This document shows positions 1 through 41,982 of a DNA stretch of 41,982 nucleotides, one piece after another; the first letter of the stretch is position 1; each line of letters begins with the position of its first letter. The stretch is from an uncultured Mucilaginibacter sp. (GTDB lineage: Bacteria > Bacteroidota > Bacteroidia > Sphingobacteriales > Sphingobacteriaceae), in contig CAIYNX010000230.1 of NCBI GenBank assembly GCA_903927645.1, positions 1 through 41,982 of the forward strand, read 5' to 3'. The notes under the pieces were generated by a model. That model searched no databases. It had not been told where the DNA came from and saw nothing but the letters and a program-made list of their open reading frames with translations. The translations under genes were made by a program, and so were the position numbers.

Positions 1-218
1 AATATTTATTTTGCATTATATTAGCCTTTTAAATTCCTGTATTATTGATTAAGCTTCACCATATACAAATCGTTCTGTTTGCACTATTGGCTACTTAAAT
101 TTAAAAAACAAGTGTGTTTTTAAAGTAATTGATGAACTGTTAGTGAATGCATTAACGATTTTCGGTACAAGTGAATTAACTAGTAAATTTTAAATTATCA
201 TTAAATAAACTGCTTTAG
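1..218. other. Leading non-coding segment, possible gene relic
   Basis: No intact gene is visible. One + frame reads open from the TAA at about 52-54 to a TAA at about 192-194, and it is also open upstream apart from that one stop. The translation near the end (…VIDELLVNALTIFGTSEL…) looks more protein-like than random AT-rich DNA, so this may be the decayed end of an upstream gene. I do not recognise the family. The promoter for the methyltransferase gene at 219 should also lie here, but no clean TAnnTTTG box could be fixed. Confidence 0.25.
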
Positions 219-1103
219 ATGGTTCCTGAAATATTAAGTCAGTCGATTATCGAATTGTTAACTGATACATTCGACCCTGCAAGGGAAGGGGCAGCAATTG
301 AAATTGGTGTAGGTACCGACAATTTTTATTGCCTCAAATACAGTGATGCCGGACTTAAGTGTGTAGCGGTTGACCCAGTTCCATATCCACCATTTCTCGA
401 TCTTTCGCGCGAACGAAAAATCGATTTTGAAGAGGCGTGTATTTATGATCAAGAAGGTGAGCTTACCTTATTTTGTAATAAACATTCCGATCTCTCCTCA
501 ATTAATAAAGACTGGTGGGGAGTAAAGTCTTCGTATCAAAAAACAGTAAAGGCAATACTTTTACCTACTTTACTTGAGAAATATGGAATCGATTTAATTA
601 CGTTCCTTAAAATTGACACTGAAGGTTCAGAATTAGAAATAGTTAAACAAATTGCAGATCTTAATATTTCAGAATTACCGAGAATTATTGAGTTTGAATA
701 TGGCGGAGGCGCTACTAAACAAAGTGGTGAGGGTGCATGGAGCGAAAAATATGCAAGTAAGGTGAACGATATTATCCGCACACTGCAGGGTTTGGGGTAT
801 AAGCAAGGGCTGATATTGGATTCAAGTGAAGCTATCCCTGTTTTTTTTGATTTAGAAACAGTTAAGGATCCAAGTGATTTATTTTTGCCTCATTATGAGT
901 ATGGCAATTTATTAGTTTTTAAAAATCAAATCGAGAATACAGCAAAATTTGAGAATGTAATATTAAAAGCCCAGGCAGTTCAGCTACAAAGCGATTTTCG
1001 CACCCTTAAAGCGCAAAATCATGAACTCTATCTTAAAACTGTAAAAAACCATTTTGTAAAAAACGTAGTAAAACGTATGATTAAGGTTTTTAAGGGAAAA
1101 TAG
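219..1103 (+). CDS. FkbM-family SAM-dependent methyltransferase
   Basis: This 294-residue protein probably transfers a methyl group from S-adenosylmethionine to a sugar hydroxyl of the polysaccharide. A glycine-rich SAM-binding loop EIGVGTDN lies at about residues 28-35, followed by an acidic strand end VAVDPV near residue 50. The motif LKIDTEGSELEI near residues 130-141 is the hallmark of the FkbM family. The C-terminal 40 residues are lysine-rich and may form a helix that touches the membrane. It is the first gene of a same-strand run of glycosyltransferases, 31 bp ahead of the next one, so a role in decorating or capping the glycan is inferred. The exact substrate cannot be read from the sequence. 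Confidence 0.8.
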   Translation: MVPEILSQSIIELLTDTFDPAREGAAIEIGVGTDNFYCLKYSDAGLKCVAVDPVPYPPFLDLSRERKIDFEEACIYDQEGELTLFCNKHSDLSSINKDWWGVKSSYQKTVKAILLPTLLEKYGIDLITFLKIDTEGSELEIVKQIADLNISELPRIIEFEYGGGATKQSGEGAWSEKYASKVNDIIRTLQGLGYKQGLILDSSEAIPVFFDLETVKDPSDLFLPHYEYGNLLVFKNQIENTAKFENVILKAQAVQLQSDFRTLKAQNHELYLKTVKNHFVKNVVKRMIKVFKGK

Positions 1104-1134
1104 TACGCCGCGATAATTACTTAATTGAAACATT

Positions 1135-2271
1135 GTGGGTAAAACTAAAGTTGTTTTTATTTGTGGTTCGCTCGAAATTGGTCGGAATGGCGTTGGGGAT
1201 TATGCAAGGCGATTAGCCGGTGAAATTATAAAAACCGGTTTTGGTTCGGCAATTATTTCAATTAACGACGACAAAGTTAACGAGAATTTTCAGGGTAAAC
1301 AGCTTTCTGACGGAATTGAAATACCGGTTTTACGACTGTCTGCAAGTTTACCTATTGCCAATCGTATGGTTCAGGCCAGGCAATGGTTAATACAGTTAAA
1401 TCCTGAATGGCTTAGTTTACAATTTGTAAGCTATTCCTACAATGCGAGGGGTTTACCGTTCGGCCTCGGCTCCAGGCTGGTTCGTCTTGGGGCTGGTTAC
1501 AAATGGCATATGATGTTTCATGAACTGTGGATTGGCATTGAACCCGGCAAATACCTTCGAACCGCAATTATTTCAAAACTACAACGGTTTATTATCACAA
1601 AAGGGATTTTAAAATGCCTGAAACCACATGTCATCCACTCACACCTGCCGGAGTACCAATCCGTTTTGAGAACTTATGGATGGGATGTTAAGAGCCTCCC
1701 TTTATTTTCAAACATTGATGTTGCAGATGTAAGGAAAAAATTAATAGACGATGGAGTCTTTCGGGTAGGTTTTTTTAATCAAGTGGATTCAAGTGCTTCG
1801 ATAGTAACTTTTTTAATAGAATTAAAAAAACAACTTGCTGCCAGAAATTTAAAACTTGAACTTGTTTTTGTGGGGGGGGCGGTAACAAAAATGAAAGAAG
1901 CAGGCGGGCAATTAGAAAAACTTGACATTTTTGATGCTCCGATTGTTTATACAGGTTTTTTACAAAACGATGAGCTTTCAGCAGCCTTGCAAAGTTGTTC
2001 GTTAGGTATTACGCCGGTACCAAGGCATGCGCTGGGGAAGAGTGGGGGAGTAGCTGCTTTTTTATTGCATGAGGTCCCGGTTGCGGCCCCAAATGTTCAT
2101 CCACGCTTTAAAGAGAACGAAATAGGTTTTAATGCTGTTGAGCTTTGTTCGGTAATCGTACTTGAACCCAATTTGGAGAAAATACTTACATTAAGAAAAA
2201 CAATGGGAGCTGCAAAAAATGAAATACAACTGTCAACGGTAGCTAAAAAGTTTTTATCAGACCTAATTTAA
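1135..2271 (+). CDS. Glycosyltransferase, GT-B fold (GT4-like)
   Basis: A 378-residue cytoplasmic glycosyltransferase candidate. The start is GTG at 1135; no ATG fits better. The N-terminal strand VVFICGSLEIGRNGVGDYARRL (split over residues 5-26) has the acceptor-side glycine-rich loop seen in GT4 enzymes. A C-terminal Rossmann half carries FVGGAV near residue 244 and a donor-side segment GKSGGVAAFLLHEVPVAAPN near residues 300-319. The classic E-x7-E motif is not obvious, so the family call is less firm than for the gene at 3315. A run of eight G residues (1872-1879) lies inside the gene. It is followed after only 4 bp by the next glycosyltransferase, which implies co-transcription. Confidence 0.7.
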   Translation: MGKTKVVFICGSLEIGRNGVGDYARRLAGEIIKTGFGSAIISINDDKVNENFQGKQLSDGIEIPVLRLSASLPIANRMVQARQWLIQLNPEWLSLQFVSYSYNARGLPFGLGSRLVRLGAGYKWHMMFHELWIGIEPGKYLRTAIISKLQRFIITKGILKCLKPHVIHSHLPEYQSVLRTYGWDVKSLPLFSNIDVADVRKKLIDDGVFRVGFFNQVDSSASIVTFLIELKKQLAARNLKLELVFVGGAVTKMKEAGGQLEKLDIFDAPIVYTGFLQNDELSAALQSCSLGITPVPRHALGKSGGVAAFLLHEVPVAAPNVHPRFKENEIGFNAVELCSVIVLEPNLEKILTLRKTMGAAKNEIQLSTVAKKFLSDLI

Positions 2272-2275
2272 TCAC

Positions 2276-3250
2276 ATGAACAATCCTGACATAGGTATAA
2301 TTATCAATTCATTTAACCGTTTTGAACTTTTAAAGCAATGTATGGGGGTAATTGACTCGTGGTTACCACAATCTGGGCTTTTGGGACGATTGGAAGCAAT
2401 TGTATATGACGCAGGTTCAACTGATGGCAGCCTTGAATGGCTTAATAACCACGCAAACGGCTTAGCCATTCCCTATCAGCTAATTACACCTGTGACCGGA
2501 GCAGATACGTCTTTTTCAGCAGGAATAAACACGGCATCCGAATTTGCCATAGCGAAATTTCCTTCCTTAAAATATTTGCTTTTCTACGAAACAGATAATC
2601 AGATTTTTTCTCCGGAACCAATTTTGCGGGCTTTAAAAATACTGGGCAGCAAAGCAAACCTTGGTGCATGTGGTTTTACAGTTCGTCAGCATAACGGTTC
2701 ACCGGCGGGGGTGGGCATGCCATTCCCCCGTTTAATAAATTTTGCGTTGGGTAAAAATCTTGTTCATAAATGGCAGTTGGAGGCTATATCTTATAAGTGG
2801 GAAAATCAAATTGATGATATAAAATTCAGTGAAGTGGATGTAGTTTATACCAGCCCGCTATTGCTTAAGATGGAAGCCTGGAACGATTCAGGTGGTTTTG
2901 ATGCTGCAAATTTTCCTTTTTCCGATTGCGACATTGACTGGGCACGCAGGCTGCGGAATGCTGGCTGGCACATGGGTGTAATAGAAACCAATGAGGTAAT
3001 ACATGATAATTTGAGTGCTGTTTCGTCCTGGTCTAAATCAAGGGCATTACAATTTCACAGGGCGCGTTTAAAATATTTTAAAAGATACCAACCGGTTGCA
3101 GTTTTCCTGGTGTGGCCATTGCTGCTAATTTTCAGGCATTTATTGGAGTTAACATCGGTGTTGATCCTGGTAAAGGGTCGTGATCGAAGGATACAACTTT
3201 CTGGTCAATTTAGCGACTTACTTCGGTTATGCATAAAAGGGTACAAATAA
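2276..3250 (+). CDS. Family 2 glycosyltransferase
   Basis: A 324-residue GT-A glycosyltransferase. The start IGIIINSFNRFELLKQC is the usual GT2 N-terminal strand and helix. DAGSTDGSLEWL near residues 45-56 is the nucleotide-binding acidic region, YETDNQIF near 103-110 stands at the DxD position, and a downstream acidic loop DCDIDWARRLRNAGW near 219-233 resembles rhamnosyl/GlcNAc transferases that act on lipid-linked glycans. A hydrophobic C-terminal segment at about 276-302 may anchor it to the inner membrane. It sits 4 bp after the upstream glycosyltransferase. It should add one sugar to the lipid-linked repeat unit; donor and linkage are unknown. Confidence 0.8.
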   Translation: MNNPDIGIIINSFNRFELLKQCMGVIDSWLPQSGLLGRLEAIVYDAGSTDGSLEWLNNHANGLAIPYQLITPVTGADTSFSAGINTASEFAIAKFPSLKYLLFYETDNQIFSPEPILRALKILGSKANLGACGFTVRQHNGSPAGVGMPFPRLINFALGKNLVHKWQLEAISYKWENQIDDIKFSEVDVVYTSPLLLKMEAWNDSGGFDAANFPFSDCDIDWARRLRNAGWHMGVIETNEVIHDNLSAVSSWSKSRALQFHRARLKYFKRYQPVAVFLVWPLLLIFRHLLELTSVLILVKGRDRRIQLSGQFSDLLRLCIKGYK

Positions 3251-3314
3251 CTTTATATTATTTTTCTTATCTTAACTCGGCTAAAATATAAATATATTAA
3301 TCTTAGTAAAATTA

Positions 3315-4553
3315 ATGAAGGTAGTTATCTCCCATCCTACAGGTAATGCATTTGTAAGAGCTGCAGCAAAAGGACTATTGAACGAGGGTATGTTGTCGGC
3401 TTTTGAAACCACTGTTGCAACATTTCCGGGAAATGTTTTCGATAGATTGAGTTCGTTTTCGCTCTTTTCGGAGTTTCAGCGCCGACGTTATGATCCCGGG
3501 TTAGCACCTTTTACCAATACATCACCGTTGCGCGAATTAGGAAGGATTGCGTCGGGCAAGGCTGGCCTGCATCAACTCATTAAACATGAAAGCGGTATAT
3601 TCAGTGTTGATGCTGTTTATCAGCAATTGGATAAGCAAGTGGCTGCCGGTCTGGTAAAAGCACAAAAAAAAGGCGCCTCGGCAGTATATGCATACGAAGA
3701 TGGTGCGTTGTTTTCTTTTTCGGAAGCCCGCAGGCTCGGCCTGCAGTGTTTGTACGATCTTCCCATCGGTTACTGGCGGTCGGCCAGGCAAATTATGGGT
3801 TCAGAAAAGGAACGTTGGCCTGAATGGGCTTCAACTTTAACAGGTTTTGGCGATTCTGCAGAAAAACTGACCAGAAAAGATAATGAATTACTGCTTTCAG
3901 ACCGTATTTTTGTGGCGAGTACTTTTACTGCAAATACATTAAAGGATTTTCCCGGCAAATTGGCGCCGGTAGAAATTGTGCCCTACGCTTTTCCGCCGGT
4001 TGCTGATCACCGCGAGTATTTGTTTAAAAGTGGCGGTAGGTTAAAAATATTGTTTGTGGGCGGTCTGTCACAAAGAAAAGGCATAGCCTATCTTTTTGAG
4101 GCTGCAAATGCCTTGAGTAAATTTGTGGAATTAACCGTTGTAGGGCAAAAGGCTATAAACGATTGCCCGGCTTTAGACAAGGCATTAGGTATGCACCGAT
4201 GGATACCCAGTTTGCCGCACAACCAGATTCTTGAGGTAATGCGACAACACGATGTTTTAATTTTTCCATCGCTGTTTGAAGGTTTTGGATTGGTAATAAC
4301 CGAAGCGATGGCGCAAGGAACGCCAGTAATTACTACCGATCGGACTGCCGGGCCGGACATTATTAAAGATAACGAAAATGGCTGGCTAATTGAAGCTGGT
4401 TCAACCGAAGCGCTGATTAAGGCTATTGAAAAACTAATCCACAAACCGGATTTAATTGCCGAAACAGGGCAGGCTGCTATGGAAACAGCCAGGCAACGAA
4501 CATGGGAACTTTACGGCAAGGAACTAAGCAAGGCTATGTTACATAATAATTAG
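3315..4553 (+). CDS. Family 4 glycosyltransferase
   Basis: A 412-residue GT-B enzyme. The donor-binding half begins at KILFVGGLSQRKGIAYLFEA (near residue 239), the standard GT4 pattern. FEGFGLVITEAMAQGTPVIT near residues 321-340 contains the E-x7-E pair that binds the nucleotide sugar and drives retaining transfer. The start is ATG at 3315, 64 bp after the previous gene. Its position between a GT2 enzyme and a Wzy-like polymerase points to assembly of the exopolysaccharide repeat unit at the cytoplasmic face. The sugar it transfers cannot be told. Confidence 0.85.
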   Translation: MKVVISHPTGNAFVRAAAKGLLNEGMLSAFETTVATFPGNVFDRLSSFSLFSEFQRRRYDPGLAPFTNTSPLRELGRIASGKAGLHQLIKHESGIFSVDAVYQQLDKQVAAGLVKAQKKGASAVYAYEDGALFSFSEARRLGLQCLYDLPIGYWRSARQIMGSEKERWPEWASTLTGFGDSAEKLTRKDNELLLSDRIFVASTFTANTLKDFPGKLAPVEIVPYAFPPVADHREYLFKSGGRLKILFVGGLSQRKGIAYLFEAANALSKFVELTVVGQKAINDCPALDKALGMHRWIPSLPHNQILEVMRQHDVLIFPSLFEGFGLVITEAMAQGTPVITTDRTAGPDIIKDNENGWLIEAGSTEALIKAIEKLIHKPDLIAETGQAAMETARQRTWELYGKELSKAMLHNN

Positions 4554-4578
4554 TATATTTATCTTATTTTTTAATTAG

Positions 4579-5949
4579 ATGGACGTTAGTTTGAACCCGG
4601 GGGCTGGCATCAACAATGAAGATGCAGAAATAAAGAAACGCAAGACGAAAAAAACTGATGTGCTTAGCAAAGCCGATGTGCATGCGCTATTAAAAAAAGG
4701 AATTTGGTTGTATTTTTTTTTGGTAATATTTGAAGGGGCTTTGCGTAAATGGGTTTTGCCAGGATTGGCAACCCCATTATTAATTGTACGCGATCCTGTA
4801 GCTATTTGGATGCTCTATATTGCATGGCGGTATAACGAAATGCCGTCAAATAACTATATTTTGGCGATGTGCGGTATTGCCATATTTAGTTTTTTTACAG
4901 CCATAACGGTTGGCCACGGTAGTATACCTGTTGCCATTTATGGGGCACGGATTTTTCTCTTCCATTTTCCGGTAATTTTTCTGATCGGGCGCATATTTAA
5001 CCGCGATGATGTTATAAAGTTGGCTACTGTAGTACTCTGGATATCAATCCCGATGCTAGTTCTTATTGCTATGCAGTTTTACAGCCCCCAGTCGGCGTTT
5101 GTTAATAAAGGTATCGGTAACGACCAGGGTGGTGGCTTTAGTGGGGCACTCGGGTATTTCCGTCCGCCGGGTACTTTTTCATTTACCACCGGTAATACCC
5201 AGTTTTTTAGCTTCGTAGCAATTTTTGTTATTTATTTTTTGCTGAATCCTAAAGGGGTTAAATTATACCTGCTTATAGCGTCAACCATGTGTACGCTTGC
5301 TGCTATTCCTCTTTCCATTAGTCGCAGTTTATTTGTTCAGGTAGCCATTTCTTTAGGCTTTGCGTCATTGTCCATACTCCGAAAACCAAAGTACATAGGC
5401 CGGATGCTTGGAGCGGTTTTAGTCTTAATAGTCATGTTTGCTATATTAAGCCAGGTTAGTTTTTTCAGCCACGCACTGGAAGCGCTTACGTCACGCTTTC
5501 AAACAGCTGATGAAAGCGAGGGAGGGATTCAGAATTCGTTTGCTGCGCGGATGTTTGCAGGCTTTTTTGAGCAGTTTCAATCACCCAACCTGCCATTTTT
5601 TGGTTTAGGAATTGGTATGGGTACAAACGCCGGCGCCCAGTTATTGGTAGGAAGCACCGAAACATTTTTGGTGGCCGAGGGCGAATGGGGGCGAATGGTA
5701 GGTGAAATGGGGATCATATTAGGGGTTTCAGCCATCCTACTACGCGTGAATTTTGGTGTAAGGTTATTAATTGAAAGTTATAAAAAATTACAAAAAAACG
5801 ATTTCTTACCCTGGATGTTATTGAGTGTTTGCTTTCAAACTGTTGCGCAGGGACAATGGGCCCAGCCTACTGCGTTAGGTTTTGCAGTATTATTGGGTGG
5901 TCTAACCATTGCTTCATTAAATAACCCTGAGACGCAAAGGCTTACCTAA
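4579..5949 (+). CDS. Wzy-like O-antigen/EPS polymerase (O-antigen ligase family)
   Basis: A 456-residue multi-pass membrane protein, likely the polymerase that joins repeat units in the periplasm, or a ligase of the same fold. The first 40 residues are highly charged and lysine-rich, as expected for a cytoplasmic tail. About ten to twelve hydrophobic segments follow. Segments typical of the family are a periplasmic RPPGTFSFTTGNTQ near residues 194-207, GLGIGMGTNAG near 340-350 and EGEWGRMVGEMG near 368-379. It is 25 bp after the GT4 gene and probably in its operon. A second, unrelated-looking Wzy is at 16766, so the two may act on different glycans. Confidence 0.75.
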   Translation: MDVSLNPGAGINNEDAEIKKRKTKKTDVLSKADVHALLKKGIWLYFFLVIFEGALRKWVLPGLATPLLIVRDPVAIWMLYIAWRYNEMPSNNYILAMCGIAIFSFFTAITVGHGSIPVAIYGARIFLFHFPVIFLIGRIFNRDDVIKLATVVLWISIPMLVLIAMQFYSPQSAFVNKGIGNDQGGGFSGALGYFRPPGTFSFTTGNTQFFSFVAIFVIYFLLNPKGVKLYLLIASTMCTLAAIPLSISRSLFVQVAISLGFASLSILRKPKYIGRMLGAVLVLIVMFAILSQVSFFSHALEALTSRFQTADESEGGIQNSFAARMFAGFFEQFQSPNLPFFGLGIGMGTNAGAQLLVGSTETFLVAEGEWGRMVGEMGIILGVSAILLRVNFGVRLLIESYKKLQKNDFLPWMLLSVCFQTVAQGQWAQPTALGFAVLLGGLTIASLNNPETQRLT

Positions 5950-6351
5950 ATAATATAATAGCCCGATAGCATTACTTATTTTGATCCTGATATTTCAGCA
6001 ATCAAATAAAAAAAATTACTGGGTTGGCGATTTTTCCAACGTTAACAGTTTAGAATAGCTGGGTTTACATTCCAATAAGTCACACGCTTGGTCATCAAAC
6101 CAAATTAGTGTTGATGTTCAATAAAAAAACGGTATTGCTTACTTGTTAAAAAGCAAAGGTTAAGTGCCTTTTGCTATAACAGCTATTGTTGAATTGCTAT
6201 TCGCATTTTTTAGAACCCCCTTTAAATTGCCACCAGAGTAGTATTTACGGCCCAATAGTTTAAACACAGAAAGAGTAACCATTTAAAAGTTTAAGAAAAA
6301 TTGCGCCATACACATTAAGTGTCGTTTTTGAATATTTAAAATGTTTAATTG
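5950..6351. other. 400-bp gap with a possible decayed gene
   Basis: No intact gene is present. One + frame from about 6020 to 6320 has protein-like stretches (YWVGDFSNVNSLE, then GIAYLLKSKG, then VPFAITAIVELLFAFFRTPF, then KLPPE) broken by several in-frame stop codons. This could be a relic of a polysaccharide gene, but I cannot name a family and it may be chance. No convincing terminator or promoter is visible. Confidence 0.2.
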
Positions 6352-7374
6352 ATGAAAAAGTTACAGGTACCAACTGGTAAAATAAAGGTTAACTATTTTC
6401 AGCGCCGACCGCGAAGCGGTTTTAATTTTAGCCTCGAGTACATATTTGATGACATCAGAAAAAGATTGGCTGATAAAATTGACGCAAAGGTATACCTGTC
6501 TAAATGTTATAATGATGGTTATTACAGCAAATTGGTAAACATTACCGTTGCTGCTTTTCAGCAGGGTAGGGATGTAAATCATATAACCGGCGAAGTGCAT
6601 TTCCTCGATCTGCTGATGAAGAAAAGACGGGTTATTTTAACTATTCATGATTGCGGGATGATGATACGGAAAACAGGTATTGCAAAAGAAATTATCAGGT
6701 GGTTGTACCTCGTTGCACCTGTAAAAAAAGCAAAAATTGTAGTTGCCATATCAACCGTCACAAAAAACGAGATTATTAATTATACTGGTTGCAGCCCTGA
6801 TAAAATACGGGTAGTGCCTGTTGCTGTAAGTCCGCTTTATCAGCCTTTTCCAAAGGAATTTAATGCCCGAAAGCCAGCAATACTACAAATAGGCACCGGT
6901 TACAATAAAAACATACTTAGGTTAGCTGAGGCATTGAAAGGAATTAATTGTCAATTAACCATTGTAGGCAAATTGAATCAGGAACAGCTTAAAGCCCTGC
7001 AGAAAAATAATATAGATTATAGTAACGAGTATAATTTATCTGATCATCGCATATTAGAAAAATACCAGCAATGCGATATTTTGACATTTGTTTCCACTTT
7101 CGAAGGTTTTGGGATGCCAATAATTGAAGCTCATGCTGTTGAAAGAGTGGTGGTTACGAGTAATATTTCATCGATGCCGGAGGTTGCTGGCAACGCGGCC
7201 ATCCTGGTAAACCCATTTGACGTTAATGATATAAAGTCAGGTATTTTGAAAGCTATCAGTGATGAGCAATTAAGGGTTCAACTCATTGACAAAGGCAAAA
7301 TTAATAAGCTTAGGTTCGATTCTGAAAAAATTGCCAATATGTATTTCGATTTATATAAAGAAATAGCCTTATAA
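6352..7374 (+). CDS. Family 4 glycosyltransferase
   Basis: A 340-residue GT-B glycosyltransferase. A TTG lies one codon upstream (6349), but the adjacent ATG at 6352 is the better start. The N-terminal half has VNHITGEVHFLDLL and VILTIHDCG (near residues 78-107), a pattern common in GT4 enzymes. The donor half has KPAILQIGTGYNKN near 177-190, and FEGFGMPIIEAHAVERVVVT near 244-263 carries the E-x7-E nucleotide-sugar motif. It follows a 400-bp gap and converges with the flippase gene at 7556, so it probably has its own promoter. Donor and acceptor sugars are unknown. Confidence 0.83.
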   Translation: MKKLQVPTGKIKVNYFQRRPRSGFNFSLEYIFDDIRKRLADKIDAKVYLSKCYNDGYYSKLVNITVAAFQQGRDVNHITGEVHFLDLLMKKRRVILTIHDCGMMIRKTGIAKEIIRWLYLVAPVKKAKIVVAISTVTKNEIINYTGCSPDKIRVVPVAVSPLYQPFPKEFNARKPAILQIGTGYNKNILRLAEALKGINCQLTIVGKLNQEQLKALQKNNIDYSNEYNLSDHRILEKYQQCDILTFVSTFEGFGMPIIEAHAVERVVVTSNISSMPEVAGNAAILVNPFDVNDIKSGILKAISDEQLRVQLIDKGKINKLRFDSEKIANMYFDLYKEIAL

Positions 7375-7555
7375 ACCAATTTTCCTTACATTTCTTAAAA
7401 TTTCGGGACAAATTTAAATTCTTATTTTATGTTTTGTGAATGATTGAAAGCATCTTTTGGTTTAACTGGGAAAACAAAACCGATTAATAGCAGTAGGTCA
7501 ACTCAACTCATTATTTATTATGACACCACTTACGATCATGTGAAAATGTCCCCGG

Positions 7556-8917
7556 CTATTTATTCCATATGCCCTCTGCCTTTCTGTTAATAATCAGTTT
7601 ACATTGGTAAGTTATAAAGGCATTAATAATAAGCATAACAATAATATTAGCTATTACCGTTCCGGCCAGGCCGGTATATTTTATTAAAAAAACCGAAAGT
7701 GGTATATTAATGATCCCTGTACTGATAATTAAAATTAACTGAATCCTAAACTTTCCTACACCATTTAAAAGGTAGGCATGTACAACTGTCCAGGTTTGCA
7801 AAACCGCATAGACGGCTATGGTTAACGAAAGTGATGCTGGTACAGGAATTTTATCACCAATCCAAAGTTTATAAAATGTACCCGACAATAGGTATAAAAT
7901 CAACGAAAAAATACCGAAATAAAAACATAGCATTCGTAATTTTCTTAGTGAATGCTTTATCCATTCCAGATCGTTTTTGGCATAAGCATCAGTAAAAGCA
8001 CTCCAGTAAGGCGTTGCTACTATAGCAAATGCAATGGTTATTATTGAAAAATACTTATAGGCAATGTTAAAAACAGTAACTTCATTTGGTCCTAATGTGC
8101 GGGTAATAATGATATTGTCAGTTTCGTAAAGAATCAGTGCACCCAGCTGAATTAAAAAAAATGCGCCGCCAATATTCAACAAACTTTTAGCACTTTTAAA
8201 ATCAATAACGCTAAGTTTTGGTGAAAATGGTTTCAGGGTTGTTTTAAAAAGATATAAACTACCCAACAGCAAAATAGCAACCGGCGAACCTACCACCACC
8301 AAAACCAGCATAAATAAAGTGCCTTTTGTATAAATGGTGAGTAAAAAAGTGAGCCCCAGGGTAAGTAGCTGACCAGCCAGGAACAAAAGGGAAGACTTAA
8401 AGGGTTGATGGGTGGCAATTAATATGCTGTTTATTGGTTGTAATGTAAATTGCATACAAAATATGCCGAGGGAAACTAATATGACAGGCCATATCGGGTA
8501 ATTTACAGACGATTGAATATGAAGCAACTGATTCCAATTAAAGAATGAGCCAATAATAAAAAAAAGACCAAACGCCGCTAATCCGATTAAAAAAAGTAAA
8601 GCATAAGTAGTGCTTATGTATTTTACAATATCTGCTTTTTGGTTTAGGGCTAAAGATGTTGCCAATTTGTTTCTTAATCCGTTACTAAGCCCAATATCAA
8701 AAGTATTTAGCCAGGCTACCAGTGCGGCTATGGTAAGCCAAATGCCGTATTGAATTGGATTAACATAATTCATTGTTAGCGGGAATAGTGCAAAACCTGC
8801 CAAAACGCTAAGTCCTTTAATTAAAAAGGAGTAAATTATATTTTTTTTTATGTTTATAGTCCGTTCATTACCCGTTTTAAATGAATTGGTGATCTTGTTT
8901 TTTATGGAATTAAACAT
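7556..8917 (-). CDS. Wzx-type polysaccharide flippase (MOP superfamily)
   Basis: A 453-residue integral membrane protein with about 12 to 14 hydrophobic segments and the look of the MATE/oligosaccharidyl-lipid flippase group. The N-terminal KKNIIYSFLIKGLSVLAGFA (near residues 25-44), then NPIQYGIWLTIAALVAWLNT and FDIGLSNGLRNKLATSLA, is the conserved first part of such flippases. It should move the lipid-linked repeat unit from the cytoplasmic to the periplasmic face. It is alone on the minus strand between two plus-strand blocks. A second flippase is at 18086, which is unusual for a single repeat unit. Confidence 0.82.
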   Translation of the reverse strand: MFNSIKNKITNSFKTGNERTINIKKNIIYSFLIKGLSVLAGFALFPLTMNYVNPIQYGIWLTIAALVAWLNTFDIGLSNGLRNKLATSLALNQKADIVKYISTTYALLFLIGLAAFGLFFIIGSFFNWNQLLHIQSSVNYPIWPVILVSLGIFCMQFTLQPINSILIATHQPFKSSLLFLAGQLLTLGLTFLLTIYTKGTLFMLVLVVVGSPVAILLLGSLYLFKTTLKPFSPKLSVIDFKSAKSLLNIGGAFFLIQLGALILYETDNIIITRTLGPNEVTVFNIAYKYFSIITIAFAIVATPYWSAFTDAYAKNDLEWIKHSLRKLRMLCFYFGIFSLILYLLSGTFYKLWIGDKIPVPASLSLTIAVYAVLQTWTVVHAYLLNGVGKFRIQLILIISTGIINIPLSVFLIKYTGLAGTVIANIIVMLIINAFITYQCKLIINRKAEGIWNK

Positions 8918-9642
8918 TTAATCAGTTATTTTTTTTTTGAAGGAAACCAATAGTTTATTTTGCCCGTATTACCAATAAATAGGTAACTTTTGGTTTACAA
9001 ATATAACTTTCACAGCAGGAAAGCTTTTTAAAATGGCCATAAAAATTAAAGGGCATGCCTTTTGGTTTATGAGTTTATTGTTGGTAATAGAATTCGGATC
9101 GGGTATTTTCAATAGATAAAACGACTAAATTTAATTGATACATGCTAGTGCGGGTACTTCGGGTGAGGTATTCTACCTTTAGATCGTTAACATTGAGTTT
9201 TAAAAAAAAATTGTGAACTTTAGTATTGTATTTAAAAAAAAGAAAAGAATTGGGTGTAGGCGAATAGTTAATAAAAATTACAACTATTTGAAAACCAAAT
9301 AAAAACAGAATATTTCAAAAGCTAAATCATGCTTTTCGGGTATTTTTTTATTTTTGTAAAAATCAAAGACTGGGCACAAAAAACAATCAAAATTAATAAA
9401 TGTAGTTTCGTTCTAAAAAATTGATAAATTATTCATATAATTGTTTATTAATGTTAAATATTTATAAAAAATTAGCACTATTATTATAAATTCGCAAATT
9501 GTTATAAATGATGTAGGTTTATGCATGTGTCAAAATGTTTTAAACAGGCCTATTGTGTAAACTTTAAATTAATTGTTAATATATATTAATATTTAAGCAA
9601 AAATACCCCTAATGTACGCTGATTGTATCATTTTATGAAACT
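8918..9642. other. 725-bp intergenic region, no clear gene
   Basis: The region is very AT-rich and separates divergent genes, so both promoters should lie here. A possible -7 box TAAATTCG is at 9487-9494, but no matching -33 element stands out. One tiny + open frame of 28 codons (9033-9119, ATG to TAA) has a hydrophobic centre (FWFMSLLLVIEFG) and a GGAAAG about 12 bases upstream; nothing else supports it as a gene. Confidence 0.3.
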
Positions 9643-10392
9643 ATGATTGAACCAACATATGTAAATACTTTGGGGTTTAGGGTATTTTCTGATGAACTGG
9701 ATTTGATATCGATTGATAATATTCGTGCAAAGGTTATTAATACGATTAGCCCTAATTCATACGGACTATCTACAAAAGACCAGATTTTCTGTGACGCTTT
9801 AAAAAAAAGCGACTATCTTGTTCTGGATGGAGTTTATTTTGCGTTTGCATCAATAATCCTTCAAGGCAGAAATATTAAAAAAAATCAGGGTCCTGATGTT
9901 TTTAATTATTTTATAAATAGATTAGGAAAAAAAAAAAGCAGGGCTTTTTTTCTGGGTTCAACTATTGAAACGCTCAAAAAAATCCAGGAAAGAATGAATA
10001 AAGAATATCCCTCAGTAGAGGTTATGGTATATTCACCACCTTTTAAAGTTGAGTTTACAGATGATGATAATGATAAAATGATATCTGCTATAAATGAGTT
10101 TAAACCAGATGTTTTGTTTGTCGGGATGACTTGCCCAAAACAGGAAAAGTGGTCGGTTAAACATAAAGAGGTCTTAAAGACCGGTCTGATTATTTGCATC
10201 GGAAACGTGTTTGACTGGTTTGCAGGTACCCAAAAACCGATACATCAATTTTGGTATAAAATAAGGATGGCCTGGCTTATTAGGATTTTTTTAAGACCAG
10301 AAATTTTTAAAAGAAATATCCGTAATCAAATGAAGCTTTTTACGGATGTAATATTGTTATTTTTACGAATTAAGAAGATACAGAATGCTTAA
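9643..10392 (+). CDS. WecG/TagA/CpsF-family glycosyltransferase (GT26)
   Basis: A 249-residue GT26 enzyme. This family transfers N-acetylmannosamine(-uronic acid) or related sugars onto a lipid-linked acceptor at the inner membrane. The LDGVYFAFAS segment near residues 65-74 matches the catalytic PDG region, keeping the Asp. SRAFFLGSTIETL near 102-114 starts the second core strand, and FVGMTCPKQEKW near 160-171 is the conserved donor-side motif. The C-terminal tail WLIRIFLRPEIFKRN is the amphipathic membrane-docking region. An uninterrupted run of 11 A residues (9927-9937) lies in the gene. Its last 8 bases overlap the oxidoreductase gene, so the two are translationally coupled. Confidence 0.85.
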   Translation: MIEPTYVNTLGFRVFSDELDLISIDNIRAKVINTISPNSYGLSTKDQIFCDALKKSDYLVLDGVYFAFASIILQGRNIKKNQGPDVFNYFINRLGKKKSRAFFLGSTIETLKKIQERMNKEYPSVEVMVYSPPFKVEFTDDDNDKMISAINEFKPDVLFVGMTCPKQEKWSVKHKEVLKTGLIICIGNVFDWFAGTQKPIHQFWYKIRMAWLIRIFLRPEIFKRNIRNQMKLFTDVILLFLRIKKIQNA

Positions 10393-11395
10393 AGTTGCCT
10401 TAATCGGTGCCGGAAAAATGGGGATATCCCATTTATCAATTCTTGGTGCCCACTCAAAAGTAAAAATAGTAGGGGTTTGTGACACCTCTAAAATGGTCAT
10501 CGATATTTTAGATAAGTATTCTCCGTTTCCATGTTTTACTGATTATAAAAAAATGATCAGAGAAGCTAAGCCGGATGCAGTTTTTGTGGCTGTACCTACC
10601 AAAAGCCATGCTACTATTGTAAAAGAACTACTGGATCAAAAGATACACGTGTTTGTTGAAAAACCGTTTTGCTTAACTCCCGAACAAGGGGAACCTCTGA
10701 TAACACTGGCACAAAACAATAACCTTGTAAATCAGGTGGGTTACCATAATAAATTTAACGGAACCTTTCAGGAAGTTAACAGACTATTAAAAGGTAACTA
10801 TATTGGTGAGGTTTCTCATTTTCAGGGTGAATCTTACGGGCCAGTTGTTATAAAAAAACAATCCTATACCTGGCGATCCGATCCTAATGAAGGTGGAGGC
10901 TGTTTATTGGAATATGCATCACACGTAATAGATTTAATAAACCATACACTATCGCCTATTGTGTCTGTGTCTGGCAGTGTATTGAAATCAATTTACTCAA
11001 CTACCGTTGAAGACGCGGTTTATTCGCTGTTAAATTTATCCAATAATGTAACAGGTGTTCTTTCGGTTAATTGGAGCGACGAAACCTATCGGATAATGTC
11101 TACAACCATCACCGTTATGGGTAGCAAAGGCAAAATAGTTTCTGATGCGAACGAATTAAAGGTATATTTTAAAGATAGTAATACCCCCGAAGGTTATACC
11201 AAAGGTTGGAACATTAAACATGTTACTGATTTAACAGATAAGGTTGATTTCTATTTGAGGGGCGAAGAATATTCGTCGCAAATTGATTATTTTGTTAAAG
11301 CTGTTTTAGGACTCGTTCCAAATACAATAAATACTTTCCAATCGGCTTGGTTAACCGACAAAGCGATTGATATGATAAAGAAAAGTGTAAAATAA
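10385..11395 (+). CDS. Gfo/Idh/MocA-family NAD(P)-dependent oxidoreductase
   Basis: A 336-residue sugar dehydrogenase candidate. The N-terminal Rossmann nucleotide-binding loop is ALIGAGKMGISHL (residues 5-17). VFVEKPFCLTPEQG near 92-105 carries the conserved EKP lysine that contacts cofactor and substrate, and GGGCLLEYASHVIDLINH near 171-188 has the conserved His of the catalytic region. Family members oxidise or reduce ring carbons of nucleotide sugars or inositols. It overlaps the GT26 gene by 8 bp and precedes the AKR-like gene by 7 bp, so the three likely make and use one unusual sugar. The substrate is not determinable here. Confidence 0.87.
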   Translation: MLKVALIGAGKMGISHLSILGAHSKVKIVGVCDTSKMVIDILDKYSPFPCFTDYKKMIREAKPDAVFVAVPTKSHATIVKELLDQKIHVFVEKPFCLTPEQGEPLITLAQNNNLVNQVGYHNKFNGTFQEVNRLLKGNYIGEVSHFQGESYGPVVIKKQSYTWRSDPNEGGGCLLEYASHVIDLINHTLSPIVSVSGSVLKSIYSTTVEDAVYSLLNLSNNVTGVLSVNWSDETYRIMSTTITVMGSKGKIVSDANELKVYFKDSNTPEGYTKGWNIKHVTDLTDKVDFYLRGEEYSSQIDYFVKAVLGLVPNTINTFQSAWLTDKAIDMIKKSVK

Positions 11396-11402
11396 TTTTG
11401 AA

Positions 11403-12275
11403 ATGGATAGGATACTTTTTGGAGATAACCAGTTTTTTGCCGTCAATCATATTTCTGATGAAAAATCACGGGCCCAGGCTATTAAATTTAAAGACGATAA
11501 GGCCATTATTAATACCCTTGACATCGCAATAGAGGCTGGCATAAATACCTTTATGTGTACCACCCATGACAGAATAGCAAACGTGTGCAATTATGTTAGA
11601 AGTAACCCGGATAAATACAAGGATTTTAAAATTTACCCTTGTATGCCTTATGCGCACAAATACGCAAATGCTGTTACTGAATTGGGCTATGTTGATACCC
11701 TAAGGCAATACATTCCCGGTAATTTTTTTAATTCGCTTTTTAAGGGTGGAATTGCAGTTTTATCGAAAGATTTTCTATCGATCATGGAATTGTTGATTGA
11801 TGCCGAAATGAAAATGTTTAAAGGCATAAACACTCCTGTAATTTGGTTGCAAAATGTAATAACTGATTTGTTGCTCGGCCTCGGTATGAAAGATATTTTG
11901 TTGGGATTTCATCACTATGTTAAAAAGAAGTACGATGCTGAAGCTGGTTTCATAACAATGAACATGCCCAAACTATTAACTGTGCTGGAAGATGGGGGAG
12001 TAGAAAACCCAATTATCTGCACTTCAATAAACAAAGTTGGTTTTCGTATGAGTGGTGGAGTTGCCTTATATGAAGAAACACTAAAAACCAAAAGGCTGCG
12101 CGTTGTGGCTATGCAGGTTTTGGCTGGCGGGGCTATCCCTTCTAAGGAAGCTATTGAATACGTTTGTAATTTGCCGAATATTGAATCAATTTTGTTCGGG
12201 GCGTCTTCAAAATCCCATATTCTTGAAACAGTTCATAATATTAATTATTTTGATGAAATGCACAAGACTATTTAA
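11403..12275 (+). CDS. Uncharacterised protein, aldo/keto-reductase-like TIM barrel
   Basis: A 290-residue protein I do not recognise by name. The start RILFGDNQFFAVNH, the alternation INTFMCTTHDRIANV, and the end IESILFGASSKSHILETVHN resemble the strand order of aldo/keto reductases, whose last barrel strand often reads like VLFGASSPEHI. The usual Asp-Tyr-Lys-His catalytic tetrad is not evident, so it may be a non-redox relative. It is 7 bp after the Gfo/Idh/MocA gene and probably shares its operon, suggesting a step in synthesis of a rare sugar. Its last 8 bases overlap the convergent deacetylase gene. Function is inferred only from context. Confidence 0.6.
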   Translation: MDRILFGDNQFFAVNHISDEKSRAQAIKFKDDKAIINTLDIAIEAGINTFMCTTHDRIANVCNYVRSNPDKYKDFKIYPCMPYAHKYANAVTELGYVDTLRQYIPGNFFNSLFKGGIAVLSKDFLSIMELLIDAEMKMFKGINTPVIWLQNVITDLLLGLGMKDILLGFHHYVKKKYDAEAGFITMNMPKLLTVLEDGGVENPIICTSINKVGFRMSGGVALYEETLKTKRLRVVAMQVLAGGAIPSKEAIEYVCNLPNIESILFGASSKSHILETVHNINYFDEMHKTI

Positions 12276-13014
12276 TTTTGTCTAAAGTTTTGTTGAGGTG
12301 CTTAATCCAATCCTTGATGGTATTGGCATCATAATGATCTGTTAAGTTGCCTGTTAAGTCGAAATCAGGGTGAAGCATTATTTCAACTATCTCAGTTTTG
12401 TTTTGCAGGTGTGGTGTTTTCAAATATTGCGAAACAGTTTCAAAACGATCTGAATAGTTACATTTTCGGGTCTTAAATTTATTATTGATTAATACTCTAT
12501 AAAGGTATTTTAAATAGTTCCCCTCATTATAAGTTTGTGCCAGGCGAACCTTCAACTTGTATTTTTCAGCTACCAAGAGAAACAAATGATAAAAACACGG
12601 TAGTGCATGCAAATGAAAGTGTGAATCCAGGTGGGTTATTTCTATATTGGCTGATAATGCTTTTTCTATTTCAGCAGAAATTTCGCTGATGAAAATCTTT
12701 TTCTCGTCGTTGGTTAAAATATTTATTTTTTTGTTGATTTTGTCAAGTGCCCAGGTACCGTCTGAACGAATATAAGGTGGCTTTAAATGGGACGTAACCG
12801 GTTTACCTTCAGCAAAATTAATATGTACACCAATATTTATAATAATTGGATTTTCTTTTATCAAATCTACTGTTTCATCAAAAAATATCGTGTTGGTTAT
12901 AAAAGAAGTGCTATTAATATAGCCATTTTCGAAACAATATAAAATGGCTTTATTAACGGAAGTGTTTAAGCCTAAATCATCGGCGTTTGCAAGTAAATTT
13001 TGGGATATTGACAT
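12268..13014 (-). CDS. ChbG/HpnK-family carbohydrate deacetylase (YdjC-like)
   Basis: A 248-residue member of the YdjC/ChbG/HpnK family, metal-dependent enzymes that remove acetyl groups from N-acetylated sugars. The metal-binding NADDLG is at residues 10-15, GVHINFAEG near 62-70 gives a metal His, and HLDSHFHLHALP near 127-138 supplies the other conserved His residues. Length is normal for the family. It is transcribed against the block before it, overlapping the AKR-like gene by 8 bp at the 3' ends, and diverges from the export genes at 13384. It may deacetylate an amino sugar of the polysaccharide or of its lipid-linked precursor. Confidence 0.85.
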   Translation of the reverse strand: MSISQNLLANADDLGLNTSVNKAILYCFENGYINSTSFITNTIFFDETVDLIKENPIIINIGVHINFAEGKPVTSHLKPPYIRSDGTWALDKINKKINILTNDEKKIFISEISAEIEKALSANIEITHLDSHFHLHALPCFYHLFLLVAEKYKLKVRLAQTYNEGNYLKYLYRVLINNKFKTRKCNYSDRFETVSQYLKTPHLQNKTEIVEIMLHPDFDLTGNLTDHYDANTIKDWIKHLNKTLDKIK

Positions 13015-13383
13015 AGAAATAAACGATAGATAAAAAAATTAATAAAAAAAAGCCTTGATTCTTTAATTAATGGAAGTAAATTACTATTTTTACTGCAAAT
13101 AGTGTAAAAAAAAGTTTTTTTATTTTTATAAGTTCACTTTTTTTTACTAAGTTCGTTGCGTAATCAAAAAGCAACAAAAATATATATTGTTAGAATAAAA
13201 TTGTTTTTTATTACATGTTAATCCCCTACTTTAAACTATATTTTCCCGAAAATAATTTGCTATTCTTCAATCGAATTTTTAACTGCTATTTTAAAATCCG
13301 AAATATTATCATTTAGACCTTTTTTTAATTGAGAATCTGCACACTTATAAATTATGTTCTAATATAAAATCAAATAACCATAT
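13015..13383. other. Divergent promoter region
   Basis: A 369-bp AT-rich spacer between the minus-strand deacetylase and the plus-strand export operon; it must carry both promoters. TAAGTTCG at 13148-13155 fits a weakened -7 box for the plus direction, but the -33 region is only a T-rich stretch, so the assignment is tentative. No gene is seen. Confidence 0.3.
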
Positions 13384-14181
13384 ATGAGCCTGAAAAGTTT
13401 AAATGCAATTTTTGTTATAATCATTTTGTTCAGTTCCTGTACCCCTTATAAAAATGTTCCTTATTTTCAGGACTTGAAATTGGACTCCGTTTACCGGGAG
13501 AAAATAACAAATTATTCTCCGATAACCATTCAACCTGGAGATTTGTTGCGTATTCATGTTACGAGTTTAAATAATGAGGCTGATGCAATGTTTAATTATA
13601 ATTTAGAACGGCCTAATTCAATTACCAATAACCCTGAAGAGAGGTCAAGTCCGGATATGAGGTCTCAACCAAATTCAGTAGTGGGTTATACTGTTGATCA
13701 CGATGGTAATCTGCATATGCCTTTGGTTGGCGTTATTAAGGTTGCCGGTCATACTACAGATGAAACAGTTCATTTACTCGAAGCTAGTCTTCAACAGGTT
13801 CTGACTAAACCGGTGGTAACGGTTTCTATACAAAATTTGAAAATATCGGTTTTGGGTGACGTTGCCAGACCCAATACGTTCAATTTTCAGGACGAAAAGA
13901 TTACTTTGAGTGAAGTGCTTAGTTATGCTGGCGATCTTAATCCAACGGGTATTAGAAATAATATCATTTTAATAAGAGAATTAGATGGAAAACGAGTATA
14001 TATTCCTATTGATATCAGAAGAAAGGACTTTTTTAACTCTCCATATTACTATTTGAGGAATAACGATATTATTTATGTAACACCAAACCGACAACGAATT
14101 CTTTCAACTGAAAATACTTTGCAAGGTATTGCATTAGTAATTTCGGCAATCTCACTGGCTATTTATTTAAACCGTAAATAA
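13384..14181 (+). CDS. Wza-like polysaccharide export lipoprotein
   Basis: A 265-residue outer-membrane export protein. The signal sequence ends in the lipobox LFSSC with the lipidated Cys at residue 19. The polysaccharide-export domain starts at ITIQPGDLLRIHV (near residues 48-60) and continues through VDHDGNLHMPLVGVIKVAGH (near 104-123). A SLBB-like domain follows: ISVLGDVARPNTFNF near 153-167, then the ILIRELDG and NDIIYV segments. A C-terminal hydrophobic helix (about 245-262) would span the outer membrane, as in E. coli Wza. It lies 15 bp before the Wzc-like gene and should form the export channel with it. Confidence 0.9.
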   Translation: MSLKSLNAIFVIIILFSSCTPYKNVPYFQDLKLDSVYREKITNYSPITIQPGDLLRIHVTSLNNEADAMFNYNLERPNSITNNPEERSSPDMRSQPNSVVGYTVDHDGNLHMPLVGVIKVAGHTTDETVHLLEASLQQVLTKPVVTVSIQNLKISVLGDVARPNTFNFQDEKITLSEVLSYAGDLNPTGIRNNIILIRELDGKRVYIPIDIRRKDFFNSPYYYLRNNDIIYVTPNRQRILSTENTLQGIALVISAISLAIYLNRK

Positions 14182-14196
14182 TAATTCATTTTTTTT

Positions 14197-16620
14197 ATGA
14201 GTAAGCAGCAAAACCAAATTACTACACTTGCAATGCCCATTTCCGGAACTCCTCAGGATTCAGAAACCGGAAATCTTTTTAAGAAATACCTATTTCACTG
14301 GCCGTTATTTTTACTTGGTATAATTTTATTTACTTTACTAGCCTATCTATATTTAAAAGTTGCGCCGTCTACTTACCCTATTTCAGCCACTATAGAGTTT
14401 AAAGCCCTTACTGCTACTTCAGCTAGTTTAACTGTAAATCAAAATTCTGCAGAATCACAGCTTAATCCGATTGACAAACCCGTTATTGTTGAAAATGAAA
14501 TAGAGGTTATGCAGTCGAAGAAAATAGTTTACAAGGTTGTAAATGAATTGCAGTTATGGGCTAATTATTCGCAAAAGAAAGGATTAATTAAAAAAGATTT
14601 ATATAGTCAAACACCTGTCAAGTTTCAATTTATCAAACAATTTGGTGTAATTGACCCCTCGGGCGTTAAAATTAAAATCAAAGTTTTAAATAAAAATTCT
14701 TTTTCCTATTCAGATGATAATGGAGAGAGTAAAACAGAAAAGTTTTCTACACCGATTAAAAGTGGTATTGGAACCTGGCAGCTAATTCCGACGCAAACGG
14801 TTGATAGTTTTGTGGATTCTGCTTTATTGATTACCATTAACGACCCAGATTTGGTTTCAGACGCTTATCAAAAAAATATAAAGGTTGAATTGGAAAATAA
14901 AGATGCGCCTTTTGTAAATCTGACAACATCTGATGACGTTCCAGAACGTGGAAAAGACGTTTTGAATGCGGTGATGTCTCATTATTTACAATTTGCATTG
15001 GAAGATAAAAACAGGCTATCAGAGAAGACACTAAAATTCATTGACGACAGACTCGATTCACTGCAAAATGATTTGAATTCTATCGAAAAGCAAATTGAGG
15101 ACTATAAAAGCAGTCATCATATTACCTGGAGTGTTGATACAGAAGCTGTTAGCTATCAAAATATCCGTCTCGAAAATCTAAAGTCATTGAATGATGTCGA
15201 TGTTCAGCTTGGTATTCTAAATAATCTGGAAAAGTATGCTGAGTCGACAGAAGGATCAGAAAGACTTCCCGTTTCGTCAACCAATCTGGGTGATGCAAGC
15301 TTATCTTCGATGTACGATAAATTGTCCGACATGCAAATTAAGCGTGGTCAGCTCATAGCTACTCTTCCAGAAACAAGTCCAATGGTTTTGGATGCAAACA
15401 ATCAAATTAAAATTCTAAAAGGTAATTTTATTGAAAAATTAGAGTCTTTAAAATCTTCATTACTGGCTCAAAAGCACCAACTGCAATCAATTGTAAATGG
15501 CGTTCAGTCCTATCTTAATTCGGTTCCAACCATGGATAAGCAATTGAACGTCCTGAAAAGGGTACAGCAAAGTAAAGACAAGATTTATAAATTCTTACTT
15601 GAAAAACGCGAGCAGGTTGGTCTTCGATATGCTTCGTCGGTTTCGGATTCGGAAATTGTTGATGATGCACACGCAGGTAAAATTAAGTGGCCAATTGTGC
15701 CTGTAGTATACTTAATCGGAATGATTTTAGGGTTTGGAGCTGCAGCAGGATTACTTTATTTAAGAGAGAGCTTAAATGACCTGATTACCAATCGCAGCCA
15801 GATTGAGGAAGAAACCGGCGTTCCTATATTGGGTGAGTTAGGTTATCAGAATACTGAACAGCAAATTGTTGTTTCTGCTGGCAGAAGTAAATTTTCAATT
15901 GGTGAACAATTTAGGGTGTTAAGAACTAATTTGTATCACCTACATGGTAACAATGAAACCGGTCGAGTGACTTTGTTTACATCAAGCGTAAGCGGTGAAG
16001 GAAAAAGTTTTGTAAGTTCTAACCTTGCTGTTGCTTTAGCCTATGCTTCCCGTAAAACCGTTATTTTGGAGATGGACCTTCGCAAGCCCAAAGTGTCTGT
16101 TAACTTCGGGCTGTCGTCTGATCATATTGGCATTAGTAATTATCTTAACGGAGAAACAAAAGATATTGCAAAAATAGTACAGCCGTCAGGTATCCCAGGA
16201 TTAGACGTTTTGGGTTGCGGTCCTGTTTTACCTAACCCGTCGGAATTGTTGGAACAGGGTTTGCTGGATGAATTAATTAATTCATTGAAAGGAATGTACG
16301 ATGAAATTATAATTGACTCTCCGCCGATACATCTGGTAACTGATGCGCTTATTATCGCAAGGGTTGCTGACACTTCACTATATGTTGTAAGGCAAGGGTA
16401 CACTCACAAATATGAGCTGGAGTTTATCAAAGACATTAACGATGCGAAACGATTCCCCAAGTTCCGCATTATATTTAATGGCGTTAAAAGTGGCACTTCA
16501 TCATATGGAGGATATGGTTACGGCTATGGTTATGGTTATAGCAGCAGCTATAATGCTTATGCAACAAAAGAAAAAGTTACTTTTGTCGAATGGGTTAAAA
16601 AAGCTTTAATGAGATTTTAG
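14197..16620 (+). CDS. Wzc-like polysaccharide co-polymerase and tyrosine autokinase
   Basis: An 807-residue inner-membrane protein that controls chain length and couples polymerisation to export. Transmembrane helix 1 is near residues 36-54 and helix 2 near 501-521, enclosing a long Wzz-type periplasmic part with coiled-coil stretches. The cytoplasmic BY-kinase domain has Walker A SGEGKS near residues 598-603, Walker A' VILEMDLRKPK near 619-629 and Walker B EIIIDSPP near 704-711. The tail is an autophosphorylation cluster: GGYGYGYGYGYSSSYNAY near 770-787 carries seven Tyr. No second kinase gene is seen. It sits 15 bp after the Wza gene. Confidence 0.92.
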   Translation: MSKQQNQITTLAMPISGTPQDSETGNLFKKYLFHWPLFLLGIILFTLLAYLYLKVAPSTYPISATIEFKALTATSASLTVNQNSAESQLNPIDKPVIVENEIEVMQSKKIVYKVVNELQLWANYSQKKGLIKKDLYSQTPVKFQFIKQFGVIDPSGVKIKIKVLNKNSFSYSDDNGESKTEKFSTPIKSGIGTWQLIPTQTVDSFVDSALLITINDPDLVSDAYQKNIKVELENKDAPFVNLTTSDDVPERGKDVLNAVMSHYLQFALEDKNRLSEKTLKFIDDRLDSLQNDLNSIEKQIEDYKSSHHITWSVDTEAVSYQNIRLENLKSLNDVDVQLGILNNLEKYAESTEGSERLPVSSTNLGDASLSSMYDKLSDMQIKRGQLIATLPETSPMVLDANNQIKILKGNFIEKLESLKSSLLAQKHQLQSIVNGVQSYLNSVPTMDKQLNVLKRVQQSKDKIYKFLLEKREQVGLRYASSVSDSEIVDDAHAGKIKWPIVPVVYLIGMILGFGAAAGLLYLRESLNDLITNRSQIEEETGVPILGELGYQNTEQQIVVSAGRSKFSIGEQFRVLRTNLYHLHGNNETGRVTLFTSSVSGEGKSFVSSNLAVALAYASRKTVILEMDLRKPKVSVNFGLSSDHIGISNYLNGETKDIAKIVQPSGIPGLDVLGCGPVLPNPSELLEQGLLDELINSLKGMYDEIIIDSPPIHLVTDALIIARVADTSLYVVRQGYTHKYELEFIKDINDAKRFPKFRIIFNGVKSGTSSYGGYGYGYGYGYSSSYNAYATKEKVTFVEWVKKALMRF

Positions 16621-16765
16621 TGGTCTGTTTTTTTAATTTAATTATCTGGTTGGGTATTTCGAATAGATACTCACACTTGTATAAATTAAGTTCAGCCGAT
16701 TCTTATGTTGGTTTTCATCTGGTATTTTGATTATTGTTATTGGAAAAGATTGAGTTATTGGTATT

Positions 16766-18043
16766 ATGAAGATTCAGGAAAGAACAGTATCAAAGTTTGA
16801 AATTTATTTCTCGGTTCTCTCAATGATTTTCTTTTCGGGAGCTATTTTGCCTATGATTCAAGCTATTACAACAAGCCAGGCAAATGATAGTAATTTAACT
16901 ATGGATGCGAACGAGGGTAATGTTTACATCCAATATGTTTTTATAGGTGTTTATTTTATAACTTTAATTCTCATATTTTCAAAAAATAGACGTTTAAAGG
17001 AGGTTTTTAAAGGTGATCTTTCAATAAAGTTTTTGTTTCTGATGATTATTATGTCTATTGCCTGGAGCCAGTTTCCAATGATTACTACCCGAAGGATAGT
17101 TGGAATATTTGGAACAACACTTTTTGGGTATTACTTGTCGTCACGTTTTTCACTTGAATCAAATTTGAAAATTTTTGCGAGGGCCTGTTTTATCATGGCT
17201 ATACTATCACTTGCTACAGCGGTGGTTTATCCAAAGTTTGGTATTATGACCGGTGAGCATCAAGGGAGGTTGCGTGGCGTTTTTTTACATAAGAATACGC
17301 TGGGCGGTATTATGTGCCTGTATTCTATCTGCGCTTTCAGTTTAGCAATGCTTACAAAACAAAATAAATATCTTTTACATATTGTTTTGGCTACAGTACT
17401 CATAATTTTGGCTCAATCAGCAGGTTCATTGGTTGTGGTTGTTAGCCTTATGGTATTTGGTTATTTATTGAGAATTATCAGGATACCTTTGCAGGGGCTT
17501 TTCAGTATTCTTGCTATTTTGTTAGCTATATTTATAATGTCTTATTTCTACATCTATAATAACTATGATGTTGTATTACAGGTGCTCGGAAGAGATGCAA
17601 CTTTAACAGGACGAACTTTGTTGTGGGCTGAATTGGCAAAATGGGTTGATAAAAGCCCTTTGCTAGGGTATGGGTTTGGTGGCTTCTGGACTGGTGATAT
17701 TGGTATTTCCAGCATTGTTATAAAGAAGATAGGATGGGCTGCACCTCATGCCCACAATGGCTTTTTGAATTTGACTTTGGAACTTGGCTACGTAGGATTG
17801 GCGTTATTTCTAATTTGTTACTTATCCAATTTTTATAGCTATCTGTTGAATTGTATGGTTAATCAGCAATTGATTTATAGTTGGGGAATACTTTTTTTTA
17901 GCTTGCTGTTAATTTATAATATGGACGAGTGTACCATACTTAGAGCAAATCAAATTTATTGGGTTTTATTTATTTATACCATTTCTTTTTACCGTAAGCT
18001 CAAAGATCAACCGCAAACAAACTTTACCCTCGTGGCTTCTTAA
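16766..18043 (+). CDS. Wzy-like O-antigen ligase/polymerase family protein
   Basis: A 425-residue membrane protein with about ten to twelve hydrophobic helices. The large periplasmic loop carries DATLTGRTLLWAELAKWVDK near residues 277-296, then SPLLGYGFGGFW and PHAHNGFLNLTLELGYVG near 328-345. The GR..W and H-N motifs are the Wzy_C/O-antigen ligase signature. It should join undecaprenyl-linked repeat units in the periplasm. It follows the Wzc gene by 145 bp and precedes a flippase by 42 bp, so this is the polymerase most closely tied to the export core, unlike the more distant one at 4579. Confidence 0.85.
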   Translation: MKIQERTVSKFEIYFSVLSMIFFSGAILPMIQAITTSQANDSNLTMDANEGNVYIQYVFIGVYFITLILIFSKNRRLKEVFKGDLSIKFLFLMIIMSIAWSQFPMITTRRIVGIFGTTLFGYYLSSRFSLESNLKIFARACFIMAILSLATAVVYPKFGIMTGEHQGRLRGVFLHKNTLGGIMCLYSICAFSLAMLTKQNKYLLHIVLATVLIILAQSAGSLVVVVSLMVFGYLLRIIRIPLQGLFSILAILLAIFIMSYFYIYNNYDVVLQVLGRDATLTGRTLLWAELAKWVDKSPLLGYGFGGFWTGDIGISSIVIKKIGWAAPHAHNGFLNLTLELGYVGLALFLICYLSNFYSYLLNCMVNQQLIYSWGILFFSLLLIYNMDECTILRANQIYWVLFIYTISFYRKLKDQPQTNFTLVAS

Positions 18044-18085
18044 CTAAAAGTTTAAATAATAAAGTTTTTATCAAAAATATTAGAG

Positions 18086-19513
18086 ATGCTTGGAAAACAC
18101 AGCGTAATTTATTTTTTAGGAAGGGGGTTGCCAGGTATAATTAATTTTTTGGCGATGTCTATTTATACTCGATTGGTAGCACCCAATGAGTATGGTAAAT
18201 ATTCCATAATATTTGCTACAGTGATGTTAATGACCATGATTTTTTATCAATGGATACGCTTAACATTACTCCGATTCTTACCTAAAGCAACCAATCCCGA
18301 GGAGGAAGGGCAATTATTTGCAAGTGTATTTATTGGCTTTTTAGTATCCGGCCTATTATCTATTTTGTTTTTGGGTGTATACCTTATCTTTTTTAAAAAT
18401 CAGTACTCGATGGTACTCTTAGGGGGGGGGATATTATTACTGTGGCTGCAGTCATTATACGAAATTGGTTTGGAGTATTTCAGGTCAAACCTTAAGGTAA
18501 AACGGTATTCAATCATTAATTTTATCCGATCAATATTGGCTTTATTGTTCGGGGCTTTTTTTTCATATCTGGGTTTTGGGGCTAATGGTTTGATATTGGG
18601 TTTAAATATCTCTATAGTGCTTATTATCTCAATTTATTATAGATCAGTATTATTGAAGATGTTTAAAAGTATTAAATTTTTCAATAAAACTGCGTTTTTT
18701 TCGCACATGAGCTATGGTGTCCCCCTTACAGCGTCTTATGCAATGTCATACGTTTTTAATACGTCTGATCGGTTTTTTATTCAACATTATGTAGGTGCTG
18801 CCAGTACAGGTATTTATTCGGTTGGGTACGACTTGTCGAAGCAAACATTGTGGGTGATTATGATGTCTATTAATCTGGCGAGCTATCCGCTAGTTTTAAG
18901 GGCACTGGAGGCTAAAGAATTTGTTAAGGCAAATGAGCAATTGAAATCTTATTTGTTGATTTTGATAGCAATTAGTTTTCCTGCAGCATTCGGACTTGCA
19001 TTTTTGGCGAAACCGATCACAAGTATATTAATCGGCAAAAGTTATTCATCCGAGGTTGCTATTATTGTCCCTTATATTTCAATCGGTGCTTTGATAGCAG
19101 GATTAAAGGCTTACTATATTGATTTAAGTTTTCATTTGAGCAAAAGAAGCTGGATGCAGCTGTGGTCGGTTAGTATTTCTGCTGTGATTAATATTGCACT
19201 CAACTTCATTTTAATTCCCCGGATTGGGATTATGGGGGCGGTTTATTCGTCGGTAATTTGTTATACTGTTGATTTTTTAATCAGTGCTTATTTAACAACA
19301 AAATGTTTTGCATTACCGGTGCCTTGGTTAAATGTTGGGAAATTAGTGTTGTCTACTGGTGTAATGGTGATAGTTATATTATTGATAAAACCCGTATTAA
19401 GCGGACCAATTGGTTTGGCTATTATCATTACGGTCGGTGGTTTAATTTATTTGTTGTTACTATTCCTGTTTAGATTAGTAAATTTTAAGAAAATTATCGG
19501 ACAATTTAAGTGA
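18086..19513 (+). CDS. Wzx-type polysaccharide flippase (MOP superfamily)
   Basis: A 475-residue membrane protein with about 12 to 14 predicted helices. The N-terminus VIYFLGRGLPGIINFLAMS (near residues 7-25), then RLVAPNEYGKYSII, is the classic start of PST/MOP flippases. YVFNTSDRFFIQHYVGAAST near 222-241 matches the conserved mid-protein loop, and AVYSSVICYTVDFLIS near 386-401 is also typical. It should translocate the lipid-linked repeat unit. A run of nine G residues (18422-18430) lies in the reading frame; loss or gain of one G would truncate the protein. Confidence 0.87.
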   Translation: MLGKHSVIYFLGRGLPGIINFLAMSIYTRLVAPNEYGKYSIIFATVMLMTMIFYQWIRLTLLRFLPKATNPEEEGQLFASVFIGFLVSGLLSILFLGVYLIFFKNQYSMVLLGGGILLLWLQSLYEIGLEYFRSNLKVKRYSIINFIRSILALLFGAFFSYLGFGANGLILGLNISIVLIISIYYRSVLLKMFKSIKFFNKTAFFSHMSYGVPLTASYAMSYVFNTSDRFFIQHYVGAASTGIYSVGYDLSKQTLWVIMMSINLASYPLVLRALEAKEFVKANEQLKSYLLILIAISFPAAFGLAFLAKPITSILIGKSYSSEVAIIVPYISIGALIAGLKAYYIDLSFHLSKRSWMQLWSVSISAVINIALNFILIPRIGIMGAVYSSVICYTVDFLISAYLTTKCFALPVPWLNVGKLVLSTGVMVIVILLIKPVLSGPIGLAIIITVGGLIYLLLLFLFRLVNFKKIIGQFK

Positions 19514-19643
19514 GATTCCAAAAAACGATACTTTTTTTGCGCCAGTTTATAACGGTTAAAGCGTTTCGTCAATTTGTAACTATTTTTTTTATATCAAAAG
19601 TACCTGGTAAATAACAGCTTCATTCATTTTTAAATAGAATTTT

Positions 19644-20591
19644 ATGTTGGTTTCAATTTGTATAGCAACTTTTAAACGCCAAGAGTATTTGGCAAATCTT
19701 TTAGATAAAATTAGTACCCAAAATATTTCAAAAGATATTGAAGTAAATGTTGCTGTAGTTGACAATGATTCATCTGGAAGCGGAAGGGAAGTAGTTGAAA
19801 AATTTTTGCTTAATAACCCTGGATATAAAATTGTTTATGAAATTGAACTACAAAGAGGTATACCGTTTACCCGCAACAGAGCTGTTAGTTTAGTTAGTAA
19901 AAATACTGATTTTGTTGTTTTTATTGATGATGATGAGTATCCGGAAGAAAATTGGTTAACTGGGTTACTAAAAACCCAAAAGTTAAAAGATGCAGATGTT
20001 GTATCCGGGCCTGCTTTCCCCATTTTTATTAATAAACCAGCTTCATGGATTCATAAAGGCAAGTATTTTGTGCGGCCTCATTATAGCAAACTTCAGACAG
20101 GTGATAGTTTGTATTATTTGTATATGGCAACTAACAATGTTTTGATTAAGTATAGTCGGTTAATGTCGTTAGAAGGACCTTTCGATGAAAATTTGGGTTT
20201 AAGTGGCAGCGACGATTCAGATTTAGCGTATAGATTAAATGAAATGGGATGCAAAATGTATTGGACTAATGAAGCGGTGGTTTGGGAATGGATACCGGAT
20301 CAAAGAGCTAATTTGACCTGGATTTTGCAACGCGCCTATCGTTTTGCTAATTCAAATTGGTTTTTATCGCCCAATAAAAATATGGTTACCAGGTTAAAGA
20401 TAATTATTGGCGGCTTAGGAAGGATAGCAGTTGGCGCTATTTTATTTTTCCCATCCTTGCTTTGTTCTTTAATCGGTCGGTTTGATTACTGCGTTACCGT
20501 AATGCGAATTATAGTCAGAGGTGTTGGGATGATTGCAGGTGCGATAGGTTATAGTTATGAAGAGTATAAACATTTCTACACCCATCAATAA
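19644..20591 (+). CDS. Family 2 glycosyltransferase
   Basis: A 315-residue GT-A glycosyltransferase. VSICIATFKRQEYLANLLDK (residues 2-21) is the canonical N-terminal strand and helix. AVVDNDSSGSGREVVEKF near 36-53 and the DxD-containing VVFIDDDEYPEENWL near 91-105 bind the nucleotide sugar and metal. SGSDDSDLAYRLNEMG near 187-202 is the acidic acceptor-side motif. A hydrophobic C-terminal stretch near 260-278 may contact the membrane. It is 130 bp downstream of the flippase gene. It should add a sugar to the lipid-linked unit; the donor is unknown. Confidence 0.87.
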   Translation: MLVSICIATFKRQEYLANLLDKISTQNISKDIEVNVAVVDNDSSGSGREVVEKFLLNNPGYKIVYEIELQRGIPFTRNRAVSLVSKNTDFVVFIDDDEYPEENWLTGLLKTQKLKDADVVSGPAFPIFINKPASWIHKGKYFVRPHYSKLQTGDSLYYLYMATNNVLIKYSRLMSLEGPFDENLGLSGSDDSDLAYRLNEMGCKMYWTNEAVVWEWIPDQRANLTWILQRAYRFANSNWFLSPNKNMVTRLKIIIGGLGRIAVGAILFFPSLLCSLIGRFDYCVTVMRIIVRGVGMIAGAIGYSYEEYKHFYTHQ

Positions 20592-20665
20592 TGTTAGCCC
20601 ACATTGCCTTGCATATGATATGAAACACGTATAGATTTAATTAGTTGTTGTAATCTGTTTTGGCA

Positions 20666-20694
20666 TTGTATGGGTAACGTTGATGCTATATTTG
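20666..20694 (+). promoter_or_regulatory. Bacteroidota-type promoter (-33 TTG, -7 TATATTTG)
   Basis: TATATTTG at 20687-20694 matches the TAnnTTTG -7 consensus exactly. TTG at 20666-20668 lies 18 bases upstream as a partial -33 box. Initiation would be near 20700, about 50 bases before the glycosyltransferase ATG at 20754. It suggests that the rear part of the cluster has its own start site. Confidence 0.5.
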
Positions 20695-20753
20695 CAACGG
20701 TTCGTTTATTTTAATATTTTTTCCTATTTTTTTGAAGTATTTAAGCTGAGTTT

Positions 20754-21827
20754 ATGTTTAATTATTTACTTTTCACCGCGGTTACAGTTTGGGATGAGCC
20801 GCATCGTTCCAGACATCAGGTTACGAACGAATTGAAAAAAAAAGGTGTAGTTTACTTTGTTGAAAGAAACCGTATAGGTAAACCACGTATTGAACTGACA
20901 AAGGTTGAAGAGAACGTAATTTTGATATCTCCTTATTTTTATGTTGATTATCGCATAAGATACCGTGCACCGGGATTGAACGAGATTTATTACAAATGGC
21001 TTTTTAAAAAAATTAAAGCCTTGGACCTTGATTTTGAAATCGTATTTACATTTGATCATACTTCGCATTTAATAGACGGTTTTTACAATAATGTAATTTA
21101 TTACTGTAGCGATGACCATATTGGGAATGGTAAGTTTAACCCCTTTTTTGTAAACACGTATCACCGTAAAACCGAGCGTTTATTAACCGGTAAAGTTAAA
21201 ATGTGCATCACAACTGCCGACTATTTATACGAGAAACTTAAGCAGTATAATAAAAATACTCACCTGGTTCATTTGGGCTCACCACCGATTGATCCATCAT
21301 TGGTAAGTTATAAAACCAATGTGGCGCCGGTGCCTGAATTAGCCATTGTTGCTTATCTGGATAAAAGAATGCCTTTGGATTTATTGGATAAAATCATAGA
21401 TCGATTTCCTTTGATTTTTATTGGCCCTTGTGATGCCAATATTAAGAAAAGATATTTCAATAAAGCTAACGCCAACTTTGTTGGTATTAAAAAGGGAAAG
21501 GAGCTATTTGATATTATAAACAGCGTTGACGTATGCATTGCACCTTATGACGAGCCTAAGTTAAATAAGGGTGTTACACCAAGCAAATTATTCCTGTATC
21601 TTGCATTTGGTAAACCTGCGGTTGTAACAGAAATCAGGAATATTAGAAATTGGGATTTCGGCAATAAAATATTGTATAAAACAAACAATGAAGATTTTGT
21701 ACAAAAAATAAGTGATGCTTATACAGAAAATACCCTTGAATTATTTAATAAACGTATCGAATTGGCCAGGCTAAATTCCTGGGAAAACCGGGTTGACGAT
21801 ATTTTAAAACTGTATTATGCCACCTGA
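20754..21827 (+). CDS. GT-B type glycosyltransferase
   Basis: A 357-residue protein resembling glycosyltransferases of the GT4/TuaH-like group. The N-terminal half has FEIVFTFDHTSHLIDGFY and VIYYCSDDHIGNG (near residues 100-125), an arrangement common in these proteins. The C-terminal donor half has VDVCIAPYD, then NKGVTPSKLFLYLAFGKPAV near 272-291, equivalent to the K-x-x-E/Y-x-x-x-x-GKP motif. The perfect E-x7-E pair is missing, so the exact family is uncertain. A good promoter precedes it by about 60 bases and the next gene is 144 bp away. The reaction is inferred, not proven. Confidence 0.7.
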   Translation: MFNYLLFTAVTVWDEPHRSRHQVTNELKKKGVVYFVERNRIGKPRIELTKVEENVILISPYFYVDYRIRYRAPGLNEIYYKWLFKKIKALDLDFEIVFTFDHTSHLIDGFYNNVIYYCSDDHIGNGKFNPFFVNTYHRKTERLLTGKVKMCITTADYLYEKLKQYNKNTHLVHLGSPPIDPSLVSYKTNVAPVPELAIVAYLDKRMPLDLLDKIIDRFPLIFIGPCDANIKKRYFNKANANFVGIKKGKELFDIINSVDVCIAPYDEPKLNKGVTPSKLFLYLAFGKPAVVTEIRNIRNWDFGNKILYKTNNEDFVQKISDAYTENTLELFNKRIELARLNSWENRVDDILKLYYAT

Positions 21828-21971
21828 TAATTTTTGTTGACAATGTTGGTACCAATAGGATTTTTTTAAATACTTTTAGATATTTTTATAAATATCACAA
21901 TAATTTTTATATTTTTGAGTAAATTTAGAAATTTATACTGGTAATATTACAAATGAGCTAAACTATAAAAA

Positions 21972-22715
21972 GTGAAAGTAGATATTTTTGGGGTTAATTA
22001 TACAGTAACGGACTATGAAAAAGCATCAAAACTTATCATAGAAAATGCGAAGGGATTCCAGTCATTTGGAGTTTCGGCATTGGCCGTCCACGGATTAATT
22101 GAATGCTATAACAATCTGGACCTTAAAGAAAAGGTTAACAAATTGCAGTTAGTAGTGCCTGACGGGCAGCCTGTGCGTTGGGCAATGAATACGTTGCACA
22201 AAGTTGGGCTCAAAGATCGGGTTTATGGGCCGACATTAACACTTGAGGTTTTAAAACTGGCGAATGACGAGGGTTTGTCTGTATATTTATATGGAAGCAA
22301 AGAGTCTACATTATCGAAATTTACTGCAAATATTAACCTATGGTTCCCCAATATAAAAATTGCAGGTGTTCACCCGGATCGGTTTAGAAATGCAACTGCT
22401 GAAGAAGATATTGCCGATATCAGCAAGATAAACCAGTCTAAGGCAAATATAGTGCTTGTTGGACGTGGATGCCCCCGTCAGGAAATTTGGGTTTCTGATC
22501 ATCTGAATAAAATCAATGCGCCGATGATGGCAGTTGGTGCAGCTTTTGATTTTCATGCCGGCATTTTGCCGCAGGCACCACCGTGGATGCAGAATAATGG
22601 GTTAGAATGGTTGTTCAGGTTAATTCAGGAGCCAGGCAGGCTTTGGAAGCGCTATTTGTTTACTAATTCCAAATTTATTTTTTTACTGATTAAGTATAAA
22701 TTAAAAAAACGTTAA
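21972..22715 (+). CDS. WecG/TagA/CpsF-family glycosyltransferase (GT26)
   Basis: A 247-residue GT26 enzyme with a GTG start at 21972. [16 protein letters not shown] near residues 57-72 holds the catalytic PDG Asp. [16 protein letters not shown] near 81-96, [11 protein letters not shown] near 103-113 and [19 protein letters not shown] near 157-175 are the family's conserved strands and donor motif. The C-terminal [20 protein letters not shown] near 213-232 is the textbook membrane-docking tail. A possible -7 box TATTTTTG is at 21910-21917. This copy fits the family better than the one at 9643, and the two are only distantly alike. Confidence 0.9.
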
Positions 22716-22732
22716 GACTTAAATTTTTCGTT

Positions 22733-23803
22733 ATGAATATAGTTGTAATTACCGGTTCAGCCGGATTAATTGGAAGTGAATCGGTAGGTTTTTTCGCCGA
22801 CAAGTTCGACCTTGTTATTGGAATTGACAATAACCTTCGTCAATATTTTTTCGGAGTGGATGGCAATACAGAGTGGAACAGGAACCGTTTGGCCGATTCT
22901 TACCCTAATTATCGCCATTATAATGCGGACATACGCAACGCTGAAGAATTAGCAGTCATTTTTAAAGAATATAACACCGACATAAAGTTAATTATTCACA
23001 CTGCTGCTCAACCAAGTCATGATTGGGCGGCCAAAGAACCGTTTACAGATTTTTCGGTAAATGCTAATGGCACTTTAAATATGTTAGAGATGAACCGTTT
23101 ACATTGTCCGGAGGCCGTATTTATATTTACCTCTACCAACAAAGTCTATGGCGATAATCCTAACTACCTGCCATTGGTTGAATTAGAAACCCGTTGGGAA
23201 ATTGATGAAAATCATCCTTATTTTGAAAATGGCATCGACGAGAAATTGAGTATTGACCATACCAAACATTCATTATTTGGAGCCTCAAAAGTTGCAGCCG
23301 ATATTCTGGTACAGGAGTATGGAAAGTATTTTGGTATGAAAACTGGCGTTTTCCGCGGTGGCTGTTTAACCGGTCCTAATCATTCCGGTGCACAGTTACA
23401 CGGATTTTTGTCGTATTTGATGAAATGTGCTATTACTGGTACCCACTATACAATATTTGGATATAAAGGAAAACAGGTGCGTGACAACATTCACAGTTAT
23501 GATCTTGTAAACATGTTTTGGCATTTTTACCAAAACCCTAAAGCCGGAGAAGTTTACAATGCCGGGGGGGGGCGTTATGCAAATTGCTCAATGATTGAAG
23601 CTATAAAGTTGTCCGAGCAAATTTCTGGAAATAAAATGAATTACAGTTATCTTGAAGGTAACCGTATTGGTGATCATATCTGGTATATCAGTGATTTATC
23701 CAAATTCAAAGCGCATTACCCTGACTGGAATTGGACTTATGATTTGACATCCACCCTTGTTCAAATACACGATAGCATGTTGAGCAGATTGAAAGCGATA
23801 TAG
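22733..23803 (+). CDS. NAD-dependent sugar epimerase/dehydratase (CDP-paratose 2-epimerase-like)
   Basis: A 356-residue extended short-chain dehydrogenase. ITGSAGLIG (residues 6-14) is the NAD-binding loop and [10 protein letters not shown] near 88-97 the nearby conserved segment, as in CDP-paratose 2-epimerases (Tyv/RfbE). [19 protein letters not shown] near 125-143 follows. The catalytic Tyr of YxxxK is Phe182 here (SLFGASK, Lys186 kept); the codon is TTT at 23276-23278. The same Phe occurs, to my recollection, in a group of homologues, so it is probably not a simple defect, but a Tyr-dependent reaction is doubtful. A run of nine G residues (23564-23572) lies in frame. It starts 17 bp after the GT26 gene and is the last gene before a terminator. 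Confidence 0.75.
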
Positions 23804-23846
23804 AAATTACTTTTTTTTAGGCGTTAGCGTTAGAAAATTGTAGCGA

Positions 23847-23880
23847 AAAAGCAGGCAAATTAAACATTGCCTGCTTTTTT
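23847..23880 (+). terminator. Rho-independent terminator of the EPS core block
   Basis: A perfect 12-bp stem (AAAAGCAGGCAA at 23847-23858 pairing with TTGCCTGCTTTT at 23867-23878) with an 8-base loop ends in a T run. It lies 43 bases after the epimerase stop codon and ends the plus-strand operon. The symmetric A/T ends could also stop minus-strand transcription of the beta-helix gene. Confidence 0.85.
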
Positions 23881-23972
23881 GTATCTTGTATAAACTTAAC
23901 TGATCCCGAAAGTTACACTAAAACAAGGTTGAAAATAAAATTAGTTTAGTTTAGTTTAATTTAATATAAGAC

Positions 23973-25526
23973 CTACTGGTCTCCGAAGGTTGCTCCTAAA
24001 TTGGTAGTTATAGATGTTGAGATTTTGCCTCGGCTTAATGTTGTAATTGTTTTTTTAATTTGTTGACCTCTATTAAGTGCCGGGCTTCGTTCGTTTAACT
24101 CAAAATTAGCGTCATTAGAAAAATCTTCCACAGGATGTTTGAAATTTGGGTTTATTCCAATAAAATTTGTATTTTCAAAAGATAGGTCGGCTCCGTTCCT
24201 TTTATCAATCAGCAATTTTCCAGATACTAGATTGTTTTTGAAAAAGTGTTCACCAGTGACGTTACGTTCAACAATTGCATTAGCAATGCCTCCTGATTGA
24301 ACAATATTATTTATAAATTTAACATTACCAGCATTTGCTGCAACCAAATCGCCCTGTTGTGTCGGAGAACACATCATCGAACTCTTCATGTTATGGTAAA
24401 GAGTATTGTTTATCACATTTACATTATCACTTAAATATATAGCGATCCCACGACCGCCGTTATTATAAATTAAATTATTAAAAATTAAAGTAGCGCTACG
24501 GTAGGGCACTTTGTCTACCTGCTGTGTTCGCCTGCTGTCGTCGATAATGATACCATTTCCATCCGTAGTACAGTTGTTCTGATGGATTGTGCCGTCAGGA
24601 GTTTTATAGTTAGCGTTAGTCAAGACTACATTTCCGTAACTCTTATTGCTTACAATAAGATTGTGATAACCAATTGCTTGATCAAAATTATAAAGGCCCC
24701 ATAAACTTATACCACTTGTTTGATTTGGAGCTAGTTTAGCATTTCCGTATACAACGTTTTTATAGATGGTAATGTAATCAGAATGTGCAACGGAAATTCC
24801 ACTTGCCGCGTTATCATGAATTACATTGTCATACAAAAAAATGTGGTGTACCAATGTTTGAAGGCCTAAATACGAACCGGCTACTTTACCGTGAACACCA
24901 ATACCACTTGCATAGGTTTTCCGAACCGGGGTATCTCCATTTTGTGTAATATTGAATCCTGATACAAATACATAAGCCGCCCTGATATCAATCACAGATG
25001 CCTGATTTGAGTCTTTCGAAGGATTTAAGACTATTTTTGGCCTCGATTCAGATCCCGGCATTCGCATTATAGTGGTGTATCCACGTGATGTACCTGATTT
25101 ATTTATTGCCAACGATTCATTGTAAGTGCCGGACATTACATATACTACATCCCCACCTTTTGCGAATTGTAATGCTTTGTTAATAGAAGCTAAAGGGGAG
25201 GATTTTGACGTGCCTAAATTGCCATCACTACCTGTTGAAGCGCTAACATAATAAACCGTTGCATATGGGGAAATAGGTGGAAGTTTTATTTCTGGAATTT
25301 CAAAATCGCTATCTGTTTTAGGTTGTTCGCTATCCGAAATAGCAATTGAGTTTTTCTGCTTTTTAATGCTTGGCTGAGATATGGGCACATCCGATAAAGA
25401 ACGTTTGTTTGCCAGAGCAAGTTTGATTTCAGATTTTTTTTTAACTTTTAGGTTATTTTTAAAAGTGAAGCTGTTTAAACCAAAGAAAAATATTATAAAA
25501 ATGCTTATTGTAACTGAATTTTTCAT
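23973..25526 (-). CDS. Secreted right-handed beta-helix protein, possible polysaccharide lyase
   Basis: A 517-residue protein. A hydrophobic N-terminal segment (residues 5-20) is a signal peptide or anchor, followed by a polar linker. TVYYVSASTGSDGNLGTSKS near residues 88-107 is the start of DUF1565/pectate-lyase-like helices, and GGDVVYVMSGTYNESL near 122-137 is the first coil. From about 150 to 420 there are repeated short strands rich in N-x-I/V (IYKNVVYGN, LIFNNLIYNNGG, VNVINNTLYHN), diagnostic of a parallel beta helix. Such proteins cleave, epimerise or bind polysaccharide. It lies inside the locus on the opposite strand, so trimming or degrading the exopolysaccharide is plausible; catalytic residues cannot be named. 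Confidence 0.75.
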   Translation of the reverse strand: MKNSVTISIFIIFFFGLNSFTFKNNLKVKKKSEIKLALANKRSLSDVPISQPSIKKQKNSIAISDSEQPKTDSDFEIPEIKLPPISPYATVYYVSASTGSDGNLGTSKSSPLASINKALQFAKGGDVVYVMSGTYNESLAINKSGTSRGYTTIMRMPGSESRPKIVLNPSKDSNQASVIDIRAAYVFVSGFNITQNGDTPVRKTYASGIGVHGKVAGSYLGLQTLVHHIFLYDNVIHDNAASGISVAHSDYITIYKNVVYGNAKLAPNQTSGISLWGLYNFDQAIGYHNLIVSNKSYGNVVLTNANYKTPDGTIHQNNCTTDGNGIIIDDSRRTQQVDKVPYRSATLIFNNLIYNNGGRGIAIYLSDNVNVINNTLYHNMKSSMMCSPTQQGDLVAANAGNVKFINNIVQSGGIANAIVERNVTGEHFFKNNLVSGKLLIDKRNGADLSFENTNFIGINPNFKHPVEDFSNDANFELNERSPALNRGQQIKKTITTLSRGKISTSITTNLGATFGDQ

Positions 25527-26432
25527 GTTTCTTAGTTGGGAAATTTATTGTAAAAGTAGAAAGGTTTTTAACAATAAATTGTTTTAATGTTCATTAATAT
25601 AAAAAATTAAGGCTATCAAAAAAAAGATGATATTATGAATGATTTTAATTCTAAACTATCCGGGGCTTTTTTATAACCGAAAGTGTTCAATTTTGTTGCG
25701 TTAAAAACGCGTTTCTTGAGATTTCATTATTTAAGGTTTAAGAAAAATTGTTTTTTATTGTACTTTCATTACATAAATTAAGTTTTTAAAAAATTAAAAA
25801 ACGGAGTTTTATTTTTTCTTTTACACAGTGAATAAAAAACTTAGTAGCGCAGTTAATGGGCGCCGATAGTAATGCCTAATGTTTTTATTTTGGTATATCA
25901 CAAGTTATGAATTGGCCTATACTTTTGTTTCCAAAACTAAATTAACTGTATGCCAAAATAAGCAACAAATACCTGCCCATTCCTATTACTTAACCATTGT
26001 TTTATGAATATAATTGACTATTAAAAATATAACTGGTGGCAAAACAATAATTTATCTCAAAGCAGATTCAATAAAGTTTATTAAAAAAACAAATAACTAA
26101 AGTGATTTGTCTCTAAATAGTTCTTTTAACATTTATTTAGTTTAGTTTTTATTTCACATTTAATTGACTGTTTAATTTTACAATGATAAAAAACTAGTAG
26201 TCTTATTTAAATGAAACCATTTATTTAACGCTGTTGGATTTTTTACTAGTTAAGCTTTTTGGTTAAGCCGGAAATTGCTATATTTGCGATATTAATCAAA
26301 CATTTGTTCTTCAGAAAGGTATTTCAATAAAAATATTATTATTTACTGTAACTATTGTTAAATTTTGTGTTTGTTCGATATCAGAAATGAAATTTCTAAT
26401 CACAAAATGATGGTTGTTTTTTTTAGCCAATT
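25527..26432. other. 906-bp AT-rich intergenic region
   Basis: This spacer between divergent genes holds no convincing gene in any frame. It carries the strong plus-strand promoter at 26257-26286. The remainder is low-complexity A/T sequence; no repeats or RNA genes were recognised. Confidence 0.5.
26257..26286 (+). promoter_or_regulatory. Bacteroidota-type promoter (TTTTG, 17 bp, TATATTTG)
   Basis: TTTTG at 26257-26261 and TATATTTG at 26279-26286 are separated by 17 bases, a near-perfect match to the Bacteroidota -33/-7 consensus. It would give a leader of about 140 bases for the sugar transferase starting at 26433, long enough for regulation in the leader. Confidence 0.65.
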
Positions 26433-27845
26433 ATGGAAATACGATACAAGTACCGTTTCAATTTTTTTCGTTTTTTAAATGAGGTTTTTATCTTGTCCTT
26501 GAGTTTTTTCCTCGCATTTTATTTTTTAAATAAAATGCACCACACCGATTTTATATTGATTGATTTTTGGATGTTGCCATTGTTAATTATTGGTTGGTAT
26601 TTTTCTTCACGCAGCACCAAAGCCACGGACGACCTTAATTCAAAAACAATTATGGGTAGCCTTTACAAAATCGCGAATAATATTTTTGTGCAATTTTGTT
26701 TGGTTATTCTTTTCTTTTTTACCGCACATCAAACTTTTAATACCAAGCGATTCCTTTTTATTTACGTTATTTTATTGAGTATATTTATTCCTTTGGAGAA
26801 GATTTTTTATCAAAAAATAATGCTTTTCCTGAAGCAAAAGGGTGTAAATAAAAAGAAAATATTGATAATCGGTGCTGGAAGAATAGGGACTGAGTTTTCG
26901 GATCTAATACAAAGAAATGAACACCTTGGTTACGAAATTTATGGCTTTTTGGATGACATTGACAAACCAGAACTTAGGGAGCAGTATTTGGGTAGAATTT
27001 CTAAGTTTGACGAGATTATTGATGCTAACGAACCTGCTTTTGATGAGGTGTTAGTGGCTTTGCCAAATAGTGCAAATAACAAAATTAAACATATTGCAGA
27101 TGTTGTTGGAAATCATGCTATTAAACTTAGAATTATTCCAGCTTATCATGAGTTAATCGATTCTGCATATAGTGTAAGTATATTCAATGGTTTTCCAATG
27201 ATCACTAATCGGCACGTTCCATTAGATGATTTAAATCTGAGCACGTTAAAGCGGATATTTGACATTTTTTTTAGTTCATTGGTTTTAATTTTTGTTTGCT
27301 CCTGGTTATTTCCGATTATCGCAATTGCAATTAAATTTGACTCGCCCGGGCCAATCTTTTTTGTTCAGGAAAGATGGGGCCGCAAGAATAGAAAAATAAG
27401 ATGTTTCAAGTTCAGATCGATGCGGCCATCCTCAAAGGACGTTGATGAAAATAGTGGAAAGTACCAGCAGGCGAAAAAAAACGACAATCGAATTACCCGA
27501 CTAGGTGCAATTTTGCGAAAAACCAGTCTTGATGAATTTCCACAATTTATTAACGTTTTTCTCGGAAGCATGTCTGTGGTTGGGCCCAGGCCTCATCCTA
27601 TTCCACTGAATATTGAATCTAAAGAAGTTATAGATCAGTATTTGGTACGCCATCTTATCAAGCCTGGTATAACGGGATGGGCCCAAGTAAACGGATTTAG
27701 GGGCGAAACTTCCGATACTTCGTTAATGAAAGCGCGTGTTAACTATGACATCTGGTATATTGAAAACTGGAGTTTGCTTTTAGATTTAAAAATTATATTC
27801 CTTACTTTCTGGAAAACTATTGTTGGCGATAAAAATGCATTTTAG
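26433..27845 (+). CDS. Polyprenyl-phosphate glycosyl-1-phosphate transferase (WcaJ/WbaP-like initiator)
   Basis: A 470-residue membrane enzyme that starts repeat-unit synthesis by moving a sugar 1-phosphate from a nucleotide sugar to undecaprenyl phosphate. Four hydrophobic segments lie before residue 140. A CoA-binding-like Rossmann domain starts at KKILIIGAGRIGTEF near 140-154, with a hydrophobic helix near 280-300. The catalytic domain holds FFVQERWGRKNRKIRCFKFR near 308-327, LRKTSLDEFPQFINVF near 363-378, MSVVGPRPHP near 382-391 and KPGITGWAQVNGFRG near 409-423. Length and motifs are normal. It has its own strong promoter. A paralogue is at 29485 on the other strand. Confidence 0.92.
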   Translation: MEIRYKYRFNFFRFLNEVFILSLSFFLAFYFLNKMHHTDFILIDFWMLPLLIIGWYFSSRSTKATDDLNSKTIMGSLYKIANNIFVQFCLVILFFFTAHQTFNTKRFLFIYVILLSIFIPLEKIFYQKIMLFLKQKGVNKKKILIIGAGRIGTEFSDLIQRNEHLGYEIYGFLDDIDKPELREQYLGRISKFDEIIDANEPAFDEVLVALPNSANNKIKHIADVVGNHAIKLRIIPAYHELIDSAYSVSIFNGFPMITNRHVPLDDLNLSTLKRIFDIFFSSLVLIFVCSWLFPIIAIAIKFDSPGPIFFVQERWGRKNRKIRCFKFRSMRPSSKDVDENSGKYQQAKKNDNRITRLGAILRKTSLDEFPQFINVFLGSMSVVGPRPHPIPLNIESKEVIDQYLVRHLIKPGITGWAQVNGFRGETSDTSLMKARVNYDIWYIENWSLLLDLKIIFLTFWKTIVGDKNAF

Positions 27846-27899
27846 TTGATAAGGTAGTATTTGGCACCAACAAGCAAATTCAGCAGCTGTCAATCGTAG

Positions 27900-27934
27900 T
27901 TTTGCCATTAATATTATTCTCGAAACTATTTTTA
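27900..27934 (+). promoter_or_regulatory. Possible promoter of a disrupted gene
   Basis: TTTTG at 27900-27904 and TATTTTTA at 27927-27934 are spaced by 22 bases, an acceptable -33/-7 pair. A purine-rich ribosome site (GGAGGGG, 27969-27975) and an ATG at 27977 follow. The gene it served is split by the IS element. Confidence 0.35.
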
Positions 27935-28026
27935 CGGCTCTGCAATAAATTCTTTTAATTTAAAAAAAGGAGGGGAATGAAAGGTTTAATAGACCGCATG
28001 TTCTCTCACACCAGGCTAGTGTCATG

Positions 28027-28680
28027 TCAATCATGAATTGACGGATAAAGATTCAATAATTTTATCCGAGCATCTTCAGCAGTAAACCGCCATTTTATTT
28101 TGGCTTCTTTATTATTCCTGTGTGTTTGCCACGCTTGTACCTGCTCTTTCATGGTTTCCATATTGTCAATTCTGCGGTTTAAACATTGCCCCATCAATAC
28201 ATTTAATTCTATTTCGGCCATATTTAACCAACTCCCATGCTTAGGAGTATAGATAAATTCAAACCTATCCCATATCCTTTTGGCTTCCTTTGGCTCAAAA
28301 GCTTCATACAATGCCGCCGGTTTATGGGTGCTTAGATTATCCATTACCAGCGTTATTTTGGGTGCATCTTTATACCATTCGTCCGCTTTCTGTTTGATAA
28401 AATTTGCCCAATCTCTTTTTGTTTTCCGCTCCGTAACCTCGACATATCTTTTACCTGTCAGCGGTTCTGATGCCAAGAATATATTGGCTACTCCACACCG
28501 TTCATATTCAAAATCTTCCTTCGTGTCATGACCAGGCTTCATTTCTATGGGTAGCCGGGTTTCTTTGATCATCTGTTTTGGGGATTCATCCATGCACACT
28601 AAGGGCAAATCCTTGTTCAACGGCCTTTTATAAACATCTAAAACCCGTTCCATGTTGGCAACAAAATCACTATTCTGCAA
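28027..28680 (-). CDS. IS630 transposase, DDE catalytic part (orfB, -1 frame)
   Basis: This encodes the RNase-H-like catalytic domain. The acidic triad is visible: Asp31 in CMDES, Asp114 in VMDNLSTH and Glu156 in NMAEIE, the normal IS630 spacing. The displayed start is a TTG inside the domain and is probably not used. The frame stays open upstream (LHPWKVKGWIIPP) to the A8 tract at 28724-28731, where a -1 shift would join it to the first part. The fused product would match ordinary IS630 transposases, so the element may still be able to move. Confidence 0.85.
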   Translation of the reverse strand: MQNSDFVANMERVLDVYKRPLNKDLPLVCMDESPKQMIKETRLPIEMKPGHDTKEDFEYERCGVANIFLASEPLTGKRYVEVTERKTKRDWANFIKQKADEWYKDAPKITLVMDNLSTHKPAALYEAFEPKEAKRIWDRFEFIYTPKHGSWLNMAEIELNVLMGQCLNRRIDNMETMKEQVQAWQTHRNNKEAKIKWRFTAEDARIKLLNLYPSIHD

Positions 28681-28700
28681 CGGTGGTATAATCCATCCCT

Positions 28701-29159
28701 TTACTTTCCAGGGATGTAATTCGTTTTTTTTAAGACCCTTCGCACTGTTTCGTAGGAAATCTCATCAACATATTGAAGCTCTACCATCTTATCCGCAAGT
28801 AATCGTAATGACCATCTTGAAAATCCCTCCGGTGCCTTACTACAGCTTAACGCCACTAAATGTGCTTCGACTTCCCCATCTGCCTTGCGATGGTACACCC
28901 TGGTAGTAGCCCTGTTTTCCAAAGCAGCCTCATAGCCTTCTTCAACAAATTTCTTCTTCAAACGATCAATTGTCCTATCGCCGATCTTAAGAACCCGTGC
29001 TACTTCCTCATTGCTTATCTTATCTGAAAACGGCCCTTGGTCACAATTCAGCAATATCAAGGCATGAATTACTTTTTTTGAAGAATGTGTCCCTCCTTTA
29101 GTAATTGACAACAGTTCCTCTCTTTCCTCTTGGGTTAATGTCACTTTGTACTTTACCAT
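28701..29159 (-). CDS. IS630 transposase, DNA-binding part (orfA)
   Basis: A 152-residue N-terminal half with paired helix-turn-helix domains. VARVLKIGDRTIDRLKKKFV near residues 49-68 is the first recognition helix region, and a winged second domain follows. It binds the inverted repeats. It ends at a TAA (28701-28703) nine codons after an A8 tract on the coding strand (28724-28731). The heptamer A-AAA-AAA in the right phase is a standard -1 slippage site, giving the full transposase together with the catalytic part. Confidence 0.85.
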   Translation of the reverse strand: MVKYKVTLTQEEREELLSITKGGTHSSKKVIHALILLNCDQGPFSDKISNEEVARVLKIGDRTIDRLKKKFVEEGYEAALENRATTRVYHRKADGEVEAHLVALSCSKAPEGFSRWSLRLLADKMVELQYVDEISYETVRRVLKKTNYIPGK

Positions 29160-29329
29160 AGTTTTCTTGTAAAGCTACAAAAATATATTTAACCGTCAAA
29201 GTATTTATGACATGACACTGGAATCCCTTTCTTGTTTTGATTCGTATAAAACATCTTGAAAACTTCATTATTTTTCTGATTTTTTTCAGCCATAAATATT
29301 TATGGAGCTTTTTTAGTCCAGGCCACTTT

Positions 29330-29488
29330 TGATTTTTTTACTTTTTGAGATGTAATAAATATCAGATTTTCCTTCGTGAAATCACCAGTAAAGTAGAGAA
29401 AACCCTCTTTATAGGCCTGAATGAATTTGCAAATGAAGATCAAAAAGAGAATTTGTTACTTGGTAATTTGGAGGTAAAAGCAAATTAA
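29330..29488 (+). pseudogene. Possible 3' gene remnant of unknown family
   Basis: From a TGA at about 29329-29331 a plus frame runs open to a TAA at 29486-29488. Its second half (EITSKVEKTLFIGLNEFA, then NEDQKENLLLGNLEVKAN) has a protein-like composition. There is no start codon or ribosome site, and it runs into the 3' end of the convergent sugar-transferase gene by a few bases. It could be the tail of a gene lost when the IS element or the second initiator gene arrived. I do not recognise it. Confidence 0.25.
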
Positions 29489-30888
29489 AATGCATTTTCA
29501 TCACCCTTTAACGAATTCCTTACTGTTAAAAAAATAATTTTTAAATCAAGCAGAAAGGACCAGTTTTCCAAATACCAAACATCTGCTTCAACTCGCTGCA
29601 GCATGGCATCTACTGTTTTGGTCTCTCCACGTAATCCTTGAATCTGAGCCCAACCGGTGATACCAGGTTTCAGAAAATGACGAACCATGAATTTGTCAAT
29701 CAGTTCCGAATATTGCTGCGTATGTTTAATCATGTGAGGGCGAGGTCCAACTACTGACATGTTGCCTTTTAATACGTTAAAAAATTGAGGTAATTCATCG
29801 AGGCTCGTGCGCCTTAATATAGCACCAGTTTTAGTAATACGTTCATCGTACGTGGTGGCTTGTTTATCATCCGCATCGTTATTTACAGTCATGCTTCTGA
29901 ATTTATAACATTTAAAGGATTTATTGTTCCGTCCCGATCTTACTTGAGTGAAAAATACCGGGCCTTTTGATTCCAATTTAATCAGGATTGAAAGTATTGG
30001 AAAAAGCCAGCTAAAAATAAAAAGGATAACAAATATGGAGAATATGATATCAAATGCCCGCTTTATAGAACGGTTAAGCAGGTTTTCGAGCGGTTCTGTC
30101 CTTAGGGAAATTATTGGGATATGTCCAAAACTTTGAATAAATGTGGGTTTTTTATCATAATCAAAATATTCAGGAACAGATTTAAACCGTATCAGGTTTT
30201 TATCTGCATCAAACATAAGTTGTTCGATTGTTTTTGATTCTGAAATGGGCAGGGTGCAAAAAATTTCATCTACCTTATATTTAAGAGCAAATTCAATACT
30301 ATTATTTGTTGGACCCAAATATAGCGTCTTATCGCTCACTCCATTTGGGTCGTTATCAAAAAAGCCAATTGCATGATAGCCCCTGTCCGGGTTGTGTTTA
30401 AAAAAATTGTACAGGTCTTGTCCAATTCTTCCTGCTCCTATTATGATAACATCGCGGGTATCAATTAACGCAGCTCTTTCGCTTTTGCGGATGGTAAGGA
30501 AAATAAGTTTCCATAAACCCAGCAAAAAGCCAAATAATGCAAGCGTATAGAATAGATATTGTCTGGTAATAAAATATGCTTCCGTGCCAATTAATATAAG
30601 AATGGTAAAACATATGAAACTAACAAAAAGCAGATAAGTCCTGATTACTCCTTTATATGTTTTTATAGAATCTTTATTCAAAACTTGCTCATAAAGTCCG
30701 GATATGTTTGATGAAAGCAACCAAACCAAATTAAAAACTAAAACTATCGGTAAATATCTCCTGTTACTTGCCCAAAAAAGGGAAGAATTGTCAATAATAA
30801 AATAAGTACTTATCATACTTACATTTAATATAAAATAATCTATAGTCAGGTTTAATACTTTGAAGAATGCAGTATGTCTGTTAATCAT
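29485..30888 (-). CDS. Polyprenyl-phosphate glycosyl-1-phosphate transferase (WcaJ/WbaP-like), second copy
   Basis: A 467-residue paralogue of the enzyme at 26433, with the same layout. Four to five membrane helices come first, then a nucleotide-binding-like domain at DVIIIGAGRIGQDL near residues 145-158. The catalytic domain has FFTQVRSGRNNKSFKCYKFR near 306-325, LRRTSLDELPQFFNVLKGN near 358-376, MSVVGPRPHM and KPGITGWAQIQGLRGETKT near 404-422. It should load a sugar phosphate onto undecaprenyl phosphate. The two copies differ at many positions, so this is not a recent duplication and they may prefer different sugars. It has its own promoter (30941-30974). Confidence 0.9.
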   Translation of the reverse strand: MINRHTAFFKVLNLTIDYFILNVSMISTYFIIDNSSLFWASNRRYLPIVLVFNLVWLLSSNISGLYEQVLNKDSIKTYKGVIRTYLLFVSFICFTILILIGTEAYFITRQYLFYTLALFGFLLGLWKLIFLTIRKSERAALIDTRDVIIIGAGRIGQDLYNFFKHNPDRGYHAIGFFDNDPNGVSDKTLYLGPTNNSIEFALKYKVDEIFCTLPISESKTIEQLMFDADKNLIRFKSVPEYFDYDKKPTFIQSFGHIPIISLRTEPLENLLNRSIKRAFDIIFSIFVILFIFSWLFPILSILIKLESKGPVFFTQVRSGRNNKSFKCYKFRSMTVNNDADDKQATTYDERITKTGAILRRTSLDELPQFFNVLKGNMSVVGPRPHMIKHTQQYSELIDKFMVRHFLKPGITGWAQIQGLRGETKTVDAMLQRVEADVWYLENWSFLLDLKIIFLTVRNSLKGDENAF

Positions 30889-30940
30889 TAAAACTATAAT
30901 TGTTTATTTAACGAAAATAAATGTTCATTTTTTCTTAAGA

Positions 30941-30974
30941 CAAAAGTAAAATGAAACAGGTGAATTTGAAAAAA
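30941..30974 (-). promoter_or_regulatory. Bacteroidota-type promoter of the second initiator gene
   Basis: On the minus strand TACTTTTG (plus 30941-30948) matches TAnnTTTG, and a TTTTTTC -33-like element (plus 30968-30974) lies 19 bases upstream. Transcription would begin near 30935, about 45 bases before the ATG at 30888. Confidence 0.5.
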
Positions 30975-31159
30975 TCTTAGTATAACATTATTTCTATTTG
31001 TTATTAATATCAGAATAAGAATTCCATTAACATATTATCAAAAATATACTTTTTTTAGTTAAAAGTAAAAGAATAACAACACAAATTGCTGCAATCAATT
31101 TACCTGGTGCCTTTAATTTCGGCACCAATAAATTCAGTGCGATTTGATTAATTTAAACT

Positions 31160-32008
31160 ATGAAATATTTATTTGTGAAAAAATGCAAAGTTTTTTTTAA
31201 ATTTTATTCCATTACCAGATCAGTAATAAAGCAATCCATGCCAATTTATGATAAGCCGATGAATTATTACCCGTTTTCGATTATAATGTTAGCAGATATA
31301 AAAAACAGTTTATGAATACGACGTCCTAACTTAACGAAAGTTTCAAGGATCTTCTTTGCAATAGTGCGGATACAGTTTGTTTCATTTCACAAGTCAGTGA
31401 AAACCTAATGGTTTTACCCATGCATCTTTAATTGGGAAGGATTTTATATGCTATGATAAAGTTGCGTTAATAACGAGCTTTAGTATATTAATGGACCAGT
31501 TTTTAGCGCATTGATTGTTTTATTGATCTTAATAGGGCTGCAATTTTTGCTTATCCGCTTTCCGATCCGGAAAAGTGTGGTGTAATTGAAGTTCACAAAA
31601 ACCAGAAGACATCATCTATTGAGAAAAAACCTTTAAAGCCGAAATTAATTTGCGGTTCCTGAATTGTATTTTTTTTGATAACAGTATTTTGGAAATTGCT
31701 GAAAACCTGGAGCCAATTCCTCGTAGGCGCGAAATTACTGATTTAAACAGATTTATTTCGGACAGGACAATCTTCAGGCAGGAGTGATTGACAGCGGTAC
31801 AGCCTGATTAGATACCGGAACCCTTGATTCGCTGATTGACGCTTTGGAATAGGTAGGGGTGATCGAAAAACTTCAGGCTACCAAATTTGTTTGTTTATAG
31901 AAAAGTGCTTACCGACACATGTTTATTGACCATCAGCAATAGAAATTATTAGTTATAAAATATATCAACAGCGGTTACCAAATTTATTTAATGGCTTTGC
32001 TTTGTTAA
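31160..32008 (+). pseudogene. rmlA: Decayed glucose-1-phosphate thymidylyltransferase gene (rmlA/rfbA)
   Basis: A full-length relic of RmlA, which makes dTDP-glucose. Reading across frames gives, in order, SITRSVIKQSMPIYDKPM (near 31207-31260), ESFKDLL and PNGFTHASLIGKDFI (near 31410-31450), AIFAYPLSDPEKCGVIE, SIEKKPLKPK, LYFFDNSILEIAENLEP, REITDLNR, then GTA-stop-LDTGTLDSLIDA, AYRHMFIDHQQ and SGYQIYLM at the end. All fall in the order and spacing of intact RmlA. Several in-frame stops are seen (for example TGG to TGA in GTAWLDTG) with at least two frameshifts. The nucleotide-binding start after MK is also destroyed. The length of 849 bp equals the intact gene. It cannot make protein, so any dTDP-sugar in this cell needs another rmlA. 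Confidence 0.88.
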
Positions 32009-32027
32009 GATGAATTAAATTAAACCT

Positions 32028-33143
32028 TTATTTGGCATGTGATCCAAACTTTTTACGCAATGCAATAAATGGTTGCTCTACAAAATAGTATGAAATCACC
32101 GAGAGCAGAAAACTGAAAAACACGATGAAAATGATCCAGCTCATGCTGTATTGTTTGAAATTGTTATTGGCCAATATGATGATCATCCAATGAAAAAGAT
32201 AAAGAGAATAACTTAGCCGACCGAGAAACAGCATTAGTTTGTTTTCCAATATTCGCTTTATGATGGAGGTTGGGTTATAAAAGCCGATTGCGGGAACAAT
32301 TAGAAAAAAAGCTATTGCCTGGAGTGTAAATCTTAAAGACTCCCGGAACATGGCACTTCGGAACAGCAGGGAAAATAGGATAACCAGAAGGCCGGCAATT
32401 AATGACCATTTTGATTTAAGAATTTTTATATAAGCGGCAGAATGGTATTTAAATAGAATTAATGCTGCAATACATCCCCAAATGATTGAATCAGCCCGTG
32501 TTTCGGTGGTTACGTAAATTCTATTTTCAAATACCTCATTTATGGTTGCTGCGTTGTAGGTTAAATAACATCTGTAAATTAAAGGAATTACACTGGCTAT
32601 GATCAGGAAAATCAAGAAAGTGTTTTTTTTGTTGTATAGTAAATAGAATAAAACCGGAAAAACCAGGTAGAAATGCTCTTCTATTGACAAGGACCACGTA
32701 GGGTCGAAAATATAGTCCCATTCTTTAACCGGAAGCGGCTTGAAATATACAATATAGTAGTTAGTAAAATAAAAGAAAGCGGACAAGATAGCACCCGGTA
32801 AAATTTTACCATGTAAAATTACAAGCGTAATTATCGATAAACAGACCATTACAATAAGCGCTGGATACAGCCTGAATACTCTTCTGAGATAGAAATTTTT
32901 AAAACCGATATCCCCTGTTTTATCATATTCAGCAATCAGCAATTTAGTGATCAAATAGCCGCTTATAAAAAAGAACAAACTTACACCAAAGCCACCAGGG
33001 ACAATTTTGTCTAAGCCCATGTGCGACAGAATAACAAATAGGATGGCAAAGCCTCTTAAGCCATCCAAATAAGGTATATAATGATTGTTCGTGTTTGTCA
33101 TATTAATAGATGTTGGTCGGCTCTTCAGTAAATTAATAACCAT
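32028..33143 (-). CDS. Membrane acyltransferase (acyltransferase 3/OafA family)
   Basis: A 371-residue protein with about ten hydrophobic helices. YLDGLRGFAILFVILSHMG near residues 25-43 contains the R-G-x-A-x-x-x-V-x-x-x-H pattern whose His is catalytic in OafA-type acetyltransferases. FFFISGYLITKLLIAEY near 57-73 and FYLRRVFRLYPALIVMV near 84-100 are the next family motifs, and TWSLSIEEHFYLVFPVLFYL near 149-168 is diagnostic. It should O-acetylate the polysaccharide with acetyl-CoA from the cytoplasm. The start at 33143 is the first ATG; a second ATG at codon 15 is possible. It ends 20 bases from the rmlA pseudogene. Confidence 0.85.
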   Translation of the reverse strand: MVINLLKSRPTSINMTNTNNHYIPYLDGLRGFAILFVILSHMGLDKIVPGGFGVSLFFFISGYLITKLLIAEYDKTGDIGFKNFYLRRVFRLYPALIVMVCLSIITLVILHGKILPGAILSAFFYFTNYYIVYFKPLPVKEWDYIFDPTWSLSIEEHFYLVFPVLFYLLYNKKNTFLIFLIIASVIPLIYRCYLTYNAATINEVFENRIYVTTETRADSIIWGCIAALILFKYHSAAYIKILKSKWSLIAGLLVILFSLLFRSAMFRESLRFTLQAIAFFLIVPAIGFYNPTSIIKRILENKLMLFLGRLSYSLYLFHWMIIILANNNFKQYSMSWIIFIVFFSFLLSVISYYFVEQPFIALRKKFGSHAK

Positions 33144-33250
33144 CGGTTTTTTTTTAAATGAGCAAATTATTGAAGGCCATAAAAATTAAACCCATCGGGC
33201 TTAATGATATCGTCAATTTTTTATGGCTTTTTGATTTGCAAATTTTTTTT

Positions 33251-34360
33251 TCAGATCGTACTCCTGATAGTTTTTTCTTTTCTTTTTATAAATGGCTTTT
33301 CTATAAAAATCCACGACAACCAGGCAAATAAGTATGTCGCGGCTATGATCATAAATAAATTGACGTAGCCAGTAAGTTTTAACTGGACCAATACCGTTAA
33401 AATTAGTCCGTGATAAATGTAGATACCATAGGAAATATCATTGGTACGGAGTAGATTGGATGCTGTATTTGGCAGGGTGTAAGCAAGTGATAATATCACA
33501 AACGCCAGAAACACGTTTTTTAAAACGAGAAAAACACTGTAAGCACCATAGTTTAGCACTGGGTTTATAAATGTTGAAAGCAGCAGGCTAAATGTGATAT
33601 AACAAATAACCCAATACAATGCCTTATTGCGGATAAAAGGTAAATTATAAATGCGTAGTCTTCGCAATACAACGCCAATGACAAACAGGTAAAAATAAGG
33701 AACAAATGAATAGGATATTAATTTCGGTATAAATCCTACAAAATCATCACCTATTTGGTATCCGTATTGATAATGTAAAAATAAGAATATGGCCAGGTTA
33801 AATAGTATAAATATAGCAAGCAACCAGTAGAACCAGCTACCTTGCTTGTTTTTTGGAATTAAAAAATAACAAATTGGTAAAACGATGTAAAATTGTAATT
33901 CGATGGGCAGGGTCCACAAACTGCCATTATAGGAACCAAACCCATAGTTGGTCAAAAACGCGGGTGTATAAATCAAGCCCGCCAGTTGGCATGGAAGCCA
34001 GGTAATTGTTTGTATATTAACAAAGCTTACCCCCGTTAGGCTAAAAACAAGGATAGTAATGAATACAACACCCCATAATCCGGGAAATATACGCAAAGCC
34101 CGGTTTTTGAAGTAAATAAGCAAGTTATCATTACGTTCGAGTGATGCCGAAATTAAATAACCGCTTATAACAAAAAACATAGGGACCCCGGGAAACAAAT
34201 ACAAAATATTTTGGGATGTTTTGCTTAATGGAATTTGCAAATGTTGATAATAGTGATCAATAATAACCTGAGTAGCGGCTATTAAACGCAACAAATCGAA
34301 ATTGTTAGTCTTAAATTCCTTTTGATGTTTTTTAGTTTCAACTGGCAATGTCTGACCCAT
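33251..34360 (-). CDS. Membrane acyltransferase (acyltransferase 3/OafA family)
   Basis: A 369-residue relative of the gene at 32028. NFDLLRLIAATQVIIDHYYQ near residues 20-39 holds the catalytic-His segment, and PGVPMFFVISGYLISASLER near 53-72 and NRALRIFPGLWGVVFIT near 81-97 follow in family order. NGSLWTLPIELQFYIVLP near 145-162 is the conserved WTL..E loop. It is a predicted O-acyltransferase of the polysaccharide or its lipid-linked unit. It lies 107 bp before the next acyltransferase and 68 bp after the glycosyltransferase at 34429, all on one strand. Two such enzymes suggest acylation at two positions. Confidence 0.85.
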   Translation of the reverse strand: MGQTLPVETKKHQKEFKTNNFDLLRLIAATQVIIDHYYQHLQIPLSKTSQNILYLFPGVPMFFVISGYLISASLERNDNLLIYFKNRALRIFPGLWGVVFITILVFSLTGVSFVNIQTITWLPCQLAGLIYTPAFLTNYGFGSYNGSLWTLPIELQFYIVLPICYFLIPKNKQGSWFYWLLAIFILFNLAIFLFLHYQYGYQIGDDFVGFIPKLISYSFVPYFYLFVIGVVLRRLRIYNLPFIRNKALYWVICYITFSLLLSTFINPVLNYGAYSVFLVLKNVFLAFVILSLAYTLPNTASNLLRTNDISYGIYIYHGLILTVLVQLKLTGYVNLFMIIAATYLFAWLSWIFIEKPFIKRKEKTIRSTI

Positions 34361-34428
34361 TTTATAGCGTTTTTGGTGTTGAACGGGTTATCAATGCAAC
34401 AATATATTACTGAATCCAAATTCAATCC

Positions 34429-35619
34429 TCAATTCAGTTTGTCCCAGGCTGAGTGATCGTCTTTACCAGTCCATAAATTTATTAAAAAGCCGGCTAATAA
34501 GCCAGGTTTTTTAAAGGGTTTTGAATTTATTTCAGTAAGGCCCAATACAAGTTTGTTGCCCATGTTTTGATAGTCCATAGTGCCTATTATTTCAAATGAT
34601 TTATCGGACATGCTGTGTTTTGATTCGGGGCTTAAACTGATGTACTTTAAAATAACGTCGGCTATTTGATTGAAATCCAATGGGTTAAAACTAAATCCAT
34701 TCCCCCCCTCAGTTAAAAGTGCCTCGCTGGCATTTATTTTATTACTGAGCAATACCGGTAAACCGCTGGCCATTGCTTCGTTTACAACCAGCCCCCAGGT
34801 TTCGGACAAACTGGGCAGAATAAACGCATCAGCCTTGTGATAACAAGCAGGAATATCAGTGTTGTCAACAGTGCCTGTAAACTTGATTCGCTTTAATCCT
34901 AATTGGCTGGCGAGTTGGTTTAGCAATTCGTTTTGCGGGCCGTTCCCAATAATATTTAGCTTGTAATTGGTGTTCTTTTGTTCAACTAATTGCCAGGCTT
35001 TAAGTAAGTTATCCATGTTTTTTACCGGAACAAGCCGAGCAACGCAAACCAAAACATTATTATCGAATGCATTTGGCCTTGAAGGTTTGAACATGCTGTT
35101 ATCGATGCAGCTAAACCCATGGAAATAATGAATGCTTTTGGTATGTAAATGCTCATATTCGCATTCATATGCTTTTGATGGCAACCAAAGCCCATCGGAT
35201 TGTTTAATAATTGAATCTTTTATTCCCTGCACCAGAACGTTCCGTTTAAACTGCACTGGCTTAGCATCATCAAACATGATGAACTTTTTTTTATTTTTTT
35301 TGGCCCAGCGGATACCCAAAGCCCCGGCGTACAACACTATGGGTGCAGAGATAATAATGTCGGGATTTATTTCATCTAACGCAGCAAAAACTGTGTTAAC
35401 GATTTCATTTTTAGATAACTCATCCGAACTGTTCTTTGGGAACAAACATGTCCACCAATTTTCCTGGTTATTGAAAGTATCAAATGTATAAGGCGATCCT
35501 TTGCCAAAAAGTTCGATAGCATAAAATCCGATATTTTGGCTGGCCAAATATTTGTGAAGGAATAGCAACCTTCCCTTCCAATACACCCTGAAGTCGTTGT
35601 TAATGATCAGTACTTTCAA
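34429..35619 (-). CDS. Family 4 glycosyltransferase
   Basis: A 396-residue GT-B enzyme. The start KVLIINNDFRVYWKGRLLFL (residues 2-21) is the acceptor-side strand and helix. VLVCVARLVPVKNMDNLLKA near 189-208 opens the donor domain with the conserved R and K. LPSLSETWGLVVNEAMASGL near 268-287 carries the E-x7-E pair. A run of seven C in the plus strand (G7 in the gene, 34702-34708) lies in frame. It starts 12 bp after the GT2 gene at 35632, so the two are co-transcribed. Confidence 0.87.
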   Translation of the reverse strand: MKVLIINNDFRVYWKGRLLFLHKYLASQNIGFYAIELFGKGSPYTFDTFNNQENWWTCLFPKNSSDELSKNEIVNTVFAALDEINPDIIISAPIVLYAGALGIRWAKKNKKKFIMFDDAKPVQFKRNVLVQGIKDSIIKQSDGLWLPSKAYECEYEHLHTKSIHYFHGFSCIDNSMFKPSRPNAFDNNVLVCVARLVPVKNMDNLLKAWQLVEQKNTNYKLNIIGNGPQNELLNQLASQLGLKRIKFTGTVDNTDIPACYHKADAFILPSLSETWGLVVNEAMASGLPVLLSNKINASEALLTEGGNGFSFNPLDFNQIADVILKYISLSPESKHSMSDKSFEIIGTMDYQNMGNKLVLGLTEINSKPFKKPGLLAGFLINLWTGKDDHSAWDKLN

Positions 35620-35631
35620 TTTTGGCGTTTT

Positions 35632-36522
35632 TTAATTAAAACTCATCGCAAATCCATCTTTAAAGCCTCTGATCAGCGTTGCTCGTTTGTCTTTATTATA
35701 GGAGATGATGCAGCGGATGCCCTTTGTTAGGAGGGCATGACTTATAGCAATTTGTTTCAGGGGGAATGCGTAATTTTTGCGAATAAAATAAATGCGGTTC
35801 CTGTTAAGGTAATAAATGGAAAAAAGTGATTCGTGCCCGCCGGTACTGAATGATACTTTGTGAAAAACCTCTAACGAGGGCAAAAAATAAATTTTAAAAC
35901 CATTGTTTATCGCCCTGATTATAAAATCATTATCGTCATAATAAACAAAGTATTTTTCGTCCATCAAGCCTATCGTATCAAAAACCTTTTTGCTGATGAG
36001 CATAAAACAAGTGGGGGCATAGTTTACATATCCCTCCTGATTGTAGGCTTCACCGTCTTCTTGTTCATCGCCGGTAGTAACCGAGGTGCCTTTATAATGT
36101 ATGAATTCTCCGCCCGCCATCCAGATTTTCCGGGTACCGTAATAAAGGATTTTCGGGATAACAATTTGCTGTTTTTTGTTACAGGCATGGCTGAGCAGCT
36201 CATCCAAAAGAAAGGGTTGGGTGAAATCGATATCGTTGTTTAACAATAAAACAAAGTCGGAATTATCCTGAAGAGCCAGTTCAATTCCCTGGTTATTCCC
36301 TTTGGCAACGCCATAGTTTTCTGGGTTTTTAATATGGGTAAAGGCTTGAATTGAATGGGCTTTAACAAGGGTTGCAATCAATTCATTTGTTTCTACTGAA
36401 GGTGAATTATCAATTAAGTAAAGATGATATTGTTTGAATGTTTGTATCGACAAGCTTTTAAAGAAGTCAGGAAGTACCGTGTTTGATTTATACAAAACGG
36501 TAACCAGTGCTAATTGAGGCAT
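35632..36522 (-). CDS. Family 2 glycosyltransferase
   Basis: A 296-residue GT-A enzyme resembling rhamnosyltransferase-type GT2 proteins. LALVTVLYKSNTVLPDFFKS (residues 4-23) is the N-terminal strand, YLIDNSPS near 35-42 the first acidic site, and FVLLLNNDIDFTQPFLLDEL near 89-108 the DxD region. FVYYDDNDFIIRAINNGFKI near 192-211 is the acceptor-side motif and EVFHKVSFSTGG near 218-229 is also typical. It is the first gene of the minus-strand right block, ahead of the GT4 and two acyltransferases. Confidence 0.87.
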   Translation of the reverse strand: MPQLALVTVLYKSNTVLPDFFKSLSIQTFKQYHLYLIDNSPSVETNELIATLVKAHSIQAFTHIKNPENYGVAKGNNQGIELALQDNSDFVLLLNNDIDFTQPFLLDELLSHACNKKQQIVIPKILYYGTRKIWMAGGEFIHYKGTSVTTGDEQEDGEAYNQEGYVNYAPTCFMLISKKVFDTIGLMDEKYFVYYDDNDFIIRAINNGFKIYFLPSLEVFHKVSFSTGGHESLFSIYYLNRNRIYFIRKNYAFPLKQIAISHALLTKGIRCIISYNKDKRATLIRGFKDGFAMSFN

Positions 36523-36805
36523 GTTTTTTGCTTGATGATTTAATTTTTGAACTTCAAGATAGATTTTTCAAAACCAAAGTAAATATCCGTTTGGCTTTCA
36601 AAATCATACAGTGATGAATTTATTTCCGTAAATATATATAAGATTGGTAAATTTTTCGGCAAGTAATAAACAAATTAAAGGTTGTAAGCAATTTATTGAG
36701 CTGCGTGAGAAAATAAATTTTTTTTTTTAATGGATAAAAGTTTCAATAAATAGCAACTAAAAAGTATTTTTATTGATCAAAAGCTTAAGTTTAATATTCA
36801 ACAAT

Positions 36806-37912
36806 ATGGCTCGTGCAAAGAATAAGAAAAAAAATAACTTTAGTATAGTCGATAAGATTGTCTTAATTCTTAATGGCATAGCTGTAGCTTTGTTACTACT
36901 AAGTTATTTGGCACCAATTGTTGACCCCCGTGACTTTACAATTATTGCGATATTGGGTTTTGGGTATTTAGCTTTGCTGGCTACCAATTGTATGTTTATT
37001 ATTTACTGGGCAGTACGCTTTAAAATTTTCTTCTTGATATCAGCCTTGAGTATATTATTAGGATTCAAGGTATTGACTGCAAATTTTGGTTTCAATTTTC
37101 AAAAACAGGTAGCGCGAGCCGAGGCAAATATACACATGATGGCCTACAATGTTCATGGTTTTGTTGGGATTGATAGCTACGAAGGGGACTCTATACACGC
37201 TGGTGTTTTAGATCTGGTAAATGACTATCAACCTGATATTTTAAACTTCGAGGAATTTTCAGAAGAGCGCAATCCCAATAGACTTCAGATCATAGACTCT
37301 GTTAAAAAAGTTCTAAAAACTGAGCATTATTTTTTTAAGTCGTTTTCTAAAAATCGCAGGCAATTTTCAGGCAACGCCATTTTTACGAAATTTCCTATAA
37401 TTGATACAGGTGTAATTCCCACACCAGGCTTTTTTAAGATCAGGTCAATATTTGTTGATTTAAGGTATGGAAAAAAAACCCTAAGGGTTTATTCTGTTCA
37501 CCTGACTGCGGTTAATATTCAGGAAAACGAAAAACGCCGCTATTTAAATGGGAAATTGAACGTCGATAACTCCACATTTATTAGAAATAGACTTAATTCT
37601 GCCTTTGTCCTGAGAAGTTTGGAGGTATCGGTCATAAAAAAGCATATGGCTAAATGCCCTTACCCGTATATTGTAGCTGGGGATTTTAATGATACACCCA
37701 ACTCGTTCGCTGTTAATACACTTAGTGATGGATTGAAAAATACATTTATTGAGAAAGGCAATGGACTGGGGGCAACTTATTACAGTAAATTTTCATTATT
37801 GCACATCGATTATATTTTAACCAGTCCCCAGTTTGATGTTGTAAATTACCAGGTTATTGAAAAAAAGCTTTCAGATCATAAGCCTATTATTAGTGAATTG
37901 ATCTTAAGATAA
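36806..37912 (+). CDS. Membrane-anchored endonuclease/exonuclease/phosphatase family protein
   Basis: A 368-residue protein. A TTG 33 bases upstream (36773) keeps the frame open, but the ATG at 36806 starts a natural basic N-terminus. Three hydrophobic helices occupy about residues 15-90. The EEP fold follows: MMAYNVHGF near 111-119, PDILNFEEF near 142-150, GNAIFTKFPI near 187-196, VYSVHLTA near 224-231, VAGDFNDTPNSF near 291-302 and LSDHKPIISEL at the end. These carry the metal- and phosphate-binding Asn, Glu, Asp and His. Members cut nucleic acids, phosphoinositides or lipids. The active site probably faces outside the cytoplasm. A possible -7 box TATTTTTA is at 36765-36772. Confidence 0.85.
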   Translation: MARAKNKKKNNFSIVDKIVLILNGIAVALLLLSYLAPIVDPRDFTIIAILGFGYLALLATNCMFIIYWAVRFKIFFLISALSILLGFKVLTANFGFNFQKQVARAEANIHMMAYNVHGFVGIDSYEGDSIHAGVLDLVNDYQPDILNFEEFSEERNPNRLQIIDSVKKVLKTEHYFFKSFSKNRRQFSGNAIFTKFPIIDTGVIPTPGFFKIRSIFVDLRYGKKTLRVYSVHLTAVNIQENEKRRYLNGKLNVDNSTFIRNRLNSAFVLRSLEVSVIKKHMAKCPYPYIVAGDFNDTPNSFAVNTLSDGLKNTFIEKGNGLGATYYSKFSLLHIDYILTSPQFDVVNYQVIEKKLSDHKPIISELILR

Positions 37913-37961
37913 CAAAAATCTGCTTATGGTAATATTTTCCGATGACGTATCATCCTAAAAC

Positions 37962-37994
37962 AAAAAAAGACGGATAGCTGATGCCATTCGTCTT
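37962..37994 (-). terminator. Terminator of the micropeptide array
   Basis: On the minus strand AAGACGAAT and ATCCGTCTT (plus 37967-37975 and 37986-37994) form a 9-bp stem with one G-T pair and a 10-base loop, followed by a run of seven T. It lies 28 bases past the stop codon of the third micropeptide gene and marks the end of that transcript. Confidence 0.7.
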
Positions 37995-38021
37995 AACCTT
38001 TATAAATGAAATATGAAGTTA

Positions 38022-38099
38022 TTATGCTCTTTTTTTAGCTGGAACAAGTGGCAATAAAATAACTGCGATTAATGCGGCAACTTCTAATACGATTAACAT
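38022..38099 (-). CDS. 25-residue membrane micropeptide, tandem copy 1
   Basis: An ATG-to-TAA frame of 26 codons. The peptide is one hydrophobic helix (about residues 2-19, with Glu6 near its start), then PLVPA and a basic end KKRA. It is one of three tandem paralogues. Relative to copy 2 the codons differ at four sites, three of them synonymous and one Leu/Ile, which is the sign of a translated, selected gene. The bases before the ATG (AAAAATTAAAGTC) are conserved in all three copies and probably hold the ribosome site. Function unknown; size, charge and repetition recall membrane-acting small toxins or signalling peptides. Confidence 0.75.
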   Translation of the reverse strand: MLIVLEVAALIAVILLPLVPAKKRA

Positions 38100-38152
38100 G
38101 ACTTTAATTTTTTAATGATGATAAATGAACTTTAATGATTTGCTTAAAATAA

Positions 38153-38230
38153 TTAAGCTCTTTTTTTAGCTGGAACAAGTGGTAATAAAATAACTGCTAT
38201 TAATGCGGCAACTTCTAATACGATTATCAT
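38153..38230 (-). CDS. 25-residue membrane micropeptide, tandem copy 2
   Basis: A frame of 26 codons whose product is the same as copy 1 except Ile for Leu at residue 2. It has the hydrophobic helix with Glu6, then PLVPAKKRA. The leader TTAAAAATTAAAGTT is shared with the other copies. A spacer of 53 bp separates it from copy 1 and 59 bp from copy 3. Much of the similarity between copies falls in the coding part and the 15 bases before the ATG, and spacers diverge, which supports the reading frame as the conserved object. Confidence 0.75.
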   Translation of the reverse strand: MIIVLEVAALIAVILLPLVPAKKRA

Positions 38231-38289
38231 AACTTTAATTTTTAATAAGTGTGACTATAAATAAATTTTGGCGAAATGATTTAAACTGA

Positions 38290-38367
38290 TTAAGCTTTTT
38301 TTCTTGCTGGAACAAGTGGCAACAAAATAACAGCAATCATAACGGCAACTTCTAATACTACTAACAT
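38290..38367 (-). CDS. 25-residue membrane micropeptide, tandem copy 3
   Basis: The first gene of the array in the direction of transcription and the most divergent copy. Against copy 1 it has Val for Ile3, Val for Ala9, Met for Leu10 and Arg/Lys swaps in the basic tail (PLVPARKKA); other codon changes are synonymous. All changes keep hydrophobicity or charge. Its leader again reads AAAAATTAAAGTC directly before the ATG. The promoter should lie beyond 38367, but no clean box was found. Confidence 0.75.
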   Translation of the reverse strand: MLVVLEVAVMIAVILLPLVPARKKA

Positions 38368-39162
38368 GACTTTAATTTTTAAAATGGTGATTGTAAATTA
38401 ATTTTTTTTGTGAACCATTTACCATTCTTCAAAGCGTCTTTCAATTTTATCTTCGGGACCGGATTTCAGAACATATGTATTCTGCGTGGTTACCGTCTAA
38501 AAATATGCCACATTGATATATCCTTTTTTAGAAAGAAAACAGTCGAAAATGGAAATTGTATAAATTTCAAAATCATCGAAAAAAAAAGCTCAAAGTTCAA
38601 TTTTAATCATGTTTTTTTGGTCAAAGACTCAAAAAAGTATGATTAAACCCGCAAGTACACCTGTTTTTTTTTATTTTATGAATTATAAATCGAAAAATTG
38701 GAAGTTAAAGGCAATAAACCCCCGAAAAAGGGAAAAGTAATTCATGCAATGGTTAATGATAACACCTGTGTGAAAAATTATTACAGGGTTAGGCATTTTA
38801 AGGAAAAAACAGCCTGAAAAAAGATATTTGTAAAGTTGATTTTCATTTAAAGAAATATTTGCCAAAATGTCATAAAGCATGACAATGTCATGCTTTATGA
38901 CATTTTGGCGTTTAAAAAGCATGACAAATGCCTGCCAAAAGCCATGAATTCGTTATTAATGGGGATTGTGATCAAAATTCGGTCTATGCCAAAAAAAACC
39001 AATAAACGTTACAGGGATTCAAAAATGTCATAATTTACAATTTTAGTGCAAAAAAGGTATGGCCTATTACATTAATGGCAATGTTTCTTAGTTTCTGCCG
39101 CTAAATTAATATTATGTAATGCGCCACGAAGTGGTTTAGGATGTAATATTGCAATAGGATTG
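38368..39162. other. 795-bp region between batE and the micropeptides
   Basis: No convincing long gene. It contains the 49-bp palindrome (38861-38909) and two shorter related sites at 38916-38927 and 39022-39033. On the minus strand just upstream of the micropeptides a frame reads TTQNTYVLKSGPEDKIERR then FEEW and a stop (about 38405-38480); it lacks a start codon and may be the tail of a lost gene. Promoters for the micropeptide array should lie in this region. Confidence 0.4.
38861..38909. repeat. Perfect 49-bp palindrome made of two dyads
   Basis: The arms (38861-38884 and 38886-38909) are perfect 24-bp inverted repeats with one A between them, starting GCCAAAATGTCAT. Each arm itself contains a dyad TGTCAT-N5-ATGACA (38868-38884 and 38886-38902). 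Related single sites lie nearby: AAAGCATGACAA at 38916-38927 and AAAATGTCATAA at 39022-39033. There is no T run on either strand, so it is not a standard terminator. It could be a double operator, a replication or recombination site, or a small mobile repeat. Confidence 0.85.
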
Positions 39163-39921
39163 TTAAATTTCGCGGGTATCAGCAAGCTTTATCCAGCCCT
39201 GGTTGCCATTAACCATGCTGATATTGATCCAGCCATTGGTTTTTTCCAGAATATTCACCTTGGTGCCTTCGTGAATGATAAAAAGAGTGCGCTGGCGGTC
39301 GGTTGGGCCGCTTTTAACGTTGACAGTGCCATTGAAAATAATTGCTTGCTGGCTGTCATTAAAATAGGCAACCTGGCGGTTTGCTATAAAAAAGGAAAAC
39401 AAGCCCGCAAAAACACAAATCAAAGAAATGTAAAAGGAGAATTTCTTTAATGCGAGTATATTTGTTAACAGGTAAACGATAAAAAGCCCCGATGCCAATA
39501 GTACCATTGTGATACTAATTATTGCAAAAGTTTGCGTTGAAAAACTGAGGATAAAGTTATGCCACCATCTGGTTAAAAAAAATACAGGCGCCGGATCAAT
39601 TTTATCGGTAGTTTTTGCGTTAGCTAGTTTGATATTGAAATTAATATCCTGATCACCAGGGGAGAGTTTATGTGCTTTTTCAAAATAAAGTATTGCAGAT
39701 GGGATTTCGCCCAGTTTATAACTGGCATTGCCCATGTTAAAATACAATGCAGCTGATTGATAACCGCTATTTAAAACGGCGCGGTAATTGTCCAAAGCTT
39801 CTTTGTATTGTGCTTTGTTATAGTTGTTATTACCCTTTATAAAAGTACTATTTGCATGTTCGCTGCCTAATGATAAGAGCGGCAAAACAAATGCAATGAA
39901 AATAAATAAACTGCGCTTCAT
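39163..39921 (-). CDS. batE: BatE-like protein: TPR repeats, two membrane helices, SH3 domain
   Basis: A 252-residue protein when started at the ATG at 39921, which gives a clean signal peptide (KRSLFIFIAFVLPLLSLGS). A longer frame starts 51 bases upstream inside batD and is unlikely. Tetratricopeptide repeats follow (YNKAQYKEALDNYRAVL near residues 33-49; ALYFNMGNASYKLGEIPSAI near 56-75). Two transmembrane helices lie at about 130-155 and 165-185. A bacterial SH3 domain ends it (NVKSGPTDRQRTLFIIHEGT near 206-225, GWINISMVNGNQGWIKL). This is the layout of BatE in the Bacteroidota aerotolerance operon. It is 4 bp after batD. Confidence 0.85.
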   Translation of the reverse strand: MKRSLFIFIAFVLPLLSLGSEHANSTFIKGNNNYNKAQYKEALDNYRAVLNSGYQSAALYFNMGNASYKLGEIPSAILYFEKAHKLSPGDQDINFNIKLANAKTTDKIDPAPVFFLTRWWHNFILSFSTQTFAIISITMVLLASGLFIVYLLTNILALKKFSFYISLICVFAGLFSFFIANRQVAYFNDSQQAIIFNGTVNVKSGPTDRQRTLFIIHEGTKVNILEKTNGWINISMVNGNQGWIKLADTREI

Positions 39922-39925
39922 TTTT

Positions 39926-41734
39926 TTAAATCTTATCTTCAATATCCTGAATAATTGTTTTTGCCTTATCAAAAACTTCCTGTTCCGAAATATGGGTTAC
40001 AGGTGCGTAACGGGCCATTTCGCAGAGGTCCAGCGTACCGAGCAGGCGCTTGGTTAACTCGTCATTTATACCCTTTGATTTTAACGCGGCTGCTATATTT
40101 TCCCGGTCAAGGTCGGCAGAGGAAATATTGAGTTTGTCACCAAGATATCCATAAAGGCCTTTAAAAACATTTTCATAGAATACTTTGGTGTTTTTGACTG
40201 TAAGTTGTTGCCTGGCACTGGCCAGATGTTTGGCGGCAATTTTACCCGCCCTGCGGCTTTTTACTTTTACTATATCACTATTATTTTTCCGGCTTTTATT
40301 ACGTGCGTAAAAGGTAATTACGCATGCAAAAGGACCAGCCATGAGCAGTAAAAAAAACAACCATGAGCCATAAAAGGCGTCGCTTGCTTTTTCGAGTTCA
40401 GGTTCTCCTGTTTTTATGTAACGGATGTCTTTATCCAGCAACTTTATGTCTTGTTTATCAGCCGCCAGGGCAGTAACATTACTTTCAGTTGCCCCTTTAG
40501 CAACTTTGATGTGGAATGCAGGAGCGGTAAGGGTTACATATTTACCGGTAGATGGGTTAAAATAGGAGAATTTTAACGCATCGATGGTAAAATCGCCATG
40601 GTGCCGGGGGATGAGCAGGTAGTTGTACACCCTGTATCCTGAAACACCGTTTTCAGTTCCTTTAACTGAATCCGTGATTTTGGGATCGTATTTTTCAAAA
40701 TCAGGAGGAAAATCAACATTCAAATTTTTTAAAAGTTTAATATTGCCCGAGCCCGTAATTTTTACTTTGTAGTTGAGCGCATCGTTGGTCTTTAAATCTG
40801 TTTTGTCGGTAGCTGTTTCCAGGCTGAACTTTCCGACAGCGCCTGCAAAACTGGCCGGTTTACCATCAACAGGTAATGGCTTTACATGAATAGTTACCGG
40901 TGCACTTTTAACTTTGTATTTTACATCCTTAAAAGCGCCAAAAAACTGGTCCATAATATCACGCGAGGGTACCTGTTGTCTAACCAGAAAGGTCATACCC
41001 ATTGGGTCTATAGTTAAATTTCCCGCATGATCCGGAAATAAAATAGTTTGTTTAAGGTCGGCTACATTATATTTCACGCCCTTATAGGTATCCACACGCC
41101 ATTGTACCTGCTGCTGCAGGTTTTTAATATCCTCGTTCCAGAAACCATTCAGGTCCGGCAGTTTATCAACCTGGCTTTGCTCAATGCCTATACGGGTGTA
41201 TAACCGGTAAGTAAGGTTTAATTGCTGGCCTTCATAAACGGTTTCCTTCTCCACGATGGCTTTTATGAATAATGATTTTGATAGGTCTGCAGGGTTGCCT
41301 TCGCTTAGCTGATCTGCTTGTCCGCCGCCTTGCTGAGCAGCGCTACTGCGGGGAACAGATTGCCCTTTAATGATTTTAATTCTTAGCGGGTTGGTACTTA
41401 ATCGCTTACCGTTTACCATGATAAAGGCCGGACCGATCGTAATTTCACCTTCGCGCAATCCGCTTAAATCATAGCTGTACGAATTACTGGAGGTGGTAGT
41501 ACCGTTGATGTACGTCATATTGGTTGATACATTTGGTCCAGATAAAACTTCCAGCCCTGCAAAGTCCGGGGGGGTAAAGCGGTCACCGTTACCGTTTAAT
41601 GAAAATGTAACTTCAAATTGTTCGCCGGTGGCCACAGGGTTTTTGTTTACCGAAACGGTAAATTTTTCATTCTGTGCAAAAAGCAAGTTTGTGCATAGCA
41701 AAAAAAACAATAAAATATAATATTTACCTTTCAT
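39926..41734 (-). CDS. batD: BatD-like aerotolerance/membrane protein
   Basis: A 602-residue protein from the ATG at 41734; a TTG three codons upstream is less likely. The signal peptide runs KGKYYILLFFLLCTNLLFAQ (residues 2-21). The long periplasmic part has beta-rich repeats beginning FTVSVNKNPVATGEQFEVTF near 25-44 and GLEVLSGPNVS near 59-69, typical of BatD. One transmembrane helix lies near 459-477, followed by a basic cytoplasmic tail with SRRAGKIAAKHLASARQQL. BatD works with the von Willebrand-domain proteins BatA/B and the TPR proteins BatC/E; the exact mechanism in oxygen tolerance is debated. Normal length. It starts 2 bp after batC ends. Confidence 0.9.
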   Translation of the reverse strand: MKGKYYILLFFLLCTNLLFAQNEKFTVSVNKNPVATGEQFEVTFSLNGNGDRFTPPDFAGLEVLSGPNVSTNMTYINGTTTSSNSYSYDLSGLREGEITIGPAFIMVNGKRLSTNPLRIKIIKGQSVPRSSAAQQGGGQADQLSEGNPADLSKSLFIKAIVEKETVYEGQQLNLTYRLYTRIGIEQSQVDKLPDLNGFWNEDIKNLQQQVQWRVDTYKGVKYNVADLKQTILFPDHAGNLTIDPMGMTFLVRQQVPSRDIMDQFFGAFKDVKYKVKSAPVTIHVKPLPVDGKPASFAGAVGKFSLETATDKTDLKTNDALNYKVKITGSGNIKLLKNLNVDFPPDFEKYDPKITDSVKGTENGVSGYRVYNYLLIPRHHGDFTIDALKFSYFNPSTGKYVTLTAPAFHIKVAKGATESNVTALAADKQDIKLLDKDIRYIKTGEPELEKASDAFYGSWLFFLLLMAGPFACVITFYARNKSRKNNSDIVKVKSRRAGKIAAKHLASARQQLTVKNTKVFYENVFKGLYGYLGDKLNISSADLDRENIAAALKSKGINDELTKRLLGTLDLCEMARYAPVTHISEQEVFDKAKTIIQDIEDKI

Positions 41735-41736
41735 GG

Positions 41737-41874
41737 TTACCAATCCTTTGTTACAGGTATTTTAGCCCCTTTAAATTTCTTGTTTTTTAACTTTTCCTGC
41801 GTTTGTTTTTCATTATTGTTGAGTGCATCCAGCATCCTTTGAGCATCTTCTTTGGATAGTTTATCTGGCCATGG
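41737..41874 (-). CDS. batC: 3' end of a BatC-like gene, truncated
   Basis: The last ~45 codons of a gene ending 2 bp before batD. PDKLSKEDAQRMLDALNNNE (start at about 41868) and the lysine-rich end KFKGAKIPVTKDW are the usual tail of BatC, the TPR protein encoded before BatD. The TPR part is absent. Upstream of about 41870 this frame no longer reads like BatC, and a different frame codes for part of aspartate-semialdehyde dehydrogenase. The gene is therefore broken at its 5' side. Confidence 0.7.
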   Translation of the reverse strand, partial: PWPDKLSKEDAQRMLDALNNNEKQTQEKLKNKKFKGAKIPVTKDW

Positions 41875-41982
41875 GGCCTTCTTCGCCCCTGCGTTCGCTA
41901 AACAACTGGTCAACCGCTTTTTTGCCGGTGCCGGTAACGCTTTGGTAAGTGCTAACAACAATCCTCTTTATTGTATATTTTA
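41861..41982 (-). pseudogene. asd: Internal fragment of aspartate-semialdehyde dehydrogenase (asd)
   Basis: On the minus strand from the window edge a frame reads KYTIKRIVVSTYQSVTGTGK, then KAVDQLFSERRGEEGPMA, then Arg and a TAA at 41861-41863. STYQSVTGTG and the following KAVDQL are characteristic of the middle of Asd, around residues 120-160 of some 330; Asd makes aspartate semialdehyde for lysine, threonine and methionine. The matching stops after GPMA, where the batC tail begins, so the C-terminal half with most of the active site is missing. Either a genomic rearrangement or an assembly/cloning chimera made the join. Confidence 0.7.

Follow-up and report, generated by a model that had tools for sequence, protein, structure and literature searches.

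A perfect 49-bp palindrome in the genome of an uncultured Mucilaginibacter sp. would, in our preferred reading, serve a σ54-type stress regulon as an activator site that is remote, helically phased and looped to the promoter of a micropeptide array via curved DNA, and we assign this reading a probability of roughly 55%. Its building block is also found before heat-shock genes, which makes it probable that the palindrome is a stress switch acting from a distance, as opposed to a stray repeat. In what follows, the window refers to the whole stretch of DNA that was analysed, 41,982 nucleotides of contig CAIYNX010000230.1, and the own genome is the assembly to which it belongs.

The palindrome and its setting

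The palindrome occupies positions 38861-38909 of the window, with two arms of 24 bp each (38861-38884 and 38886-38909) that are 100% complementary around A38885. The runner-up perfect palindrome in the window has arms of only 9 bp, and the stretch 38855-38915, when folded as single-stranded DNA, reaches -26.3 kcal/mol vs -5.7 (sd 1.95) for its shuffled versions. The first-pass annotation had described a perfect palindrome built from two TGTCAT-N5-ATGACA dyads, and it was right on both counts, since the arms match around a single central A and exact copies of the dyad are located at 38868-38884 and 38886-38902. The setting is likewise as it had been described: to the left of the palindrome lie three minus-strand micropeptide open reading frames (ORFs), while the ORF on its right, for which we keep the annotation's label, batE, encodes tetratricopeptide repeats and has an SH3 match slightly below the cut-off. 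The features to which the text refers are the following (position, strand, description).

38861..38909, no strand: perfect 49-bp palindrome; with its flanks it comprises six TGNCA-type boxes spaced 8-12-6-12-8, of which the outermost one on the distal side reads CGCCA, not TGNCA
38860..38884, minus: promoter-proximal half, TGTCATGCTTTATGACATTTTGGCA; counterpart of the genus element, 374 bp to the block
38860..38872, minus: TGNCA-N3-TGNCA pair, TGACATTTTGGCA; 362 bp to the block
38886..38910, no strand: distal mirror half; falls on the -38 and -30 box positions, partly conserved in relatives
38922..38937, minus: two extra TGNCA boxes, TGTCA from 38926 and TGGCA from 38937; offsets -54 and -65 from the pair
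38511..38859, minus: AT-rich spacer of near-fixed length; A-tracts phased at ~10.4 bp, DNA predicted to be curved
38494..38510, minus: conserved block, TGGCATATTTTTAGACG; σ54-like -24/-12 with GG-N10-G
near 38485, minus: expected transcription start, as placed from the σ54-like block
38290..38367, minus: micropeptide ORF 1, MLVVLEVAVMIAVILLPLVPARKKA
38153..38230, minus: micropeptide ORF 2, MIIVLEVAALIAVILLPLVPAKKRA
38022..38099, minus: micropeptide ORF 3, MLIVLEVAALIAVILLPLVPAKKRA
37960..37994, minus: hairpin followed by a U run; possible intrinsic terminator after the array

The last of these features folds with a z of only -1.6, 20 of 200 shuffles folding equally well, and is not among the hits of a terminator pattern scan.

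A conserved element upstream of a micropeptide family

The arrangement of box cluster, spacer, block and micropeptide genes, here called the stanza, recurs in the relatives. A relative-derived pattern, TGTCATG-N4to6-TGACAAWWTGNCA, was searched in 149 genomes of the genus and gave 26 matches in 25 of them, compared with one match for the reversed control; the stanza is thus not universal in the genus. All 26 dyads precede a member of the micropeptide family on the same strand, at 437-532 bp upstream, with the micropeptide start being found directly for 25 and the last one (L063) having a VLDF variant 516 bp downstream. The exact dyad (N5, AAATTG) is present in 21 stretches of a collection of 84,980 species, 18 of which precede the micropeptide while one (L090) is truncated where the locus stops; the exceptions that lack the micropeptide come from Alistipes (L083) and from a Nitrososphaeria contig (L093). 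The own genome is unmatched by the relative-derived pattern because its own pair reads TGACATTTTGGCA, and this pair was recognised by its position. The promoter-proximal half of the palindrome thus corresponds to a conserved element of Mucilaginibacter, and the micropeptide array, ~500 bp away, is its likely target. The first-pass interpretation is supported in part: of the two natures that it had considered, an operator cluster is the one that gains support, from the conserved TGNCA boxes, from their near-fixed distance to the micropeptide family and from the recurrence of the unit at stress genes.

An operator of batE was considered and rejected, as batE adjoins the stanza in just one of 76 other locus records (mostly with ~1.5 kb of flank, and including some duplicates). 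CIRCE/HrcA and LexA-type sites were considered as well, and the TGNCA unit is unlike either.

In a genome of the same class and another family (G119), an AAA+ ATPase gene, MoxR-like by eye, is also preceded by TGACATTTTGGCA at a distance of ~75 bp (L009). The presence of the pair in a different family is a hint that the TGNCA pair is older than the genus.

The box cluster and the origin of the perfect symmetry

The TGTCAT-N5-ATGACA dyad does exist, but the unit is better described as the TGNCA pentamer at fixed offsets. Further TGNCA boxes recur upstream of the pair at offsets -12, -30, ~-54, -65 and -74, and the box count per cluster is 5.85 vs a background of 0.66 (40 loci, the pair itself being required by the search). 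Two half-related sites had also been proposed in the neighbourhood of the palindrome: the first can be retained, as it contains a TGNCA box (38922-38926) whose offset is common to the relatives, whereas the second (box 39026-39030) falls outside the analysed cluster and found no support. As for the distal half, a mirror box at exactly -38 is present with at most one mismatch in 15 of 41 loci (background 3), two of them perfect, and a mirror box at -30 is perfect in 20 of 41, where the 41 loci, as in the loosest-rule box count, are those retained and not a count of successes.

The own genome has a second micropeptide locus (G000:C350:3334-3864; L096, L171), a single-copy one with its own TGNCA cluster and block, called C350 below. 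Boxes at -30, -18, -12, 0 and +8 are present in C350 and also in G003, in both cases without symmetry or identity of sequence. G003 is the nearest relative by htpG among 57 genomes (95% to the own genome) and, when searched, showed a locus of the C350 type and no match to the window array. The halves of the palindrome are in register with the conserved box offsets, and therefore the palindrome, as far as its sequence tells, resembles a quasi-symmetric box cluster that became perfect locally, and not an insertion.

That one half was mirrored by an artefact of assembly or amplification is very improbable. The draft is fragmented and the exact palindrome occurs in one assembly only, as such an artefact would have it, but the palindrome is contig-internal, its flanks differ and its distal outer boxes are in register; moreover, the boxes of C350 and G003 show the equal spacing just described without any identity of sequence.

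The first-pass annotation had named a mobile repeat as the other possibility, and had proposed a genome-wide search for the motif together with its flanking genes. In the own genome, a fragmented draft assembly of 3.74 Mb in 354 contigs with a completeness of 89%, this search places the exact TGTCAT-N5-ATGACA only at the two dyads of the palindrome, and a DNA search with a 200-bp palindrome stretch matches only itself and its own mirror. The same stretch finds short, partial matches in five of the other 148 genomes, four of these being from the same genus, and the perfect palindrome itself was found in none of the 148. There are, then, no scattered copies, and what the occurrences of the element share is a gene family. 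A mobile element or palindromic repeat of the REP, BIME or MITE kind, or else a cruciform without any part in regulation, would account for the perfect 24-bp arms and for the good folding of the single strand; it is nevertheless hardly credible and was rejected, given one copy in place of many, the conserved gene context of the element and the register of both halves with the conserved box offsets, which speaks against insertion.

The promoter-like block and its fixed distance

Alignment of 27 upstream regions reveals one strongly conserved noncoding block between dyad and gene, TGGCAYR-N4-KWG. This block resembles a σ54 promoter of the -24/-12 type with GG-N10-G, the G at +13 being found in 40 of 40 blocks (TGGCA was required by the search). 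The base that follows this invariant G is T in 21, C in 12 and A in 7 of the 40 micropeptide blocks, the window having A; the C at -12 (TTGC) that is typical of σ54 promoters is present in only 12 of 40 micropeptide blocks and in 1 of 30 htpG blocks. The own genome encodes RpoN (PF04552, E 1.7e-56, G000:C102), and from the sequence of the block we infer that σ54 may be used there.

In 25 of 31 distinct loci the dyad and the block are 373-376 bp apart; the remaining distances are 363, 367, 377, 378, 383 and 385 bp. When the pair was searched as TGNCA-N3-TGNCA with at most one mismatch, 320-410 bp upstream, and the candidate with the fewest mismatches was taken, it was located within 351-376 bp upstream of the block in all 37 non-redundant loci with a strict block (loci thinned at 75% identity). 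The strict block is missing in four of 41 loci, and three of these (L012, L033 and L036) have TGGCA 362-363 bp from the pair. The distances form three groups, 351-355 (4 loci), 361-366 (27) and 371-376 bp (6), with no values between them, and the groups differ by about one helical turn; C350, at 352 bp, is about one turn shorter than the window. Helical phasing gives a resultant R of 0.58 for 15 distinct distances at 10.5 bp, with p ~0.006 by exp(-nR2), a value uncorrected for shared ancestry.

The main rival to the activator model is a two-operator repression loop, in which a TGNCA-binding repressor would bridge the distal cluster and a degenerate dyad, namely the block, and, by closing a curved loop, silence the micropeptide promoter until stress. 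Such loops need about whole-turn spacing, as seen here, and the block is readable as TGGCA-N7-WGNCR, in which the 12-bp step of the distal dyad recurs (TGGCATGTTTTGTGTCG, TGGCATGTTTTGTGACA); some blocks even read as another 12-bp-spaced TGNCA dyad, e.g. TGGCATGTTTTGTGACA in L022 and L025, and the C of the second box is kept in 27 of 40 blocks. However, the same C is lost in 13 of 40 (AGTAC, AGCGG, AGCGC, AGCTG and others), and the best conserved positions of the block fit GG-N10-G in 40 of 40, which makes the repression loop rather unlikely in our judgement.

The spacer

The spacers have a mean ungapped identity of 0.39, compared with the ~0.31 that composition alone would give, and a column information of 0.33 vs 0.11 for shifted sequences; the extra information is mostly at A and T tracts, so that the spacer is not wholly free. 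As the spacers share ancestry, the z values for their periodicity are not independent evidence: in 28 spacers the A-tracts peak at 10.3 bp (z 12.5 vs dinucleotide shuffles) and again at 15.8 bp (z 7.9) and 13.2 bp (z 7.3), and in 17 spacers thinned to <45% identity the periodicity is strongest at 10.4 bp for runs of at least 3 (z 10.0) and of at least 4 (z 7.8), and at 10.7 bp for runs of at least 5 (z 6.8). Median band power is 8.98 in the 28 spacers vs 4.42 in 153 AT-rich control stretches taken from the collected loci and the window, and for the window spacer alone the observed periodicity was reached by 6 and 5 of 300 shuffles. From the phasing of the A-tracts at 10.3-10.4 bp, the DNA of the spacer is predicted to be curved. 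A second A-tract periodicity near 16 bp can be seen beside that of 10.4 bp, for example in the window at 38511-38859.

Two other roles for the spacer were set aside. A structured RNA or attenuator was rejected, since RNA folding relative to shuffles, in 16 of 31 spacers, has a mean z of -0.6 for the sense strand (-3.4 to 2.2) and -1.0 for the antisense strand (-4.0 to 0.9), and the 21 Rfam matches listed at E<=1 for 37900-39200 all stay under the gathering score; one spacer, the 15th, folds more strongly (z -3.4 sense, -4.0 antisense). A coding spacer was judged unlikely because the spacer lengths vary by single bases.

The same unit at stress genes

TGNCAWWWTGNCA occurs in 18 places of the own genome (control 5), 12 of them inside ORFs and six intergenic, and the six intergenic sites lie before the window array, the C350 micropeptide and four stress genes, lon, thioredoxin, htpG and clpB. 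These four were named by NCBIfam and Pfam matches, those of Lon, HtpG and ClpB being partial and under the whole-protein cut-offs of NCBIfam, with the substrate-binding domain of Lon above that of Pfam. For htpG, the upstream regions of the best 30 of 57 genomes with an htpG match were compared: in all 30 loci the first TGNCA box lies 25 bp (8 loci) or 26 bp (22 loci) upstream of a GG-N10-G block, TGGAACR-N4-TTG, and both boxes of the pair are perfect in 25. The base after the TTG of this block is A in 23, T in 6 and C in 1 of the 30 loci. The upstream regions of lon, clpB and thioredoxin were considered in the own genome only, and at lon the best -24/-12-like sequence is followed by the pair, which stands 28 nt before the ATG, a repressor-like position that favours the repression loop.

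A distance of 25-26 bp from the -24 block is unusually close for an enhancer-binding protein. It is what would be expected if the boxes were bound by a stress regulator of another kind, such as one of the Bacteroidota heat-shock type, which would act next to the promoter at htpG and remotely at the micropeptide genes; we regard this as distinctly unlikely, given that the 350-bp distance at the micropeptide genes would be most easily explained by a σ54 enhancer. The activator model also agrees with what has been described for other members of the phylum. In Flavobacterium psychrophilum, σ54 promoters (motif SM4) precede groESL, lon, dnaK, grpE-dnaJ, htpG, skp and clpB (PMC9723704), and chaperone genes are enriched among the predicted σ54 targets of Bacteroidota (PMC12316311). 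The portions of these two papers at hand name no activator binding site, and a literature search pointed to no other such paper.

The micropeptide family

The array of the window consists of three tandem minus-strand ORFs of 25 aa each (38022-38367). Members of the family have 25-29 residues with a single hydrophobic stretch and a basic tail, and the three that were scanned have no Pfam or NCBIfam match. The ORFs are read as coding because third codon positions vary most, pairwise differences at the three codon positions amounting to 7346, 2754 and 12219, respectively (first 19 codons of 56 distinct ORFs). Between one and three copies are present per stanza in 25 stanzas of the genus. At E<=1, a micropeptide match was obtained in 54 of 149 genomes, a count that takes in longer hydrophobic homologues, and all 54 belong to one genus among the 54 genera sampled; 36 of 90 genomes of that genus gave no match at this threshold. 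A search with an alignment of 22 peptides found 30 of 251 genomes of the family Sphingobacteriaceae at E<=0.05, 23 of them from the same genus. Five weak matches (E 0.026-0.038) were left out of the family count, and outside the genus the micropeptide is present in two genomes of genus g56 (E 1.8e-11 and 1.8e-7).

The longer homologues (L103-L114, from G050, G068, G066, G045, G041, G027, G049, G022, G042, G026, G019 and G061) have the same hydrophobic core but carry an additional tail, mostly with an NExGxLE-like motif, and an intact TGNCA pair is absent from the 600 bp upstream of them. In two of the 12 (L103 and L114) the gene downstream encodes an NtrC-family response regulator, and these loci (L167, L168) are likely kdp potassium-transport operons, kdp being assigned by eye. 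Proteins with PF00158 are encoded by two members of the genus (L167 and L168). With regard to function, our guess is that the micropeptide either is a small effector in membrane stress or regulates a membrane complex.

A model for the stanza

An enhancer-binding protein that activates the σ54 polymerase by looping is the simplest account of a remote site cluster, a phased spacer and a GG-N10-G promoter. The identity of the regulator, the looping, an activating rather than a repressing role and the signal that induces the operon are inferred. The stanza would consist of a cluster of TGNCA boxes, a curved stretch of ~350 bp kept in fixed helical phase, a promoter of the σ54 type and one to three copies of the micropeptide gene. 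A dimeric or oligomeric regulator, most likely an enhancer-binding protein of the NtrC family, would bind the boxes; the phased A-tracts would bend the spacer and so bring the bound regulator to RNA polymerase at the -24/-12 block. The stress that acts on htpG, lon, clpB and thioredoxin (heat, protein folding or envelope) would also switch on the micropeptide operon. Counted against this model are the unconserved C at -12, the boxes that lie very near the htpG block and the lon pair beyond the -24/-12-like sequence. A broader version can be put forward only tentatively, at somewhat less than even odds: the TGNCA boxes might be bound by an as yet unnamed master regulator that governs the σ54 heat-shock/envelope-stress response of Sphingobacteriaceae and would also control the micropeptides from 36 helical turns away via curved DNA, the length of the spacer being selected and its sequence largely free.

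Comparison with known systems

Searches of open-access papers, Pfam and NCBIfam turned up neither the TGNCA unit, nor the phase-locked, genus-wide spacer of 350 bp, nor the micropeptide family. The closest counterpart at the level of target genes is the σ54 stress regulon of F. psychrophilum, whose lon, htpG and clpB have homologs that carry TGNCA pairs here; as far as its description at hand extends, that regulon comes without an upstream activator motif and without a micropeptide operon with a remote element (PMC9723704). The TGNCA pair is thus a concrete candidate site for fishing out the activator of the σ54 chaperone genes of Bacteroidota, and the micropeptide stanza offers a natural, many-species test of the constraints that helical phase and curvature place on a distant enhancer.

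The conserved membrane micropeptide family, in turn, is a candidate stress effector. TisB, MgtS and AcrZ are stress-induced small membrane peptides, and the micropeptide resembles them in its shortness (25-29 residues), its one hydrophobic stretch and its basic tail; it differs from them in that its three scanned members are without a Pfam or NCBIfam match. The looped two-operator repressor systems lac, gal and ara share with the stanza a spacing of about whole turns between distant sites.

Remote σ54 enhancers and bent spacers are known in principle, and it is the σ54/NtrC-type system with upstream activating sequences that the stanza resembles in the GG-N10-G promoter with its TGGCA-type -24 element, the remote cluster of dyad symmetry, the DNA with phased A-tracts and the presence of rpoN. 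In contrast to that system, the C at -12 is not conserved here, and the spacing of ~350 bp is near-fixed and helically phased.
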